Origin: Epilithonimonas zeae
Lineage (GTDB): Bacteria > Bacteroidota > Bacteroidia > Flavobacteriales > Weeksellaceae
Assembly (NCBI RefSeq): GCF_023278365.1
Contig: NZ_CP075338.1
Span: 2,976,001-3,040,000, forward strand
Direction of reading: 5' to 3'
DNA length: 64,000 bases
Shown here in pieces: positions 1 to 64,000 of the stretch; the stretch's first letter is position 1; each line of letters begins with the position of its first letter. A program made the position numbers and the translations under genes. The notes beneath the pieces were generated by a model, which had not been told where the DNA came from, searched no databases, and saw only the letters and a program-made list of their open reading frames with translations.

Positions 1-930
1 GCAGCCAAACGTGCGATGGAAGTTGCTGCAGCCGGCGGTCACAATATCATTCTGATCGGCTCTCCAGGAAGCGGAAAAACGATGATAGCGAAGAGACTGC
101 CAAGCATTCTTCCGCCTTTGAATTTGAAGGAAGCACTGGAAACTACAAAAATCCATTCCGTAGCTGGTAAAATGGGAGCAGAAACATCACTGATGACAAT
201 CAGACCATTCCGCTCACCCCATCATACAATTTCAGACGTTGCACTAGTCGGAGGTGGGAGCTATCCTCAACCAGGCGAGATTTCCTTAGCTCATAATGGA
301 GTTCTGTTTCTGGACGAAATGCCAGAATTCAAACGTGCAGTTCTCGAAGTAATGCGACAACCTTTGGAAGATAGAGTTGTTACCATTTCCCGAGCTAAAT
401 TTACTATTGAATATCCTGCAAGTTTTATGCTCGTTGCAAGTATGAATCCAAGTCCAAGTGGTTATTTTCCCGATGATCCTAATAATACTTCATCAGCATT
501 GGAAATGCAGCGTTATATGAATAAACTGTCCGGACCACTTCTAGACAGGATTGATATTCATATCGAAGTTTCAAAGGTTGAATACGAACAATTAGCTGAA
601 AAAAGAAAAGGAGAAAGCAGTCTGAAAATCCGTGAACGGGTTATTGAAGCAAGAAATAAACAAACCGAGAGATTCAAGAATCTTGATATCAATTACAATG
701 CACAGATGGGACCGAAAGAAATAGAAAAATATTGTGAATTGGACGAGTATTCTCAATTATTGCTTAAAACAGCAATGCTAAAACTTAATCTTTCCGCAAG
801 AGCTTATGATAGGATTTTGAAGGTTGCCAGAACCATCGCCGATTTAGAAAACTCAGAAAATATCCAAGGTGATCATATTTCGGAAGCAATACAGTACAGA
901 AGTCTGGATCGTGATTTTTGGAATGCCTAA
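1..930 (+). CDS. comM: YifB/ComM-family Mg-chelatase-like AAA+ ATPase, 3' part
   Basis: The reading frame is open from the first base of the window, so the 5' end of the gene lies outside. The visible 309 residues begin within the AAA+ core. Walker A (GSPGSGKT) is near the start, Walker B (VLFLDE) about 85 residues later, and the C-terminal Mg-chelatase-type helical domain ends the protein. This matches the second half of YifB/ComM proteins of about 510 residues. In Vibrio and related bacteria ComM is a hexameric helicase that promotes branch migration during natural transformation; in Bacteroidota the role is less studied. The gene ends just before a bidirectional terminator. Family assignment is firm, the role in competence is inferred. 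Confidence 0.9.
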
Positions 931-937
931 AAAAAAC

Positions 938-968
938 AAAAACCGTCTGCAAATTATAGACGGTTTTT
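938..968. terminator. Bidirectional rho-independent terminator
   Basis: An 11-bp perfect inverted repeat (AAAAACCGTCT and its complement) encloses a 9-base loop. A-rich and T-rich flanks lie on both sides, so it can serve the comM-like gene on the plus strand and the convergent secreted-protein gene on the minus strand. Confidence 0.8.
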
Positions 969-975
969 AAATCAT

Positions 976-2361
976 TTATTTCTTGATGATTTTAATAGTT
1001 TTTTTATTCTCACCGTCATATAATATCAAAATATAATTACCATCTTTAAGTGAGCCAAGGTTTACATTGCTTTTATTATTTTCCACATCAAAAATTTTAA
1101 TTAAGTCTCCAGCTAAATTATAAATGTAGGCTCTATTATTAATAGCATTTTCGATGTATAATATATCCGTTACAGGATTTGGATATGAAAAAACATTTTT
1201 TTCTGTATAATCCTTAATATCAAGATTTGGCGTGTTGTTTAAACGTGCTAACTTGTTCTTTTCTACAGAGTTGAAAGTTGTAAAGCCGCCTCCGATTAGT
1301 ATTTTATTGTCAGCCTGCAATGTAATATCAAGAATATTACTATTTGTACCTGTTCCAACATTAAAAGAGCTATCTAAAGATCCATTTGTATTCAGACGAA
1401 TAAGACTTCCTAGTGAAGAACTGTTATATGCGGTAAAATCTCCACCAACAAGTATTTTTCCATCTGGCTGTGGAATTACACAGTAAACAGTACCATTCGC
1501 CCCATTTCCTGTATTGAAACTTGTATCCAAAGTACCATTTGAATTGAGACGAGCAATACGATTTATTGATGTTCCATTGTATGTTGTAAAATAGCCGCCA
1601 ATGATAATTTTTCCATCTTTTTGTAATGCAATACTACTTATTGTACTTGAGCCATTTCCTAAAAAATTAGTGTCTAAAGTTCCATCATAATTTAATCTTG
1701 CAATGGATCTAGCTGTGATATTATTGAATGTGGAAAAATCTCCTGCGATGAGAATTTTGCCATCAGTTTGTAAAATAATATCCTCAATGTTGCTGTTGGC
1801 ACCAGTGACATAATTGAAACTTGCATCCAAACTACCATCAGTATTCAACCGGGCAATACGATTTCGGGATATCCCATTATATGTTGTAAAGTAACCAGCA
1901 ATTAAAATTTTTCCATCTGGAAGTACTATAATACTATTGATAATATCATTCGCTCCATTACCTGGATTAAAAGAAGTATCTAAAGAGCCATCAATATTCA
2001 GACGAGCTATACGATTCATAGAAACCCCGTTAAATTTTGAAAAATATCCACCAATTAGAATTTTCCCGTCAGGCTGAACAGCAGAAGTATGTATTTGCTG
2101 ATCTGATCCCGAAGATGGATTAAAGCTTGGATCTAAATTTCCATCAGAATTTAAACGAACAATATTGTTTCTGCTAATATTGTTGTAAAAATTAAATCGA
2201 CCAGAGACCAGTATTTTATTGTCAGGTTGTACAGTTATACCAAGAACTAAGCCATCGATACCAACATTTGTAGCATTAAAAGTATTATCAAGACTACCAT
2301 CTTGGGATAATAGCTTTACAGAAATGAAAAAGAAAAAAATAAATTGTAAATGTTTTTTCAT
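976..2361 (-). CDS. Secreted delta-60 repeat protein with T9SS type A sorting domain
   Basis: The 461-residue protein starts with a signal peptide (residues 1-20, charged then Phe-rich, ending LLSQ). About seven repeats of roughly 55 residues follow, each with a core like DGSLDTSFN, then LPDGKILIAGYF and NRIARLN. This is the delta-60 repeat, which probably folds as a beta-propeller. The last 75 residues (from about YPNPVTDILYIEN to KTIKIIKK) form a Por-type T9SS sorting domain, so the protein is probably exported through the Sec pathway, taken across the outer membrane by T9SS, and attached to the surface or released. Ligand and function are unknown. No TAnnTTTG box was found upstream. Confidence 0.88.
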   Translation of the reverse strand: MKKHLQFIFFFFISVKLLSQDGSLDNTFNATNVGIDGLVLGITVQPDNKILVSGRFNFYNNISRNNIVRLNSDGNLDPSFNPSSGSDQQIHTSAVQPDGKILIGGYFSKFNGVSMNRIARLNIDGSLDTSFNPGNGANDIINSIIVLPDGKILIAGYFTTYNGISRNRIARLNTDGSLDASFNYVTGANSNIEDIILQTDGKILIAGDFSTFNNITARSIARLNYDGTLDTNFLGNGSSTISSIALQKDGKIIIGGYFTTYNGTSINRIARLNSNGTLDTSFNTGNGANGTVYCVIPQPDGKILVGGDFTAYNSSSLGSLIRLNTNGSLDSSFNVGTGTNSNILDITLQADNKILIGGGFTTFNSVEKNKLARLNNTPNLDIKDYTEKNVFSYPNPVTDILYIENAINNRAYIYNLAGDLIKIFDVENNKSNVNLGSLKDGNYILILYDGENKKTIKIIKK

Positions 2362-2432
2362 TGAATATAAAAGTTTTTGTTTTTAAATATAACCAATATA
2401 ATTGAATGCCATAAAATCTAATCCTGAATATT

Positions 2433-2909
2433 TCAGAACATTCCTCCTTCAATCGGATTTTCAAAAAAAGTATCGATTTCCAACTTTCCGGATTTTGAAG
2501 CAGTCACGGCTAATTGATCACAAATTTCATTTTCAGGATGACCTGCGTGTCCTTTAATCCAATGAAATTTAGGTTGATGAAGCTGATAGAGTTTATAGAA
2601 AGCTTTCCAAAGATCAGGATTTTTTACGTTTTTCCAACCTCGTTTGATCCAACCGTAAATCCATTTTTGGTTAATGGCATCTGCAACATATTTGCTGTCG
2701 GTGTAGATATGGACATCATTGTCAGACGTTCTCAGATTACCAAGAGCAACAATAACTGCCATCAATTCCATTCGGTTGTTGGTAGTTTTTCGGAAGCCTT
2801 TGGAGTAGGTTTTCTGATATTTCTTTTCCGGAACACGCATTAAGATTCCATAACCGCCAGGTCCGGGATTTCCACTGCAGGCACCGTCTGTAAAGATTTC
2901 GATTCTCAA
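2433..2909 (-). CDS. rnhA: Ribonuclease HI
   Basis: A 158-residue RNase HI that cleaves the RNA strand of RNA-DNA hybrids. The catalytic carboxylates are visible: D8 (FTDGACSGNPGPGGYG), E48 (NNRMEL), D71 (YTDSKYV) and D131 (NEICDQLA), with the KGHAGHPEN loop carrying H121 and H124. Length is normal for the family. The start appears to be TTG: the in-frame codons upstream reach a stop within seven codons with no ATG. It lies 75 bp downstream of dnaB on the same strand and may be cotranscribed with it, both genes serving DNA replication and repair. Confidence 0.95.
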   Translation of the reverse strand: MRIEIFTDGACSGNPGPGGYGILMRVPEKKYQKTYSKGFRKTTNNRMELMAVIVALGNLRTSDNDVHIYTDSKYVADAINQKWIYGWIKRGWKNVKNPDLWKAFYKLYQLHQPKFHWIKGHAGHPENEICDQLAVTASKSGKLEIDTFFENPIEGGMF

Positions 2910-2984
2910 ATTAGAAAAAAATTAATGATTAATTGTTGTTTGGTACTCAAATCAATTATCAACTATTATTTATCAATCATTACA

Positions 2985-4556
2985 TTAAAAAGGCATATCA
3001 TCATCGTCATCATTCATCGCAGAACCAGAAACCTGATTATTACCAGGAATTCCAAACGCCGAATGTGGATCACTTGTAATGGTAATTCTGTCAAATCCAG
3101 ACGGTTCGTCTTTTTGACCAAAATTGGAAGGTGTGTATTCGTAATTGGTTCCAAGGTCGGCAAATTTACCAATGTTCTTGTGGAAGGCTAAACGAACATC
3201 TGCCGTTGCACCATTTCTATGTTTAGCAATGATGATTTCTGCTTGATTTTCTGTACTGGTTTCTGCACCATCTTCGTCGTTATCCCAAACCGCAATCTTA
3301 TAATATTCCGGACGGAAGATAAAAGACACGATATCCGCATCCTGCTCAATGGCTCCGGATTCCCTCAGGTCAGAAAGCATTGGTCTTTTTCCGGGTCTTG
3401 TTTCCACGGTTCTGGAAAGCTGAGAAAGTGCAATTACCGGAACGTTCAATTCTTTTGCAATTGCTTTTAGTGAACGCGAAATCATTGCAATTTCCTGTTC
3501 TCGGTTTCCGCCTCCTTTTCCGGAACTAGCTGTCATCAGCTGGAGGTAATCGACCATAATTATCTTAACACCGTGCTGCATTACCAATCTTCGGCATTTT
3601 GCTCGGAAGTCGAAGATAGAAAGCGAAGGCGTCTCATCAATAAAAAGTGGGGCATTTTCCAATGCGGAAACGTTGGTGAATAACCTTTGCCATTCATCAT
3701 CAGACATTTGTCCTTTTCTTAATTTCTCGGAGGAAATCCCCGTTTCGGAAGAAATCATTCTTGTAATCAACTGGACAGATGCCATCTCCAGAGAGAATAA
3801 TGCCATCGGAATATTGTGATCTACACAGATGTTTCTCGCCATTGATAGAATGAAAGCAGTTTTTCCCATCGCAGGTCTCGCCGCAATAATGATGAGGTCA
3901 GAGTTTTGCCAACCTCCTGTTTCTTTGTCCAAGGCTGTAAATCCGGAAGGAACACCAGACAAGCCTTCTTTATCTTTTAAGGATTTGATTTTATCAATCG
4001 CTTCTTTTACCAATGAATTGGCAGTATCGAAACCTTTTTTGATCGTTCCATTGGTGATTTCAAAAAAAGATTGCTCAGCTTTGTCCAACAATTCGAAAAC
4101 GTCCGTTGATTCTTTGTAAGAACTGTCAATAACATTGGCTGAAACATTAATCAATGAACGTAGGATAAATTTCTCAAGAATTACGCGAACGTGATATTCG
4201 ATGTGGGCAGAAGAACTTACACCCATTGTCAAATCGATGATATAATGGTCACCACCAGCTAGATTCAGTTTTTCATTCTTTTTCAAATCCTGAATAACTG
4301 TCATCAAATCGATAGGAGAGTTGCTCTCGTACAATTTCAAGATTGATGCGAAAATCGTCTGATGCCTTGGGTCATAGAAAACATTGGGCGTTAATAAATC
4401 GATAGAATGGTCAAGCCCTTTTCTGTCAATCAAAAAAGTACCGATGACGATTTTCTCAAAATCCAATGCATTGGGCGGCATTTTGCCATCCGAAATAGAT
4501 AATTCCTTTGCAAAATTACCGTGAATCAAACTCGATAATGTTTCCTTCTCTGCCAT
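2985..4556 (-). CDS. dnaB: Replicative DNA helicase DnaB
   Basis: A 523-residue hexameric 5'-3' helicase that unwinds DNA at the replication fork. The N-terminal DnaB domain (about 25-130) begins with PPNALDFEKIVIG. After the linker comes the RecA-like C-terminal domain with Walker A ARPAMGKT (226-233), Walker B IIMVDYLQLM and a downstream QLSRTVETRPGKRP loop. The tail ends in an acidic DDDDDMPF-like stretch. No intein is present. A TACCTTTG -7 box ends only 4 bp before the ATG, so the transcript is probably leaderless or nearly so. rnhA follows on the same strand. Confidence 0.97.
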   Translation of the reverse strand: MAEKETLSSLIHGNFAKELSISDGKMPPNALDFEKIVIGTFLIDRKGLDHSIDLLTPNVFYDPRHQTIFASILKLYESNSPIDLMTVIQDLKKNEKLNLAGGDHYIIDLTMGVSSSAHIEYHVRVILEKFILRSLINVSANVIDSSYKESTDVFELLDKAEQSFFEITNGTIKKGFDTANSLVKEAIDKIKSLKDKEGLSGVPSGFTALDKETGGWQNSDLIIIAARPAMGKTAFILSMARNICVDHNIPMALFSLEMASVQLITRMISSETGISSEKLRKGQMSDDEWQRLFTNVSALENAPLFIDETPSLSIFDFRAKCRRLVMQHGVKIIMVDYLQLMTASSGKGGGNREQEIAMISRSLKAIAKELNVPVIALSQLSRTVETRPGKRPMLSDLRESGAIEQDADIVSFIFRPEYYKIAVWDNDEDGAETSTENQAEIIIAKHRNGATADVRLAFHKNIGKFADLGTNYEYTPSNFGQKDEPSGFDRITITSDPHSAFGIPGNNQVSGSAMNDDDDDMPF

Positions 4557-4560
4557 TGTA

Positions 4561-4568
4561 CAAAGGTA
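4561..4568 (-). promoter_or_regulatory. -7 box for dnaB
   Basis: TACCTTTG on the minus strand fits the Bacteroidota sigma-ABfr -7 consensus TAnnTTTG and lies 4 bp upstream of the dnaB ATG. No convincing -33 TTG is seen at the usual distance. A box this close implies a leaderless or very short-leader mRNA. Confidence 0.55.
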
Positions 4569-4731
4569 AAATTTTTTATAAGGTTTCGAAATTTAGTTTT
4601 ACTCAAGAAATCCACACTTAATTGTTAATAAATAGAATTTTTTTGTAACAAAACAGAGATTCTGTCCACTTACTATATAGAAAAACTAATAATATTCAGA
4701 ATTCATTAAATTTAACAAAAAATAAACTTTT

Positions 4732-6195
4732 ATGCTGCAACGATTCATCAGATTAGAATTCAAAAGTTTTTTCAGGTCAAGTTCTCTGGCAGCCAATATT
4801 GTCGTTAAGATTTTCCAGCTTTTGGGAATCCTTTACATTCTCGCAATATTTGTGTTTGCCGCTTTCGGAGCGTTTTATTATCCGAAAAAAGAATTGCATA
4901 TCGACCCATTACCATTTATTAGTAAGTTTCTGTTCTATTGGCTTATTGTCGATCTGTTCCTCAGATATTTTTTTCAACAGATGCCGACTCAGAATATCAA
5001 ACCTTTTCTCACAATGAATATCAGGAAAAGTACGCTGGTCAATTATATGATTAGCAAGACGTTTCTCTCATTTTTCAGTTGGGGCGGACTTTTTATTTAT
5101 TTGCCTTTGTTAGGGATTCTGCTTTATAACGGCTATGCGGTTTTGGGCAGTTTTTCTTGGGTATTTGCACTGATTATTTTAAGTTTCAGCATTAATCTGA
5201 TTAATATCCTTCTCAACGGTAAAGATTTAGCCGTTTGGATTATCGGAGGATTTTTGGTCCTTGCCGGCGGATTGGATTATTATAATATCATTGCTTTATC
5301 ATCGGCTTCTGAGAAGTTTTTTATGCTTTTCTATAATCATTGGTTCGCGATTGTATTGCCGATTGCACTATTCGTTATTCTCTATATTATTTGTAGAAAA
5401 TTTATTTACGACAATTTTTATCTCGACAAAGGACTGGAAATGAAACAGGAAGTCGGGAAGACAGAAAACATTCAATTTCTTAACAAATATGGCGTTCTCG
5501 GCACCTTCATCAACAACGATATCCGAATGATCAAACGAAGCAAGGCTGCAAAATCCATTGCATTGGGAAGTTTTCTATTCTTGTTTTATGGATTGCTTTT
5601 GTTCAGTTCGCCAGCTTATAAAACCGCTTATATGCAACTGTTTATGGGACTTTTTGTAACTGGTGGATTTTTGTTTTTGTTTGGACAAAGAGTGCCGTCT
5701 TTCGACAGTTCTTACTATCCACTGATGATGACGCTGAACGTTCCTTACAAAGAATATCTGAAAGCGAAATGGTGGATGATTGTGAGTGCTGTGGCTGTGA
5801 GTATGGTTTTGGCGGTTGGTTATGCGTTCGTGAGTTGGGATCTGTATTTCACGTTTTTGGCGGGCGGACTTTATAATATTGGTGTTAATTCTCAGGTTGT
5901 TCTGCTGTCGGGTGCGTTTAACAAAAATCCGATTGACCTGAATGCGAGAGGAAAAACATTGGGCAAGAAAAACAATTTCAGTTTCAAAAACATCCTTCTC
6001 CTTTTGCCACAAATGGTTTTGCCAATGGCGGTTTTTGGCGTTTCAAAATATTTTTTTGGAACAACAGCAGCGGTAGCAAGTCTGGGCGTTTTGGGATTGA
6101 TTGGCTTTTTCCTAAGAGAAAAATTCTTCGATTTCATTGTCAAATTGTATAAAAAAGAAAAATACTCAACCATGAAAGCCTTTAAGGGCAATTAG
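4732..6195 (+). CDS. Polytopic membrane protein, DUF5687-like, probable ABC exporter permease
   Basis: A 487-residue inner-membrane protein with about ten hydrophobic segments, beginning MLQRFIRLEFKSFFRS and ending in a basic KKEKYSTMKAFKGN tail. Overall it resembles flavobacterial proteins annotated DUF5687; that assignment is from memory of the family. The next gene on the same strand, 124 bp downstream, encodes an ABC ATPase, so the two probably form one transporter of the ABC-2 type. No soluble binding protein or membrane-fusion gene is nearby, which favours export over import. The substrate is unknown. The 175-bp upstream region is AT-rich without a clear TAnnTTTG box. Confidence 0.75.
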   Translation: MLQRFIRLEFKSFFRSSSLAANIVVKIFQLLGILYILAIFVFAAFGAFYYPKKELHIDPLPFISKFLFYWLIVDLFLRYFFQQMPTQNIKPFLTMNIRKSTLVNYMISKTFLSFFSWGGLFIYLPLLGILLYNGYAVLGSFSWVFALIILSFSINLINILLNGKDLAVWIIGGFLVLAGGLDYYNIIALSSASEKFFMLFYNHWFAIVLPIALFVILYIICRKFIYDNFYLDKGLEMKQEVGKTENIQFLNKYGVLGTFINNDIRMIKRSKAAKSIALGSFLFLFYGLLLFSSPAYKTAYMQLFMGLFVTGGFLFLFGQRVPSFDSSYYPLMMTLNVPYKEYLKAKWWMIVSAVAVSMVLAVGYAFVSWDLYFTFLAGGLYNIGVNSQVVLLSGAFNKNPIDLNARGKTLGKKNNFSFKNILLLLPQMVLPMAVFGVSKYFFGTTAAVASLGVLGLIGFFLREKFFDFIVKLYKKEKYSTMKAFKGN

Positions 6196-6225
6196 ACGTA
6201 AATTTTTGTCTTCATTAAGTTTTAC

Positions 6226-6290
6226 GCCTTTGTGAACCTTAAAAATGTTTTCAATATTAATAAAAAATCTTTGTGGACTTTGTGTTCAAA
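6226..6290. repeat. Dispersed CTTTGTG-type intergenic repeat
   Basis: The segment runs from GCCTTTGTGAACCTTAAAAA to ACTTTGTGTTCAAA and has a partner at 61349-61410 in which TTTGTG is replaced by TTTGCG at matching places. A related inverted sequence lies at 10251-10286. It fills most of the gap between the permease and ATPase genes, where no gene is seen. Confidence 0.5.
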
Positions 6291-6319
6291 AAAACTCTCA
6301 CTTCTAAAATATAAATAAA

Positions 6320-7030
6320 ATGATAACAATAAATAACCTGTCCAAAGTTTACGAAACCAAAAAAGTCTTATCCATAGAAAACCTCGATTTCCAAAAAGGT
6401 CAAACCATTGGTTTAGTCGGGAACAACGGTGCTGGAAAAACAACCTTATTCAGCCTGATTCTGGATTTGATAGAACCAAGCTCTGGATTTGTTTCCATCG
6501 ATGGCGAAAAAGTAAACGAATCCGAAAGTTGGAAAAATAAAGTCGGTGCATTTATCGATGAGACTTTTCTCATTGGTTATTTGACTCCGGAAGAATATTT
6601 TTATTTCTTAGGCGAACTCAGAGGTCAAAGCAAAGCGAATGTTGACGAATTCTTAAAAAACTTCACCGATTTCTTCAATGGAGAAATACTGAATGCCAAA
6701 AAATACATCCGCGACCTCTCCAAAGGCAATATGAAAAAAGTCGGCATCATCGGCGCGCTAATCGGAACGCCAGCGATTATCATTCTTGATGAGCCTTTCG
6801 CCAACCTCGACCCTTCGACCCAAATCAAACTGAAAAACCTCATCAGGGATTGGTCACAAAACTCAGATTCCACATTCCTGATTTCCAGCCACGATTTGGC
6901 TCACACCACAGAAGTTTGTGAAAGAATTGTGGTCATCAACAAAGGCGAATTGGTAAGAGATATCCAGACTTCTCCGGAAACGTTGAGAGATTTGGAGCAA
7001 TATTTTGCAGACCAGGTTTCGATAAGTTAA
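6320..7030 (+). CDS. ABC transporter ATP-binding protein
   Basis: A 236-residue nucleotide-binding subunit. Walker A GNNGAGKTT is at 34-42, the signature LSKGN at 133-137 (Lys replaces the usual Gly/Ser pattern in LSGGQ, as in several ABC-2 exporters), Walker B IIILDEP at 153-159, the D-loop ANLDPS just after, and the switch His at 191 (SSHDL). It lies downstream of the DUF5687-like permease and is the likely partner. It hydrolyses ATP to drive export of an unknown substrate. A strong bidirectional terminator follows at 7113-7163. Confidence 0.9.
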   Translation: MITINNLSKVYETKKVLSIENLDFQKGQTIGLVGNNGAGKTTLFSLILDLIEPSSGFVSIDGEKVNESESWKNKVGAFIDETFLIGYLTPEEYFYFLGELRGQSKANVDEFLKNFTDFFNGEILNAKKYIRDLSKGNMKKVGIIGALIGTPAIIILDEPFANLDPSTQIKLKNLIRDWSQNSDSTFLISSHDLAHTTEVCERIVVINKGELVRDIQTSPETLRDLEQYFADQVSIS

Positions 7031-7112
7031 ATTTAATTTCTCGCAGATTTGGCAGATAAAGCAGATTTAAAATTTCATCTGTTCAATTTGCGAAATAAAG
7101 AATTGATTAAAA

Positions 7113-7163
7113 AACCACAAAAGTCACAAAAGATATTATTTTTCTTTTGTGACTTTTGTGGTT
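7113..7163. terminator. Strong bidirectional terminator with 20-bp stem
   Basis: Perfect 20-bp inverted repeat (7113-7132 with 7144-7163) with an 11-base AT loop. It separates the convergent ABC ATPase and SMR exporter genes. The stem is built of two CACAAAAG/CTTTTGTG units and may derive from the dispersed CTTTGTG repeat family. Confidence 0.8.
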
Positions 7164-7173
7164 CAATAATTTA

Positions 7174-7503
7174 TTAATGTGAAGAAACTGCTTTCAGGCC
7201 AACGATGGAAGCAATCAAGGTAAAAATAAAAAACAATCGCCAGAATGTTGCAGGTTCTTTAAAGATAAAAATCCCGACCAGGACGGTACCAACAGCGCCG
7301 ATTCCTGTCCAGACTGCATAAGCCGTTCCCAACGGAAGTGTTTGCGTTGCTTTGATGAGCAGAAGCATACTTGCAATCAATGATATTCCGAATCCGGCGT
7401 ACCAAAGGTAAGATTCAGGGCCCGATGTTTCTTTGGCTTTTCCTAAACAAGATGTAAATCCAACTTCAAAAAGTCCTCCAAGAATTAAAAAAATCCAGTT
7501 CAT
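7174..7503 (-). CDS. sugE: SMR-family exporter, SugE/Gdx type
   Basis: A 109-residue protein with four membrane segments, the usual small multidrug resistance size. The essential membrane Glu is E13 in GGLFEVGF, which resembles SugE/Gdx (guanidinium exporters) more than EmrE. WTGIGAVGTVLVGI is the conserved third segment. These proteins work as antiparallel dimers that exchange a cation for protons. No guanidine riboswitch was recognised in the 73-bp upstream gap. The Crp/Fnr-type regulator gene lies directly upstream on the same strand. Substrate assignment (guanidinium or quaternary ammonium) is inference. Confidence 0.82.
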   Translation of the reverse strand: MNWIFLILGGLFEVGFTSCLGKAKETSGPESYLWYAGFGISLIASMLLLIKATQTLPLGTAYAVWTGIGAVGTVLVGIFIFKEPATFWRLFFIFTLIASIVGLKAVSSH

Positions 7504-7576
7504 TACTTATCAATTTTAATGATGCAAATTTCCAAATTGAATGCTACGGATTTTTTTACAAATGTTAAAAAATTAA

Positions 7577-8137
7577 TCAAATTTCGCTTCGGATTCTACT
7601 CAGACTAACTTGTGTGATTCCCAAATAGGAAGCAATGTAACCCAATTGAACTCTTTGAATAATCTCGGGTTGTTTTGTCAAAAGTTCCTCATAACGCTGA
7701 CTTGCCGTTCTGAATTGTCTGGAAATAAATAATTCTTCCGTTTTTACCAATTCTCTTTCGGCTAATTTTCTTCCCCAATTGGCAATATTGATATCGGTTT
7801 CAAATAGCTTTCGCAAAGCATCGATTTTTAATTGATACAAAACACAGTCTTCCAAAAGCTGAATATTTTCATAATTTTGATAATTATCAACATAGCTTTT
7901 CATTGGCAAAACCACGTCGCCTTCTTTACCAAACCAAAACGTAAGGTCTTGATTTTCTTGAGGAACAAAAGCTCTTACAATTCCTTTTTTAATAAAATAA
8001 ACCGTCTTTTCTACTTTTCCGGCTTTGATGATAATGCTATCTTTCGGAAACTCAACTTCTGAAATCAAATTCTTTAAAACTGATTTAGAATTTTCGGGAA
8101 GTGTAAAAATTTGGTCAAGAATTGTATCAATATTCAT
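7577..8137 (-). CDS. Crp/Fnr family transcriptional regulator
   Basis: A 186-residue protein with a cyclic-nucleotide-binding-like beta roll (about 20-115, with FPKDSIIIKAGKVEKTVYFIKKGIVRAF-type spacing) and a short C-terminal helix-turn-helix ending in GYIASYLGITQVSLSRIRSEI-like sequence. This short form, common in Bacteroidota, ends right after the recognition helix. The usual cAMP-binding residues are not obvious, so the ligand is unknown. It is 73 bp upstream of the SMR exporter on the same strand and may control it. Confidence 0.85.
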   Translation of the reverse strand: MNIDTILDQIFTLPENSKSVLKNLISEVEFPKDSIIIKAGKVEKTVYFIKKGIVRAFVPQENQDLTFWFGKEGDVVLPMKSYVDNYQNYENIQLLEDCVLYQLKIDALRKLFETDINIANWGRKLAERELVKTEELFISRQFRTASQRYEELLTKQPEIIQRVQLGYIASYLGITQVSLSRIRSEI

Positions 8138-8162
8138 AAGCGAAATTTAATAAAAATAAAAA

Positions 8163-8182
8163 CTCCGAGAATTACCTCGGAG
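8163..8182 (-). terminator. Rho-independent terminator of fumC
   Basis: A 7-bp GC-rich stem (CTCGGAG with CTCCGAG) and 6-base loop are followed on the minus strand by GTTTTTATTTTT. It lies just past the fumC stop. Confidence 0.75.
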
Positions 8183-8218
8183 CTTGTCTATTTATCTTTT
8201 GTCTGAAAAGTCTATCAT

Positions 8219-9613
8219 CTATTTAAGACTTCCTACCATATCTTCTGGCTTAACCCACTCATCAAATTGTTCAGCAGTTAACAATCCAAGATTAATCGCT
8301 TCTTCTTTTAGAGTTGTTCCGTTTTTGTGAGCTGTTTTAGCAATCTTCGCCGCGTTTTCGTAACCGATGTGCGTATTCAACGCTGTTACGAGCATCAGAG
8401 ATTTGTCAACCAGTTCTTTGATTCTCGGCTCATTTGGCTCAATTCCAACAGCACAATGGTCATTGAAAGAAATCATCGCATCCGCTAACAATTGTGCAGA
8501 CTGAAGGAAGTTCGCAGCCATAACTGGCTTGAAAACATTCAGCTCATAATTTCCTTGAGTTCCTGCGAAAGAAATCGTTGTATCATTTCCAAGAACCTGA
8601 GCGCAAACCATTGTCAAGGCTTCGTTCTGTGTAGGATTTACTTTTCCTGGCATAATAGAAGAGCCTGGTTCATTTTCAGGAATAAAGATTTCTCCAATTC
8701 CCGAACGTGGGCCCGATGCCAATAATCTGATATCCTGAGCAATCTTGTAAAGCGAAACCGCCAATTGCTTCAGCGCACCGTGTGTTTCAACGATTCCGTC
8801 ATGCGCAGCCAAAGCTTCGAATTTATTCGGAGCTGTTACAAATGGCAAACCTGTAAAATCAGCAATATATTTTGCTACCAAAACGTCATAACCTTTTGGT
8901 GTATTTAATCCAGTTCCAACCGCAGTTCCACCAAGAGCCAATTCTTTCAAATGGTCAAGCGTATTGTTGATTGCTTTTTTAGCATAATCCAACTGCGCTA
9001 CATAACCCGAAAATTCTTGTCCCAAAGTTAAAGGCGTTGCATCCATCAGGTGTGTTCTTCCGATTTTTACAATATTCTGATATTTTTTTGCTTTTTCGTC
9101 CAGCGTATTTCTCAGTTTATCCAGAGCTGGCAAAGTCGCTTTTACCACTTTAGTATAAGCTGCGATGTGCATTGCTGTTGGATAAGTATCGTTGGAAGAC
9201 TGGGATTTGTTCACGTCATCATTCGGATGCACTTCGGTTTTTTCGCCCAATTGTCCGCCACTGTTCACGTGAGATTTGTTCGCAACTACCTCGTTCACGT
9301 TCATATTAGATTGCGTTCCCGAGCCGGTTTGCCAGATTACCAATGGAAATTGGTCATACAATTCTCCGGCAAGAATCTCATCACAAACTTTCCCGATAGC
9401 ATCTCTTTTTTCATTAGAAAGAACGCCTAATTCCGCATTGGTATAGGCCGCCGCTTTTTTTAGGTAAGCAAATGCATCGATGATTTCGCGCGGCATACTT
9501 CCTTCCGGACCAATTTTGAAATTATTTCTGGAACGCTCCGTTTGCGCACCCCAAAATTTATCAGCAGGCACTTGCACTTCGCCCATCGTGTCTTTTTCGA
9601 TTCTGAAACTCAT
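8219..9613 (-). CDS. fumC: Class II fumarate hydratase
   Basis: A 464-residue cytosolic enzyme of the TCA cycle that interconverts fumarate and L-malate without an iron-sulfur cluster. The superfamily signature [11 protein letters not shown] is at 317-327 with the catalytic Ser in the SS-loop, the catalytic His at 188 ([16 protein letters not shown]), and the substrate-site [14 protein letters not shown] near 96-110. The start chosen is ATG at 9613 ([14 protein letters not shown]), which fits the family. The frame stays open for 33 codons further upstream, but those codons lie in a dispersed repeat (9636-9722) and do not look like fumarase. Confidence 0.96.
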
Positions 9614-9635
9614 TATATTTGATTTAAATTTATTA

Positions 9636-9722
9636 GAAGCTGTTTCCCGCTTTCCGCTCATACTCCTCACGCCAAAGCTTTTCCAAGGCTTGTTGCGGGG
9701 TAACCGCTGCAATCGGGGCTAG
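9636..9722. repeat. Dispersed repeat family B, copy 1
   Basis: The 87-bp element begins GAAGCTGTTTCCCGCTTTCCG and ends CGCTGCAATCGGGGCTAG. A second copy at 32072-32175 shares both ends almost exactly but has an unrelated middle. In this copy the middle holds an imperfect palindrome around CAAAGCTTTTCCAAGGCTTG. It sits directly upstream of fumC. Confidence 0.7.
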
Positions 9723-9860
9723 TTGATAAAGACTGTTTTATAAACTTTTTCAACCAACTTTTCATTGATTTTTATAACCTTACGAAAATACTAAAAACTA
9801 AAAGTTCAGCAAAATGAAAAAAATCAATCTAGAAATTTTGTGAAATAGAATAAAAACGTC

Positions 9861-9868
9861 TATTTTTG
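9861..9868 (+). promoter_or_regulatory. -7 box of small membrane protein gene
   Basis: TATTTTTG matches TAnnTTTG and ends 18 bp before the chosen ATG. A longer reading of this gene from TTG at 9866 would start inside the box, which argues for the later ATG. Confidence 0.55.
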
Positions 9869-9886
9869 CTCAAAATATATAGCATT

Positions 9887-10162
9887 ATGATGTTATCAGC
9901 TTTTTGGCCGTTTTACCAATTTCTTTGGACCGTTTATTTCTTCACAATGATGATTTGTGGATTCTGGTGTATTTTGATGTTCTTCGGATTTATCGTACCA
10001 CTTTGGTTAACAGAGGGTGTTGCAGAATACTTCGGGAAAATCAACAAGAACTTTGACCCAGAAAAAATCAGATACAAAAAATTGTATGAGCAAGAAGGAG
10101 TAGAAGTTATCTACCAAAGACCTGCAGGAGAAAAACCAGTTTCTCACGGTCATCACCATTAA
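9887..10162 (+). CDS. Small membrane protein of unknown function
   Basis: A 91-residue protein with two closely packed hydrophobic segments (about residues 3-45, rich in Phe, Trp and Met), then a soluble charged tail ending in SHGHHH. The His-rich end could bind metal, but there is no direct support. The start was set at ATG 9887 (MMLSAFWPFYQF) because the TATTTTTG promoter box lies just upstream. A terminator follows at 10217-10242, so it appears to be a single-gene unit. I do not recognise the family. Confidence 0.7.
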   Translation: MMLSAFWPFYQFLWTVYFFTMMICGFWCILMFFGFIVPLWLTEGVAEYFGKINKNFDPEKIRYKKLYEQEGVEVIYQRPAGEKPVSHGHHH

Positions 10163-10216
10163 TTTGGCAATTTTCTTTTCGTGAGAGATTGCACTCAAAG
10201 CGAAACAATATATAAT

Positions 10217-10242
10217 AAATCCATTCTTTCGAGAGTGGATTT
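10217..10242 (+). terminator. Rho-independent terminator
   Basis: An 11-bp stem (AAATCCATTCT with AGAGTGGATTT, one G-U pair) closes a TTCG tetraloop and is followed by TTAGTTTT. It ends the small membrane protein gene. Confidence 0.7.
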
Positions 10243-10250
10243 TTAGTTTT

Positions 10251-10286
10251 AAACCACAAAGGCACAAAGGGTTTCACAAAGAATAC
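10251..10286. repeat. CTTTGTG-type repeat, inverted partial copy
   Basis: AACCACAAAGGCACAAAGGG followed by TTTCACAAAGAATAC is, read on the other strand, a run of CTTTGTG units like those at 6226-6290 and 61349-61410. The rest of the 10163-10404 gap shows only the terminator and the prfA promoter. Confidence 0.4.
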
Positions 10287-10379
10287 AATTAAATTAATAA
10301 TAATAGAGTCCTTTTGGTAAATATAATTTGGAAACTTCTGACATCTATCTTCCTGCTTCCAACTTAAAACTTAAATCAT

Positions 10380-10387
10380 TATCTTTG
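10380..10387 (+). promoter_or_regulatory. -7 box of prfA
   Basis: TATCTTTG fits TAnnTTTG and ends 17 bp before the prfA ATG. No good -33 TTG at standard spacing. Confidence 0.55.
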
Positions 10388-10404
10388 CAAACTAAAATTT
10401 ACCT

Positions 10405-11493
10405 ATGTCTAAGTCATTAATTCCGAAACTGGAAGCGATAAAACAACGATATAACGAGGTCGCAGATCTTATCATCCAACCGGATGTGATTTCTGACCAA
10501 AAAAAATACTCTACACTCAACAAAGAATACAGCGATTTGGGAAAAATCGTGAAAGTTTTTGATGAATATAAAAACGCGCTAGATACAATCACTGAATCTG
10601 ACGAAATCATTGCAGATGGTTCTGATAAAGAATTCGTGGAAATGGCGAAGGAGGAAAAATATCAAGCTATGGACAAACTTCCTGCTTTTGAGGAAGAATT
10701 GAAATACCTTCTAATTCCAAAAGACCCTGCTGATGATAAGAATATCATTCTGGAAATGCGTTCCGGAACTGGTGGTGATGAAGCGGCTATTTTTGTGGAG
10801 GATATGTACAGAATGTATACGATGTATTTCAAAACAAAAGGCTGGAAGCACGAGGTTACCGATTCTAGTGAAGCTTCAAAAGGCTACAAAGAATTGATTA
10901 TGAAAGTCCAAGGCGAAAGCGTGTACGGAATTATGAAATTTGAATCTGGTGTTCACCGTGTGCAGCGTGTTCCCGAGACAGAATCTCAGGGTCGTGTCCA
11001 TACTTCTGCAATTACGATTGCGGTTTTGCCAGAAGCTGAAGAAGTGGATGTTGAAATCAATCCTGCTGATATAGAGATGCAGACTTCCCGTTCCGGAGGT
11101 GCTGGTGGACAAAACGTGAACAAAGTTGAAACGAAAGTTCAGTTAACACACAAGCCGTCAGGATTGGTTGTGGTTTGTCAGCAAGCACGTTCTCAGCTGG
11201 CTAACAGGGAATTAGCTATGGAAATGTTGAGAGCGAAATTGTATGATATCAAACTTCAGGAAGTTGTAGGTGATATTGCCGCACAAAGAAAAACAATGGT
11301 TTCTACAGGTGACCGTTCTGCAAAAATCAAAACTTATAATTATCCACAAGGAAGAGTTACTGACCATAGAATCAATAAATCTATGTATAATCTGGATGCT
11401 TATATGAACGGCGATATCCAGGAAATGATGGATGCTGTGATAATGGCAGAAAATGCTGAAAAGTTGAAAGGTGAAGAAGAGGGAATTGCCTGA
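10405..11493 (+). CDS. prfA: Peptide chain release factor 1
   Basis: A 362-residue class I release factor that ends translation at UAA and UAG. The codon-recognition tripeptide of RF1 type, PxT, appears as PET at 190-192 ([14 protein letters not shown]). The GGQ catalytic motif is at 234-236 ([16 protein letters not shown]), whose Gln is normally methylated by PrmC. Length is typical. It has its own promoter box and terminator, and there is no hemA or prmC neighbour as in enterobacteria. Confidence 0.96.
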
Positions 11494-11580
11494 TAGAAGT
11501 TAGAGGTGAAAAGTTAGATGTTAGAAATCTTTCTAATTGATGTATATTTTAATATTCTAATGTTCAAATTATAATATAGA

Positions 11581-11603
11581 GCTCAATGGAATTTTCATTG
11601 GGC
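11581..11603 (+). terminator. Rho-independent terminator of prfA
   Basis: An 8-bp stem (GCTCAATG with CATTGGGC, one G-U pair) with a 7-base loop is followed by TTTTATTTTGTTTT. It ends 2 bp before the stop codon of the convergent lipoprotein gene. Confidence 0.7.
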
Positions 11604-11605
11604 TT

Positions 11606-12031
11606 TTATTTTGTTTTATCGATTCCTCTTAGTCCGTTAAACTTGACTCCGTATTTCCAATTGCAATAAGCGAAGAATTGGTACAATCTGTATTCGAAAT
11701 CGAAACCATAATTTTCTTTTTGGTCGTAATCTATAGCGACTTCATAAAAGTTAGGGTTGACTGCTGAATAGAATCGATTGTTCCATTCGGTAACAAGAAT
11801 TTGATTTCGAGATTTCAAGCTACTTTCTGTGAACATTGATTTTGGTTGAGCTCTTGTCGCTACAAAATTCTCATATTCCGCATCAAAAACGGTGACTTCC
11901 CATTCGTCTGCAGAATCGGTCTTTTTATGGGCTGATAAAGAATGATTTTGATTTTCAGGTAATGGTTTTAAAGTTGTGGAGCAAGACCAAACAAATCCTG
12001 AAATAATTAATAGGGCGATAAGGTTTTTCAT
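11606..12031 (-). CDS. Putative lipoprotein, DUF6146-like
   Basis: A 141-residue protein with a lipoprotein signal peptide (MKNLIALLIISGFVWSC, lipobox Cys 17). The mature part holds EWEVTVFDAEYENFVAT, a basic patch with NQILVTEWNNRFYS, and ends in an aromatic segment (GFDFEYRLYQFFAYCNWKYG). It looks like the flavobacterial family called DUF6146, by memory of pattern only. The frame is open for 66 codons upstream, but those codons read through a dispersed repeat (12074-12177), so ATG 12031 with its signal peptide was chosen. Function unknown; likely anchored in a membrane facing the periplasm. Confidence 0.7.
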   Translation of the reverse strand: MKNLIALLIISGFVWSCSTTLKPLPENQNHSLSAHKKTDSADEWEVTVFDAEYENFVATRAQPKSMFTESSLKSRNQILVTEWNNRFYSAVNPNFYEVAIDYDQKENYGFDFEYRLYQFFAYCNWKYGVKFNGLRGIDKTK

Positions 12032-12073
12032 TTTAAATGATTTCTTTAAAGTTATGACTAATTTTATTACCAG

Positions 12074-12177
12074 TGAATTGCTCGCAGCGCGAGCAGAGTG
12101 GAGCTCATTTTTATTTGGACAAAGCTTTGGTAAAAAATAGCGGGAACGGAGCGCGGATAAAGCTTCCCAAATAATTT
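12074..12177. repeat. Dispersed repeat family A, copy 1
   Basis: The element reads GTGAATTGCTCGCAGCGCGA, then AGAGTGGAGCTC, a variable core, then AGCGGGAACGGAGCGCGGAT, AAAGCTTCCCAAATAATTTG. It shares these ends with the copy at 20441-20557. The core here is a near palindrome: ATTTTTA and TAAAAAAT around the perfect CAAAGCTTTG. It lies upstream of the lipoprotein gene. Confidence 0.75.
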
Positions 12178-12192
12178 GATTCTTAAAATAAA

Positions 12193-12220
12193 AAACCGTT
12201 CCAAATATTTGAAACGGTTT
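12193..12220 (-). terminator. Rho-independent terminator of the nuclease gene
   Basis: Stem AAACCGTT with AACGGTTT, extended by an AT-rich inner helix with one mismatch. It is followed on the minus strand by a T-run (TTTTTTATTTT) and lies 20 bp past the nuclease stop. Confidence 0.75.
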
Positions 12221-12240
12221 GTATAGCAATTAAGATTTAA

Positions 12241-13446
12241 TTAAGGATTTGGATCTTTCTGTAAGATAACGAATGCCGGGAAGTGGTCGGAATAACCTCC
12301 TGTAAATTTGTCTCCTGACCAGGATCTGAACGGATAACCTTTGTAACTTCCTTCTTTGGTAATCAAATAATCGGGAGCAAAAATCTCTGCTTTGAAAATG
12401 GTGTAATCTTTTTTCAACTCGTTGTTAGGTGAATGAAGATTAGAAGAAACGATGATCTGATCAAACAAGTTAGGTGCGTCTTGATAAGCTAAAGACGCAA
12501 CCCCTTTCTTATATAAAGGATACATCAAATTGAGATAAGGTGATGTCTCAGATAGATCTTTAGGGTTTCCTACTGCCTTGAAACCATTTTTCAAACTTGA
12601 ACTTACAGGATCGTCATTGAAATCTCCCATAGCAAATAGTTTTGTTGATGGATCTAAAGCTCTTATGCTGTCCATCTGTTGCCTTAGAACCATTGCAGCT
12701 GCATTACGTTTAGGAAGAGACGCTGCTTCTCCACCTCTTCTTGATGGCCAGTGATTTAGGAAAAATGCAACTTTCTCATTGTCTAAGAAACCTGTTAATA
12801 CCAAAATGTCTCTGGTGTATTCTCTTTTTCCTCCATCACCAAAGATTTTAACTTCTTTTTTCCAAGATTTAGATGGTGTGAATCTTCTTTTCTGATATAT
12901 GAAAGCAATGTCAATACCTCTATAATCATAAGAGTTATAATGTACAACACCGTAATCATACTTTGCAATAGCTGGTTCTTTTACAAGATCTTCCACCACC
13001 TGACGGTTTTCTACTTCCAAAAGACCTACAACAACTGGAGCGGTTCCTGTATAGGATTTCCCCATTTCAGAAATTACTTTTGCTTCGTTTGCTAATTTTT
13101 GCTTGTATACACTATAGGTATAGTTTTTACCACTTTTAGGGGTGAACTCCTCGGAACCGCCTTGGATTCTTACCACTTTTTTACCTACAAGAGATTCATC
13201 ATTCCAAGGACCTTTATAGTCTTTTTCTGTAACTTCCAGATATTTTATAGAATCCAAAGGCACGCTTCTGTGAAATGCAGGATTGCTTCTGTCTTTTGTT
13301 CCGTCTATATAATCTGCAGAACGGACAGTATCCCAAAGGTTTTCAACGTTTAAGAATCCAACCGTTGCTGCACGAACTTGTCTTTTCTGCTGTGCAAATA
13401 ATAAGGAAATACTAAATATAGCTATTACGCTAAATAAATTTTTCAT
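12241..13446 (-). CDS. Secreted endonuclease/exonuclease/phosphatase-family protein
   Basis: A 401-residue protein with a signal peptide (MKNLFSVIAIFSISLLFAQ) followed by an EEP fold. Visible motifs are GFLNVENLWDTV near the start, VVVGLLEVENRQVVEDL carrying the metal-binding Glu, LNHWPSRRGG with the catalytic-type His, FAMGDFNDDP with the Asp-Asn pair, and the terminal SDHFPAFVIL. These are metal-dependent nucleases or phosphodiesterases. Export suggests use of extracellular DNA, RNA or phosphodiesters. It is divergent from a TonB receptor plus DUF5689-type lipoprotein pair, which may take up the products. ATG 13446 was chosen over an upstream in-frame ATG that would overlap the promoter box. 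Confidence 0.88.
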   Translation of the reverse strand: MKNLFSVIAIFSISLLFAQQKRQVRAATVGFLNVENLWDTVRSADYIDGTKDRSNPAFHRSVPLDSIKYLEVTEKDYKGPWNDESLVGKKVVRIQGGSEEFTPKSGKNYTYSVYKQKLANEAKVISEMGKSYTGTAPVVVGLLEVENRQVVEDLVKEPAIAKYDYGVVHYNSYDYRGIDIAFIYQKRRFTPSKSWKKEVKIFGDGGKREYTRDILVLTGFLDNEKVAFFLNHWPSRRGGEAASLPKRNAAAMVLRQQMDSIRALDPSTKLFAMGDFNDDPVSSSLKNGFKAVGNPKDLSETSPYLNLMYPLYKKGVASLAYQDAPNLFDQIIVSSNLHSPNNELKKDYTIFKAEIFAPDYLITKEGSYKGYPFRSWSGDKFTGGYSDHFPAFVILQKDPNP

Positions 13447-13465
13447 AATAAAAAATGTAAGGCTA

Positions 13466-13494
13466 CAAAAGTAATTTTTTTTGGATTGTTGCAA
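13466..13494 (-). promoter_or_regulatory. Promoter of the secreted nuclease gene
   Basis: Minus-strand TACTTTTG (13466-13473) with a TTG (13492-13494) 18 bp upstream fits the Bacteroidota TTG-N17-23-TAnnTTTG pattern, one of the best matches in the window. Confidence 0.65.
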
Positions 13495-13599
13495 AATAAA
13501 AATTTAAAGTTTTTAAAAATTCATAATTATGTTTTAATTAATTGATAATTTGTTAAAATAAAAAAAATGTTAAAAAGTTTTAATTATCAAAAATTTATA

Positions 13600-13607
13600 T
13601 ACATTTG
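13600..13607 (+). promoter_or_regulatory. -7 box of the TonB receptor operon
   Basis: TACATTTG fits TAnnTTTG. The ATG is 60 bp downstream, leaving room for a 5' leader that holds CCGTGCATAACGG, a small inverted repeat (CCGT/ACGG). A clear -33 TTG is missing. Confidence 0.5.
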
Positions 13608-13667
13608 CCTTCCGTGCATAACGGACTGTATATTAGAAAAAAAGAGCAAACAAAACCTAATTGATTT

Positions 13668-16547
13668 ATGATTAAAAAATTATCATTAATCTCCTTGTTT
13701 ACAATGCTTCCGGCATCATTTTACTTTGCACAGACTACGGTTTTTGCATACCTAAAAGATGCTGATGGGAAACCAGTAGAAAAAGCAAGAGTAGATCTAA
13801 AAGGAGAAGGTAATGATGTTACGGCAGACAAAATTGGTTATTTCCAATTTGTAGATTTGAAGACCGGACATTATCAAATTGTGGTATCAAAGCCAAATTT
13901 CGAGACAAAAACTTTGGAATTTGACATTACTACAGAAAAGAGGAAAGACTTAGGGGTAATTACCCTTTACTCCACGTTGACAGGAGCAGATCAGGGGCTT
14001 GCAATCCTTGATACTGGAGACGATGAAAATAGCGGACAGTCTTCTACTGTTGGATTATTGCAATCTTCTCAAGATGTTTTTAATAGAATCGCGAGTTTCG
14101 ACTTGGGAGCTTATTGGTTCAGACCAAGGGGGGTTGATGGAAGAACTTCCGAAAATATGTTGAATGGTGTGTCAATGGTAAAATCTGATAATGGTAATGT
14201 TGATTTCTCAAATTGGGGAGGTCTTAATGAGATTGTTAGATATCCGGAAATCGCTGCTAATCATTCTCCTTCTGAATATGCATTTGGTGGAGCAACTGGT
14301 GTTATCTACAAAAATACCAGAGCCAGCGAGTATCGAAAAGGCTTTCAAGCTGTTTATTCTATTACAAACAGAAATTATAGACAAAGAGTTTCTTTGAGAT
14401 ATTCTTCTGGAATGTCAAAAAGTGGATGGGCCTTCACGTTAATGGGAGCTAAAAGATGGGCTGAAGAAGGGATCCAAGAAGGAACTTTCTATGATGCTTA
14501 TGGTACTTATCTAGGTGTTGAGAAAAAATTTAGCGATAGTCACACAATGACTTTCAATGCATTTGCTTCTCCATATAGAAGATCTACAGCGAGCCCAAGT
14601 ACTCAGGAAGTTTATGATTACAGAGGCGTACATTATAACTCCTATTGGGGTTGGCAAGATGGAGAGAAGAGAAGTGAAAGAGTAAGAAAAGGTTTCCAGC
14701 CAGTTTTCCAATTACAGGATTTCTGGAAAATCAATAAGAAATCAAACTTATGGACATCATTGTCTTATCAGTTTGGAAAAGATAAAGGATCTAGATTAGA
14801 TTGGCAAAGTGTACCAAACCCCTCTCCTACATATTATAGAAATCTACCAAGTTATTTTGGATCATTGAACGAAGATGCTTTTGTTTGGGATCCTAGTTCG
14901 GGAAATTATTTAGCAGCAGGTGATGCATATCAGGCATCTCGTACTGCTTGGCAAAATGGCGATCCGAATGTAACTCAGATCAATTGGAACAGATTGTATG
15001 CTGCCAACATGGCGCAATCTCCTGTAACACAATATGGTGTAACTGGTAAAAGAGCGTTGTATTATTTGGTAAACGATGTAAGTGATGATAAAATCTGGAA
15101 TGCTGCAACGCATTATACTTACAATTTTACGGATAAAACAAAATTTATGTTGAACGTTTCTTATCAGAACTACAGATCAGAGCTTTATAGAGAAGTTAAT
15201 GATTTGTTAGGAGCTGATTTTGTATTCAATAAAGATCCGTTTGCGGCAACTAATAATCCTGGAACTTCTGCTTTATATAATGAAGGAGAAACAGATGTTG
15301 CTAAAAAAGTTGGAGATAGATTGCTTTATAACTATATCTTCAGAAGACAGGAGGTAAAGGTAAATCCAGGACTAAAATTTTCGGAAGGTAAATTTGATGT
15401 TTTTGTTTCAGCACTTGCTGGCTATTCAACGTCTAGCAGAGAAGGATTATTCAAACACTATCTTTATGCTGACTCTTTTGGTAAAAGTAAAGATTATGAC
15501 TTCTGGAACTTTGGTTTGAAGGGGCAAGTTATATATAAAATAGATGGAAGAAACTTCTTGGTGTATAACGGATCATTCTTTTCCCAGGCACCATATCTTG
15601 AAGATTTATTCATCAACCCAAGACTTAACTCTTCTGTTGCACCGAACATTAAAAATACAGTTATCAACGCTAATGATTTAAGTTATGTAATTAATTCTCC
15701 ATTGTTTAAAATAAGAGCATCAGTGTTTTTGATTGATACTCAGAATGAAACAAGTGTGCAGAGATTCTTTGCAGATGGTATCCAAATTGATAATTCTGCG
15801 AGTGGTGGAGCTACAGATACTAATACAGGAGGACAGTACATTCAGAGTGCTTTTGTAACTCAGGTAATGTCTAATGTAGAAAAAAGAAATATGGGTGCAG
15901 AACTAGGAGTTGACTTCAAGGTATTACCTACATTATCACTTCAAGGTGTAGCTAGTTATGGTGAATATACTTACCGCAACAACCCAGATGTTTATTTTGC
16001 TTCTGATGCGATTGGTGTTTTTGGAAATGGACAATCTTTTGTGCAGTTTGGTAAATCTGATCTTAAAAACTACAAACAAGGTGGAACGCCGCAAATGGCA
16101 TTTTCTGCTGGTTTCAGATATAATTCTCCAAAATACTGGTGGTTCGGTGCTAACTGGAATTATTTAGATAACAATTATTTAGATCCTTCTGCACTACTGA
16201 GGTCTCAAAGTTTTGTACAAAATAGTAATTCAGGAACACCATATGAAAATGCTACCCCAGAAGAACTTAGAAGATTACTAGCACCAAACAAATTACCTGC
16301 TGCTTATTTTATCAATGCAAACGTAGGTAAATCTTGGATGTTTGGTAAATATTATTTGTTAATCTCTGCATCTGTTAATAATATCTTTGATAATACTAAG
16401 TATATTACTGGAGGATTTGAGCAAACAAGAAATGTTAAATTTGATGGTTTCCAGGAAGATTTCAACAGAAGCCAGCAATTATTCGCCCCTAAATATTGGT
16501 ATACACAAGGGCGTTCTTATTTCGTTAATTTACAAGTTAGATTTTAA
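13668..16547 (+). CDS. TonB-dependent outer-membrane receptor with carboxypeptidase-regulatory-like domain
   Basis: A 959-residue outer-membrane protein. A signal peptide (residues 1-21, ending FYFAQ) is followed by a beta-sandwich carboxypeptidase-regulatory-like domain (about 22-105), a plug domain (about 125-230), and a long 22-strand-type barrel rich in aromatic residues that ends in the terminal VNLQVRF. It should import a substrate too large for porins using TonB energy. A DUF5689-like lipoprotein gene follows 10 bp later; a secreted nuclease is divergent. There is no SusD-like partner. The substrate is not known; nucleic-acid products are a possibility from context only. Confidence 0.92.
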   Translation: MIKKLSLISLFTMLPASFYFAQTTVFAYLKDADGKPVEKARVDLKGEGNDVTADKIGYFQFVDLKTGHYQIVVSKPNFETKTLEFDITTEKRKDLGVITLYSTLTGADQGLAILDTGDDENSGQSSTVGLLQSSQDVFNRIASFDLGAYWFRPRGVDGRTSENMLNGVSMVKSDNGNVDFSNWGGLNEIVRYPEIAANHSPSEYAFGGATGVIYKNTRASEYRKGFQAVYSITNRNYRQRVSLRYSSGMSKSGWAFTLMGAKRWAEEGIQEGTFYDAYGTYLGVEKKFSDSHTMTFNAFASPYRRSTASPSTQEVYDYRGVHYNSYWGWQDGEKRSERVRKGFQPVFQLQDFWKINKKSNLWTSLSYQFGKDKGSRLDWQSVPNPSPTYYRNLPSYFGSLNEDAFVWDPSSGNYLAAGDAYQASRTAWQNGDPNVTQINWNRLYAANMAQSPVTQYGVTGKRALYYLVNDVSDDKIWNAATHYTYNFTDKTKFMLNVSYQNYRSELYREVNDLLGADFVFNKDPFAATNNPGTSALYNEGETDVAKKVGDRLLYNYIFRRQEVKVNPGLKFSEGKFDVFVSALAGYSTSSREGLFKHYLYADSFGKSKDYDFWNFGLKGQVIYKIDGRNFLVYNGSFFSQAPYLEDLFINPRLNSSVAPNIKNTVINANDLSYVINSPLFKIRASVFLIDTQNETSVQRFFADGIQIDNSASGGATDTNTGGQYIQSAFVTQVMSNVEKRNMGAELGVDFKVLPTLSLQGVASYGEYTYRNNPDVYFASDAIGVFGNGQSFVQFGKSDLKNYKQGGTPQMAFSAGFRYNSPKYWWFGANWNYLDNNYLDPSALLRSQSFVQNSNSGTPYENATPEELRRLLAPNKLPAAYFINANVGKSWMFGKYYLLISASVNNIFDNTKYITGGFEQTRNVKFDGFQEDFNRSQQLFAPKYWYTQGRSYFVNLQVRF

Positions 16548-16557
16548 AATTATAATA

Positions 16558-17988
16558 ATGAAAACATATACAACAATCAAAACATTGGTCTTTTCTGCAA
16601 TGGTTGCAATGACCTTTACTTCGTGTGTGAAAGATGATGACTGGAATGCACCAGAAATTCTTTGTAATAACAGATTTGATGCACCAACAATAACAATGGC
16701 AGATTTTGTTAAATTGGCACCAGCTCCTGCTAACTCTACAACTTATTCAGCGACTACTTATAAGGTTCCTGCTGATGGCGCTCCAGTAATATTTGACGGA
16801 TACATAGTTTCTTCTGATGAAAATGGTAATTTTTATAAGACTATTTCTTTTCAGGACAAACCAGAAAATCCAACTGTAGGATTACAGATGGAGGTGGATA
16901 AAGCATCTAATTATGCTGATTTTCCTGTCGGAGCACATGTTCGTATCAAAGCTAATGGATTAGTTTTAGGATTGGATAGAGGTACAATAAAAATTGGATC
17001 TGTAGATCCAACTTATGCAATTGGAAGAATTCCGAGTATTCTTTTAACAAGATATTTAGCAGGTGTTTGTGATGGAAATAGAATGGATATTGCAACTTTA
17101 GTTCCTACAAAACTTCCTAATCTTGACGCTGCGAAAAATGAGAAATATATTAATACATTAGTTCAGGTTTCAGATGTACAGTTTTCTGAGGATCTCATTA
17201 CGCCTGTTCATAAAACTTTCTTAGAATATGTTGCGGGTGTTGGACAAGATACTGATAGAGCTATTTATGGAAAGAACGGAAATAATACGATTATTCGAAA
17301 TTCGGGTTACTCTACATTTGGAGCTAATTTACTACCAGAAAAAAGTGGAGATTTAACATTCGTTGTTAGTAGATATAATGGTGCATTTCAGATGTTAATT
17401 AGAAGTCTATCTGATATCAATTTTACTAATAATAGATTTTTACCAGGTGCACCAGATAATCCTTCAGCTTCTGCCGTAAACCTTTTTGCAGGGGCAGATT
17501 TTGAAAATTGGGCTACTTTCCTATCAAGTGTTAATAACTTCGGACTTAAAACTTATGCAACTCAAGGTGTAGGTTTAGGCTATAATGGTACAAATTCCTT
17601 ACAAATTAAAGGAACTCCGACAGCTAATGACTATGTATTTACTTCTGTTGCAACGACAGGCTTACCGACTAAACCGAAAAGGATTACAATGTACATCAAG
17701 GGAACTGCTACAGGTAAATCTCTTTCATTCAATGTGTACAAGACATCAGGAAGTCCAGCATACTATACATACAATCTAGGAACATTCGCAACTGGAGCTA
17801 TCCTATCTCCTTCAGATGCTAATGCATACACGGGATCTATCAATACTAATGGACAATGGCGATTAATCGAAATTAATGTTTCTACTCTAACAGATATGAA
17901 TTTAGCTGCAGGGAAAGATATTTTTGCTATTAAGACAGGAACCAATGGTGTTTATGATCTTCAAATAGATAATATAACAATCGAGTAA
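16558..17988 (+). CDS. DUF5689-like lipoprotein partner of TonB receptor
   Basis: A 476-residue predicted lipoprotein (MKTYTTIKTLVFSAMVAMTFTSC, Cys 23). The first half (about 45-300) has an OB-like region with GYIVSSDENGNFYKTISFQD, GLQMEVDKASNY and VGAHVRIKANGLVLGLDRG, which resembles the DUF5689 domain found next to TonB receptors in Bacteroidota. The last 170 residues look like a beta-sandwich binding module (ADFENWATFLSS to DLQIDNITIE). ATG 16558, 10 bp after the receptor stop, gives a clean lipoprotein signal. A longer frame starting within the receptor gene was rejected. Likely surface-exposed and working with the receptor. Confidence 0.8.
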   Translation: MKTYTTIKTLVFSAMVAMTFTSCVKDDDWNAPEILCNNRFDAPTITMADFVKLAPAPANSTTYSATTYKVPADGAPVIFDGYIVSSDENGNFYKTISFQDKPENPTVGLQMEVDKASNYADFPVGAHVRIKANGLVLGLDRGTIKIGSVDPTYAIGRIPSILLTRYLAGVCDGNRMDIATLVPTKLPNLDAAKNEKYINTLVQVSDVQFSEDLITPVHKTFLEYVAGVGQDTDRAIYGKNGNNTIIRNSGYSTFGANLLPEKSGDLTFVVSRYNGAFQMLIRSLSDINFTNNRFLPGAPDNPSASAVNLFAGADFENWATFLSSVNNFGLKTYATQGVGLGYNGTNSLQIKGTPTANDYVFTSVATTGLPTKPKRITMYIKGTATGKSLSFNVYKTSGSPAYYTYNLGTFATGAILSPSDANAYTGSINTNGQWRLIEINVSTLTDMNLAAGKDIFAIKTGTNGVYDLQIDNITIE

Positions 17989-18017
17989 TTTCGATTCGTT
18001 TGAATATAAACAAAAAA

Positions 18018-18041
18018 AAGACTGCAAGCAATTGCGGTCTT
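18018..18041. terminator. Bidirectional terminator
   Basis: A 10-bp stem (AAGACTGCAA with TTGCGGTCTT, one G-U pair) closes a GCAA loop. T-runs follow on both strands, so it can end the DUF5689-like gene and the convergent DUF4126-type gene. Confidence 0.8.
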
Positions 18042-18049
18042 TTTTTTAT

Positions 18050-18643
18050 TCAAAATATTCCAGAATTCTGTGTCTTCATCTTCCTCCAAAGCTTACGTCC
18101 AAAAAATAAGACAGCAATAATTAATACAATTGCAAGGATAAAAGCAATAACAGGAAGAAAGATAGAAAGAACCGACATCAATCCAGCTCCGGCAGTTTCT
18201 GTGGTTGCAACAATATTATTTCCTATTCCTGCAGTTGTGGCGGTAGAAGCGGCTCGTGTTCCGGCAAATCCAGAAGCAATCGTTGCAGCTGTTCCGCCTC
18301 CGGCAATCAAAGCTAAAGCCCACTGAGGAAATGTTTCCAACTCCATAAACTGGCTGGCAAAAAGAACTGATCCCGCAATAGTTGCTAAAGGAATAGAAAG
18401 CGTATCCAGAAAATTATCAACAACAGGAATATAATAAGCCAGAATCTCAATAACTGTTGCAACGCCAGTTGTGATAAGGGTTGGTAATCCAGAAAGCCAT
18501 TCGAAATTGTCACTCATAGGAATCCATCCAAGATAAGATGAAAGACTAACCGCAAAGAGAGGTAGAAAGACTCTAAAACCAGAAGCCGCAGCTAATCCAA
18601 TTCCGATGAAAGCACTCAGAAGGTAAGGTAGAATATGTTCCAT
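18050..18643 (-). CDS. DUF4126-type membrane protein
   Basis: A 197-residue protein with about four to five membrane segments. It carries IGLAAASGFRVFLPLF near the N-terminus and an alanine- and glycine-rich GGGTAATIASGFAGTRAAST stretch in the middle, both typical of DUF4126 proteins. It ends with a long hydrophobic helix and a basic tail (RKLWRKMKTQ). Function unknown. It lies 44 bp downstream of rnpA on the same strand. Confidence 0.8.
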   Translation of the reverse strand: MEHILPYLLSAFIGIGLAAASGFRVFLPLFAVSLSSYLGWIPMSDNFEWLSGLPTLITTGVATVIEILAYYIPVVDNFLDTLSIPLATIAGSVLFASQFMELETFPQWALALIAGGGTAATIASGFAGTRAASTATTAGIGNNIVATTETAGAGLMSVLSIFLPVIAFILAIVLIIAVLFFGRKLWRKMKTQNSGIF

Positions 18644-18687
18644 TTGTAATTTCTTTGAGAATAAAATTACAAATTAAATAGAGATGT

Positions 18688-19059
18688 TTATCCAGTTCTT
18701 TTCTTGCAAAGATCCAGAAACTGTTTTTCAACAACAGAAAAACTTCCGGGTAATTCCTTAGAAGCCCAAAAAAGCATCGCAATAGATCGGTCTCCAAAAG
18801 CATTGATGTAAACAGATTTGTTGAGGCGGTAAGATTCTCTTAACAAGCGTTTTATGCGGTTTCTGTCCACGGCTCTTTTGAAAAATTTCTTTGAAACAGA
18901 AACACCTATTTTATGATTGTCTATCGAAAGTTTATCAGAAGATTTCAGATGGATAATCCTGACATTATCTACAGAAAGCCACTTCCCTTTAGCAAAAAGC
19001 AAATCTATCTCATACTTTTTCTTCAGTTTTTCGTGAGAAGGGTAACTGTTTGTGTCCAA
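18688..19059 (-). CDS. rnpA: Ribonuclease P protein component
   Basis: A 123-residue basic protein that binds the RNase P RNA and assists 5' maturation of tRNA. The RNR motif is visible in KRAVDRNRIKRLLRESYRL. The start seems to be TTG at 19059, because the frame upstream holds only ATT before the stop codon of tcdA, and no ATG lies in the first 90 residues. It starts 3 bp after tcdA ends, so the two are probably cotranscribed, with expression tied by translational coupling. The usual rpmH neighbour is absent. Confidence 0.92.
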   Translation of the reverse strand: MDTNSYPSHEKLKKKYEIDLLFAKGKWLSVDNVRIIHLKSSDKLSIDNHKIGVSVSKKFFKRAVDRNRIKRLLRESYRLNKSVYINAFGDRSIAMLFWASKELPGSFSVVEKQFLDLCKKRTG

Positions 19060-19062
19060 AAT

Positions 19063-19788
19063 TTATTGTCTTCCGGTTAAATGATTGATAACTTCAGCAG
19101 CGGCGTATAATCCGAAAAGTGCAGGAATGAAACTGATTGTTCCGTAGAAAGATCTCTTGAAATTACTTCCGTCAGTCATCTTCAGGCTGCTTTCATCCTG
19201 AACTTCTGTTGAAAAAACGCATCGGAAACCTTTGTTGATTTTCTCTTTTTTCAAACGTTTTCTTACCTGTCGCGCCAATAGACAATCTCTTGTTTTATGC
19301 AGGTCACGAACCATTACTTTGCTTGGATCGGTCTTTCCGCCTGCTCCCATAGATGAAACTAATTTGACTTTGTTTCTGCGACAAGTTATCATTAATGCCA
19401 ATTTCGGGGTCAAAGAATCAATGCAGTCCAAAACGTAATCGAATTTTTCTGATTTGATTAATTCTTCCATTCTTTCCGGCTCCAAAAACTCATTAATTTT
19501 TGTAAGCTCAAGATTTGGGTTGATGTCCATTAATCGGTCTCCAACCAACTCTACTTTATGTTGACCAACAGTTGAATGAAGTGCTGGAAGTTGTCTGTTA
19601 ATATTGGTTATGTCAACAACATCGCCATCAGCAATAATCATTTTTCCGATTCCTGCTCTCGCCAAAAATTCTGCTGCAAAGGAACCTACACCGCCTAAAC
19701 CAACCACTAAAACTTTAGCGTTTTGCAGTTTTTCAATGCCTTTATCTTTTATCAGTAATTCGGTGCGTTCTAACCAAAATTTATCCAT
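19063..19788 (-). CDS. tcdA: tRNA threonylcarbamoyladenosine dehydratase
   Basis: A 241-residue ThiF/E1-like enzyme that uses ATP to cyclise t6A37 of tRNA into ct6A. The nucleotide-binding GLGGVGSFAAEFLARAG is near residues 30-46, followed by the acidic IADGDVVDITNINRQ, DCIDSLTPK, and the late Cys in FRCVFSTE. The short TcdA form and absence of sulfur-carrier genes argue against MoeB or ThiF. ATG 19788 (MDKFWLERTELL) was chosen and overlaps the end of the TatD gene by 8 bp; an ATG at 19806 is possible. tatD-tcdA-rnpA looks like an operon. Confidence 0.88.
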   Translation of the reverse strand: MDKFWLERTELLIKDKGIEKLQNAKVLVVGLGGVGSFAAEFLARAGIGKMIIADGDVVDITNINRQLPALHSTVGQHKVELVGDRLMDINPNLELTKINEFLEPERMEELIKSEKFDYVLDCIDSLTPKLALMITCRRNKVKLVSSMGAGGKTDPSKVMVRDLHKTRDCLLARQVRKRLKKEKINKGFRCVFSTEVQDESSLKMTDGSNFKRSFYGTISFIPALFGLYAAAEVINHLTGRQ

Positions 19789-20404
19789 AATTAACAACAT
19801 TTTCAAGATTTTCCCACATTTGGGTTTTCAGGTTTTCCAAAGGAATGGATTTGATTTCTGATACTTTTTCATACAATTCTGCAATGTCAAAATCTGCATC
19901 ATCGGTCTCCAAAAACATCTTTTGAATGGGAAAATCTTTAATCAATTTTTGCAAAGATAAGTTATCTAATCCTGCTTTTCCAAAACTGAGATAAAACCCT
20001 GCCTCCAAAAGTTCTTTTCCAATATTTTCTTTCTTATTGAAACCGTGAATTACCAACGGAACTTTAGCTTTTTTATAATGTAAAATCTGCGAAAATCTAC
20101 GGACACAATGGATGATAATTGGTTTTTTGATCTCTTCTGCCCAAGAGATATGATTTTGAAAAATTTCGTTTTGAAGATTTTCATCGATGTTAATTAATCC
20201 GTCCAACCCACATTCGCCGATGGCAAGACAGTTTTTTGATAAGGAAATATTTTTTATTTTTTCGAAATCGGATGTCCAGTTTTCTGAAATATCTTTTGGA
20301 TGCAAACCAACCGAGAAATTACCTAGTGGAATGGCTTCGTTAAGATTTAGATTATAAATCCCGGTTTTATTTTGTTTGTGGTGGTGAAAATCCAAAAAAT
20401 CCAT
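19781..20404 (-). CDS. TatD-family metal-dependent hydrolase
   Basis: A 207-residue amidohydrolase-like protein. The metal motif HxH appears in FLDFHHHKQ, IGECGLDG carries the bridging Glu, IIIHCVRRF the next His, VIHGFNKK another, and LETDDADF the late Asp. This is the reduced TatD type, shorter than the 260 residues of E. coli TatD. TatD proteins are 3'-5' nucleases that also act in DNA repair, but the substrate here is unknown. ATG 20404 was chosen; the frame upstream runs through a dispersed repeat (20441-20557). The stop overlaps the start of tcdA. Confidence 0.82.
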   Translation of the reverse strand: MDFLDFHHHKQNKTGIYNLNLNEAIPLGNFSVGLHPKDISENWTSDFEKIKNISLSKNCLAIGECGLDGLINIDENLQNEIFQNHISWAEEIKKPIIIHCVRRFSQILHYKKAKVPLVIHGFNKKENIGKELLEAGFYLSFGKAGLDNLSLQKLIKDFPIQKMFLETDDADFDIAELYEKVSEIKSIPLENLKTQMWENLENVVNYG

Positions 20405-20440
20405 AATCAAAGATATGAAATTAAAGATTTTTTTGAACGA

Positions 20441-20557
20441 TGAATTGCACGCAGCCCGGCCTGAATGGAGCTCGTTTTGCAAATTTGGACTGGGAAAAGT
20501 GCTGGCAATTTGCAAAACAGCGGGAATGGAGGACGGATAAAGCTGCCCAAATTATTA
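20441..20557. repeat. Dispersed repeat family A, copy 2
   Basis: The outer arms match the copy at 12074-12177: TGAATTGCACGCAGC, GAATGGAGCTC, then AGCGGGAATGGAGGACGGAT, AAAGCTGCCCAAAT. The core differs and is a perfect 12-bp inverted repeat, GTTTTGCAAATT (20474-20485) with AATTTGCAAAAC (20507-20518), around a 21-base loop. It lies between the TatD gene and the TetR gene. The rest of the gap is AT-rich. Confidence 0.78.
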
Positions 20558-20656
20558 TGCGAATCATAAAAAGTTAAAATTTGTTAAATTCTGTAATCGA
20601 TAACTATTGTTTTTGATGAAAATTAGTTTAATTTTACATTAAATCTTTCATAAAGA

Positions 20657-21286
20657 ATGAGGAAAAAATTTACTGATAAACAAACAAAAATTCTGGATGT
20701 TGCTGAGGAACTGATTGCTAAAAAAGGTTTTGACGGGACGTCTGTACGGGATATTTGTACCAAAGCGGGAATCAATGTTGCAATGATTTCTTACTATTTT
20801 GGTTCCAAAGAAAAGATGATGTCTTATCTTTATCAGTACCGTGTGCAAAGGACAAAGGAGAGTTTTTCTGAGTTTGCGCAAACTATAAAAGAAGGAAAAC
20901 CGGAGATGCAGATGAAGGAAATCGTGAATTATGTGATTTCTTTGTTGTTCAAGTACAGCTATTTTCACGGTTTTGTGACTCAGGAGATGCGTTCTCTGGA
21001 CAATGTGAAGGATGATCTTCTGGAGTTTTACCAGACTTGTGTGGGCAGATTGGATGAGATTATCAAAAGAGGAATAGTTTCCGGTGTTTTTCACAATGCA
21101 CCAAAATCTGAGGATATCCTGACGATGATTATTGGTTCAACTTTGTTTGTAATCAGAAATAAAAACTTTTACGAAATCTATGTTCCTGCAAACAACGATG
21201 CGCAATATATGAAAGAAGCTGAACAAAAACTGAAAAACAGTACATTGTTAAGCGTTTTTGCTTTGTTGGATTACGATGCAGATTAG
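20657..21286 (+). CDS. TetR/AcrR family transcriptional regulator
   Basis: A 209-residue regulator. The N-terminal helix-turn-helix (about 5-55) reads DVAEELIAKKGFDGTSVRDICTKAG-like and INVAMISYYFGSKEKMM, typical of TetR. The rest is an all-helical ligand-binding domain of unknown ligand. The end overlaps the convergent hydrolase gene by 4 bp. No efflux gene is adjacent, so the target is not evident; it may regulate itself. Confidence 0.9.
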   Translation: MRKKFTDKQTKILDVAEELIAKKGFDGTSVRDICTKAGINVAMISYYFGSKEKMMSYLYQYRVQRTKESFSEFAQTIKEGKPEMQMKEIVNYVISLLFKYSYFHGFVTQEMRSLDNVKDDLLEFYQTCVGRLDEIIKRGIVSGVFHNAPKSEDILTMIIGSTLFVIRNKNFYEIYVPANNDAQYMKEAEQKLKNSTLLSVFALLDYDAD

Positions 21287-22425
21287 TTTTTAGTTGCAAA
21301 TTTTAAAGCTTCGTTGACGTAAAATTCTACTTCTTTTGGTCTGTTTTTAGAATCTTTTTCTGGAGCTTGTTCGTTGCCTAATCTTACGATAATCATATCA
21401 TATTCCGGAATCATAATGACATATTGACCGAGGATTCCGTGCATATAGTAATGATGAATTTGAGAATCATTATTAATCCAGATTCCCATTCCGTAAACAC
21501 CATTGGAATTTTCTGCAGGTGTTGTCATTTTATCAACAAAATTTTCATTGATCCAAGGGATGTCTTCGAATTTTCCCTTGTTTAAAAGTAAAGATCCAAT
21601 TTTAGCAAAATCTCTGGCGGTAGAATGGACGCAGCAAAACGATTTTTCTATACCAAGACCATCAACCGACCATTCTGCATTGTGTTCCATCCCGAGAGGT
21701 TTCCAAAGTTTGGCTGAAGCATACATTGATAATGGCATCTGAACGGCTCTGCCTACTGCAAAACCTAATAATTGTGGTGCAGCAGATTGATATTCAAACT
21801 TTTCACCCGGGTTATGTTTAAACTTACTTTTGAAAACAATATCCGAAATGGAAAAGCCATAATAAGTTGCTGCATTTTTGGAAAAAGGATTCTTATAATC
21901 ATTCTCCCAATCGAGTCCGGCCTGCATTGAGGCGAGATTTTCTAAAGTTAAATTTTTTCCAAACTTATCATTTGAAAATTCTTTATAAAAATCTGAAAAA
22001 GGCTGATTAATTCTTTCTATCCTACCATCATCTATAGCTTTTCCCATTAATAAAACAGTAATTGCATTGGCCATAGAAAAAGAATTGCTGAGTGTATTTT
22101 TGTTATAGCCATCCCAATAATGTTCTTGCAAAAGTTTGCCGTGTTGGATTGCCAAAAATGAAACAGATTTTGTGTCCATTAAATGTCTTTCCAAAGCTGG
22201 AGACAAAGGTTGTTTATTATAACTGATATCAATAGGCCAAGGTTTTGGATTTCCTCTGGAAATGGTTTTTGAAGGGAAATCTTTTCCATCATCAATGGTT
22301 GGCCCGTTTTTACCTCGCAGATATGTTAATTGTATCCCCCGGAACAGATAATTGTATCCTGTGATGTAGATGAGGACAATAACAGAAGCAATGATTACCA
22401 GAACAACATTGATAATTTTTTTCAT
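21283..22425 (-). CDS. Beta-lactamase-fold (class C/ serine hydrolase type) membrane-anchored protein with altered SxxK
   Basis: A 380-residue protein with an N-terminal membrane anchor (residues 3-28) and a beta-lactamase/transpeptidase-like domain. The expected SxxK nucleophile motif reads SFSMANAIT, with Asn where the general-base Lys normally sits. The second motif is YQSA and the third is HGILGQ. Family members are usually peptidases or esterases. If the Ser-Met-Ala-Asn reading is right, normal activity is doubtful. The genomic codon for the Asn is AAT, which differs from a Lys codon in one base. It converges with the TetR gene and is divergent from the M48 protease. Confidence 0.8.
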   Translation of the reverse strand: MKKIINVVLVIIASVIVLIYITGYNYLFRGIQLTYLRGKNGPTIDDGKDFPSKTISRGNPKPWPIDISYNKQPLSPALERHLMDTKSVSFLAIQHGKLLQEHYWDGYNKNTLSNSFSMANAITVLLMGKAIDDGRIERINQPFSDFYKEFSNDKFGKNLTLENLASMQAGLDWENDYKNPFSKNAATYYGFSISDIVFKSKFKHNPGEKFEYQSAAPQLLGFAVGRAVQMPLSMYASAKLWKPLGMEHNAEWSVDGLGIEKSFCCVHSTARDFAKIGSLLLNKGKFEDIPWINENFVDKMTTPAENSNGVYGMGIWINNDSQIHHYYMHGILGQYVIMIPEYDMIIVRLGNEQAPEKDSKNRPKEVEFYVNEALKFATKN

Positions 22426-22440
22426 AGGAAGCTTTTGCTA

Positions 22441-22448
22441 CAAAAATA
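22441..22448 (-). promoter_or_regulatory. -7 box of the beta-lactamase-fold gene
   Basis: Minus-strand TATTTTTG, 15 bp upstream of the ATG; fits TAnnTTTG. Confidence 0.45.
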
Positions 22449-22480
22449 TAGAATATGTAATCATCGTCATCTGAAAACAT

Positions 22481-22488
22481 TATTTTTG
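22481..22488 (+). promoter_or_regulatory. -7 box of the M48 protease gene
   Basis: TATTTTTG, 15 bp upstream of the ATG; fits TAnnTTTG. Together with the box at 22441-22448 it forms a compact divergent promoter pair. Confidence 0.45.
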
Positions 22489-22503
22489 TTAAAAATATTA
22501 TTG

Positions 22504-23805
22504 ATGAATAGATTTTTATTGGTTTTGATTTTGAGTGTATTTTCGTTTTCTAATGCTCAAAACAACTACAAACCGATTGATACGGCAGATTATCTACTGC
22601 GGAAAAATTTTTTGACAACTTATATCAAAGATTCTGAAACTTATAATAAGAAGCAAAGGGAAAAATACGAAGGAAAAACAGGAAGAGAGATTTCTGCAGC
22701 TTTATCAAGATTTCAAAAGGATTTTCAGGATGAAGTGAAGAATAAGAATTTTGTGTTCAATACGGCGTTCAATCAATATGTAAATCAGCTGGTTGAACAG
22801 ATTCTTAAAAGCAATTCTCTGGATTTTCCAAACCTGAAAGTTCTGGTAGAAAAAGATAACAGCCCAAACGCCTATTGTATGGGAGACGGAACTTTGGTTG
22901 TGAATATGGGTCTTTTCAATTGGGTGGATAATGAGGGGCAATTGGCATCTGTGATTTGTCACGAGTTGGGGCATCTTTTTTTGGACCATTCCATCAAGAT
23001 TCAGTTAGAGAATATTCAGTTGGGAAAAGATGGAAAAGCTGAAGCTAAAACTTTGACATTAGTTCAAAATAACAAAGGTGAGAAAGCGCATCAGTTTTAC
23101 AAAAGACAATTGTACAAATTCAGTGCACAGAAAAGAAAGCAGGAAAATGAGGCAGATTCTCTTGGTTATATCTATTATCAGAAATCGAATTTTTCCAGAC
23201 CAGATTTCAGAAAGGCATTGTTGAATTTGAAAAAATATGATACGATTTCTCCAAAAATGGTCAAGGTTGAAACCTATAAACAGTTTTTTGACCTTCCGAA
23301 TCATCCTTTCAAGGAACAATGGATGAAAAAGGAAGATTTTTCCGGCTACGATTATTCTCATTACAAAGAGAAGATAGATAAAGATTCTGTGGCTTCGCAT
23401 CCTGAGATAGAAGCGAGGATACAATATCTTGACAAACATTTTCCTTTGCAGGATTTGGTTTCAAAAGAAGAACCTAAACCGGATTTTCTTGACCTGCAGA
23501 AAATAGCGAAAATGGAAGTCCTTCCTAATTTTTATCAATCAGAAGATTATGGCGTCGGGATTTATTCTGCTTTGCAATTTCTTCAAAAAGAAGATTCGGA
23601 TAAAGATTACTACAAATATTGGTTGGGAAAGAATTTTGAAAAAATATATGAAGCTCGGAAGAATTATAAACTCAATCGTTATCTGGACAGAGTTGATCCA
23701 AAAAATCAGAGCGAAAGTTACCAGCAGTTTCTCAATTTTATGTGGAACCTAAGTCTGGATGATATCAAATACATTACCGAATTTTATAATAAAAAAAGTC
23801 TCTGA
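22504..23805 (+). CDS. Secreted M48-family metalloprotease
   Basis: A 433-residue protein with a signal peptide (MNRFLLVLILSVFSFSNAQ). The zinc site is HELGH at 153-157 (SVICHELGHLFLDHS), and the third ligand is probably the Glu in KQENEADSLG, the M48 pattern. ANACMGDG-like sequence (NAYCMGDGTLVVNMGL) precedes the site, as in periplasmic Loi P/BepA-type peptidases. The remaining C-terminal part has no recognised fold and is rich in Lys and Asp. ATG 22504 was chosen because it starts the signal peptide; the longer frame has no plausible N-terminus. The stop codon lies inside the terminator stem. Confidence 0.87.
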   Translation: MNRFLLVLILSVFSFSNAQNNYKPIDTADYLLRKNFLTTYIKDSETYNKKQREKYEGKTGREISAALSRFQKDFQDEVKNKNFVFNTAFNQYVNQLVEQILKSNSLDFPNLKVLVEKDNSPNAYCMGDGTLVVNMGLFNWVDNEGQLASVICHELGHLFLDHSIKIQLENIQLGKDGKAEAKTLTLVQNNKGEKAHQFYKRQLYKFSAQKRKQENEADSLGYIYYQKSNFSRPDFRKALLNLKKYDTISPKMVKVETYKQFFDLPNHPFKEQWMKKEDFSGYDYSHYKEKIDKDSVASHPEIEARIQYLDKHFPLQDLVSKEEPKPDFLDLQKIAKMEVLPNFYQSEDYGVGIYSALQFLQKEDSDKDYYKYWLGKNFEKIYEARKNYKLNRYLDRVDPKNQSESYQQFLNFMWNLSLDDIKYITEFYNKKSL

Positions 23806-23820
23806 AAACTCAGAGACTTT
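23795..23820. terminator. Bidirectional terminator
   Basis: A perfect 11-bp stem (AAAGTCTCTGA with TCAGAGACTTT) and AAAC loop. It includes the protease stop codon. The T-run is best on the minus strand (seven T), for the convergent secreted-protein gene. Confidence 0.8.
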
Positions 23821-23824
23821 TGTC

Positions 23825-25354
23825 TTAATAATTGAGACGTTCCAAACGGATCTTATTGTATTTTTCCTTTTGATTATATTCTCTCAACAAGATATAGCCT
23901 TCTTTCCCAACATACGGATAAACCATATAGTCGTCTTTTGCAGAGATTGGAACAACTTCCTGTTTGAAGTTTCCGTCTATTAATGTATTGATGTACAGAT
24001 TCCAGTTTTTCTCCTTTGTTTCGATATCTTTTACATAATCCCGGTAGAAGAAAACCACATCTTTTCCATCATTCAGATATTGAGAAAACAGATAATCTGA
24101 GTTAGACCATTTTGATTTTTCCTTTTCAAAAATCTTTACACCTTTTGTTTTAAAATCTTTATCCGTAAAAATGTAAACCAAATCTGTTGTTTTTGGTGCG
24201 CTATATTGTCCTTCTGGTTTATACTTTTCCAAGATTAGACCAACGCTTCCGTCTTTCAGAAAATAGGCATCACGAGGATGTAAATAATAACCAGATTCTA
24301 CCAGTCCACTTTCTTTGATCTTAGGAATATAACTTACAAGATCAAGGTGGTCAAGGTCTTTTACATTGGTCTCAAATGTATTTTTATCCACCAAAAGTCT
24401 GGTGTAGCCGATTTTTCGGAGGTCATTGGTAATATGGTTGCCGAGCATTACAATCTTATCATCGAAAATTTTGTCGTTATCAATATTCCCGAAAGTGTAG
24501 GAGTACAAACTCGTGATGTAATCCAGAGTTTCATTGTTCAAGACTTCTATTTTTTCAAAACTTTTTTGTTCTCCGGTTTTGATGTCAAGTACCAAAAGAG
24601 AATATTGCTTGTTTTTGTCTATCGTTTTTTTGACCAGGAAGAAGAGATGCTTTTCATCCTTATCGATTAAAGAAATCTCCTCATTTATTTTTTTGTCACC
24701 AGAAGTATTGTACTTGTATCGCCATAATTCCTTTTTATTTTCATCAAATTTGATGAGACTGTTGTGATTCACATACTTTCCGTAGTCATTATATTCTACA
24801 GCAATATATCCACCTTCCTTGATTTCTACGACATAAGAGATGTAATTGTAACCTTTTTCCTTTTTCTCTTCTCGGTTTTCTTTTCTGGCGCTTTTCCAAG
24901 ATTTCTGTTCTGTGATTTCTTTAAAATTGCCGTTGTCGTAATCGTAATAAATTTTTTTCTTGATTGAGTTATCTTTCAAATTGATAACCATAGAAGAAGG
25001 TGTGAAAACCGTTTTGTTGGTCACGAACTCTCGGTCTATTCTCGAAGGGCGAAGGATAATTTCGCCTCGGAAATCCATATAGCCATAATAATCACCAGCT
25101 GTGATATCACCTTCGAACTCTTTGTTGGCGATTGGATTCAGGTTTTTATCCAGGATTACATATTCGAATTTTTTGGTTTTATCTCTGCTTTTTCCATAAG
25201 AATAGATGGAAACATAACCGAACAGGCTGTCCTTTTGATCAAAGATCGCATTGAATCCCAAATGTTCTCCTTTTGCCAATGCATAAAGGTCTTGGGTCTG
25301 TGAGTAGAAGAATGATGATAAGAATATTACCACCAGAACAGAGAGTTTTTTCAT
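23825..25354 (-). CDS. Secreted protein of unknown function
   Basis: A 509-residue protein with a signal peptide (MKKLSVLVVIFLSSFFYSQ). The mature part is made of many short beta-rich stretches such as YVILDKNLNPIANKEFEGDI, LLVLDIKTGEQKSFEKI and PKTTDLVYIFTDKDFKTKGV, suggesting a beta-propeller. It is Lys- and Asp-rich, with no T9SS sorting domain at the end (the last residues are YNKIRLERLNY). I do not recognise a family. ATG 25354 was chosen because it opens the signal peptide; a -7 box lies 18 bp upstream. It converges with the M48 protease gene. Confidence 0.75.
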   Translation of the reverse strand: MKKLSVLVVIFLSSFFYSQTQDLYALAKGEHLGFNAIFDQKDSLFGYVSIYSYGKSRDKTKKFEYVILDKNLNPIANKEFEGDITAGDYYGYMDFRGEIILRPSRIDREFVTNKTVFTPSSMVINLKDNSIKKKIYYDYDNGNFKEITEQKSWKSARKENREEKKEKGYNYISYVVEIKEGGYIAVEYNDYGKYVNHNSLIKFDENKKELWRYKYNTSGDKKINEEISLIDKDEKHLFFLVKKTIDKNKQYSLLVLDIKTGEQKSFEKIEVLNNETLDYITSLYSYTFGNIDNDKIFDDKIVMLGNHITNDLRKIGYTRLLVDKNTFETNVKDLDHLDLVSYIPKIKESGLVESGYYLHPRDAYFLKDGSVGLILEKYKPEGQYSAPKTTDLVYIFTDKDFKTKGVKIFEKEKSKWSNSDYLFSQYLNDGKDVVFFYRDYVKDIETKEKNWNLYINTLIDGNFKQEVVPISAKDDYMVYPYVGKEGYILLREYNQKEKYNKIRLERLNY

Positions 25355-25372
25355 AGAATTGTTTTCTAAACA

Positions 25373-25380
25373 CAAAACTA
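25373..25380 (-). promoter_or_regulatory. -7 box of secreted-protein gene
   Basis: Minus-strand TAGTTTTG, 18 bp upstream of the ATG at 25354; fits TAnnTTTG, no clear -33. Confidence 0.4.
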
Positions 25381-25446
25381 AAAAAATAAACATTTTAGTA
25401 TAGATTTATTGATGTGATTTTCAAGAGTATTCCATCAAATTTTGAT

Positions 25447-25454
25447 TAATTTTG
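25447..25454 (+). promoter_or_regulatory. -7 box of the DUF445 gene
   Basis: TAATTTTG fits TAnnTTTG and ends 29 bp before the chosen ATG. A longer frame from TTG at 25442 would begin before the box and was rejected. Confidence 0.45.
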
Positions 25455-25483
25455 TTTGGAATGATTTTCGATTTTCCAGATTT

Positions 25484-26725
25484 ATGAATGATGAATTGAA
25501 AAAACAACAGCTCAAACGCTACAAAACTCTTGCGACAGGATTATTTATTCTGATGGCGGTTACTTTCATAACAATGACGATTTTGCAAAAAGAAAATCAT
25601 TCGCATTGGATTGGCTACATCCGTGCGTTTTCTGAAGCAGCAATGGTCGGTGCTTTGGCAGATTGGTTTGCGGTGACGGCTTTGTTTAATTATCCTTTAG
25701 GTCTTAAGATTCCGCATACCAATTTGATTGAAAATTCTAAAGAAAAAATTGGTGACAATCTCGGAAATTTTGTGGTTGATAATTTTCTATCACCTCAGAA
25801 TATTCGTCCTTATATTCAGAAACTAAAAGTTTCGGTTTATGTAGGGGATTGGCTTTCCAAAGAGAGAAATCAAGATGTTTTGATTAATGAATTATCTTCA
25901 ATTCTTAAAGATATTATTAATAAACTCGATGATGAATCGGTTGTTAATTTTATTTCGAATAAAGCCGAAGAAATGACAGATTCCATCAAATTAAATTCAG
26001 TCATCGGAAACGGAATCGAATATCTTCTCAACAAAAATGACCATCAGAAAATCATTACAAACCTCAGTTCCCAAATCAAAAATTATATTCTTGAGAATCA
26101 GCAAATAGTTTCCGAAAGAGTAGGAAAGGAGAGTTTCTTTTTGATTCCGAAATCTGTAGATAATAAAATTGCAGAAAAAATCACCAAAGGTTTAAGCGAT
26201 TATTTTCTGGAAGTTGAAGAAAATCTTAATCATCCATTACGAGCTGAAATCAAGAATAAAATTCTGGATTTTTCACAAGAACTAAAAGAAGAACCAAAAT
26301 GGGAAACAGAATTTGATTCTATCAAATCCGATTTTCTGCAAAGTGATAAGATCAAACAATATTCATCTGACATTTGGCAATCTCTGAAATCGTCATTAAT
26401 CAAAGAATTATCCGAGAAAGATTCTAAACTGAAATCTTACGTCAGAAAAAACATTAACGAGTTTGTTTTCAATCTTCAGAATGATGAACAATTCCAAAAC
26501 CGAATTGATAATTGGGTTAGATTGACGGCCTATAAATATATTCTGAAAAATACCCGGAATTTTGGTGAGTTAATTAGTACAACCGTTGGCAATTGGGAAG
26601 GTAAAGAACTCAGCCGAAAACTGGAACTGGAAGTAGGGAAAGATTTGCAATTCATCAGAATCAATGGAACCATCGTTGGTGGACTGGTTGGTTTACTGAT
26701 TTACACGATTGCGAATTATATTTAA
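25484..26725 (+). CDS. DUF445-family membrane protein
   Basis: A 413-residue protein with a hydrophobic segment at about 15-35 (ATGLFILMAVTFITMTIL), the DUF445 hallmark AAMVGALADWFAVTALFNYPLGL (given here in part; residues about 56-78), a long helical, charged middle (residues 100-380), and a C-terminal membrane segment (GTIVGGLVGLLIYTIANYI). The fold suggests an anchor at both ends with an extended soluble or coiled-coil region between. Members include E. coli YjiN. The function is not established. ATG 25484 starts downstream of the -7 box. Confidence 0.85.
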   Translation: MNDELKKQQLKRYKTLATGLFILMAVTFITMTILQKENHSHWIGYIRAFSEAAMVGALADWFAVTALFNYPLGLKIPHTNLIENSKEKIGDNLGNFVVDNFLSPQNIRPYIQKLKVSVYVGDWLSKERNQDVLINELSSILKDIINKLDDESVVNFISNKAEEMTDSIKLNSVIGNGIEYLLNKNDHQKIITNLSSQIKNYILENQQIVSERVGKESFFLIPKSVDNKIAEKITKGLSDYFLEVEENLNHPLRAEIKNKILDFSQELKEEPKWETEFDSIKSDFLQSDKIKQYSSDIWQSLKSSLIKELSEKDSKLKSYVRKNINEFVFNLQNDEQFQNRIDNWVRLTAYKYILKNTRNFGELISTTVGNWEGKELSRKLELEVGKDLQFIRINGTIVGGLVGLLIYTIANYI

Positions 26726-26829
26726 ATGTAATTATAATTGATGCTCTCATAATTTTGGTAGATTTAGTAAATCATTAAAATTTAAATTTGCTTTATCTGC
26801 AAAATCAGAGAGATAATTTTATTCATAAA

Positions 26830-26854
26830 AAAGCCTCCAAATTTTGGAGGCTTT
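26830..26854. terminator. Bidirectional terminator
   Basis: Stem AAAGCCTCC with GGAGGCTTT and an AT-rich loop, with T-rich flanks on both sides. It lies between the convergent DUF445 gene and the gene at 26861. Confidence 0.8.
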
Positions 26855-26860
26855 CTATTT

Positions 26861-28528
26861 TTATTTCTTTTCAAGAATTTTCTCGATGATTTTATGTGTA
26901 ATCATATAAGTTGGTTTTACACCTGTGAGTCCAAGTCCGCCGGAAGATAATGTACTTCCTGTTTCTAATGGATTATCAGAAGCGTAATAAGCGTACATCA
27001 CAAACAAATCCGGAGAAATGTGATGGCGAATTTTGCTCGCTACTTGAATTGCTTTCTGGTAATGCGCACCTTCCATTTCCAGTCCGATGGCTTTCCAAGA
27101 AGTCGTCATAAAATAGGATAAAATATCTTTGTTTTGAAGTGACGTTCCTAAAACCGTAATCATTGGTCCTTCAAAAGCTTTAACCTCATCATCTACAAAA
27201 TCTTCCAATTTCAAAGCGTTTTCGAAAGTATAATTATCTGCAGTTCCTTCAAAAATGTGAGACGTGGGAATCATAATGTCGCCTTTTCCTCCAGTCAAGA
27301 TTCCTGCTTTCCCCATTATCGAAACCGATTTTACTTTCATCATATAAACTTCGCCGTTCACTTCATAAGGTCTTAACAACTCGTCCATTACTTCGTAAGC
27401 TTGTTCGCCGAAAGCATAATCGAAAACCAAAATCACATCGTCGCCTTTATATTTATGATTAGCAAAAACCGAATTTTTTAGTTCAGTTTTAGAAAGGTCA
27501 ATGATTTGAACATCAATGTTGCTTCCGCTATTGTCATCAATATAAATCATTCCTTCTTTCAACGCGTGGTCTAGGATTTTTTCCTGAAGATCTTTCTTGT
27601 TACTAATGTCAGCAAATAATTTGTAATCTACTTCTTTTGTAGCTTTTTTGTTAAGCGCCTCATTGGCAAAAAGCATATTTTTCACCGAGTGCATATTGGC
27701 ACTGATGATGTGAAGCGGACGCATATGAAGATTGTTTTCTACAAGAATATTTTTGATTTTGTTCGCCCATCTTTCCCCGAAAAGGTGATGACCAACACGT
27801 TCCTGAAGAATGGCTGAAAAATAGATTTCTCTTTCTCTTGTTTCTCTCCAATCATCAAGGCTGATCTGCCCTAACCAATAAATGATTTTGAATAAACGGT
27901 CAGGGTTTTTATCGTCTCCGAAGTTGTTATAAGCATTCAGAGTTTCATCAAAAGTTCTTCCTAAGAAAGAGGAAAGATGAATCAAAGCTACTTCTTTTTC
28001 TTTTCTGCTGTATTTTTTATCGCCTTTTGCAACCTCTTCAATGATTTTCCAGATGCGCTTTGGGCGACCTTCGTTATCCAAATCGAAACCGATATTTTTA
28101 ATTTTATCAGCTTCCAGATAAAGGAAAGTCAAGTGAGTCAGGATATCATAAATCTCAGAACGTCCCAAAAGAACTTCGATGTTCATCTGGTGTTCATCTA
28201 TTCTGTAGCAGTTTCTACGTCTTTTCTTAGGAACGATTGGCTCGAAACTTCCTTTGTCAAAACCTTCGTCAGAAGTCAGGTGTATAAAAGAACATTCCTC
28301 GATGCCTTCCGGAAGACGGTCAAGAACATAAAGCAAACCGTCCAGTTCTATCTTATTAGGGATACTCATACTTCCGTAGATTTCGGGATTGATGACCATT
28401 AATAATTTTCTTAACGATTCGCCCGACACTCCAGATGGTTTGAAAAATCCTCTATAGAATAAGTGTCTCATAGAGACATATAATCTTTCGATAGCTTCTG
28501 TGGTTTCTCTTGCTCTTGAATTTGCCAT
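26861..28528 (-). CDS. Large uncharacterised protein with nucleoside-phosphorylase-like C-terminal part
   Basis: A 555-residue soluble protein without signal peptide. The first 300 residues are mostly helical and not recognised. The end resembles the nucleoside phosphorylase/MTAN fold: a Gly-rich MGKAGILTGGKGDIMIPTSH stretch at about 405-424, and GLEMEG at 482-487, similar to the purine-ribose-binding MEGA motif. I recall flavobacterial homologues named DUF6909, but the name is uncertain. A phosphorylase or glycosidase activity is only a hypothesis. It has one of the best promoters in the window. Confidence 0.6.
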   Translation of the reverse strand: MANSRARETTEAIERLYVSMRHLFYRGFFKPSGVSGESLRKLLMVINPEIYGSMSIPNKIELDGLLYVLDRLPEGIEECSFIHLTSDEGFDKGSFEPIVPKKRRRNCYRIDEHQMNIEVLLGRSEIYDILTHLTFLYLEADKIKNIGFDLDNEGRPKRIWKIIEEVAKGDKKYSRKEKEVALIHLSSFLGRTFDETLNAYNNFGDDKNPDRLFKIIYWLGQISLDDWRETREREIYFSAILQERVGHHLFGERWANKIKNILVENNLHMRPLHIISANMHSVKNMLFANEALNKKATKEVDYKLFADISNKKDLQEKILDHALKEGMIYIDDNSGSNIDVQIIDLSKTELKNSVFANHKYKGDDVILVFDYAFGEQAYEVMDELLRPYEVNGEVYMMKVKSVSIMGKAGILTGGKGDIMIPTSHIFEGTADNYTFENALKLEDFVDDEVKAFEGPMITVLGTSLQNKDILSYFMTTSWKAIGLEMEGAHYQKAIQVASKIRHHISPDLFVMYAYYASDNPLETGSTLSSGGLGLTGVKPTYMITHKIIEKILEKK

Positions 28529-28553
28529 ATATTAAAATTTTTGTAAAAGTCTG

Positions 28554-28582
28554 CAAAGGTATGAAATTTTATTTAAATCAAA
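28554..28582 (-). promoter_or_regulatory. Promoter of the gene at 26861-28528
   Basis: Minus-strand TACCTTTG (28554-28561) with TTTG (28579-28582) 17 bp upstream. This fits the Bacteroidota -33/-7 pattern. The ATG is 25 bp downstream. Confidence 0.65.
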
Positions 28583-28852
28583 ATAATTTGTTTAATTGGT
28601 TGAATTTCAAACGATTGTTGCTTTTGTGTGCTTCTTGGTTTATTAATTTAATAGTTTTTAAAGTTAAACTTTCTCCTCAATATTCTAAAAATAAATTTTA
28701 TTCATAATTTGATAACAAATATTAAATAAGAGTTTTATATACGTTAATTGATTTGTCTTAAAATTTAGGGGTTGTATAAAGATTTAAAATTGTTTTTATT
28801 TTAAACGGCCATAAATTTTTAGGGGTAAATTAATTTGAATTTATATTTTTTG
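28583..28852. other. AT-rich divergent intergenic region before glnN
   Basis: The 28529-28884 gap (356 bp) separates two divergent genes. It contains the two promoters annotated here and very AT-rich DNA with no credible gene. A 65-codon frame on the plus strand (28510-28707) has poor composition and no start signals. The two AGGGGT segments near 28766 and 28821 may be binding sites for a nitrogen regulator, but this is only a guess. Confidence 0.4.
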
Positions 28853-28860
28853 TAAATTTG
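28853..28860 (+). promoter_or_regulatory. -7 box of glnN
   Basis: TAAATTTG fits TAnnTTTG. A TTG 15 bp upstream (28835-28837) is at shorter than normal spacing. The ATG is 24 bp downstream. Confidence 0.5.
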
Positions 28861-28884
28861 CCTTGTTAAAAATAACACACTTTT

Positions 28885-31083
28885 ATGTCAACATTAAGAT
28901 TTAAAGCCTTAGCCGAGCTTCCTTTCAGAAATTACAGACAGGATAATGCGGTTTCTATCCCTTCCAAACTTTCAGAATTGTTTTGTCAAAATGTATTCTC
29001 AGAAGAAACAATGAGAGAATATCTGACGAAAGAAGCGTTCCAATCCATTTTGGATGCTATTAAAAAAGGAACAAAAATCCAGAGACACATTGCGGATCAG
29101 GTAGCTGTTGCGATGAAAGATTGGGCAATGTCCAAAGGAGCCACACACTACACGCACTGGTTTCAACCGTTGACAGGAGCAACTGCTGAGAAACACGATT
29201 CTTTCTTCACACCAATCGAAGGTGGGAGAGCAATTGAGAGATTCAGTGGTGCATTATTGATTCAGCAAGAGCCGGATGCTTCTTCTTTCCCGAACGGTGG
29301 AATCAGAAATACGTTTGAAGCTAGAGGTTATACTGCTTGGGATCCGACTTCTCCGGCTTTCATTATGGGAACTACACTTTGTATTCCTTCGATTTTCATT
29401 TCTTATACTGGTGAAACTTTAGATTATAAAGCACCTTTATTAAGAGCTTTGAATGCGGTTGATGAAGCGGCGACAGATGTTTGCAAATCTTACTTCGATA
29501 AAAATGTAACAAAAGTTTCTCCGACTCTAGGTTGGGAACAAGAATATTTCTTGGTAGATACAGCTTTGTATCAATCGAGACCAGATTTGGTTTTAACAGG
29601 AAAAACTTTGCTAGGACATTCTCCTGCAAAAGGACAACAGTTGGATGACCATTATTTTGGTTCGATTCCTACAAGAGTGATGAACTATATGAAGGAGTTG
29701 GAAATCGAATGTATGAAGTTAGGAATTCCTGTAACAACGCGTCACAACGAGGTTGCGCCTAACCAATTCGAATTGGCACCAATGTTCGAAGAAGCAAATG
29801 TTGCAGTTGACCACAATTCATTATTAATGGATATTATGGCGAGAATTGCACACAAGCATCACTTCCATATTTTATTTCACGAAAAACCATTTGCTGGTGT
29901 TAACGGAAGTGGAAAACATAACAACTGGTCTTTGGGAACAGATACAGGCGAAAACCTTTTGAGTCCAGGTAAAAATCCGAAGAAAAACCTTCAGTTCCTG
30001 ACTTTCTTTGTTAATACTTTGAAAGCGGTTCACGATTATGCGGATTTGTTGAGAGCATCTATCGCATCTGCTAGCAACGACCACAGATTGGGAGCTAATG
30101 AAGCGCCACCGGCAATCATTTCAGCATTCATAGGAAGTCAATTGTTCGGCGTTTTGGAAGAATTGGAAAAAGTAACAGACGGAAAATTATCTCCTGAAGA
30201 AAAAACGGAGTTGAAACTGAATGTTGTTGGAAAAATTCCTGAAATTCTTTTAGATAATACCGATAGAAACAGAACGTCTCCATTTGCCTTTACAGGAAAC
30301 AAATTCGAAATCAGAGCGGTGGGCTCTTCTGCAAACTGTGCGGAAGTAATGACTGTAATGAACGTAATTGCGGCTAAACAATTAAAAACCTTCAAAACTG
30401 AAGTTGATGCTTTGATTGAAACTGGTCTTAAGAAAGATGAAGCCATTTTCAATGTATTAAGAGAATACATCAAGCAATCTAAGAGCATTATGTTCGAAGG
30501 TGACGGCTATTCTGAGGATTGGGCAAAAGAAGCAGAGAAAAGAGGTCTTAACAATTTGAAGACAACTCCGGAAGCTCTTAAAATGGAATTAGACCAAAAA
30601 TTCGTTGAGCTTTACGAGGAATTAGGAATCTATTCCCACAGAGAATTCGAAGCTAGAAATGAAATCAAATTAGAAAAATACTCAACAGTCATTGATATCG
30701 AAGCCAGAGTTTTGGCTGATATCGCAAGAAACCACATCATTCCCGCAGCACTTAATTATCAAAACAGATTGATTGAGAACGTTAAAGGTTTGAAAGAAAT
30801 CTTTGGAGACAAAGAATTCAAGACTTTGGCAAAAGAACAATTGGCGTTGATTTCTGATATTTCCGGAAATGTTTCCCAAATCAAAGTTGGAGTTGACGAA
30901 CTTTTGGCAGCTAAAGAAAAAGCTAAAAATACATCAGGAAGTCAAAAACAAGCAGAGGAATATTGCACCAAAGTTATCCCTTTATTTGACAACATCAGAG
31001 AGGCTTCTGATGCTCTTGAAATGATGGTTGATGATGAGCTTTGGCCAATGACAAAATATAGAGAATTACTCTTCACTAGATAA
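28885..31083 (+). CDS. glnN: Glutamine synthetase type III
   Basis: A 732-residue GSIII enzyme that makes glutamine from glutamate, ammonia and ATP. The length (GSI has about 450 residues) and N-terminal block MSTLRFKALAELPFRN place it in GSIII, common in Bacteroidota and cyanobacteria. Visible active-site blocks are GWEQEYFLVD, RHNEVAPNQFELAP, VNGSGKHNNWSLGTD and RTSPFAFTGNKFEIRAVGSS. It is a large dodecamer in characterised relatives. It has its own promoter and terminator. Nitrogen control is likely but no site can be assigned. Confidence 0.95.
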   Translation: MSTLRFKALAELPFRNYRQDNAVSIPSKLSELFCQNVFSEETMREYLTKEAFQSILDAIKKGTKIQRHIADQVAVAMKDWAMSKGATHYTHWFQPLTGATAEKHDSFFTPIEGGRAIERFSGALLIQQEPDASSFPNGGIRNTFEARGYTAWDPTSPAFIMGTTLCIPSIFISYTGETLDYKAPLLRALNAVDEAATDVCKSYFDKNVTKVSPTLGWEQEYFLVDTALYQSRPDLVLTGKTLLGHSPAKGQQLDDHYFGSIPTRVMNYMKELEIECMKLGIPVTTRHNEVAPNQFELAPMFEEANVAVDHNSLLMDIMARIAHKHHFHILFHEKPFAGVNGSGKHNNWSLGTDTGENLLSPGKNPKKNLQFLTFFVNTLKAVHDYADLLRASIASASNDHRLGANEAPPAIISAFIGSQLFGVLEELEKVTDGKLSPEEKTELKLNVVGKIPEILLDNTDRNRTSPFAFTGNKFEIRAVGSSANCAEVMTVMNVIAAKQLKTFKTEVDALIETGLKKDEAIFNVLREYIKQSKSIMFEGDGYSEDWAKEAEKRGLNNLKTTPEALKMELDQKFVELYEELGIYSHREFEARNEIKLEKYSTVIDIEARVLADIARNHIIPAALNYQNRLIENVKGLKEIFGDKEFKTLAKEQLALISDISGNVSQIKVGVDELLAAKEKAKNTSGSQKQAEEYCTKVIPLFDNIREASDALEMMVDDELWPMTKYRELLFTR

Positions 31084-31121
31084 ATATCTACAAAAAAGTT
31101 AAAGAATCTTAACTAAAAATA

Positions 31122-31155
31122 AAACCGCAATGCCCAAATAAAGGCTTTGCGGTTT
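31122..31155 (+). terminator. Rho-independent terminator of glnN
   Basis: Stem AAACCGCAA with TTGCGGTTT, extended by GCC/GGC across a mismatch, 8-base loop, then GTTTTTTTTT. Confidence 0.8.
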
Positions 31156-31247
31156 GTTTTTTTTTAACATTCTTAAAAAGACTGTTAAAATATGTTAAAC
31201 TAAAAGTCTCTCAGTTTGAATTGGAAGACCCTTTAAACGGTAATGGC

Positions 31248-31255
31248 TATTTTTG
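31248..31255 (+). promoter_or_regulatory. -7 box of the NlpC/P60 gene
   Basis: TATTTTTG fits TAnnTTTG, with a TTG at 31221-31223 (24 bp spacing, slightly long). The ATG is 53 bp downstream. Confidence 0.5.
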
Positions 31256-31308
31256 CTATGCAATCACAAAATACCAACCTAAAGTTTAACACAAATAATT
31301 AAATATAT

Positions 31309-31971
31309 ATGAAGAAAAGAGTTCTAGTTTATATCTTATTTGTGACCACGTTTTTTTCACTTCAGTCTTGTGTTTCTAACTATGTGGTTTCTAACAATCA
31401 AACATACAAAACTGATGCCAAATTTGCATCATTGGATGTAAACGTAAAACCCGTAACCGACAAATCAAACAACAAAGGACAACAAGTTTTAGCATCTATT
31501 GCTAATACAAACGATGTTATCAAAAGGTCAGCGATAGAAAATGCAATCAGACACAGCAATACGATTGACAATATCTTATCCGAAGCTGAAAGTTATCTCG
31601 GAACACCATACAGATTCGGAGGAACTTCCAGAAGCGGAATAGACTGTTCAGCATTCGTATTGTCAGTTTTTGGCGCAGCAGCTGGGATGGACCTTCCAAG
31701 AGTAGCAGCTCAACAATCTCAAGAAGGCGATTCTGTAGAAAAAACAGAACTTCAGAAAGGAGATTTGGTATTTTTCTCACACAGAGGCAGCAGAATCTCT
31801 CACGTAGGAATCGTGGAAGATGTAACACCAGAAGGCGAAGTGAAGTTTATTCACGCTGCAACATCCAAAGGAGTAATGGTTTCTTCACTAGACGATAACT
31901 ATTGGGGACCAAAATTTAGATTCGCTAAGCGAGTTGTAAAAGAAAATGCATTAACTGTATTAAATAATTAG
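31309..31971 (+). CDS. NlpC/P60-family lipoprotein (cell-wall peptidase)
   Basis: A 220-residue lipoprotein with lipobox LQSC (Cys 21). A linker of about 65 residues precedes the NlpC/P60 domain (about 85-210). The catalytic Cys is C113 (GIDCSAFVLSVFG), His is H165 (RISHVGIVE), and the third polar residue H182 (FIHAATSKGV). The domain start TPYRFGGTSRSG is standard. It should cleave within peptidoglycan stem peptides, probably at gamma-D-Glu-DAP. A strong terminator follows. Confidence 0.92.
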   Translation: MKKRVLVYILFVTTFFSLQSCVSNYVVSNNQTYKTDAKFASLDVNVKPVTDKSNNKGQQVLASIANTNDVIKRSAIENAIRHSNTIDNILSEAESYLGTPYRFGGTSRSGIDCSAFVLSVFGAAAGMDLPRVAAQQSQEGDSVEKTELQKGDLVFFSHRGSRISHVGIVEDVTPEGEVKFIHAATSKGVMVSSLDDNYWGPKFRFAKRVVKENALTVLNN

Positions 31972-31990
31972 AGAGACTGAAAATATTCAG

Positions 31991-32022
31991 AAAAAACCTC
32001 AGAAGCAATTCTGAGGTTTTTT
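31991..32022. terminator. Rho-independent terminator
   Basis: A perfect 14-bp stem (AAAAAACCTCAGAA with its complement) around a GCAA loop, ending in a T-run. It ends the NlpC/P60 gene. Confidence 0.85.
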
Positions 32023-32030
32023 TATTTATA

Positions 32031-32058
32031 GGTCATTGCGAACGAAGTGAAGCAATCT
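32031..32058. repeat. Repeat of the ATTGCGAACGAAGTGAAGCAAT type
   Basis: The 28-bp segment reads GGTCATTGCGAACGAAG, TGAAGCAATCT. Short hyphenated palindromes of this form recur in many bacterial genomes. It is the first of three repeats between 32031 and 32249. Confidence 0.5.
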
Positions 32059-32071
32059 AAAAAAATACTTA

Positions 32072-32175
32072 GGAGCTATTTCCCGCTTTCCGTTGCAATC
32101 TTTTTTGCAGACAATTTTCACATCAATAGACCCGAAATTCACGCAAAAAAGGATTTCCACTGCAATCGGGGCTAG
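32072..32175. repeat. Dispersed repeat family B, copy 2
   Basis: The ends match copy 1 at 9636-9722: GAGCTATTTCCCGCTTTCCG and CTGCAATCGGGGCTAG. The middle is different and holds a 9-bp inverted repeat, CTTTTTTGC (32100-32108) with GCAAAAAAG (32143-32151). Confidence 0.7.
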
Positions 32176-32226
32176 GAATTTTGTCATCCAAACAACATTT
32201 GTCATTTAAAATTTACTATCAACATT

Positions 32227-32249
32227 GTCAGACTGAGGCTCTCGAAGTC
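32227..32249. repeat. Repeat of the GTCAGACTGAG-type running into a stop codon
   Basis: GTCAGACTGAGGCTCTCGAAG plus TC is a short imperfect palindrome of a type common in flavobacterial intergenic DNA. Its last bases include the stop codon of the kinase-like gene at 32248. Confidence 0.4.
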
Positions 32250-33264
32250 AATCTATAATCAATTCCTCAATCTTAGATTGCACTTCTTTGCTTTTTAATC
32301 TTAGAATGATAAAATACAATTCCGGAAACTGCAGGGCAATCTCATTCCACGTTTGATTCAGTTCATAAATGTTATTAATTCCTTGAAGTAAGCTTGCTAA
32401 AAAATGTTTTTTTCTCTGTATCAACCCACGGAATCCGTAAGCGCCTAAAACCTGCAGAAATCGCATCATTTTCATCCATTCAAAAGATTGTTTCAGAGCT
32501 TCTTTGTCAGAATCCTTTTCCCAGAATGATACATAATACTCAAGCATTTCTTCTTTAAAATTATTAGGGAAATTAGCTTTAGCCTGATAAAGAAAAGAAA
32601 TCACATCATAAGTCGCAGGACCTTCCATTGCCGATTGATAATCGATAAAGAAAACCTCATCATTCTCATCCACCAAAATATTCCTGGACTGGAAATCCCG
32701 AATCATCAAGGTCTTTGGCTCCAACTTCTGAATCAACTCAGAAATAGTTTTGAATTCCTTCAACAAAGTCGATTTGTGATATTCAATTTCAAGAACATCA
32801 ATCAAAAAATTCTTGAAGTAATAAAGATCGTGCGTAATTGGTAAATCATCATAACTTTCGTACTCAAAGCTTTTTTTGAAATCTACTTTTCCCAAAGTTT
32901 TGGTCTGTAATTCAAACAGTTTTATCAGGCTTTTTTTGACCAGATTTTTTACTCGGTCAGAAGTTCCTTCTTTAGTAATAACTTCCGAAAGTGTTTTATT
33001 TCCCAAAAACTCCTGAACATATAAATCTCTTTCAAAATTGATTTTAAAAATCTTCGGTGTATTAAGTTGTAGACTTTGAAATAACTCGGAAAAATAGAAA
33101 AAAGCCTCATTCTCCCGGATATTCTCGTTATAAGTGATCACATATTTCTTATCCTCAAAACTCCCGATATAATTGATTCTGGAAGAGCCACTTTGTGGAA
33201 GAGCAATAAAAGAATCCGGGTTTTTACCCAAAAATTCTTTGAAAAAATCCTGATGTTCCTGCAT
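32248..33264 (-). CDS. Aminoglycoside-phosphotransferase-fold kinase, AmgK-like
   Basis: A 338-residue kinase of the APH/choline-kinase fold. The catalytic loop reads IRDFQSRNIL, with D190 and N195 in the place of HxDxxxxN, and the metal-binding Asp is D208 in FIDYQSAMEGPATYD. The long form FxDYQxAxxGPxTYDxxSxL is very like AmgK, which phosphorylates N-acetylmuramate or N-acetylglucosamine for peptidoglycan recycling. AmgK is often paired with the nucleotidyltransferase MurU, which is not present here. A TAACTTTG box lies just upstream. The AmgK role is likely but not certain. Confidence 0.75.
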   Translation of the reverse strand: MQEHQDFFKEFLGKNPDSFIALPQSGSSRINYIGSFEDKKYVITYNENIRENEAFFYFSELFQSLQLNTPKIFKINFERDLYVQEFLGNKTLSEVITKEGTSDRVKNLVKKSLIKLFELQTKTLGKVDFKKSFEYESYDDLPITHDLYYFKNFLIDVLEIEYHKSTLLKEFKTISELIQKLEPKTLMIRDFQSRNILVDENDEVFFIDYQSAMEGPATYDVISFLYQAKANFPNNFKEEMLEYYVSFWEKDSDKEALKQSFEWMKMMRFLQVLGAYGFRGLIQRKKHFLASLLQGINNIYELNQTWNEIALQFPELYFIILRLKSKEVQSKIEELIID

Positions 33265-33268
33265 AGAA

Positions 33269-33276
33269 CAAAGTTA
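33269..33276 (-). promoter_or_regulatory. -7 box of the AmgK-like gene
   Basis: Minus-strand TAACTTTG, 4 bp upstream of the ATG; fits TAnnTTTG, suggesting a leaderless transcript as for dnaB. Confidence 0.5.
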
Positions 33277-33394
33277 ATTAATAATAGATTTTGATTCGCT
33301 AAAAATTGTAATTTTACGCTTTAAAATCACAAACTTAGAATTTTATAAAAATAAAGTGTGATTTCAATTGACCTTAAAAAATAAACACCCACAA

Positions 33395-33925
33395 ATGAAA
33401 GATTTTTTACCCGTTCTGAAAATTTTATTAAGATTCGTTGTTATCTATATCGTTCTGGTATTGCTCTATCAATTCTATCTTAACTCTTATGAGAACGAAG
33501 TGGTAGATCCTTTTACAAGATGGGTAGCGAAACAAGTCGCTTTTCTGCAAAATGTATTAGGCTTCCCAACTGTTTTGGTTGATAGTTTGAAATTGCATAG
33601 TGTCTTGTTTCAAACATCCGGGAAGTTCACAACCAGAATGGTAGAAGGTTGTAATGTTTTCTCGGTCGCAATCTTATTTACGGCTTTTGTTTTTGCTTTT
33701 TATAAAGGTGCTAAAACATTTCTATTTGCCCTCGGAGGAATCATTTTACTTCATATCCTTAATATTTCAAGAATTGTTTTACTGAATATCATTTTCTTAA
33801 AATATCCTCAGTACGAAAAAGTTGGGCATGATTACCTTTTTCCAGCGATTATTTATGGTGGCGTAATTATTCTTTGGTTAGTCTGGATTCAGTTTTTTGC
33901 TTTAAAAAAAACCGATAAATCTTAA
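33395..33925 (+). CDS. xrtF: Exosortase family protein XrtF
   Basis: A 176-residue membrane protein with about five to six hydrophobic segments. The exosortase catalytic triad is visible: C86 (MVEGCNVFSVAILF), R126 (ILNISRIVLL) and H145 (VGHDYLFP). This form, with short length, is XrtF of flavobacteria, and the next conserved gene encodes the exosortase-F-associated protein. Exosortases are thought to be transpeptidases that act on C-terminal PEP-CTERM-like tails, but the XrtF substrate signal is not known. The start is ATG 33395; a TTG at 33368 also opens the frame but was rejected. Confidence 0.88.
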   Translation: MKDFLPVLKILLRFVVIYIVLVLLYQFYLNSYENEVVDPFTRWVAKQVAFLQNVLGFPTVLVDSLKLHSVLFQTSGKFTTRMVEGCNVFSVAILFTAFVFAFYKGAKTFLFALGGIILLHILNISRIVLLNIIFLKYPQYEKVGHDYLFPAIIYGGVIILWLVWIQFFALKKTDKS

Positions 33926-33997
33926 TTATCATTACAGAATTTTGTTTTTTTTTGACTTTAATTGTTGATTATTAGCAATTAAGAATATTTATTTTTG

Positions 33998-34005
33998 TAA
34001 TTTTG
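33998..34005 (+). promoter_or_regulatory. -7 box between xrtF and its partner gene
   Basis: TAATTTTG fits TAnnTTTG. It is followed by a 15-bp palindrome-like hairpin (TCGTGT with ACACGA, 34006-34020) and by a short open frame at 34027. It suggests a separate transcript covering the partner gene. Confidence 0.4.
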
Positions 34006-34026
34006 TCGTGTAACACACGAGAAGCA

Positions 34027-34116
34027 ATGAAAAATAAATTTATTATCCAAGCTGGGATTTTCCACAGCGCTTTACAGAATCGAACTGATTCTAATATTCA
34101 ACACTTCGTTTTATAG
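34027..34116 (+). CDS. Possible small ORF in the leader of the XrtF partner gene
   Basis: A 29-codon frame from ATG to TAG (MKNKFIIQAGIFHSALQNRT, then DSNIQHFVL). It lies 21 bp after a -7 box and 6 bp after a hairpin. Its 3' half holds a 6-bp inverted repeat (AGAATC/GATTCT). It could be a leader peptide, part of a structured RNA, or chance. No family is known to me. The rest of the gap up to 34223 shows only AT-rich DNA. Confidence 0.2.
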   Translation: MKNKFIIQAGIFHSALQNRTDSNIQHFVL

Positions 34117-34223
34117 CACTTATTTTACACTCACAAGTAACTAATGAATTTATGCTTATTCAATCTTTGGATTGATAATTTCATAATGCTATTAATCTAT
34201 CAAAGAATTTAAATTTTGTAAAA

Positions 34224-34694
34224 ATGATTATTCAAATTTCACTTTTGCAATCCATAAAATTGCCGAAAATACTAAAGTGGGTTTTAGTTTTGTCGGGCGT
34301 TTTAGGATTAATCGGGATACGCGGATTAGAAGATAAATTGTTCTATGATCCTTTTTTGCGTTTCTTCAAAACAGCTAATCCAAATGAAATTTTTCCGGAT
34401 TTTGTGTGGGGGAAATTAATTGTGAGCTATCTTTTTAGATTTGGATTGAACACCTTTTTCTCATTGGTAATAATCCATTTTCTCTTCCAAAATAAAGAAT
34501 GGACAAAACAGGCTTTTATCTTGATTTTGTTGGTTTTTGCAATCGTATTTCCAATTTATCTCTTTTGCATCAATGATGAGTTTGACTTTGGTTATCTTTT
34601 CTCATTTTATGTGAGAAGATTTGTAATTCAACCGCTGACACTGGTACTGTTAATTCCGATTTTCTACTATCGTAAAAAGATGATTCAGGATTAA
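34224..34694 (+). CDS. Exosortase F system-associated protein
   Basis: A 156-residue membrane protein with about four hydrophobic segments. It carries the family features IRGLEDKLFYDPF near residues 32-44, KLIVSYLFRFGLNTFFSL in the middle and YVRRFVIQPLTLVLLIPIFYY at the end. This matches the protein that always accompanies XrtF in flavobacteria. It is likely to form a membrane complex with XrtF. It starts 298 bp downstream of xrtF, a longer gap than expected for a tight operon. Confidence 0.82.
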   Translation: MIIQISLLQSIKLPKILKWVLVLSGVLGLIGIRGLEDKLFYDPFLRFFKTANPNEIFPDFVWGKLIVSYLFRFGLNTFFSLVIIHFLFQNKEWTKQAFILILLVFAIVFPIYLFCINDEFDFGYLFSFYVRRFVIQPLTLVLLIPIFYYRKKMIQD

Positions 34695-34705
34695 TTTTTT
34701 GATTT

Positions 34706-35239
34706 GTGAATAAAATAGAAATTTATTCAAATAAGAAAAAAGCTTTTTTGTTGCTTTTAGGCTCTGTTGTATTTGTAGTGTTGGGATTTTTTTGTTTTTT
34801 GAATGCTGAAAATGTACGAAGTTCATTATTTAGAAATCCATTCATAGTAAAAATTGCTGGAATCGCTTCCATTCTTTTCTTTGGTTATGGGATTTTTGTT
34901 TCAATAAAACAGTTGATCAAAAATAAATTAATGCTAATTATTAATGAAAAGGGCATTAATGTAAATCCCAAAAAAGATGATATTATCAAATGGGAGGATA
35001 TTGATGGATTTTCTGAAATTAAAATTAATAGCGTGAAAATCATTAACATTCAAATCAATAATTCGATTGATTACATCAACAACGAAACAAATAAAATAAG
35101 GAAAAACTTAATGAAATTCAATTTGAATAACTATGGATCTCCTTTTAATATTTCGTCATCAACAATGAGTTTAAATCATATAGAATTATTAAAATTACTG
35201 AACGAAAATTTTATTGAATATAAATTTAAGAATCAGTAA
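34706..35239 (+). CDS. STM3941-like membrane protein
   Basis: A 177-residue protein with two N-terminal membrane segments (about 12-32 and 45-65) followed by a beta-rich soluble domain (NEKGINVNPKKDDIIKWEDI). The pair of membrane segments plus PH-like domain resembles proteins called STM3941 family. The start is GTG at 34706, 11 bp after the previous gene. Function unknown. Its stop abuts the convergent CDF gene stop without any spacer. Confidence 0.65.
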   Translation: MNKIEIYSNKKKAFLLLLGSVVFVVLGFFCFLNAENVRSSLFRNPFIVKIAGIASILFFGYGIFVSIKQLIKNKLMLIINEKGINVNPKKDDIIKWEDIDGFSEIKINSVKIINIQINNSIDYINNETNKIRKNLMKFNLNNYGSPFNISSSTMSLNHIELLKLLNENFIEYKFKNQ

Positions 35240-36238
35240 TTAATTTTCCGATGTATGTTTATTAGGCTGAGAAATATTCTCACCATTCCAATCGACCTTT
35301 TTTGTAAAATCGTGTTGGCGAACCGGGCATTCAAAAATTTGGCAAATAGCACAGGAAGTCGGTTTACAATCATCCATATGAAAATTGAATTCCACTTTTC
35401 TGTCGGTATTTTTGGCGATTAGTTTGATGACTTCTTCCATCTCATCGTGAGCAGTTCTTAGTTCAAAATACCAAGGTAAAGTGATGTGTGCATCTATATG
35501 AAGTCGGCTTCCAAATTGCTGAATTTTCATATTGTGAACATCAATCCATTCTGGTTTTCTGTTCTCATTGAGGAAGCTCGCCAATCTTTCCAACATTTCT
35601 GGATCTGCTTCATCCATTATTCCACTCAAGGATTTTCTAATGATTTTGTAGCCAATAATGATGATGTAGAATCCAAAAACCAATGCAACAAGGGAATCAA
35701 TCCAAACAATTTTTGTGAAATAAACCAACACCAAACTGACTACGACACCCAAAGTTGTAATGGTGTCAGACTGAAGATGTTTCCCGGAGGATATCAAAAC
35801 AATTGAGTTTTCTCTTTTCCCTTTCTGAATCGAGATATAGCCCAAGATATAATTAATAATGGCAGTTGCAGCGATAATCCAAATCCCTAAATCCAACTTG
35901 CTAAGAACTTTTCCGGAAATCAAACTGTTGGTTCCTTCGTAGATAATCATTATCCCGGCAATGCTTATGAGAGAGCCTTCTATTGCCGAAGTGACAAACT
36001 CCACTTTTCCGTGTCCGTAAGGATGATTCTCATCTCTCGGTTTCGAAGCGAGATATAAAGCGTAAAGCCCCAAAAAAGCACTTATGACATTCACGATGCT
36101 TTCCATAGCGTCGGAGAAAACTGCGTCGGAATTCGTCAGTTTCCAGGCAACTAATTTCCCTACGAATAGAATAATACCAATGGCAGCAATCCATCTTTGG
36201 AAGCCGATGTTGGAATTTGTTTTTTTATTTGTTTTCAT
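35240..36238 (-). CDS. Cation diffusion facilitator family metal exporter
   Basis: A 332-residue CDF transporter with six membrane segments. The metal-site pattern DAMESIVN (segment 2) and HLQSDTITT (segment 5) are in place, with the hallmark HPYGHGKVEF between segments 2 and 3. The C-terminal cytosolic domain (about 205-300) has the CDF dimerisation fold. An unusual Cys-rich tail (CKPTSCAICQIFECPVRQH, about 290-308) follows and may bind metal. Substrates of CDFs include zinc, iron, manganese and cobalt; the choice here cannot be made. A terminator of asd lies just upstream. Confidence 0.9.
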   Translation of the reverse strand: MKTNKKTNSNIGFQRWIAAIGIILFVGKLVAWKLTNSDAVFSDAMESIVNVISAFLGLYALYLASKPRDENHPYGHGKVEFVTSAIEGSLISIAGIMIIYEGTNSLISGKVLSKLDLGIWIIAATAIINYILGYISIQKGKRENSIVLISSGKHLQSDTITTLGVVVSLVLVYFTKIVWIDSLVALVFGFYIIIIGYKIIRKSLSGIMDEADPEMLERLASFLNENRKPEWIDVHNMKIQQFGSRLHIDAHITLPWYFELRTAHDEMEEVIKLIAKNTDRKVEFNFHMDDCKPTSCAICQIFECPVRQHDFTKKVDWNGENISQPNKHTSEN

Positions 36239-36246
36239 TGCTAAAA

Positions 36247-36276
36247 AAAGAATCTTCGAAATTTCGAAGATTCTTT
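36247..36276 (-). terminator. Rho-independent terminator of asd
   Basis: Nearly perfect 14-bp stem (AAAGAATCTTCGAA with TTCGAAGATTCTTT) followed on the minus strand by a T-run of seven. Confidence 0.8.
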
Positions 36277-36289
36277 AGATTTTGTTAGT

Positions 36290-37309
36290 TTAAACTAAGT
36301 TGTTTGCTACTAAGTATTCTGCAATCTGAACCGCGTTGGTAGCAGCGCCCTTTCGGAGATTGTCTGCCACAATCCAGAGATTGAGTGTTTTGGGTTGCGA
36401 AAGATCTCGTCTGATTCTTCCTACAAAAACCTCATCTTTTCCTTCGGAATATAAAGGCATTGGATATTCGTTATTTTTAACGTTATCCTGAAGCACAACT
36501 CCTGGCGTTTCAGAAAGAATTTTTCTTACTTCTTCCAAATCAAATTCGTTTTCAAATTCGATATTCACGCTTTCAGAATGTCCTCCCTGTACTGGAACTC
36601 TTACTGCAGTTGCCGTCAAATTAAAAGTATCGTCGCCCATAATTTTCTTAGGCTCTTTCATCAATTTGATTTCTTCCTTAGTATAATCATCATCCGCAAA
36701 AACATCACAATGTGGCAATGCATTTTTGAAGATTTGATAAGGATAAACTTTTTCAGGATTTTCGCCTTTGATTTGGCTCTCTCCGTTCACCGAATATTCT
36801 ATTTCAGAATTTAGTTGATCAACAGCTGCTTTTCCAGTTCCGGTAACAGATTGGTAAGTTGAAACAATGACCCTTTTGATATCATATTTCTGATTCAACG
36901 GATGAAGAACCATCACCAACTGGATTGTAGAACAATTGGGATTAGCAATGATTTTGTCTTCTTTTGTCAAAACGTTCGCATTGATCTCAGGAACTACTAA
37001 CTTTTTAGTCGGATCCATTCTCCAAGCTGATGAGTTATCGATCACTACTGTTCCAACTTCAGCGAATTTTGGAGCAAACTCCAAAGATGTTCCACCGCCA
37101 GCTGAAAAAATAGCGATCTCGGGTTTGACTGCAATAGCGTCGTTCATGCTAACGATAGTGAATTCCTTGTCCTTGAATTTGACCTTATTTCCAACAGATC
37201 TCTCTGATGCTACGGGAATCAGTTCAGTAATTGGGAGATTTCTCTCCTCCAAAACTTTCAGCATAACTTGTCCAACCATTCCGGTTGCGCCTACTACAGC
37301 TACTTTCAT
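36290..37309 (-). CDS. asd: Aspartate-semialdehyde dehydrogenase
   Basis: A 339-residue enzyme that reduces aspartyl phosphate to aspartate semialdehyde, at the branch leading to lysine, diaminopimelate, methionine and threonine. The NADP-binding GATGMVGQ is at 8-15, the catalytic Cys is C126 (NPNCSTIQ), and the active-site His is in GGHSES. The length and NCSTIQLV pattern fit the Gram-negative family. Its product feeds the DAP used by MurE in the dcw cluster of this window. It lies 30 bp downstream of a small membrane protein gene on the same strand. Confidence 0.95.
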   Translation of the reverse strand: MKVAVVGATGMVGQVMLKVLEERNLPITELIPVASERSVGNKVKFKDKEFTIVSMNDAIAVKPEIAIFSAGGGTSLEFAPKFAEVGTVVIDNSSAWRMDPTKKLVVPEINANVLTKEDKIIANPNCSTIQLVMVLHPLNQKYDIKRVIVSTYQSVTGTGKAAVDQLNSEIEYSVNGESQIKGENPEKVYPYQIFKNALPHCDVFADDDYTKEEIKLMKEPKKIMGDDTFNLTATAVRVPVQGGHSESVNIEFENEFDLEEVRKILSETPGVVLQDNVKNNEYPMPLYSEGKDEVFVGRIRRDLSQPKTLNLWIVADNLRKGAATNAVQIAEYLVANNLV

Positions 37310-37339
37310 TGTTTTTTGATTAATTAAATTGTTAAATAT

Positions 37340-37768
37340 TTATCCGAAAACTCTAGCCCAAGGGAATGCAAAAACGAATAACGCAATTGCAACCAATCCT
37401 AATGACATAATAGGAATAGTCAGTTTTTCGGTTGTTTTGAATTTTTTATTGATAATCGTCATTAATACTGCTGCGATTAACATAGAGAAAGGATGTTCTA
37501 CATAAGTGAATCTTAAATCAGCATTTTTCATGACTGCGCCCATATCCAATCCTTTTGTAATGTTGGTAATCAGCATGATGATCCCAATCAAGAATTGAAC
37601 GTGAAAAAAGATCATTGTAAATAATGTTACTTTTTTTAAAGCCTTTGAAATGTTACCGCTGTAACCAAACATCGTTACAAGTAAAAGGACTAAAAATGCT
37701 GCTACCAACAAAAGTTCGAGGTAAGCGAAACCTTTGTGTGCATGCAAAAGAATGTTATAAATTTCCAT
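37340..37768 (-). CDS. Small four-segment membrane protein, cytochrome b-like
   Basis: A 142-residue protein (MEIYNILLHAHKGFAYLELL) with four membrane segments. Conserved-looking His residues occur in LLHAHKGF and FFHVQFLIG, and the pattern resembles small flavobacterial proteins annotated as cytochrome B. Haem binding is not proven. The start is ATG 37768, 18 bp after a TATCTTTG box; a longer start would lie inside that box. Its stop is 30 bp before asd, so the two may be cotranscribed. Confidence 0.65.
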   Translation of the reverse strand: MEIYNILLHAHKGFAYLELLLVAAFLVLLLVTMFGYSGNISKALKKVTLFTMIFFHVQFLIGIIMLITNITKGLDMGAVMKNADLRFTYVEHPFSMLIAAVLMTIINKKFKTTEKLTIPIMSLGLVAIALFVFAFPWARVFG

Positions 37769-37786
37769 ATCCAGATTTTTGATTGA

Positions 37787-37794
37787 CAAAGATA
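37787..37794 (-). promoter_or_regulatory. -7 box of the small membrane protein gene and asd
   Basis: Minus-strand TATCTTTG, 18 bp upstream of the ATG; fits TAnnTTTG. Confidence 0.5.
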
Positions 37795-37797
37795 GAA

Positions 37798-37822
37798 AAA
37801 TCCCGACAGATAGCCGGGATTT
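37798..37822 (-). terminator. Rho-independent terminator of the astacin-like gene
   Basis: Stem AAATCCCG with CGGGATTT and a 9-base loop, followed on the minus strand by TTTTTC. It lies between the astacin-like gene and the next promoter. Confidence 0.7.
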
Positions 37823-37861
37823 TAATATTTTAAATAAGTTGGGTTTTTATAAAATTATTAA

Positions 37862-38869
37862 TTATTGAGGATTTGAAACAATAACTTTCTCAAGATAAAC
37901 TTCGTTGTGTCCAGGCTGCATATATCCTTGATGAGTATCTGTTCTACTTTCCCAATAGATTGTTCCTCCAGTAATGGAATTAAAGGTGTAATATTCTACA
38001 TAAGTACTACCGTTTGGATTTGAAGGATTAATCTGCTTGAAGTGAGCAGCTACAGTAATGTCATAAGATATGCCTGGGTTACTATTGAGAGAAGAGTTTC
38101 TATGAAAATTAACTTTAGAACTTAACTGCACATGATAAATATCCTGAGAGCCATTAGTATTTTGTTCAATAACATTTTCAAGTTGACCATAACTAAATGT
38201 TAATGGCTGGTATAGATAGTATAGTCCTATTCTATCGGAGGTTGTAAATTGTTCTCTCTGTGAATACCAACCTTCTCCACTATGCAAGCGCATATAGGAA
38301 TTAGATGAATACATCATTATTGAGTTGAAATCCATTGGACCAAAAGTTCTTGCCTCTGAAAAATTCTTAATTTGATAATTTACATCATTATGTACACTTG
38401 GATCTACCCAAATATATGCATCTCTGTCAGGTCTTTGGTGTTCATGGAATACTCCCACAGCATGGGCTATTTCATGCATTACGACTCCGTGGTTTGCCCA
38501 ATCAGCAATGTTGATTATTTGTCCACCACCTACACGACCAACATAAGAAGAACTTTCAGATGCATGTCTGACAAACTTAATATAATCTTGTTGGTTTGTT
38601 CTTGGAACCAATTTCACTCCTGTATCAGAAGAAAAATGATTAATAGCTGAAATTATTCTTGCTGTATTAGGGAATCCTGAAGAAATCTCATAAGGGACCA
38701 CACCATCAGTCCATTTTCTAGCAAAATCTCTAAAAATATTACTTTTTCCCGCAGTATTACTGCCATCTAATGATTTTAAGAATTGAAATTGCTCTTCACT
38801 TATAATTATATCATCACTAATGAAATATCTACCATCTCTTACAGCAATTTTTAAATTATTACCATTCAA
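37862..38869 (-). CDS. Astacin-family (M12A) metalloprotease, N-terminus lost by a frameshift
   Basis: The frame encodes the catalytic domain: zinc motif HEIAHAVGVFHEHQRPD (132-148 when counted from the TTG at 38869) and Met-turn SIMMYSS. This is the astacin pattern HExxHxxGxxHExxR/D, as in flavastacin. The frame has no ATG; TTG at 38869 is the only start-like codon. A good lipoprotein signal peptide lies just upstream but in a shifted frame (see 38870-38973). As the sequence stands, the protein would be cytoplasmic or unmade. With one more A the gene would give 370 residues and a lipoprotein. The C-terminal 120 residues are a beta domain. The original function was probably a surface or secreted protease. 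Confidence 0.8.
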   Translation of the reverse strand: MNGNNLKIAVRDGRYFISDDIIISEEQFQFLKSLDGSNTAGKSNIFRDFARKWTDGVVPYEISSGFPNTARIISAINHFSSDTGVKLVPRTNQQDYIKFVRHASESSSYVGRVGGGQIINIADWANHGVVMHEIAHAVGVFHEHQRPDRDAYIWVDPSVHNDVNYQIKNFSEARTFGPMDFNSIMMYSSNSYMRLHSGEGWYSQREQFTTSDRIGLYYLYQPLTFSYGQLENVIEQNTNGSQDIYHVQLSSKVNFHRNSSLNSNPGISYDITVAAHFKQINPSNPNGSTYVEYYTFNSITGGTIYWESRTDTHQGYMQPGHNEVYLEKVIVSNPQ

Positions 38870-38973
38870 TTTTAGATTTATTTCATTTTCAGATTGTGAG
38901 GTTGTTATAATATCTTCTTGACGACAAGAAAAGATAAAAATTAATGCAACAAATAAAATAGGATTTTTTTCAT
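38870..38973 (-). other. Frameshifted lipoprotein signal peptide of the astacin-like gene
   Basis: ATG at 38973 is followed by seven A, then codons that stop after ten residues. If the A-tract had eight A, translation would read MKKNPILFVALIFIFSC (lipobox IFSC), then RQEDIITTSQSENEINLKLN, straight into the protease. The current A7 tract breaks this. This is the structure expected for slipped-strand phase variation, a simple mutation, or a sequencing error. Confidence 0.75.
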
Positions 38974-39101
38974 GATAAATGTAGTTTGGTTAAAATTAAA
39001 TATGTATTGAAAAAAAATAGAATCTATAATTTATAGATGCTGCCCATGTTTTGTAAAACAAGCAAGCAAATACATTCGGTACTGTTTGACCTAAAAAAGT
39101 A

Positions 39102-39155
39102 AAAGACATTGCTTGAGCCCTAATTTTTATTAGTTAGTTATCGCGCAATGTCTTT
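39102..39155 (-). terminator. Probable terminator of the Oar-like receptor gene
   Basis: Inverted repeat AAAGACATTGC (39102-39112) with GCAATGTCTTT (39145-39155) around a 32-base loop, followed on the minus strand by TTTTACTTTTTT. The long loop lowers confidence. Confidence 0.5.
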
Positions 39156-39176
39156 ATAATTATAGAATATTACTAT

Positions 39177-42100
39177 TTAGAAAATGTACCGGATTCCAAC
39201 CTGTCCCTGCCATCTAGAAGCAAGATCAGAAATATTATAAGCTTTGTTTTCACTTGGAGCTCTGAAAGTATATCCTCCGCCACCAGAAGTAGTATAAGTA
39301 ATTAACTGATAAGCTTGATTATTTACGAAATAGCTTTTGCCCCATTCTTTGTTAAGAAGATTCCCTACGTTGAAAATATCAAATGTCAATTGGAATCTGT
39401 GAACTCTATCTTTTATTGTTACTCCTAAGTCCTGAGTGATTCTCAAATCAAATCTATGTTCCCAAGGCGTTCTTGCACCATTTCTTTCAGCATATTGACC
39501 TCTTCTAGTTTTTAAGTAAGGATCTTGCTCGATGAAGGCATCCAATGCAGCCCATTGTTGTGCAACTGTAGCAGGGTTAGATCCTGTTAAGGCAACTAAT
39601 TTAATCTCACTAGCATTTCTAGGTACATAGATTAGGTCATTGGAAAGCGCCCCATCACCATTCACATCGCCGTTATACAAATAAGTAAAAGGAGATCCAG
39701 ATGTTCCTGCATAGAATAAGCTGAATCCAGTTGAGAATGCTTTGTTTCTACCATATTCTATTTTATAACCAACACTTCCAATAGTTCTGTGTCTGATATC
39801 AAAATTAGAATTTGCAAGGGCAGGGTTATTTGGGTTTGTTACAACTTGTGTAAACTCCCAGTTTGATAAAGCTGTACTACTGTTACCATCATTGATTGAT
39901 GCAGATTGACCGTGAGTGTAAGCAGCCATCAAGTCCAAACCAAAACCAAATGATTTTTGTAATTGAGTTGTTAAACTATAAGTATAACCTCTGCTTGAGT
40001 TGCTTAATAAAATTACATTGGTGAAGTCTGTAGCATTCACTCTTTGTCCAGCATAGTTAGGTCTAATATCTGCACCTCCTGATAAAGCAGGATTGATAAT
40101 TCCATTGCTACCAGATATATTGATGTCAGAATATACAATGTTATTCATTGTTTTAGAAAGCATACCTTCCAAAGTAGCGTTGATTCCTCCAGGTAATTTG
40201 AAATCTCCCGCTAAGTTGAATCTCAATACTTGAGGGATTTTGAAATCATCACTTACAAGGTTAACTTCTGCTCTTGTAGATCCAGATCCCATATTCTGTT
40301 GGTTATCAATATTAGGGTCAAATCCGTTACCTCCGTTGATTGCAGTTGTTCTTGCATCAACAGTACCAAACAACATTCCGCTGTTTGTAAACTGATTAGA
40401 TAACCAAACAAACGGTACTCTTCCAGTGAACACCCCAACACCTCCACGTAAAACAAGAGATCTATCTCCGTTTACGTTATAATTAAATCCAGCTCTTGGA
40501 GCCCATAACAATTGACCACTTGGTGTATTGTCTGTTCTGTATCCAGGGAAAGCGGCTTCAATCTTTGGATTTCTCAAAGGCTTATCTCCAATGATTGGAA
40601 CATCTAATCTAATACCATAAGTTAATCTAAAGTTTTTGAAAACCTCAGATTCTCCTTGTGCATAAAATCCTAACTGGGCAGCGCTGAACTTAGCTTCTGG
40701 TCTTGATTCTCCTGGGATTAAAGAATAAGTTGCTCTAACTCTCGCAGGATTATTGTTTAAGTAATCTGCTACACTATTGAAGTCCCATCTACCATTTAGG
40801 TTATTGATAAACAAGTTTCTAAAAGTGAAGAATTCGTTGTGAGTTCCTAAAGTGAAAGTATTTTTTCCAACATTCCATTTAAAGTTGTCAGTAACTTCAA
40901 AAATAGTTTGGTCTAATTCATTAGCAAATGAACTTCTTTGAGATCCAAATTCTGCAGATGCTCCAGAAACGTTTCCAATATTCAAGATAGTGATTTGAGG
41001 GAAAGGGCTTCCTGCGGTATCACGACTATCTTTTATAGATGAATATCCTAAGATTAAGTTATTGGAAAAACTACTGTTGAAGTTACTTCTTAATTCAGCA
41101 ACCAAACCACTTTGCTTGTTCGTGAATTTATAAGCGTTATTTCCAAATCTAAAGAAATTGGCACTTCTTGATAAATTGTCATCAAAAGCATCAATATAGT
41201 TATAGCGGATAGCTAGCTGGTGCTTGTCATTGATGTTCCAATCAATTTTACCAAAAAATTTGTTGTTTTGAGTTTGGATATCTTGAGGACCGTAGCCACC
41301 AACATCATATCCGTATTTTGAAAGTGTGTAATCTGCAATTTGCTGAGCAATATCATTGGTCATAGCAGTTCCAGTTTCGCCAGCATTGAAGGCTAAAGGA
41401 GAAGTTCTTCTTCCAGATTCTGCGTTGAAGAAGAAGAATAATTTATCTTTAATCAATGGGCCTCCAACTCTGAAACCGTATTGAGTTTCACTGAATTTTG
41501 AAGACTTTTCACCAGTGATTACACTTTTACCAATTGTCTTTTCGTTTCTTCCAAAGAAATATAATGAACCTTCAAATTTATTATTTCCAGATCTTGTAAC
41601 AGCATTTACTCCTGCTCCGGTAAAGTTTCCTTGTGTTACATCAAAAGGAGCAAGTGCTACCTGAAGTTCTTGAATTGCGTCAAGGGAAATTGGCTGTGTA
41701 CCAGCTTGTCCACCGGGTGTTCCAGAACCGGACAGTCCGAATACATCGTTGTTTACAGCACCATCAATTGTAATGTTATTATATCTGTTATTTGCTCCTC
41801 CAAAAGAGTTTCCGTTGGCTTGAGGCGTAAGTCTTGTAAAGTCTTGTAAAGATCTACTAAGAGTAGGCATACTCTCTAATTGCTTTCTTCCAACAACTGT
41901 TGTTGCTCCATTTTTTTTAGAATTTCTTCCTACAGCAACAATTTTCACTGCTTCAATTGAGGTTTCATTTTCTTGTGTCAACATTGCGTCGGCAGCAAAA
42001 GGCTCTCCTAATTGTAAATATACATCTTCGTATATAACAGGTTTCAAATTAGCATAGGTAATTTCAATTGTGTAAGGACCTCCAACACGAAGATTCGGTA

Positions 42101-42296
42101 AATTGAAATAACCAGAGCTATTAGAAACTCCAGAATATACAGTACCAGAAGGTTGGTGAACTGCTTTGATACTAGCTCCGGCAGTTTTTTTACCAGCAGA
42201 TTGAGTAACAACTCCACTTACGCTACTTGTTGTTACCTGTGCAGACGCTGTGAAAAAACCGGCAAGTAAAATTGCAACGATTAAAGTCTTTTTCAT
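39177..42296 (-). CDS. Oar-like TonB-dependent outer-membrane protein
   Basis: A 1039-residue protein with signal peptide (MKKTLIVAILLAGFFTASAQ), a carboxypeptidase-regulatory-like domain (about 22-110), a plug region (about 120-250) with QDFTRLTPQANGNSFGGANN and VDGA-type turns, and a long barrel. The tail ends in QGQVGIRYIF, terminal Phe being usual for outer-membrane barrels. The sequence pattern is that of Oar from Myxococcus and its Bacteroidota relatives, which transport or help export proteins. The substrate is not known. No partner lipoprotein gene is next to it. Confidence 0.9.
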   Translation of the reverse strand: MKKTLIVAILLAGFFTASAQVTTSSVSGVVTQSAGKKTAGASIKAVHQPSGTVYSGVSNSSGYFNLPNLRVGGPYTIEITYANLKPVIYEDVYLQLGEPFAADAMLTQENETSIEAVKIVAVGRNSKKNGATTVVGRKQLESMPTLSRSLQDFTRLTPQANGNSFGGANNRYNNITIDGAVNNDVFGLSGSGTPGGQAGTQPISLDAIQELQVALAPFDVTQGNFTGAGVNAVTRSGNNKFEGSLYFFGRNEKTIGKSVITGEKSSKFSETQYGFRVGGPLIKDKLFFFFNAESGRRTSPLAFNAGETGTAMTNDIAQQIADYTLSKYGYDVGGYGPQDIQTQNNKFFGKIDWNINDKHQLAIRYNYIDAFDDNLSRSANFFRFGNNAYKFTNKQSGLVAELRSNFNSSFSNNLILGYSSIKDSRDTAGSPFPQITILNIGNVSGASAEFGSQRSSFANELDQTIFEVTDNFKWNVGKNTFTLGTHNEFFTFRNLFINNLNGRWDFNSVADYLNNNPARVRATYSLIPGESRPEAKFSAAQLGFYAQGESEVFKNFRLTYGIRLDVPIIGDKPLRNPKIEAAFPGYRTDNTPSGQLLWAPRAGFNYNVNGDRSLVLRGGVGVFTGRVPFVWLSNQFTNSGMLFGTVDARTTAINGGNGFDPNIDNQQNMGSGSTRAEVNLVSDDFKIPQVLRFNLAGDFKLPGGINATLEGMLSKTMNNIVYSDINISGSNGIINPALSGGADIRPNYAGQRVNATDFTNVILLSNSSRGYTYSLTTQLQKSFGFGLDLMAAYTHGQSASINDGNSSTALSNWEFTQVVTNPNNPALANSNFDIRHRTIGSVGYKIEYGRNKAFSTGFSLFYAGTSGSPFTYLYNGDVNGDGALSNDLIYVPRNASEIKLVALTGSNPATVAQQWAALDAFIEQDPYLKTRRGQYAERNGARTPWEHRFDLRITQDLGVTIKDRVHRFQLTFDIFNVGNLLNKEWGKSYFVNNQAYQLITYTTSGGGGYTFRAPSENKAYNISDLASRWQGQVGIRYIF

Positions 42297-42356
42297 TTTC
42301 TTAAGATTTATGTCGCAAAAGTCTTAAAAAAAATTACAAAAACTGTTAATAGATTG

Positions 42357-43220
42357 TTAATTTTGTAAAGCCTTGAGACTCAGGTCTATATTGCTTGAAG
42401 AGTGCGTAATTGCACCCGCTGAGATAAAATCAACACCAGTTTTTGCTACCGAATTTAACACCTCACGTGTAATTCCACCAGAAGCTTCGGTTTCTGATTT
42501 TTTATTAACAATCTTTACAGCTTTAGTCATTGTCTCGACATCCATATTGTCAAACATAATTCTGTCTGCACCTGATTTTACGGCTTCTTCAACTTCTTCA
42601 AGGTTACGGGTTTCAACTTCAATTTTAAGTTTTAGTTTATTTTTTTTGACGTAATCTTTTGCCATTTTCACAGCATTAGTAATGCTTCCATTATAATCAA
42701 TATGATTGTCTTTCAGCATTATCATGTCATAAAGTCCATATCTGTGATTGGTTCCGCCGCCGATTGCCACTGCCCATTTTTCACAAACTCTGAAATTAGG
42801 AGTTGTTTTTCTGGTGTCAAGAAGTTTTGTTTTAGTTCCAACCAGTCGGGAATCCCAATCGTGAGTCATTGTTGCAATCCCGCTCATTCTTTGCATACAG
42901 TTCAGAACCAAACGTTCTGTTGAAAGAATAGATCTGGCTTTTCCAGAAACGATAAATGCAACATCACCTTTCTTAGCGGATTCTCCATCTTTGATAAAGA
43001 TTTCAACAATGAGATTTTTATCAAAAGTTTTGAAAATAATTTCTGCTAGTTCCACACCAGCCAAAATGCAGTTTTCTTTAACCAAAAGCTGAGCTTTCTG
43101 TTCCAAATCTTTGGGAATTGTTGACAATGTTGAATGGTCGCCATTTTGGATATCTTCTTCTAAAGCCAATTTTATAAATTCCTTTAAAACTTTATCGTTA
43201 GCGTAAGATGGTCTTTTCAT
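42357..43220 (-). CDS. nadC: Nicotinate-nucleotide pyrophosphorylase (carboxylating)
   Basis: A 287-residue quinolinate phosphoribosyltransferase that forms nicotinate mononucleotide in de novo NAD synthesis. Visible blocks are the early EDIQNGDHST, LLDTRKTTPNFR (PRPP and quinolinate contacts), AIGGGTNHRYGLYDMIMLKDNHID and ASGGITREVL. The length is normal. It lies in one strand-run with nadB, separated by a short lipoprotein gene; nadA is not in this window. Confidence 0.95.
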   Translation of the reverse strand: MKRPSYANDKVLKEFIKLALEEDIQNGDHSTLSTIPKDLEQKAQLLVKENCILAGVELAEIIFKTFDKNLIVEIFIKDGESAKKGDVAFIVSGKARSILSTERLVLNCMQRMSGIATMTHDWDSRLVGTKTKLLDTRKTTPNFRVCEKWAVAIGGGTNHRYGLYDMIMLKDNHIDYNGSITNAVKMAKDYVKKNKLKLKIEVETRNLEEVEEAVKSGADRIMFDNMDVETMTKAVKIVNKKSETEASGGITREVLNSVAKTGVDFISAGAITHSSSNIDLSLKALQN

Positions 43221-43226
43221 TTTGCG

Positions 43227-43811
43227 TTAGTTGATATTTTTATATTTGTTGAGAATCAATGAAAGCATTTCATAATCTTTTCCCTGACCAAAATTGTTAG
43301 TATTGGCCTTTGTTCCTATGATTTGGTTTCGATTACAGCCGAAACAAATTTTGGCGGCTCCGATAATTCTTTTATTTTTTTTGAAAACTAATATATCTCT
43401 AAATATCGGAATACAGGTAAAATATAATCCATCTCTTTCAGTGCTTTCGGAAAATAATTGTGTAATGCTTTGAAAATCTTTGGATTCTATCTCGGTTTTT
43501 TTGAAACCGACTTTTATGAGGTCATCCGTAAAATTATTGTTGTTGATGTTTTCAGTGGTTTCTCCCACAATCAAATCATATTTTAATTTATCCAATTCTG
43601 AATTATTCTGAAGGTTTGATAGATTCATTGCGATGTTTTCATCAATATCATTTGAATAATAGTCCACTGCATCAAAGTCAAAAAAAGGTTTGCCTGATTT
43701 TACATTATCACCCTGTTCCTTTGAAGATTTATCACCTTGGGGTTTTGAAAAATTACAAGATGTGTTAATGATAATTATAATCAACAAAAGAAACTTGACA
43801 ATAGTTTTCAT
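43227..43811 (-). CDS. Putative lipoprotein between nadB and nadC
   Basis: A 194-residue protein with a lipoprotein signal (MKTIVKFLLLIIIIINTSC, Cys 19), then a low-complexity charged linker and a small domain holding a CFGC pair (KICFGCNRNQIIG). The start overlaps the end of nadB by 4 bp (ATGA), and nadC follows 6 bp later, so it is in the nad operon. I do not know the family. CxxC could bind a metal or be a redox pair. Its role in NAD synthesis is doubtful given its export. Confidence 0.75.
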   Translation of the reverse strand: MKTIVKFLLLIIIIINTSCNFSKPQGDKSSKEQGDNVKSGKPFFDFDAVDYYSNDIDENIAMNLSNLQNNSELDKLKYDLIVGETTENINNNNFTDDLIKVGFKKTEIESKDFQSITQLFSESTERDGLYFTCIPIFRDILVFKKNKRIIGAAKICFGCNRNQIIGTKANTNNFGQGKDYEMLSLILNKYKNIN

Positions 43812-45406
43812 TGTTCAGTGATCAAAAGCGGTTTCGTAGCCAAATCCTTATTATAAAAAGCACCTTTATTTTCTTTCATTTCCAAAGATTGTTTGATAAT
43901 CAAATAAGAAACATTCACAAGATTTCTCAACTCCGAAAGTTGTGGTGAAAGTATGGAATAATTATAAAGTTCTGTTACGGCTTCGTAGATTTCGCGCTGC
44001 TTTTTCTTGGCTAATTCCAATCTTGCATTGCTTCTTACAATCGCAACCAGGTCACTCATCATCTCCTGAAGCTGTTTCCTGAGATATGTTACGAGAACCA
44101 TTTCGTCCATCATTTTCATTCCTTCCTCGTTCCACTCTGGAACTGCTTTCAAATCATCGAAATTGAAATCATTTTCTTTCAGCAATTCAACCGTTTTCAT
44201 CGCCGCATTATGACCAAAAACCAAACCTTCTAATAAAGAATTTGAAGCTAATCTATTTGCGCCGTGAAGTCCGGAATTGGTGCATTCTCCAACCGCAAAA
44301 AGATTTTTGATAGAAGATTGTCCGTTTTTATCAGTTTCAATTCCACCCATCAGATAATGGCAAGCCGGAACTACGGGGATCAATTCTTTGAAAGGGTCAA
44401 TTCCTTCTTCCATACATTTTTGATAGATATTTGGGAAATGATGCAAAAATTTTTCTCTATCCATTTCTCGGCAATCTAAACCTACAAAATCATCTCCGCT
44501 GATTTTCAATTCGTTATCAATAGCTCTTGCAACGATGTCACGTGAAGCCAATTCTTCACGCTCATCATATTTTTGCATAAAAGGTTTACCTGATTTTGTA
44601 CGAAGTTTTGCACCGTCGCCACGAACGGCTTCAGAAATCAAGAACAACATTCCGTCTCGTTTGGAATACATCGCCGTTGGATGGAATTGATAATATTGCA
44701 TATTCGAAACTTTGCCTTGCGCTCTGTGGACAAAGGCAATTCCGTCTCCTGTTGCAATAATTGGGTTGGTCGTGTTTTTATAAACGTGACCAGCGCCTCC
44801 AGTTGCAACTAAGGTAATTTTCGAAGTGATTTTTTTGATTTTCTTATTCTGTTCATCAAGAATATATGCACCATAAGCATTGATATTTCCTTTGTCCAAT
44901 TCTTTTCCAGGAACGTGATGCTGAGTTATCAAATCGATGACATAATGGTGCGGAAGAATCTCAATATTTGGAGAGTTTCTAACAGTTTCCAAAAGTGCTC
45001 TTTCGATTTCGAAACCTGTAATATCTTTGTGGTGTACAATTCTGTTTTCCGTATGTCCACCTTCTCTTCCTAGAGAATATTGACCTTTTTCCTGGTCAAA
45101 TTTTGCACCCCATTCAACGATTTCATTGAATCTAAGAGGTGCTTCCTCAACAACAATTTTTACAATCTCAGGGTCATTGATGTAATCTCCGGCACGCAAA
45201 GTATCGTCTATGTGTTTTTGAAAATTATCTTTAGAAAAATCTGTTACAACTGCCAATCCGCCTTGTGCATATTTGGTATTACTTTCGTCCTCGTTGGATT
45301 TTGTAACGATTGTTATTTTGGTTTCTGGTAATTGTTCGGAAATTTTGATGGCATAAGATAAGCCCGAAATTCCGGAACCGATTACAAGAACGTCTGTTTT
45401 TATCAT
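43808..45406 (-). CDS. nadB: L-aspartate oxidase
   Basis: A 532-residue flavoenzyme that oxidises L-aspartate to iminoaspartate, the first step of NAD synthesis. The FAD motif is IGSGISGLSYAIKI, followed by GREGGHTENRIVHHKD (substrate loop), ATGGAGHVYKNTTNP and MGGIETDKNGQS near the end. The active site His and Arg are in HPTAMY and RLASNSLLEGLVFG. It would feed NadA, whose gene is not in this window, then NadC, encoded two genes downstream. Confidence 0.95.
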   Translation of the reverse strand: MIKTDVLVIGSGISGLSYAIKISEQLPETKITIVTKSNEDESNTKYAQGGLAVVTDFSKDNFQKHIDDTLRAGDYINDPEIVKIVVEEAPLRFNEIVEWGAKFDQEKGQYSLGREGGHTENRIVHHKDITGFEIERALLETVRNSPNIEILPHHYVIDLITQHHVPGKELDKGNINAYGAYILDEQNKKIKKITSKITLVATGGAGHVYKNTTNPIIATGDGIAFVHRAQGKVSNMQYYQFHPTAMYSKRDGMLFLISEAVRGDGAKLRTKSGKPFMQKYDEREELASRDIVARAIDNELKISGDDFVGLDCREMDREKFLHHFPNIYQKCMEEGIDPFKELIPVVPACHYLMGGIETDKNGQSSIKNLFAVGECTNSGLHGANRLASNSLLEGLVFGHNAAMKTVELLKENDFNFDDLKAVPEWNEEGMKMMDEMVLVTYLRKQLQEMMSDLVAIVRSNARLELAKKKQREIYEAVTELYNYSILSPQLSELRNLVNVSYLIIKQSLEMKENKGAFYNKDLATKPLLITEQ

Positions 45407-45439
45407 TTTAATTTTGAAATTGTAGGATTATTAAAGACA

Positions 45440-45733
45440 TTAAATCTTTGGATAATTGTCAGGATTGGATTTGGCAAAACGAATACCAAAAACAACTACT
45501 GTTTTTGTAGATTCATAAAGAATATAATGCAGGAGAATCGGGAATTTTCTTACTTGCCTAATTCTAATTTCATCATATCGAATTTGAAAAAAAGGAATGT
45601 TTTCTAATTGTAAAAGACATTCATCAAAATTGTGAATGAATTTGTTTCCAAGCTCAAAAGAAATATTTGAATAAAAATCATTGACTTCATCCAAATCTTC
45701 CCAAGCTTCTTTTGTAAGTAGTACGACAAACAT
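45440..45733 (-). CDS. ParE/RelE-type toxin
   Basis: A 97-residue protein (MFVVLLTKEAWEDLDEVNDF) of the RelE/ParE fold, with IRIRQVRKFPILLHYILYES and the terminal VVVFGIRFAKSNPDNYP, typical of the beta-sheet core and end. The usual target would be mRNA on the ribosome (RelE) or gyrase (ParE); the sequence alone does not decide. Its start shares one base with the stop of the antitoxin gene (TAATG). A longer start would lie inside the antitoxin gene and was rejected. Confidence 0.8.
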   Translation of the reverse strand: MFVVLLTKEAWEDLDEVNDFYSNISFELGNKFIHNFDECLLQLENIPFFQIRYDEIRIRQVRKFPILLHYILYESTKTVVVFGIRFAKSNPDNYPKI

Positions 45734-45957
45734 TACAGATATTCTCCACGAATGGCACGCCAAGCTACAAAGTCTTCAGGCTTTGCATTTCTGACTCTTT
45801 CACGCATCAATTCTTTTTCCTCCTCAGAAATTTCAAAATCAAATTCTTCTTCTTTCGGAAAAATGATAACCTCAGCATATTCAGCATCAAAATTTTCTGG
45901 AAGTTCTATGCTCAGTTTATGATTTTTCACCTCAACGATTTGTCTGATTGCATTCAT
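45733..45957 (-). CDS. Antitoxin of a ParE/RelE-type pair
   Basis: A 74-residue acidic protein. The N-terminus (MNAIRQIVEVKNHKLSIELP) looks like an AbrB/MazE or small DNA-binding domain, and the C-terminal part (EEEKELMRERVRNAKPEDFV) is a helix likely to wrap the toxin. Position and overlap with the toxin gene support the role. It probably represses its own promoter. Confidence 0.75.
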   Translation of the reverse strand: MNAIRQIVEVKNHKLSIELPENFDAEYAEVIIFPKEEEFDFEISEEEKELMRERVRNAKPEDFVAWRAIRGEYL

Positions 45958-45980
45958 TTTAATTGAATTAAAGATTAAAA

Positions 45981-46607
45981 TTACAGAAATTTGATGAACT
46001 TATCCGCAGGTTTTCTCACTTTTTTGAAATTCTGAAAAATATCATCTTCCGCTCTGTAGCCAAGCGCCAGAACAACCGCAATTTTTTCGTGTTCTTTATC
46101 AATTTTTAGAACATTTTCTATGATTTCAGATTTGAAGCCTTCCATTGGGCAAGTGTCGATTTCTTCTTCGGCAGAAGCCATTATCAATGAACCCAAAACA
46201 ATATAGCTCTGTTTTTCGGACCAGCTTTCCAGTTCTTTCTGAGTGTAATTTTCTAAGAAAAGATTGATATTATTTCTAAAAGCAGACAATTGTTCCAAAG
46301 TCACACCACGCTCATTAATTATATGACTGAAATAATTATCAACATACTCCTTATTAATATGCGTTTTTGTAACCAAAGCAACCAAATGCGAGCAAGTTGA
46401 TATCTGAGATGGATTATAAAATGCCGGAATCAATTTCTGAATCGTTTCATCATTCTCAACCACCAAAAGATGATACGGCTGAAGTCCTAAAGAACTGACA
46501 GACAATCTTCCAGCTTCCAAGATATTATTTAACTTCTCTGATGAAATCTTCCTCCCATCAAATTTTTTTACAGAATATCGCCAGTTAAGTGCTTCTAAAT
46601 AATTCAT
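45981..46607 (-). CDS. Nitroreductase family oxidoreductase
   Basis: A 208-residue flavoprotein of the NfsB type, with NWRYSVKKFDGRKIS at the N-terminus (FMN and NAD(P)H contacts), SSLGLQPYHLLVVEND and AVVLALGYRAEDD at the end. It would use FMN and NAD(P)H to reduce nitro compounds or quinones. The substrate is unknown. It begins 12 bp after a TATATTTG box, and the toxin-antitoxin genes follow on the same strand. Confidence 0.85.
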   Translation of the reverse strand: MNYLEALNWRYSVKKFDGRKISSEKLNNILEAGRLSVSSLGLQPYHLLVVENDETIQKLIPAFYNPSQISTCSHLVALVTKTHINKEYVDNYFSHIINERGVTLEQLSAFRNNINLFLENYTQKELESWSEKQSYIVLGSLIMASAEEEIDTCPMEGFKSEIIENVLKIDKEHEKIAVVLALGYRAEDDIFQNFKKVRKPADKFIKFL

Positions 46608-46611
46608 ATAA

Positions 46612-46619
46612 CAAATATA
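46612..46619 (-). promoter_or_regulatory. -7 box of the nitroreductase gene
   Basis: Minus-strand TATATTTG, 4 bp upstream of the ATG; fits TAnnTTTG. The gap between the nitroreductase gene and the mraZ operator (46620-46802) holds no recognisable gene. Confidence 0.45.
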
Positions 46620-46802
46620 CTCATTTATGATTTTGGTTTAGAACCATTTTAAATAATGAAACTTTTCTAACCGAATTTTTTAAATCATTCATTGCAAATG
46701 CTTTATGGTAAGGCTTTTCGCAATATTTCATTTTAATTGATTTGTTATCAAATCATTAGCCAACAAAGCTGTGAAAACAAAAAGTTATAAACATTAAGTA
46801 TA

Positions 46803-46830
46803 AAAGTGGGTGAAAGTGGTAAAATGTGGT
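46803..46830 (+). promoter_or_regulatory. MraZ operator: three direct repeats at 10-bp spacing
   Basis: AAAGTGGG (46803-46810), AAAGTGGT (46813-46820) and AATGTGGT (46823-46830) lie exactly 10 bp apart. MraZ is known to bind AAAGTG[T/G] repeats in Mycoplasma and TGGG-type repeats spaced by 10 bp in E. coli. They end 11 bp before the -7 box, over the expected -33 region, where a bound MraZ would block RNA polymerase. Autoregulation of the dcw operon is therefore likely. Confidence 0.75.
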
Positions 46831-46841
46831 AGATTTTTATA

Positions 46842-46849
46842 TAAATTTG
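46842..46849 (+). promoter_or_regulatory. -7 box of the dcw operon (mraZ promoter)
   Basis: TAAATTTG fits TAnnTTTG and ends 6 bp before the chosen mraZ ATG, so transcription should start at or near the start codon. Confidence 0.6.
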
Positions 46850-46855
46850 CTCCAA

Positions 46856-47323
46856 ATGAAAAACTTCATTGGAACATACGAGTGTAAAATAGATGACAAA
46901 GGGCGCGTCAAACTGCCTGCTTCGCTTACGAAGCAGATGGAACATTTTGCAGATGAGCCATTTGTAATCAAGCGTTCGGTGTTTCAGAAGTGTCTTGAGG
47001 TTTATCCAATGAAGCCTTGGGAAAAACTGATGGCAAAAATAAACGGTCTGAACCGATTTGTGAAAAAAAATGCAGATTTCATCAGGATGTTTACGGCTGG
47101 AGTTAAAACTGCAGAGTTGGATAACGTTGGTCGTTTGCAAATCAGTAAGGATTTAACACAATTTGCAAATCTTGGAAAAGATATCGTGATTACAAGCGCT
47201 GGCGAATTGTTCGAGATTTGGGATAAAGATTCTTATGAACAGGTTATCTCGGTCAGTGAGTCTGATTTCGCTAGTCTTGCGGAAGATGTAATGGGAAATC
47301 TTGATTCCGAAGAATCAAATTAA
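46856..47323 (+). CDS. mraZ: Transcriptional regulator MraZ
   Basis: A 155-residue protein with two AbrB-like domains, each with the DxxxR-type signature: KIDDKGRVKLPASL and LDNVGRLQISKDL. In E. coli MraZ forms a ring-shaped oligomer that represses dcw and other genes. The start is ATG 46856 (MKNFIGTYECKID); an ATG 30 bp upstream lies inside the operator and promoter box and was rejected. It heads the dcw cluster and is followed by rsmH. Confidence 0.93.
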   Translation: MKNFIGTYECKIDDKGRVKLPASLTKQMEHFADEPFVIKRSVFQKCLEVYPMKPWEKLMAKINGLNRFVKKNADFIRMFTAGVKTAELDNVGRLQISKDLTQFANLGKDIVITSAGELFEIWDKDSYEQVISVSESDFASLAEDVMGNLDSEESN

Positions 47324-47400
47324 TAACTAAGAATAATTAATAGGTTTTTAAACCCGAATTATTAAATCATTATCAATCATCATTCATCAATAATAAAACA

Positions 47401-48294
47401 ATGTATCACAATCCTGTCTTATTAAAACAAAGTGTCGACGCTCTGGTAACCAATCCGGACGGGATTTATGTGGACTGCACTTTTGGTGGAGGTGGTCACT
47501 CAAGAGAGATTTTGAGCAGGCTTTCCGACAAGGGAAAGTTGTTTTCTTTTGATCAAGATTTGGATGCGTTGAAAAATACGATTGATGACCCGAGATTTAC
47601 TTTAGTGAATCAGAATTTTAGATTTTTGGAAAACTCGATGCTGGCTTATGGAATTTCTCAAGTTGATGGGATTTTGGCAGACTTGGGCGTTTCTTCTCAT
47701 CAGTTTGATGAAGCGGAACGTGGATTTTCCACAAGGAGCAATGCGCCGCTTGATATGAGAATGAATGTATTGCAAGGCCTTGATGCGAAGAAAATCATCA
47801 ACGATTACGAAGAAGAAGACCTCGCTAATATCTTTTACCAATATGGGGAATTGAGAGAATCTCGAAAATTGGCAAGAGAAATAGTTCATCACAGAAAAAC
47901 CAAGAAAATCAATACGACTGAGGATTTGAAAAATCTCTTCAATTATATTCCTGCATTTAAACAGAATAAATTTTTTGCTCAGGTTTTTCAGGCAATCCGA
48001 ATTGAAGTAAATCAGGAATTGGAGGTCTTAAAGGAAATGTTGGTTCAATCTTACAAGATTTTAAAAGTTGAAGGAAGATTAGTAGTGATTTCTTACCATT
48101 CTTTAGAAGATAGATTGGTAAAACGTTTCCTAAAAAACGGAATGTTTGAAGGTGAACCTCAGCGTGATATCTACGGGAATTATGCCAAAGCATTTGATTT
48201 GTTGCAAACCAAAGCGATCATTCCGGACAATAAAGAAATTGAAGAAAACTCAAGAGCGCGAAGCGCAAAAATGAGAATTGGAACAAAGTTATAA
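47401..48294 (+). CDS. rsmH: 16S rRNA (cytosine-1402-N4)-methyltransferase
   Basis: A 297-residue SAM-dependent methyltransferase (old name MraW) that modifies C1402 in the decoding centre of 16S rRNA. The SAM site is DCTFGGGGHSREIL, followed by GILADLGVSSHQFDEAERGFS and PLDMRMN; VISYHSLEDRLVKRF lies near the end. It comes second in the dcw cluster, after a 77-bp spacer that contains the ATCAAT-type AT-rich repeat. Confidence 0.96.
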   Translation: MYHNPVLLKQSVDALVTNPDGIYVDCTFGGGGHSREILSRLSDKGKLFSFDQDLDALKNTIDDPRFTLVNQNFRFLENSMLAYGISQVDGILADLGVSSHQFDEAERGFSTRSNAPLDMRMNVLQGLDAKKIINDYEEEDLANIFYQYGELRESRKLAREIVHHRKTKKINTTEDLKNLFNYIPAFKQNKFFAQVFQAIRIEVNQELEVLKEMLVQSYKILKVEGRLVVISYHSLEDRLVKRFLKNGMFEGEPQRDIYGNYAKAFDLLQTKAIIPDNKEIEENSRARSAKMRIGTKL

Positions 48295-48357
48295 ATCATA
48301 AATGATAGGCGATAAATGATTATCAATTACCATTCATCACTTATCAATTATAAAAAC

Positions 48358-48729
48358 GTGGCAAAGCAGACAACCTATAATAAGCAGAAAAAGAAACTCA
48401 CTTTTATGGACATCATAAAAGGGAATTTTCTTAACCGTGATGAGGTCAAAGCCCATTACAAATATTTTCTGTTCATTTTCGGATTGTTGATGGTGATGAT
48501 TTATAGTAATCACTTGGTTAATAAAAAAATAGAACACGTTAACAAGCTTAAAGAAGAAACGGAAGAATATAAATCCAGAAACGCTTACGCACAAAGTAGG
48601 CTGATAAAAATAAGAATGGAATCCGAACTGGGAAAAGAAATGGTTCAGGATTCTTTGGTGAGTTTGGAAAGCCACCCGATGAAATTATTGATAAAAGTAG
48701 ATAGCACAGATGATAAAGCAGCCAAATAA
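48358..48729 (+). CDS. ftsL: Cell division protein FtsL
   Basis: A 123-residue bitopic protein if started at GTG 48358 (VAKQTTYNKQKK). It has a basic N-terminus, one membrane segment (YFLFIFGLLMVMIYS, about 46-65), and a periplasmic coiled coil (NKKIEHVNKLKEETEEYKSR). FtsL joins FtsB and FtsQ to regulate FtsW and FtsI. The name rests on position and architecture, because FtsL sequences diverge fast. ATG at 48316 would extend it into the spacer; ATG at 48406 is another option. The end overlaps ftsI by 20 bp. Confidence 0.8.
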   Translation: MAKQTTYNKQKKKLTFMDIIKGNFLNRDEVKAHYKYFLFIFGLLMVMIYSNHLVNKKIEHVNKLKEETEEYKSRNAYAQSRLIKIRMESELGKEMVQDSLVSLESHPMKLLIKVDSTDDKAAK

Positions 48730-50707
48730 CAATTACGAAAAAAAACGTTCCAATGCGTTGAAGTGGGGCTACCTTTTTGTTTTGGGAGCTTTCATTTTGT
48801 TTGTTATCTTTTTGGGTAGAATTATGATTCTTCAGAATACCAATGTTGAAGAATTCGAAAATAATTACATCAGCAAAAATTACCGAGAAGCAACCTTGAA
48901 AGCAGCTCGTGGAAATCTTTTCGCTTCCGATGGTTCTATCTTGGCAACAACGGTGATGCGTTATGATATCTATCTAGATTTCAAATCAATGAGAGATACG
49001 ATTTACTCCAATAATATTGGTGCTTTGACAGATTCTCTTAGTAAAATGTTCGATAAGCCGAGAAGTTATTTCAGAGCGAAATTGGATGCACAAAACAAGA
49101 AAAATAATCAATATTATCTTTTAGCGAAAGGTTTGGACTTCGATGAGTATGATAGAATCCGTGAGTTTCCGATTTTCAAAAAAGGTAAAAATAAAGGAGG
49201 TTTCATCGTAGAAAGAAATTTCCGAAGAGAATTGGCAACAACGCAAATCGGAGCCGGAACCATCGGAGCTGATAATGGCGAATCAAAATCTGGTTTGGAA
49301 GGTGCTTTTAGTAAATTCTTAACCGGAATTGACGGAAAAAGATTGGAGCAAAAAATCACTTCTACACAATGGAAACCAATCGATTACTGGAAGGTTCAGG
49401 AGCCTGTTGATGGACAAGACGTTTATACAACTTTGGATTTGAGGATTCAAGATATTGCACATTCCGCATTGGAAAATCAACTCATCAAATTCGATGCGAA
49501 TCACGGAAGTGTTGTTGTAATGGAAGTTGAAACTGGGAAAATCCGTGCGATGGTTAATCTTAGAAGAACTGATCCGGGAATCTATGTTGATGCTTACAAT
49601 TATACTGTGAAAGATGCGCAGGAGCCAGGTTCTACATTCAAAACAGTGTCACTTTTGGCAGCGATGGACGATGGTTTTATTGATGAAAATACGAAAGTCA
49701 ACATCGGAAACGGAATCTGGACTTACGCAGGACAAAGAATCACAGATGGTCACGGCGGCGGAACTTATGATGTAAGTGATGTCTTGGCGAAATCAAGTAA
49801 TGTTGGAGCGGCTAAAATAATTACGCAACATTACGCTGATAAGCCGGAAGTTTTCATAGACCATCTTAAAAAATGGAAGATGTTTGATAAAATGCAAATC
49901 GAACTTCCAGGAATTGCAAAACCATCGATTCAGACACCTCAAAGCAAACGTTGGAACAAAGCGACTTTGGCTTCGTTGGGTTATGGATATTCTTCAAGCT
50001 TTCCATTATTACAATTGGTTGCTTTCTATAATGGAATTGCGAATAAAGGGAAAATGGTAAAACCGCTTTTCATTGATAAAATAATGAAAGATGGTAAGGT
50101 TCTTTACGAAGCCAATCCTGAAATCATGGTTAAAAAAATGGCTTCGGATAAAGCGATTACGATGATGACGCACGCTTTGACAAAAGCGGTTGAAAAAGGA
50201 ACAGCAAAAAGTATCTATACTCCGAATCTTAAAATTGCGGGTAAAACGGGAACGGCAAGATTCGAATATTGGAAAGCTGGACCAATGAAGTATCAGGCGT
50301 CATTTGCAGGATTTTATCCGGCTGATAATCCGAAATATACGTGTATCGTAGTTGTGAATCAGCCTGATCCTTCAAAAGGATTTTACGGAGGAACGGTTTC
50401 TGCGCCGGTTTTCAAAGAGATTGCTGGAAAGACATTCTTGAAAACGCCTCTGAATGTTGAGAAAGATCTTTTGGTTGAACATAAAGTTAACCTTAATAAA
50501 ATGACTGCACCAAATGTAAAGGTGAATGTCACAAGAGATTCGATGCCGAATTTGGTTGGAATGATTGGAAAGAATGTGATTCCTCAGCTTGAAAATCTGG
50601 GTTACAGAGTAGATTATAAAGGTGTTGGAAAAATTATGGGACAATTTCCTGCAGAAGGAGCGACTATTGGAAAGAACCAAAAGATTTATTTGAATCTTCA
50701 AAACTAA
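48710..50707 (+). CDS. ftsI: Penicillin-binding protein (FtsI/PBP3 type) with PASTA domain
   Basis: A 665-residue septal peptidoglycan transpeptidase. It has one membrane segment (about 18-41), a dimerisation domain (about 60-230), and a transpeptidase domain with motifs STFK (308-311, catalytic S308), SSN (362-364) and KTG (512-514). A C-terminal PASTA domain (about 603-665) follows, as in the Bacteroidota form. The start overlaps the end of ftsL by 20 bp. With FtsW it forms the septal synthase pair. Confidence 0.95.
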   Translation: MIKQPNNNYEKKRSNALKWGYLFVLGAFILFVIFLGRIMILQNTNVEEFENNYISKNYREATLKAARGNLFASDGSILATTVMRYDIYLDFKSMRDTIYSNNIGALTDSLSKMFDKPRSYFRAKLDAQNKKNNQYYLLAKGLDFDEYDRIREFPIFKKGKNKGGFIVERNFRRELATTQIGAGTIGADNGESKSGLEGAFSKFLTGIDGKRLEQKITSTQWKPIDYWKVQEPVDGQDVYTTLDLRIQDIAHSALENQLIKFDANHGSVVVMEVETGKIRAMVNLRRTDPGIYVDAYNYTVKDAQEPGSTFKTVSLLAAMDDGFIDENTKVNIGNGIWTYAGQRITDGHGGGTYDVSDVLAKSSNVGAAKIITQHYADKPEVFIDHLKKWKMFDKMQIELPGIAKPSIQTPQSKRWNKATLASLGYGYSSSFPLLQLVAFYNGIANKGKMVKPLFIDKIMKDGKVLYEANPEIMVKKMASDKAITMMTHALTKAVEKGTAKSIYTPNLKIAGKTGTARFEYWKAGPMKYQASFAGFYPADNPKYTCIVVVNQPDPSKGFYGGTVSAPVFKEIAGKTFLKTPLNVEKDLLVEHKVNLNKMTAPNVKVNVTRDSMPNLVGMIGKNVIPQLENLGYRVDYKGVGKIMGQFPAEGATIGKNQKIYLNLQN

Positions 50708-50711
50708 AAAA

Positions 50712-50777
50712 GCGACGAAGTCGCGTATGTTGGTAGAAATAAAAACGAATTATAATAACAATGAGGTGCGAAGCACC
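50712..50777. repeat. Pair of REP-like mini-hairpins between ftsI and murE
   Basis: GCGAC-GAA-GTCGC (50712-50724) and GGTGC-GAA-GCACC (50765-50777) are both perfect 5-bp stems with a GAA loop. Both are followed by a similar tail (TATGTTGGTAGAAA and AATATTGGTTAAA). They form a two-unit array, similar in design to the palindrome pairs around the RAYT gene, but of other sequence. They lie in the 84-bp ftsI-murE gap. Confidence 0.65.
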
Positions 50778-50791
50778 GAAATATTGGTTAA

Positions 50792-52252
50792 ATGATATTA
50801 CAAAATTTATTACAAAGGATTACAGTTTTAGAAGCCATCGGAACTCTTGAAAGAGAGGTTTCGGAATTGGTTTTTGACAGCAGAAAAGTTGTTGAAAATT
50901 CTTTGTATGTTGCACTGAAAGGAACTGTTTCAGATGGACATTCATACATCAATCAAAGCATTGAAAAAGGTGCAAGAGTGATTGTTTGCGAGGACTTACC
51001 TTCAGAAATTAATGATGAAATAACTTATTTAAGAGTTAAGGATTCTTCCAAAACTTTAGGACATTTAGCTTCTAATTTTTACGGAAATCCTTCTCAAAAA
51101 TTAAATCTAATCGGCGTTACCGGAACTAATGGAAAAACTTCTGTAACGACATTGTTATTTGATATTTTCAAAAATCTGGGTTATCAATCCGTTTTAATTT
51201 CAACTGTTGAATATAGAATCGGAGATGAGATTATTCCTTCTACACACACAACGCCAGACGTAATTCGATTGAATCAAATACTGGCAAAAGCTGTTGAAAT
51301 CGGATGTGAATATGCCTTTATGGAAGTAAGTTCTCACGGAATTTCCCAAGATAGAATCGAAGGTTTGCATTTTAAAATTGCCGGTTTTACGAATATCACG
51401 CATGACCATTTGGATTATCATAAGACTTTCCAAAATTATATCTACGCTAAGAAGAGATTCTTTGACGAGTTGGAAGATTCAGCGGTTGCAATTACAAATG
51501 CTGATGACAAAAACGGATTGGTAATGTTACAGAATACCAAAGCGAAAAAGAAGACATTTGCTTTGAAAACAATGGCAGATTTTCACGGAAAAGTTCTAGA
51601 AATTGACTTCAATGGGATGTTGCTGAACTTCAATAACAAAGAATTCTGGACAACTTTGACGGGAAAATTCAATGCTTATAATTTGCTTTTAGCTTATGGA
51701 ATTGCTTTGGAATTAGGAATGGACGAAACAGAAGTTCTTCAGGCGATTTCAGTGCTTCAAAGGGTGAACGGAAGATTCGAAACGATAAAATCCGACAGCG
51801 GAATTTTCTTCGTGGTGGATTATTCGCACACGCCGGATGCATTGGAAAATGTGTTGGATAGCATCAACGAAATCAGAACCAAAAACGAAAGATTGATTTG
51901 TGTTTTCGGTTGTGGAGGCGACAGAGACAAAACCAAACGTCCGGAAATGGGCGACATCGCTACCAAAAAATCGACTTTGGCAATCATCACTTCTGACAAT
52001 CCAAGAACGGAAGACCCGATACAGATTATCAAAGAAATAGAAGCTGGTGTTCAACCACAGAATTTTAGCAAATACACTTCGATTCCTGACAGAAGAGAAG
52101 CTATAAAAATGGCCATCAAATTTGCTGAACCAAAAGATATTGTTGTTGTAGCTGGAAAAGGGCACGAAACATATCAGGAAATCAATGGAGTGAAACATCA
52201 TTTTGATGACAAAGAAACGATTAGGGAATTATTACAATTAATGGGAAAATAA
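50792..52252 (+). CDS. murE: UDP-MurNAc-L-Ala-D-Glu:meso-diaminopimelate ligase
   Basis: A 486-residue Mur ligase that adds meso-DAP to the peptide of the peptidoglycan precursor. The ATP loop GTNGKT is at 111-116, and DNPR at 402-405 in the C-terminal domain is the DAP-specificity motif, so the cell wall is of the DAP type. The GRFE and the carbamylated-Lys site region are also present. It follows ftsI after the REP-like pair and lies 6 bp upstream of mraY. Confidence 0.96.
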   Translation: MILQNLLQRITVLEAIGTLEREVSELVFDSRKVVENSLYVALKGTVSDGHSYINQSIEKGARVIVCEDLPSEINDEITYLRVKDSSKTLGHLASNFYGNPSQKLNLIGVTGTNGKTSVTTLLFDIFKNLGYQSVLISTVEYRIGDEIIPSTHTTPDVIRLNQILAKAVEIGCEYAFMEVSSHGISQDRIEGLHFKIAGFTNITHDHLDYHKTFQNYIYAKKRFFDELEDSAVAITNADDKNGLVMLQNTKAKKKTFALKTMADFHGKVLEIDFNGMLLNFNNKEFWTTLTGKFNAYNLLLAYGIALELGMDETEVLQAISVLQRVNGRFETIKSDSGIFFVVDYSHTPDALENVLDSINEIRTKNERLICVFGCGGDRDKTKRPEMGDIATKKSTLAIITSDNPRTEDPIQIIKEIEAGVQPQNFSKYTSIPDRREAIKMAIKFAEPKDIVVVAGKGHETYQEINGVKHHFDDKETIRELLQLMGK

Positions 52253-52258
52253 CAAAAT

Positions 52259-53500
52259 ATGCTTTATTACCTATACGAATATCTTTCCAGCCACGGAATC
52301 CACGTTCCGGGAATGAACTTGTTCAAATACATTTCGTTCCGTGCGGCGATGGCAGTTTTGTTTTCGCTGATTATTGCGATGGCTTACGGAAAAAGGATCA
52401 TCAATTTCCTGAGAAGAAGACAAATGGGAGAATTGGTAAGAGACCTTGGTCTTGAAGGACAGAAGCAGAAAGAAGGAACGCCGACAATGGGAGGTTTGAT
52501 TATCATTTTGGCGACCATCATTCCGGTTTTGTTATTCACCCGAATCACCAATATCTATATTGTCCTTTTGATTATTTCGGTTTTGTGGATGGGAGCCATT
52601 GGATTTTTAGACGATTATCTCAAAAAAGTTAAGAAAAATAAAGACGGATTAAGTGGGAAATTCAAAGTGATTGGGCAAGTTGGGTTAGGCTTAATTGTCG
52701 GAGTTACAATGTATTTCCATCCTGATGTTGAGGTTAAGAGAAAATATGCAGACGCAACGGTTATCAACAGAAATAATGTAGAACAGAATTTTATGCCGGA
52801 CGAAAAAATTCCGGTTTCCACGGTTCCTTTTACAAAAAATAACGAGTTCGATTACAGTGGGATTTTATTCTGGATGGATGATGCAAAAGCGCACGAATGG
52901 GCTTGGATCGTTTTCATCCCGATTGTAATTTTCATTGTAACAGCAGTTTCTAACGGTGCAAATATCACGGATGGAATTGACGGATTAGCTGCAGGGACAA
53001 GTACAGTGATTCTATTGACTTTAGCATTTTTTGCTTACGTTTCCGGAAATATGATTTTCGCAGACTATCTGAATATTATGTTTCTTCCGCATATGGGCGA
53101 GACGACGATTTTTGCGCTTGCATTGGTTGGAGCGGTAATAGGATTTTTCTGGTACAACACTTATCCGGCGCAGATTTTTATGGGCGATACAGGAAGTTTA
53201 ATGTTGGGAGGTGTAATAGCCGTTTTAGCAATCATTCTAAGGAAAGAATTATTAATTCCCGTTTTATGCGGCGTGTTCCTTATCGAAAATCTTTCAGTGA
53301 TTCTGCAGGTAATGGTTTTCAAATACAGAAAAAGAAAATATGGGCTGGAATATGCTCAAAACAATAGATTATTCAAAATGTCTCCATTACATCACCATTA
53401 TCAGAAAGAAGGGTTTCACGAGAGCAAAATCGTAAACCGAATGATAATCATAGGTGTAATGCTGGCAATTATTTGTTTAATTACTTTAAAAACTAGATAA
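52259..53500 (+). CDS. mraY: Phospho-N-acetylmuramoyl-pentapeptide transferase
   Basis: A 413-residue membrane enzyme with about ten membrane segments that makes lipid I from UDP-MurNAc-pentapeptide and undecaprenyl phosphate. Motifs are [16 protein letters not shown] (the DD pair), [12 protein letters not shown] and [12 protein letters not shown], then [14 protein letters not shown] larger than usual insert between the third and fourth segments (about 165-205) carries charged residues. It is 6 bp after murE and 16 bp before murD. Confidence 0.95.
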
Positions 53501-53516
53501 AAACTAATAATCATAA

Positions 53517-54860
53517 ATGAGAGTAGTAATACTTGGAGGAGGTGAAAGCGGTGTTGGTGCCGCGTATTTGGCAAAAGCCAAAGGCTTTGATGTCTTTCTT
53601 TCGGATATGGGAATTATCCGTGAGAATTACAAAAAAGAACTGGACGAACTAGGGATTGATTATGAAGACGGAATACATTCTGAAGAAAAAATTCTGAATG
53701 CCGATTGGGTCATCAAAAGCCCCGGAATTCCAAAGAAGGCAGAAATGGTTCAGAAGATTCAGGAGAAAGGAATCCGGTTATCTTCTGAGATTGAATTTGC
53801 ATCGGAATTTACCAATGCAAAAATCATTGCGATTACAGGAAGTAACGGGAAAACGACGACAACGTCTTTGATTTATTACATCCTGAAAGAAGACGGTTTC
53901 AATGTCGGATTGGGTGGAAACATAGGGAAGAGCTTTGCAAAACAGGTGGCTGAAGAGAGTTTTGATTATTATGTATTGGAAGTGAGCAGCTTTCAGTTGG
54001 ATGATATTCAGAATTTCAGACCCTACATTTCATTGTTGTTGAATTTGTCTAAGGACCATCTTGACCAATACAATTATAATTATGAAGAATATGCATTGGC
54101 AAAGTTCAGAATTGCTGAAAATCAGGATGCTAATAATTTTTTTATCTATAACAAAGATGACGAAATGAGCAAATCGATTCTTGAAAAATTGGATTTGAAA
54201 GTGACAAAAGTTCCATTCTCATTAGATGAAAAATTGGAAAAAGGTGCTTTCTCGATTGATGAAAATTTTGTAGTCAATATCAATGAAGGATTCACAATGA
54301 ATATTGACGAACTGTCATTGGTTGGAAAACATAATGTAGCAAATAGCCTGGCAGCAAGTATCGCTGGAAAGTTATTGGAAATCAGTAATGAAAGTATCAG
54401 ACATTCATTGATGACATTCCAGGCGGTTGAGCACAGATTGGAGCCAGTGGCTGAAATCAGAGGTGTAAAGTTCATCAACGACAGTAAGGCAACAAACGTG
54501 AATGCGACTTACTTCGCTTTGGAAAGTATGAAACAGCCGGTGGTTTGGATTGTTGGCGGAAAAGACAAAGGAAATGATTATACTGAAATCGAAGAATTAG
54601 TTAAGAAAAAAGTAAAAGCAATTGTTTGCTTAGGAATTGATAATTCTAAGATTATTGAGTTCTTCAAAGACAAGAAAACACAGATTTATGACACTTCCAG
54701 TATGCAAAAAGCGGTAGAGGTTTCTAAATCAATTGCAGAAAAAGGAGACGTAGTTTTATTGTCGCCTTGTTGCGCAAGTTTTGATTTGTTCAATGGTTAT
54801 GAAGACCGTGGAAATCAATTCAAAAAAGAAGTTTTAGAAGAATTGACAATTAAGAATTAG
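53517..54860 (+). CDS. murD: UDP-MurNAc-L-alanine:D-glutamate ligase
   Basis: A 447-residue Mur ligase that adds D-Glu. The Rossmann-like N-terminal domain starts with VVILGGGESGVGAA, the ATP loop GSNGKTTTT is at about 113-121, and the C-terminal domain has IVGGKDKGNDY and LLSPCCASFDLF. Length is normal. It is followed by the RAYT transposase insertion rather than directly by ftsW. Confidence 0.95.
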   Translation: MRVVILGGGESGVGAAYLAKAKGFDVFLSDMGIIRENYKKELDELGIDYEDGIHSEEKILNADWVIKSPGIPKKAEMVQKIQEKGIRLSSEIEFASEFTNAKIIAITGSNGKTTTTSLIYYILKEDGFNVGLGGNIGKSFAKQVAEESFDYYVLEVSSFQLDDIQNFRPYISLLLNLSKDHLDQYNYNYEEYALAKFRIAENQDANNFFIYNKDDEMSKSILEKLDLKVTKVPFSLDEKLEKGAFSIDENFVVNINEGFTMNIDELSLVGKHNVANSLAASIAGKLLEISNESIRHSLMTFQAVEHRLEPVAEIRGVKFINDSKATNVNATYFALESMKQPVVWIVGGKDKGNDYTEIEELVKKKVKAIVCLGIDNSKIIEFFKDKKTQIYDTSSMQKAVEVSKSIAEKGDVVLLSPCCASFDLFNGYEDRGNQFKKEVLEELTIKN

Positions 54861-54876
54861 AATTATCAACAGGATT

Positions 54877-54924
54877 GGGCTTTAGCCCGTTCTAAAAATA
54901 AACGAACAAATTGGCTTTAGCCAA
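54877..54924. repeat. REP-like palindrome pair, upstream copy (direct)
   Basis: GGGCTTTAGCCC (54877-54888) and TTGGCTTTAGCCAA (54911-54924) separated by 22 bp. The same pair recurs at 55461-55510 and inverted at 55374-55420. It lies between murD and the RAYT gene. The flanks also match the downstream direct copy (ATCAA, GGATT, TTCT, AAA). Confidence 0.8.
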
Positions 54925-54932
54925 AATAAAAA

Positions 54933-55370
54933 ATGCCATTTGTAAAAGTTTACATACACATTGTTTGGAGTACAAAAAACAGAATTCCTTTTCTCAATTC
55001 CAAAAATTTGAGAATCAATGTATGGAAACACATAAAACAAAATGCAAATGAAAAAGAAATTTTTATAGATGTTGTAAATGGATATTCAGACCATTGTCAT
55101 TGTTTAATTTCTTTGTCAACAAACCAGACAATAGAGAAAGTTGTACAATTGATAAAAGGAGAATCTTCATTTTGGATTAATAAGAATAATCTGACCAAAG
55201 AGAAGTTTGCTTGGCAAGATGAATATTTTGCCGTTTCTGTTTCAGAATCGATGATAGAGAAAGTCAGAAATTATATTATTAATCAAGAAAAACATCATTT
55301 AACAAGAAGTTTTTCTGAGGAATATGAAGAATTTATTTCAAAATATAATTTTAATTCAAAAGAAAAATAA
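54933..55370 (+). CDS. RAYT-type (REP-associated) tyrosine transposase, Y1 family
   Basis: A 145-residue single-domain transposase of the IS200/IS605 Y1 family. The HUH metal motif appears as HCH (54-56, DHCHCLIS), where Cys takes the hydrophobic position, and the catalytic Tyr is Y114 (NYIINQEKHH). Length is about that of TnpA-REP proteins, and no TnpB gene or left/right ends of an IS are seen. It is flanked on both sides by palindrome pairs of one family, which is the mark of a RAYT. It sits within the dcw operon, in the same direction as the genes, so it seems tolerated or domesticated. No stops or frameshifts. Confidence 0.85.
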   Translation: MPFVKVYIHIVWSTKNRIPFLNSKNLRINVWKHIKQNANEKEIFIDVVNGYSDHCHCLISLSTNQTIEKVVQLIKGESSFWINKNNLTKEKFAWQDEYFAVSVSESMIEKVRNYIINQEKHHLTRSFSEEYEEFISKYNFNSKEK

Positions 55371-55373
55371 GTT

Positions 55374-55420
55374 TTGGCTAAAGCCAATGTGATAATGATA
55401 AGAAACATCAGGCTAAAGCC
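55374..55420. repeat. REP-like palindrome pair, inverted copy
   Basis: TTGGCTAAAGCCAA (55374-55387) and GGCTAAAGCC (55411-55420) separated by 23 bp. This is the reverse complement of the upstream pair, starting 3 bp after the RAYT stop. With the upstream copy it makes inverted ends around the gene. Confidence 0.8.
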
Positions 55421-55460
55421 GGACGCAATTGAAAATAAAATTTTAGACATCAATAGGATT

Positions 55461-55510
55461 GGGCTTTAGCCCATTCTGAAATATTAAAGAAAAAATTTGG
55501 CTTTAGCCAA
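55461..55510. repeat. REP-like palindrome pair, downstream direct copy
   Basis: GGGCTTTAGCCC (55461-55472) and TTGGCTTTAGCCAA (55497-55510), separated by 24 bp, in the same direction as the pair at 54877-54924. It ends 8 bp before the ftsW ATG, so it replaces the normal ftsW leader. Confidence 0.8.
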
Positions 55511-55518
55511 AACTTATA

Positions 55519-56754
55519 ATGAGCGAACAAACTACAGAAAACAGATTCGAGCTACTGAAAGGCGACAAAGTCCTTTGGTCGGTTATCATTTTGATTTCCT
55601 TCCTTTCCGTATTTCCGGTTTATTCCGCAAGTTCGAATCTGGAATATATCGTGAACAACGGGACTACAACTGGTCACGTTTTCAAGCATATCGTTTTCGT
55701 ATTCATTGGTTTGGGAATTATGCGTTTCGTAGGAACAGTCAAGTACGAATACATCGGAAAACTGAGTTCCATTCTTCTCTTGTTCACGATTGGATTATTG
55801 CTGATAACAATGTTCACAGGACAAAAGATTGAAGGAGCAAGTGCTTCGCGTTGGTTGAAAATCCCAGGAACACCAATTTCTTTTCAGCCATCGTCGTTTG
55901 CTTATTTGATGCTGATTATTTATCTGTGCAGATATTTGACTAAGAAAATCAAAAGGGAAAGAGTTCCAATTGAGAACATCATTTACATATTCGGACCAAT
56001 TCTAATTGTGTTCGGATTGGTTGCAAAAGACAACGGTTCCACAGCATTGATGATTATGATGGTTTCAATTATCATTCTGATTATAGGACAATTGGCTTGG
56101 CAATATGTAGCGGGGTTTATCTCGGTTGCTGTTGTTTTTGTTGTAATGTTTTTAGTCATTGCTTTGAATACGAATTTAATCGGAGGAAACCGGGTTCATA
56201 CCTGGATGAGCCGTATCGAAACCTTCACGAGTTCCAAGAAAACAGCTGATGTTGAGGATGAAAGTATCAAGGCAAAAAACTATCAGGTGATGCAGGCAAA
56301 AGCGGCTATTGTTCACGGTGGATTCAACGGAATTGGACCTGGGAAAAGTGCTTTGAAGCAGACATTACCACAATCGGTTTCCGATTTTATTTTCGCAATT
56401 ATTGTGGAAGAATACGGCTGGATTGGAGCGTTTGTTTTGATTAGCCTTTATATGATAATGATTATCAGGATTGTAATGATAGCCAGTAAAATGCCCGCTT
56501 TTTTTGGGTCATTGCTGGTGCTCGCCATTGGACTGATGATTTTTGTTCAATTGTCAGTAAACATTGCTGTTGCTGTGAATTTGATTCCGGTAACAGGTCA
56601 GCCTTTACCATTGATAAGTTATGGAGGAACGTCGATGTTGGTAACCTATATTCAATTAGGAATTATTTTGAATGTAAGTTCCAGAATTCAGGTTTTCGAT
56701 GAAGAAGGTTTGGGCAAAAGACAAAGTATTGAAGAAATAAATGATATCGCATAA
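55519..56754 (+). CDS. ftsW: Peptidoglycan glycosyltransferase FtsW
   Basis: A 411-residue SEDS-family protein with about ten membrane segments that polymerises lipid II at the septum. Visible features are a charged extracytoplasmic loop (NRVHTWMSRIETFTSSKK), the motif LVAKDNGSTALMIMMV and GAFVLISLYMIM, and PVTGQPLPLISYGGTSML, which holds the conserved SEDS segment. It starts 8 bp downstream of a REP-like palindrome. murG begins directly at its stop codon. Confidence 0.94.
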   Translation: MSEQTTENRFELLKGDKVLWSVIILISFLSVFPVYSASSNLEYIVNNGTTTGHVFKHIVFVFIGLGIMRFVGTVKYEYIGKLSSILLLFTIGLLLITMFTGQKIEGASASRWLKIPGTPISFQPSSFAYLMLIIYLCRYLTKKIKRERVPIENIIYIFGPILIVFGLVAKDNGSTALMIMMVSIIILIIGQLAWQYVAGFISVAVVFVVMFLVIALNTNLIGGNRVHTWMSRIETFTSSKKTADVEDESIKAKNYQVMQAKAAIVHGGFNGIGPGKSALKQTLPQSVSDFIFAIIVEEYGWIGAFVLISLYMIMIIRIVMIASKMPAFFGSLLVLAIGLMIFVQLSVNIAVAVNLIPVTGQPLPLISYGGTSMLVTYIQLGIILNVSSRIQVFDEEGLGKRQSIEEINDIA

Positions 56755-57855
56755 ATGAGCAAAAAACTAAAAATACTAATGAGCGGCGGAGGAACTGGTG
56801 GACACATCTTTCCTGCGGTTGCGATTGCTCAGGAAATCCAGAAAAGATTTCCCGATGCAGAGTTTTTGTTCATTGGTGCGAACGGAAAAATGGAAATGGA
56901 AAAGGTTCCTCAATCCGGATTCAAAATCGAAGGATTGAATATCGCCGGGTTTGACAGAGGTAATCTTCTGAAGAATATCGGGCTTCCTTTCAAAATCATT
57001 TCCAGCCTGATGAAAGCTAAGAAAATCATCAAAGATTTCAAACCGGATTTTGCGGTTGGAACTGGCGGTTTTGCGAGCGGACCGGCTTTGTATATTGCGG
57101 CGAAAATGGGAATTCCGACTTTTATTCAGGAGCAGAATTCGTTGCCAGGAAAGACGAATGTTTTCAATGCGAAAAAAGCAAAAGCAGTTTTTACGGCTTA
57201 TCCGGATATGGAACAATTTTTCCACGGAACGAAAACTTATTTCTTAGGCAATCCTATCCGTCAGAATATCATCACAGATTTGATTGATAAAGATTTGGCT
57301 AAGGAAAAATTAAGTTTAGATAAAAATAAATTAACGATTCTTTCAGTTGGCGGTTCACTAGGTTCCAGAACCTTGAACAACGGCTGGAAAGATAATTTTG
57401 ATAAACTGAGAGAGAAAGATTATCAGTTAATCTGGCAAACAGGAAAGACGGATTTTGCTGAAATAACTTCCAGCATTCAACCTCCAGCTTCCATCCAAAT
57501 TAAGGAATTCATCTCCGATATGGCTATGGCTTATTCGGCGGCAGATGTGATTGTTTCCAGAGCCGGAGCAATTGCGATTTCAGAACTGGCAGTTGCAAAA
57601 AAACCGGTTTTATTAGTTCCGTTTCCATTTGCGGCGGAAGACCATCAAACCAAAAACGCTTTGACCTTGGTGGAGAAAAATGCGGCGAGAATGGTAAAAG
57701 ATTCTGAGATGAAGGATAAATTCTGGACTACACTTTCAGAAATCTGTGAGAACGAAAACCTAAGAAAAGAAATGTCAGCCAAACTGGAATTTTTTGCAAA
57801 ACCAAAAGCAGCAGAAGGAATTGTAGATGAGATTATAAAAGTGATAAATAAATAA
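56755..57855 (+). CDS. murG: UDP-GlcNAc:lipid I N-acetylglucosaminyltransferase
   Basis: A 366-residue membrane-associated GT28 enzyme that makes lipid II. The N-terminal G-loop SGGGTGGHIFPAVAIA binds lipid and is at about 10-25, the second G-rich loop is VGTGGFASGPAL, and the C-terminal UDP-GlcNAc site includes VSRAGAIAISELAV and PFPFAAEDHQTKNA. It has no gap to ftsW and is cotranscribed with it. Confidence 0.95.
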   Translation: MSKKLKILMSGGGTGGHIFPAVAIAQEIQKRFPDAEFLFIGANGKMEMEKVPQSGFKIEGLNIAGFDRGNLLKNIGLPFKIISSLMKAKKIIKDFKPDFAVGTGGFASGPALYIAAKMGIPTFIQEQNSLPGKTNVFNAKKAKAVFTAYPDMEQFFHGTKTYFLGNPIRQNIITDLIDKDLAKEKLSLDKNKLTILSVGGSLGSRTLNNGWKDNFDKLREKDYQLIWQTGKTDFAEITSSIQPPASIQIKEFISDMAMAYSAADVIVSRAGAIAISELAVAKKPVLLVPFPFAAEDHQTKNALTLVEKNAARMVKDSEMKDKFWTTLSEICENENLRKEMSAKLEFFAKPKAAEGIVDEIIKVINK

Positions 57856-57865
57856 CACAAAACAA

Positions 57866-58333
57866 ATGATGAAAAATCTTTTTTGGATAATGTCTTTAAC
57901 ATTTTTCTGTAGCTGTGCTTCAGATTTTTATAAGCGTACGCCAGAAAAATTTGCAACACAAGAAAGAATTAATAAAGCAAAAGGATTTGCAGAACAAGTT
58001 TTCGGAAAATGTTCAAACAAAGATTATTCTGAAATTCAAGGATTTGACATAGACGTAAATACCAAAAAAGATTTTGGGCCTGAAAACTTAAAGAAATTTT
58101 GTGAAGAATTATCCAAAAAGACGGGTACAATTACGATAGGAAAATTTAATAGAGCAATCACTCCAAATTCTCCTAAAGATTTTATGGATTATATGGTTTT
58201 TGATGCAAAATATGAAAAAAATGATACTGTGAAATATGCTGTCGTTTCTCTTTATAGGGATAAAGATTTTATATATAAAGTTAATTTAGTAAGCACACCC
58301 AAACCTGTAATTCGTATTAATTTTCGAAAATAA
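57866..58333 (+). CDS. Putative lipoprotein inserted between murG and murC
   Basis: A 155-residue protein with a lipoprotein signal (MMKNLFWIMSLTFFCSC, last Cys in the lipobox region, followed by ASDFYKRTPEK). The mature part has mixed alpha/beta composition and no recognised motif. It starts 10 bp after murG and ends 9 bp before murC, so it must be transcribed with them. The gene is not part of the core flavobacterial dcw order I know. Possible roles are cell-envelope or none related to the neighbours. Confidence 0.65.
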   Translation: MMKNLFWIMSLTFFCSCASDFYKRTPEKFATQERINKAKGFAEQVFGKCSNKDYSEIQGFDIDVNTKKDFGPENLKKFCEELSKKTGTITIGKFNRAITPNSPKDFMDYMVFDAKYEKNDTVKYAVVSLYRDKDFIYKVNLVSTPKPVIRINFRK

Positions 58334-58342
58334 CAATTAATA

Positions 58343-59716
58343 ATGAGCATCTTAAATAAATATCAAAACTTCTATTTCATCGGCATCGGTGGGATTGGAA
58401 TGAGTGCGCTGGCGAGATATTTTCACGCTAACGGCAAAAATGTTTTGGGTTATGATAAAACACCAACAAAACTGACGGCTCAAATCGGTTTTGAAGGCAT
58501 AGATATTACGTTTGAAGATGTCATTGATGAAAAAATTGTAGCGTTGGATAAAGAATCAACATTGGTTATTTATACGCCTGCAATTAAGAAACTCGGAATT
58601 CTGGATTATTTCGCAAGTGAAAGTTTTGAAATCCTGAAACGTGCAAAAGTTTTGGGACTGATTACCGAAAATACAGATTGCATCGCCGTTGCTGGAACGC
58701 ACGGAAAGACAACAACTTCTACATTGATAGCACATCTTTGTAAAGAAGCTAATCTTCCATCATCAGCATTTTTAGGTGGCATTTCTGAGAATTTCAAATC
58801 CAATTTCGACTACAACGGCAACCAGTTTTCCGTAGTCGAAGCCGATGAATATGACAGAAGCTTCTTAAACCTTTCACCGGATTGGGCAGTTGTAACATCG
58901 ATTGATGCTGACCATTTGGATATTTATGGAGACAGAGTTCAGATAGAAGATGGTTTCCGACAGTTTGCAGCTTTGGTTCCAAATGACAATCAGTTGTTTG
59001 TGAGAAAAGGAATTGCGATTGGAAGAGAACACAAGACTTATGCTGTGAACGAGGAAGCGGATTATTACTCTGATAATCTGAGAATGGATCACGATAAAAT
59101 CTATTTCGATTTTCATACGCCAACGCAGGAGGTTGAAGATTTTGTTTGGGAAATTCCGGGAATTCATAATGTTGAAAATGCAACTGTTGCTTTGGCAATT
59201 CTGAGCAATTTGGGCGTTGATTTCGATACTTTGAAAAAAGCAATTGCAAGCTTCAAAGGTATCAAGAGAAGATATACGAAACATATTTTCGATAACGGAA
59301 AAATCTATATCGATGATTATGCGCATCATCCAACGGAACTGAATGCAGTCATTGGTTCGATAAAAACCTTTTATCCAACCAAGAAATTGTTGGTGGTTTT
59401 CCAACCTCATCTTTTTAGCAGAACAAGAGATTTTGCAGAAGATTTTGCAAGAAGTCTGGAAAATGGAGATGGCTTGTTGTTGTTGGATATTTATCCTGCA
59501 AGAGAACTTCAGGAAAATTTTGAAGGCATCACATCAACTTGGTTAGCTGAAAAAATTGAAATAGAAAATAAAGAAGTCTGCACATTGCAGGAGACTTTTG
59601 AAAATATAAAAAAGAGAGACTTTGATATTTTATTGACAGTCGGAGCGGGAAATATTGATACACTTTATGACCCGATCATGGAATGGCTTCCCAATATTGA
59701 AAAAGTAGAAATATGA
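58343..59716 (+). CDS. murC: UDP-N-acetylmuramate:L-alanine ligase
   Basis: A 457-residue Mur ligase that adds L-Ala to UDP-MurNAc. The N-terminal dinucleotide-like loop is GIGGIGMSALARYF, the ATP loop GTHGKTTT is at about 117-124, and the third domain has DDYAHHPTELNAVIG and FQPHLFSRT. The end shows the usual short C-terminal helix. It follows a small lipoprotein gene and overlaps the next gene by 4 bp. Confidence 0.96.
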   Translation: MSILNKYQNFYFIGIGGIGMSALARYFHANGKNVLGYDKTPTKLTAQIGFEGIDITFEDVIDEKIVALDKESTLVIYTPAIKKLGILDYFASESFEILKRAKVLGLITENTDCIAVAGTHGKTTTSTLIAHLCKEANLPSSAFLGGISENFKSNFDYNGNQFSVVEADEYDRSFLNLSPDWAVVTSIDADHLDIYGDRVQIEDGFRQFAALVPNDNQLFVRKGIAIGREHKTYAVNEEADYYSDNLRMDHDKIYFDFHTPTQEVEDFVWEIPGIHNVENATVALAILSNLGVDFDTLKKAIASFKGIKRRYTKHIFDNGKIYIDDYAHHPTELNAVIGSIKTFYPTKKLLVVFQPHLFSRTRDFAEDFARSLENGDGLLLLDIYPARELQENFEGITSTWLAEKIEIENKEVCTLQETFENIKKRDFDILLTVGAGNIDTLYDPIMEWLPNIEKVEI

Positions 59717-60240
59717 AACTGAAAATTTTCTTCTTACTATTTATTTTGGTTTTCGGCTTGGGATTTTCGCAGTCGAAAGCAGATTTGATAGAAGTAGAAA
59801 ATATCAACAAGTATTCTGAAATCATTGATAAAGATTCGAAGATAACTAAATATCAGTTTCAGGTAAAAGGTAAGAACAAAACGATTCATTACCAATATGA
59901 GAAGAAGGGAAACGAGATTGTTAAAATCTCACGGGAATGGAAAGAAAATAGCAATAATTGGTGGGAATTGTACAACGATTATTTTCTATTGAAGAATGGC
60001 GAAAGGGTTTTTGCCAGCCAAAGTATAACTTACACAAATATGTCCAATGCAGAAGATATAGTTGGTTGGAGTGTTAGTTTTTGGATTGATAAAAATAAAG
60101 TGATTCATATGACTTCCCTCGGACACGGAAAAACCGAAATGGACGATTGGGACTATGAATCAGAATTAAAAGATAATTTCAATTATATGCTGAAGACGGT
60201 TAATAATTATGATAAAAACCGAAAAGCAAATAATAAATAA
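59713..60240 (+). CDS. Secreted protein of unknown function between murC and ftsQ
   Basis: A 175-residue protein with a signal peptide (MKLKIFFLLFILVFGLGFS). The mature part is rich in Lys, Asn and Trp and has beta-type stretches (KTIHYQYEKKGNEIVKISRE, VGWSVSFWIDKNKVIHMTS). The start codon overlaps the murC stop (ATGA). No family recognised. Like the lipoprotein gene upstream, it is an addition to the standard cluster. Confidence 0.65.
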   Translation: MKLKIFFLLFILVFGLGFSQSKADLIEVENINKYSEIIDKDSKITKYQFQVKGKNKTIHYQYEKKGNEIVKISREWKENSNNWWELYNDYFLLKNGERVFASQSITYTNMSNAEDIVGWSVSFWIDKNKVIHMTSLGHGKTEMDDWDYESELKDNFNYMLKTVNNYDKNRKANNK

Positions 60241-60285
60241 AAGAAAAAATTTGATGCGGATTGCATTGAAAATGAGATATAGAGA

Positions 60286-61314
60286 ATGAAAAATAAGTGG
60301 AGAATATTGAAGATATTGGTAACAGTGGTCCTTTTTGGATTTCTGCTCAGTTTCTCGTTGAAGCGTTTCAATAACGCTAAGATGGAGAATGTATCTATCA
60401 ATATGAACCAGACCAAGACACCGGTTTATTTTGTGGATGAGAAGGACATCAAAGATTTGGTGAAACAATTTAATCCGACTAAGAAAATCGGCGATGTTAA
60501 GATTCCGGAATTGGAGAAGAAGATTAATGAGATTCCATTTGTCGATAGTGCTAATGTTTATATGAATCTAAATGGCAATCTGAATGTTGATATCAAACAA
60601 CGAATTCCGATTTTCCGATTGAATAAAAATGGAAAGGATTTTTATGTGGATGAAAAAGGTGTTGAATTCCCGATTTCGAGAAACTTTTCTTATCCGTGTA
60701 TGCTCGTAATGGGAGATGTAGAAGCTTCGGAATATCAGGAACTCGGAAAGTTGATTGAGAAAATTGACAAAGATGATTTCAGCAAAAAATATTTCATCGG
60801 AATCAAAAAAGAAAAAGACAGTTATAATCTTCTCACTAGCGACGGGAATTACAAAGTTGAGATTGGAGATTTAGAAAATATTGATTTCAAGGTTAAAGGA
60901 TTTAAAACTTTTGTAGAGAAATATCTAGTTTATCAGAATCCGAATAAGTACAAAAAGATTTCGGTTAAATACAATAACCAGATTGTAACGACACTGAACC
61001 CTTATTTCAAAGAAAACGACAGTATTCTGAGAAATGCACCGAAGATTGAAATTACAAAACCGGAAGAAAAGCCAACACAATTATTAGCATCAGTTCCTGC
61101 AAAAACAGAAACTAAAAAGGCGGAACCCAAACCGGAACCGAAAAAAGAAATAAAAAAAACTGAACCTAAAAAATCAGAAGTAAAAAAGGAATCTTCCAAA
61201 CCTAAAAAAGTAGAGAAGAAACCGGAACCGAAAAAATCTTCGGAAAAGAAAAAGGAAACCACCTCCAAATCGTCTTCTGATAAAAAGAAAAAAGCAAAAG
61301 TAGTAGTAGAATAA
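60286..61314 (+). CDS. ftsQ: Cell division protein FtsQ
   Basis: A 342-residue bitopic protein with one membrane segment (about 10-25, ILKILVTVVLFGFLLSF) and a periplasmic POTRA-like domain (about 40-110) followed by the FtsQ domain (to about 245). It links FtsL and the rest of the divisome. An unusual tail of about 75 residues (265-342), almost only Lys, Pro, Glu, Ser and Ala (KPEEKPTQLLASV, then repeats like KKTEPKKSE), is added. Family naming is firm by position and domain; the tail is an extra. Confidence 0.9.
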   Translation: MKNKWRILKILVTVVLFGFLLSFSLKRFNNAKMENVSINMNQTKTPVYFVDEKDIKDLVKQFNPTKKIGDVKIPELEKKINEIPFVDSANVYMNLNGNLNVDIKQRIPIFRLNKNGKDFYVDEKGVEFPISRNFSYPCMLVMGDVEASEYQELGKLIEKIDKDDFSKKYFIGIKKEKDSYNLLTSDGNYKVEIGDLENIDFKVKGFKTFVEKYLVYQNPNKYKKISVKYNNQIVTTLNPYFKENDSILRNAPKIEITKPEEKPTQLLASVPAKTETKKAEPKPEPKKEIKKTEPKKSEVKKESSKPKKVEKKPEPKKSSEKKKETTSKSSSDKKKKAKVVVE

Positions 61315-61348
61315 ATTAGATATAAATAAAGTCTTAGCTGAGTAAAAA

Positions 61349-61410
61349 GCCTTTGCGAGCTTAAAAGCATAATAATGGTAAAACAAAACTTTGCGGACTT
61401 TGCGTTAAAA
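61349..61410. repeat. Dispersed CTTTGCG-type intergenic repeat
   Basis: GCCTTTGCGAGCTTAAAA to ACTTTGCGTTAAAA; the partner of 6226-6290 with TTTGCG in place of TTTGTG. It lies in the 122-bp gap between ftsQ and ftsA. Confidence 0.5.
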
Positions 61411-61436
61411 ATTAAAAAAATCAAATCGAGCATATA

Positions 61437-62819
61437 ATGGAAAATCAAGAGTATTCAGTAGGTCTGGACATTGGGACAACTAAGATTGTCGCCATTGTCG
61501 GAAGACGTAACGCTCACGGGAAAATCGAAATCCTGGGCGTTGGGAAGGCTAAAAGTCTTGGTGTTCACAAAGGAATCGTGAACAACATTTCCCAAACCAT
61601 CAATTCCATCAAAACTGCAGTGGCAGAAGCGCAATCCAGCGCCGGCGTTCCTATCCATAAGGTAACTGTAGGAATTGCAGGAAAACATATACGTTCTCTC
61701 CAGCATTCGGATTACATCATGAGAGAGCATCCGGATAGATACATCACAGAAGATGATATCGAGAAACTAAAAGACCAGGTAAAGAAATTGGTAATGTTGC
61801 CTGGAGAAGAAATCATCCATGTTTTGCCTCAGGAATACAAAGTAGATTCTGAAGGCGAAATCCAGGAACCGGTCGGGATGCACGGCAAAAGATTAGAAGC
61901 TAATTTCCACGTTGTTGTGGGACAGATGGGTTCTATCAGAAATATTGCCAGATGTGTTCGCGAAGCTGGTCTGGAAATGGAAGCTTTGACCTTGGAACCT
62001 TTGGCATCGTCTGAAGCAGTTCTTACAAAAGAAGAAAAAGAAGCTGGTGTTGCGATTGTTGATATTGGTGGTGGAACTACGGATATCGCAATTTTCAAAG
62101 ACAACATCATTCGTCATACTTGCGTGATTCCTTACGGTGGTGGAATTATCACCGATGATATTAAGGAAGGATGTTCAATCATCGAGAAACACGCAGAACA
62201 GCTGAAAGTGAAGTTCGGATCCTCTGTTCCGGAATTGGAAAAAGACAGCACGTATGTGACAATCCCGGGATTACACGGTCGTCCGGACAAAGAGATTTCG
62301 TTGAAAGTTTTAGCTCAGATTATCAATGCAAGAGTTGAAGAAATTCTTGAAATGGTAAATACTGAATTGAAAGCTTACGGCGCATTCGAACAAAAGAAAA
62401 AACTGATTGCAGGAATCGTTTTGACTGGTGGTGGTTCCAACTTGAGAAACCTTCGTCAGTTAGCAAATTACACTACAGGTTTCGACAGCAGAATTGGTTT
62501 TGCTAATGAATATGTAGCGAATGACAAAAACCAATATCTGAAAGGACCGGAATTTGCAACGTCAATCGGCTTATTGATGGAAAGTCTTAAAATCAGAGAT
62601 AAAAGAATCCTTCCAACAGAAGAAGAAATTATCGAAGAAGCTGTAGCAAAAGCAGAACCGGTTGCACCTCAGCCAACTACCGAAGTTGAGAAACCTCAAC
62701 AGATTCAGCAGATAGAAGAAGTTGCAAAACCAAAAGAAGAAGCTAGAAGAAACAAACCGACTTTCGGACAGTCTCTAATGGATAAAGTAAAAAAATTCTT
62801 CGAGGAAGTAGAAGAGTAA
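61437..62819 (+). CDS. ftsA: Cell division protein FtsA
   Basis: A 460-residue actin-like protein that anchors FtsZ to the membrane. The phosphate loops are VGLDIGTTKIVAIVG at the start and VDIGGGTTDIAIF in the middle, plus the adenosine motif GIVLTGGGSNLRNL. The SHS2-like 1C domain lies between about 80 and 165. The C-terminal linker is rich in Glu, Pro and Lys, and the end (FGQSLMDKVKKFFEEVE) is an amphipathic membrane-binding helix. ftsZ follows after 90 bp. Confidence 0.95.
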   Translation: MENQEYSVGLDIGTTKIVAIVGRRNAHGKIEILGVGKAKSLGVHKGIVNNISQTINSIKTAVAEAQSSAGVPIHKVTVGIAGKHIRSLQHSDYIMREHPDRYITEDDIEKLKDQVKKLVMLPGEEIIHVLPQEYKVDSEGEIQEPVGMHGKRLEANFHVVVGQMGSIRNIARCVREAGLEMEALTLEPLASSEAVLTKEEKEAGVAIVDIGGGTTDIAIFKDNIIRHTCVIPYGGGIITDDIKEGCSIIEKHAEQLKVKFGSSVPELEKDSTYVTIPGLHGRPDKEISLKVLAQIINARVEEILEMVNTELKAYGAFEQKKKLIAGIVLTGGGSNLRNLRQLANYTTGFDSRIGFANEYVANDKNQYLKGPEFATSIGLLMESLKIRDKRILPTEEEIIEEAVAKAEPVAPQPTTEVEKPQQIQQIEEVAKPKEEARRNKPTFGQSLMDKVKKFFEEVEE

Positions 62820-62909
62820 TAATTAAAGATTTGAGTTAAATTGATGAATGGTAAGCTTATTCTTGAATCAATTATAACTCATCAATCATCAACTATAAAA
62901 AAATATACT
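62820..62909. other. AT-rich spacer with ATCAAT-type repeats between ftsA and ftsZ
   Basis: The spacer contains TTGAATCAATTATAACTCAT, CAATCATCAACTATAAA-type sequence, like the spacers before rsmH (47327-47400), before ftsL (48295-48357) and between rnhA and dnaB (2925-2984). No gene or box was seen. Confidence 0.4.
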
Positions 62910-64000
62910 ATGGACAATATAAATAATACACAAGGATTTTCATTTGACCTTCCAAAAGGAAATTCCGCTATCATCAAAGTTATCGGTGTTGGTGGCGGTG
63001 GAAACAATGCGCTGAAACATATGTACGAGAAAGGAATTTACGGAGTAGATTTCGTGATTTGTAATACAGATGCACAGACTTTGGACAATAATCCGGTTTC
63101 TAATAAAGTTCAGTTAGGAGTAACGATGACAGAAGGGCTTGGCGCAGGCGCTGACCCGGAAGTTGGAGAAAAAGCAGCCATCGAAAGTATCGATGATATC
63201 AAGGCATCAATGGGACAGAATACCAAAATGGTTTTCATCACTGCCGGAATGGGCGGTGGAACTGGAACTGGTGCTGCGCCTGTTATTGCAAAAGTAGCGA
63301 AGGAAATGGGGATTCTTACTGTAGGAATCGTAACCGTACCTTTTAGTTTTGAAGGAAAAAGAAGATTGGACCAGGCTGAATTAGGTTTGGAAAAATTAAG
63401 AAATAATGTTGATTCTTTAATTGTCATTAATAATGATAAATTGAGACAGCAATTCGGAAACCTTGGTTTCAAACAAGGATTCTCAAAAGCCGATGAAGTT
63501 TTGACCAACGCTGCAAAAGGAATGGCAGAAGTGATTACAGGTTATTTTGATGTTAATATTGACTTCCGTGATGCTAAATCTGTTTTGGCTAACTCCGGAA
63601 CTGCATTGATGTCAACTGGAATCGCTAGTGGTGAAAACAAAGCGGAAGAAGCGGTTAAAAAAGCATTGGATTCCCCGTTATTGAATGATAACAAAATCAC
63701 CGGTGCAAAAAATGTTCTATTGTTGATTAGAAGTGGTGCGACTGAGGTAACAATGGACGAAATTGGTGTGATTATGGACCACATCCAGAAAGAAGCTGGA
63801 AATACGGCTGATATTATTTTTGGAGTTGGGTCTGATGAAGAATTGGGCGATGCAGTAAGCGTTTTGGTTATTGCAACTGGTTTTTCAAATGATAACAAAA
63901 AACATTCTGGAGTAACTGAGACGATTAAATATTCTTTGGAAGACAGACCAAGTCCTTCCAGACATAGAGAATCTCCGTTCAAAAGCAGAGCTCAGGAAGA
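62910..64000 (+). CDS. ftsZ: Cell division protein FtsZ, 5' part
   Basis: The reading frame runs from ATG at 62910 to the window end (363 full codons). It is the tubulin-like GTPase of the Z ring. The core starts with VIGVGGGGNNAL, the tubulin signature GGGTGTG is in TAGMGGGTGTGAAP, and the T7 loop NIDFRDAKSVL is present. The last visible residues (SPSRHRESPFKSRAQEE) begin the variable linker. The FtsA/ZipA-binding tail lies outside the window. Weak: no promoter was found in the spacer, so it probably depends on upstream transcription. Confidence 0.96.
   Translation, partial: MDNINNTQGFSFDLPKGNSAIIKVIGVGGGGNNALKHMYEKGIYGVDFVICNTDAQTLDNNPVSNKVQLGVTMTEGLGAGADPEVGEKAAIESIDDIKASMGQNTKMVFITAGMGGGTGTGAAPVIAKVAKEMGILTVGIVTVPFSFEGKRRLDQAELGLEKLRNNVDSLIVINNDKLRQQFGNLGFKQGFSKADEVLTNAAKGMAEVITGYFDVNIDFRDAKSVLANSGTALMSTGIASGENKAEEAVKKALDSPLLNDNKITGAKNVLLLIRSGATEVTMDEIGVIMDHIQKEAGNTADIIFGVGSDEELGDAVSVLVIATGFSNDNKKHSGVTETIKYSLEDRPSPSRHRESPFKSRAQE

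Follow-up and report, generated by a model that had tools for sequence, protein, structure and literature searches.

A probable REPtron-like unit on the IS200 side of the Y1 transposase family between murD and ftsW of Epilithonimonas zeae

The window analysed here, the whole stretch of 64,000 nucleotides from Epilithonimonas zeae, contains murD, a gene encoding a 145-residue Y1 (HUH) transposase and ftsW in succession on the positive strand (Table 1). The transposase between the two host genes had been proposed from the open reading frames, and its Pfam match confirms the assignment. All six exact copies of the palindrome core GGCTTTAGCC in the 64-kb window fall within 54878-55508, where they form three two-hairpin modules; nine copies are found when up to one mismatch is allowed, against a mean of 1.58 in shuffled sequences, with none of 100 shuffles reaching nine. 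The first module begins 4 nt past the murD stop codon, and the hairpins of the two direct copies are spaced 22 and 24 bp apart, with the last module ending 8 bp ahead of the ftsW ATG. These distances agree with the original prediction, as does the direct, inverted, direct order of the modules, however the inverted copy is of a different end type, in which the outer hairpin is followed, in the reading sense of the module, by GATG and not by RTTY. Rfam analysis returned two sub-threshold matches only (21.6 and 19.4 bits against a threshold of 40), which were rejected, and PADLOC returned no match.

Table 1. Genes, modules and repeats at the murD-ftsW junction, in window coordinates.
Feature	Coordinates	Strand	Basis or remarks
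murD, host gene upstream	53517-54860	+	Pfam MurD/Mur ligase domains
REPtron-like unit (type-A module, transposase gene, inverted type-B module)	54865-55431	+	foot ATCAAC to foot (CAATTGA); consensus feet; layout > > tnp < < in homologous loci
Type-A module 1	54865-54929 (end approximate)	+	hairpins 54877-54888 (GGGCTTTAGCCC) and 54911-54924 (TTGGCTTTAGCCAA)
Y1/HUH transposase ORF, 145 aa	54933-55370	+	PF01797, 94.6 bits; TnpA_Y1 subclass 1.2 type
Type-B module, inverted	55371-55431	-	inner hairpin 55374-55387; outer hairpin core 55411-55420, GATG-type tag
Type-A module 2	55449-55516	+	hairpins 55461-55472 and 55497-55510; ends just before ftsW
Perfect 21-nt inverted repeat	55367-55517	+	arms 55367-55387 and 55497-55517, 100% complementary; predicted to close an RNA stem that stops one to two bases short of the ftsW AUG
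ftsW, host gene downstream	55519-56754	+	PF01098, 227.7 bits

Alignment of the transposase identifies the motifs H54-C-H56, W94-Q95 and Y114---Q118--H121-H122, with W94-Q95 invariant across the 21 aligned rows. The HCH variant of the HUH motif had been singled out as notable; DHCH occurs in 106 of the 110 close homologue loci (some of which represent one genome counted twice) and is thus a trait of the subfamily. Among 26 far paralogues the same motif reads DHVH in ten, DHIH in nine, NHIH in three and DHLH in three, with one lacking it, and the Y---Q--HH signature is present in all 26 of these loci and in 105 of the 110 close ones. The protein scores 63.7 bits against the NCBIfam IS200 model, above its cutoff of 55, and 36.8 bits against the NCBIfam RAYT model NF047646, below its cutoff of 80. 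The NP(L/V)(R/K)xG motif that follows the catalytic tyrosine in the definition of RAYTs (Nunvar 2010, PMC2817692) is absent, this region reading YIINQEKHH, and no NP is found at this place in the 21 aligned rows. An AlphaFold model of the protein (mean pLDDT 79.4) matches IS608 and ISDra2 TnpA in a search of PDB folds, with a best E of 1.1e-06, and the RAYT structure 4er8 ranks 30th (E of 7.9e-04), behind IS200-type chains.

Subclass 1.2 of the TnpA_Y1 proteins is characterised by Y---Q--HH, WQ, a length of about 148 residues, low copy number and occurrence in Bacteroidetes (Quentin et al. 2018, PMC6006769). The present protein shares the signature, the WQ pair and a length close to that value, and its copy number is low, with exactly one match at E ≤ 1e-30 in 106 of the 108 family genomes that have such a match. 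It departs from the published description in two respects: the HuH motif is given there as DH[IV]H and is DHCH in this subfamily, and the subclass is tabled with REP 'no', whereas cognate inverted palindromes are found here. By its motifs the transposase is of the IS200-branch subclass 1.2 type. Its placement in the RAYT family proper, as first suggested, is not supported, as the motif, the score and the palindrome foot (CAAT, ATCAATAGG / CAATTGCGTC in 120 modules, and not GT[AG]G) all fail; what stands of that suggestion is a single-copy Y1 gene within the dcw cluster, with its own dispersed palindrome modules and with inverted modules on its flanks. The E. zeae genome (3.94 Mb, single contig) encodes one Y1 gene and no second. 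The transposase gene evolves under purifying selection (dN/dS 0.07-0.10), which points to selection for function. One of the four murD-ftsW carriers, G017 (an assembly 88% complete), has a stop at codon 130.

The number of modules in the whole genome, on which the first suggestion also depended, was determined with the pattern GGCTTTAGCC-N14-44-GGCTTTAGCC, using the reversed pattern as a control. The modules are not confined to this locus: the E. zeae genome (G000) holds 10 two-hairpin modules against none for the control, and modules are present in 23 of 23 genus genomes, with the control at zero in all 23. Single GGCTTTAGCC sites in G000 number 26 against 8 for the reversed control, and four lone ones lie within ORFs. 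Comparison of 120 distinct genus modules with their flanks (the genus pattern counts sum to 124) separates 84 of type A from 36 of type B, with a sharp boundary at ATCAATAGG / CAATTGCGTC. The left edge before the core is ATCAATAGGA-AYG in the 84 type-A modules and CAATTGCGTCG in the 36 of type B, the latter set apart by a GATG (32) or AATG (4) tag, and the right end AAAATTTA is common to both. The modules of this clade have two hairpins, A and B ends that differ from each other and a CAAT foot. Covariation in the outer stem is found at pairs 2 and 4 of type A and pair 2 of type B (0 of 1000 shuffles each, the shuffles ignoring relatedness) and is weak at pair 3 of type A (17 of 1000 as high) and pair 1 of type B (6 of 1000); the remaining stem pairs of both types show no covariation beyond shuffles, nor does hairpin 2 beyond the core. 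In 43 of 84 type-A and 31 of 36 type-B modules the next 35 nt contain an inverted hairpin with at most two mismatches (control 0), so that modules often form A/B inverted pairs, and the unit in the window has the same layout with the gene inside.

Two published repeat types were compared with these modules. GGGCTTTAGCCC occurs inside a GTAG-headed H. influenzae REP in Nunvar 2010 (PMC2817692), a resemblance judged to be coincidence. Type B reads CGTCGGGC and was compared with the CGTC-tagged repeats of PMC3733652, but that paper describes CGTC repeats as unlinked to transposases and type A has no such tag, and this identification was not adopted.

A survey of insertion sites covered 40 modules flanked on either side by at least 700 nt, some of them at sites that several species have in common, with ORFs of at least 100 aa called mechanically. 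No module lies inside an ORF (0 of 40), and 24 of 29 type-A modules are located 3′ of a co-directional gene, 10 of them at most 13 nt from its stop codon. Presence and absence can be followed at matching sites, where the breakpoints cannot be fixed exactly because the intergenic DNA has diverged. At G000:103039 the neighbouring gene is found in 14 of 23 genomes, which show GGCTTTAGCC modules, other palindrome families or neither; in G001 there is no module and CAATCAATA is retained at the spot. At G000:85238, where the neighbouring gene is found in 12 of 23 genomes, an A/B pair is present in G000 and G005, altered in G001 and G014, and absent from G007, G009 and G022, and other palindromes stand in its place in G003, G018 and G019.

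The surrounding stretch G000:C1:103030-103110 (L216) and its matching sites L217-L229 hold at least three palindrome families across species, sometimes in tandem, namely GGCTTTAGCC, AACCCGAAGGGTT/CCTATGG and GTCCCGAAGGGAC/ATAGGAT, and this junction is a hotspot of repeat turnover. Elsewhere, at about 1555-1660 of L001 (about G000:C1 53036-53140), the palindromes GTCCCGAGGGGAC, ATAGGATGAAATCCTAT and CCACAGGTGAAACCTGTGG adjoin a module, although the genome yielded no other Y1 gene; these are probable relics of lost systems.

The association of enzyme and palindrome extends over many Bacteroidota genera. The best 80 of the 145 relatives identified bear titles such as Chryseobacterium, Kaistella, Flavobacterium, Algoriphagus, Spirosoma and Chitinophaga. 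In 74 of these 80 loci the gene has the exact core, oriented as expected, on one side or more, and in 40 on both sides; in the other 40 at least one side lacks an exact hairpin, and three have none even at one mismatch. The wrong orientation is seen upstream and downstream of the gene in 3 of 80 loci each, the reversed-sequence control gives 0, and the counts for windows 1.2 kb away are 0 and 1. A second set of 26 loci, partly overlapping the 80, has the core in 26 of 26. The 80 loci fall by single linkage into 20 gene neighbourhoods (the largest with 36 loci, and 12 loci alone), which are shared within groups and different between groups.

Across 316 family genomes, in which the reversed control finds no module, a genome was taken as a carrier if one of the candidates scored matched at E ≤ 1e-30. 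All 102 carriers have at least one module (median 16, with modules beside the gene counted), and the 214 non-carriers have a median of 1, with 98 at zero; one-sided comparisons of module counts within three genera give p = 0.003, 1e-7 and 7e-5, values that are not corrected for relatedness. Some genomes are rich in modules without a transposase match at this threshold (G163 with 66, G108 with 45 and G188 with 40), and G001, G010 and G022 have 8, 1 and 5 modules with no protein match even at E ≤ 0.001. Either the enzyme has been lost and its modules persist, or they are mobilised by a different enzyme, or the gene was missed.

Genus genomes contain between 0 and 4 protein matches each at E ≤ 1e-3. 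Loci were available for 26 of the 42 other genus matches; these paralogues are 32-45% identical, all have Y---Q--HH, and they carry other palindromes, the two sides of the gene sharing an identical hairpin core in 16 of 26 loci (control 0 of 26). One such palindrome, GCTCCGTAGGAGC, is found in 20 of the 23 genus genomes (control 0). On an enzyme tree of 40 proteins with seven palindrome types, palindrome type changes six times, which is the minimum and is as low in none of 200 shuffles; the type GTCGC does not form a single clade. Enzyme clade and palindrome type belong together, and the partnership is real and conserved.

The murD-ftsW junction was also compared among relatives, as had been suggested. 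The unit is present there in 4 of 23 genus genomes, and the other 19 junctions are 16-92 nt long and contain, by eye, several unrelated sequences. Among the best 80 of 145 relatives, the nearest named homologues are from Epilithonimonas hungarica (96%), E. hominis (95%) and a MAG titled Chryseobacterium (93%), and murD and ftsW adjoin the gene in each; no murD or ftsW match lies near the gene in the 77 named loci outside the genus, within flanks of up to 3 kb. In a tree of murD and ftsW the carriers are not one clade, with G006 sister to the non-carrier G020 and G007 to the non-carrier G022 (support 100 for both), requiring several losses or exchange between species. The dS of the transposase gene (0.20-0.29) is about half that of murD and ftsW (0.49-0.66), which favours exchange, however the lower GC3 of the gene (0.21, against 0.36 for murD and 0.41 for ftsW) may explain part of this difference. 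Given the tree and the dS values, strict vertical descent at this junction is doubtful.

Third-position divergence in ftsW codons 31-60 is 0.08 between carriers, 0.20 between carriers and non-carriers and 0.25 between non-carrier pairs (8 near non-carriers compared). This hints at recombination between carriers but is suggestive only, given that the beginning of ftsW is conserved in every pair and that no dip is seen in murD. Over window positions 55519-55700 (the first ~60 ftsW codons), third-position divergence lies below that of most of the gene and is lowest at codons 31-60 between carriers. The last residues of MurD and the murD-ftsW spacer take at least three unrelated sequence forms among the 23 genus genomes (L057-L079), as if the murD tail had been rewritten by repeats.

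The type-B and second type-A modules face each other, and from this layout alone arises a predicted RNA stem. From the stop codon of the transposase gene into ftsW the predicted fold has a free energy of -54.1 kcal/mol (z -8.66, 0 of 200 shuffles of the window sequence), and its outer stem of 20 bp stops two bases short of the ftsW AUG. A comparable outer stem, ending at most 8 nt from the AUG, is predicted in each of the other three carriers. In a simple scan no terminator-like site was found on the positive strand at the modules; of the four sites returned, three are at modules on the negative strand and one, on the positive strand, is inside the transposase ORF. The unit is tolerated at murD-ftsW, and an effect of the hairpins on ftsW expression is a prediction from folding.

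We consider that the locus probably represents a REPtron-like unit belonging to the IS200 side of the Y1 family. It consists of a single-copy TnpA of subclass 1.2 type bracketed by inverted two-hairpin A and B modules; the A, B and A/B copies dispersed between genes, those of type A for the most part immediately 3′ of a gene, are its presumed non-autonomous derivatives. By analogy with IS608 TnpA and TnpA_REP, the enzyme may bind the hairpins on single-stranded DNA, for example the lagging-strand template, and cleave near the CAAT-containing foot by means of Tyr114 and the HCH metal site; rejoining would then copy or move the modules, with the gene itself rarely multiplying. The facing B and second A modules are predicted to set a strong RNA stem directly ahead of the ftsW start. 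With less assurance, though still on the favourable side, we propose that subclass 1.2 Y1 transposases represent a second, separately derived REPtron lineage, in which across Bacteroidota each enzyme clade keeps its own family of hairpin modules, turning over at the same junctions and capable of putting a strong RNA stem ahead of an essential gene such as ftsW.

An ordinary IS200/IS605 insertion sequence (subclass 1.1), with the modules as its ends and MITEs, would account for the score above the IS200 cutoff, the IS608/ISDra2 folds at the top of the PDB search and the missing NP motif. It would also be expected in several near-identical copies per genome, however family genomes almost always have a single match, with no second Y1 gene in E. 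zeae, and so the relatives do not show the ordinary IS200 against which the original prediction was to be checked. The flanking modules are moreover inverted, whereas the ends of IS608 have the same sense, and the near-universal Y---Q--HH signature of close and far loci and the purifying selection also weigh against this explanation, which we regard as quite improbable. No more credence is given to a true class-2 RAYT with degenerate REPs, the reading first put forward. The arrangement of REP, gene and inverted REP, the single copy, the scattered palindromes and even a weak match to the RAYT model (36.8 bits) are what such an element would show, but the score misses its cutoff, the NP(L/V)(R/K)xG motif is lacking, the foot is CAAT and 4er8 ranks only after the IS200-type chains.

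A different kind of explanation, that the unit is kept because it serves the host, with the hairpins or the protein bound to them tuning ftsW translation, is unlikely. A predicted stem no more than two bases from the ftsW AUG, with its comparable outer stem in all four carriers, and the purifying selection on the gene are consistent with it. Against this, 19 of 23 genus genomes lack the unit at this site, no murD or ftsW match was seen within flanks of at most 3 kb in the 77 named loci outside the genus, and a stem is the automatic result of adjacent inverted modules.

The REPtron-like reading differs from existing descriptions in that cognate repeats are found on a branch of Y1 transposases published as REP-less. 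REP-transposase partnerships are known from class 2 RAYTs and from a small class 3, and among the matches listed in a search of open-licence papers none linked subclass 1.2 with repeats; a gene named RayT has been reported in Chryseobacterium (PMC11194056). The automatic REP search of Quentin et al. 2018 (PMC6006769) sought GT[AG]G feet close to tnpA_REP genes, and non-GTAG modules beside class 1 genes could therefore have escaped it. If subclass 1.2 also has repeats, the change from an IS200-type enzyme to a resident genome factor may have happened more than once, and there would be a likely source for many of the palindromes that lie unexplained between genes of Bacteroidota. Each enzyme clade would offer a natural protein-hairpin pair for recognition studies, and sister species that have or lack the unit at murD-ftsW would offer a handle on whether repeats alter an essential operon.

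Among known systems, IS200/IS605 elements such as IS608 and ISDra2 resemble the unit in their predicted fold, HUH and Tyr residues and hairpins beside the gene; they differ in that the gene here is not multi-copy, the modules are inverted and there is no evidence of movement of the gene as a unit within a genome. Class 3 TnpA_Y1 proteins, placed by Quentin et al. 2018 between IS and REPtron and associated with many non-GTAG hairpins, are alike in these respects, but have a Y----Q motif, a 155-residue core and a distribution in other phyla. REPs usually exceed 100 copies per genome (Nunvar 2010, PMC2817692, abstract), a number against which the 10 modules of E. zeae are few. In the RAYT REPtrons of Nunvar 2010 the protein motifs differ from those found here, where each half consists of two hairpins with distinct A and B ends. 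The A and B modules also match the REPIN arrangement of two closely linked, inverted palindromic units. The system fails the tests for a class-2 RAYT, yet appears to work like RAYT-REP: as in RAYT REPtrons, one gene lies between inverted palindromes of which further copies are scattered over the intergenic DNA of the genome, and enzyme and palindrome co-vary.
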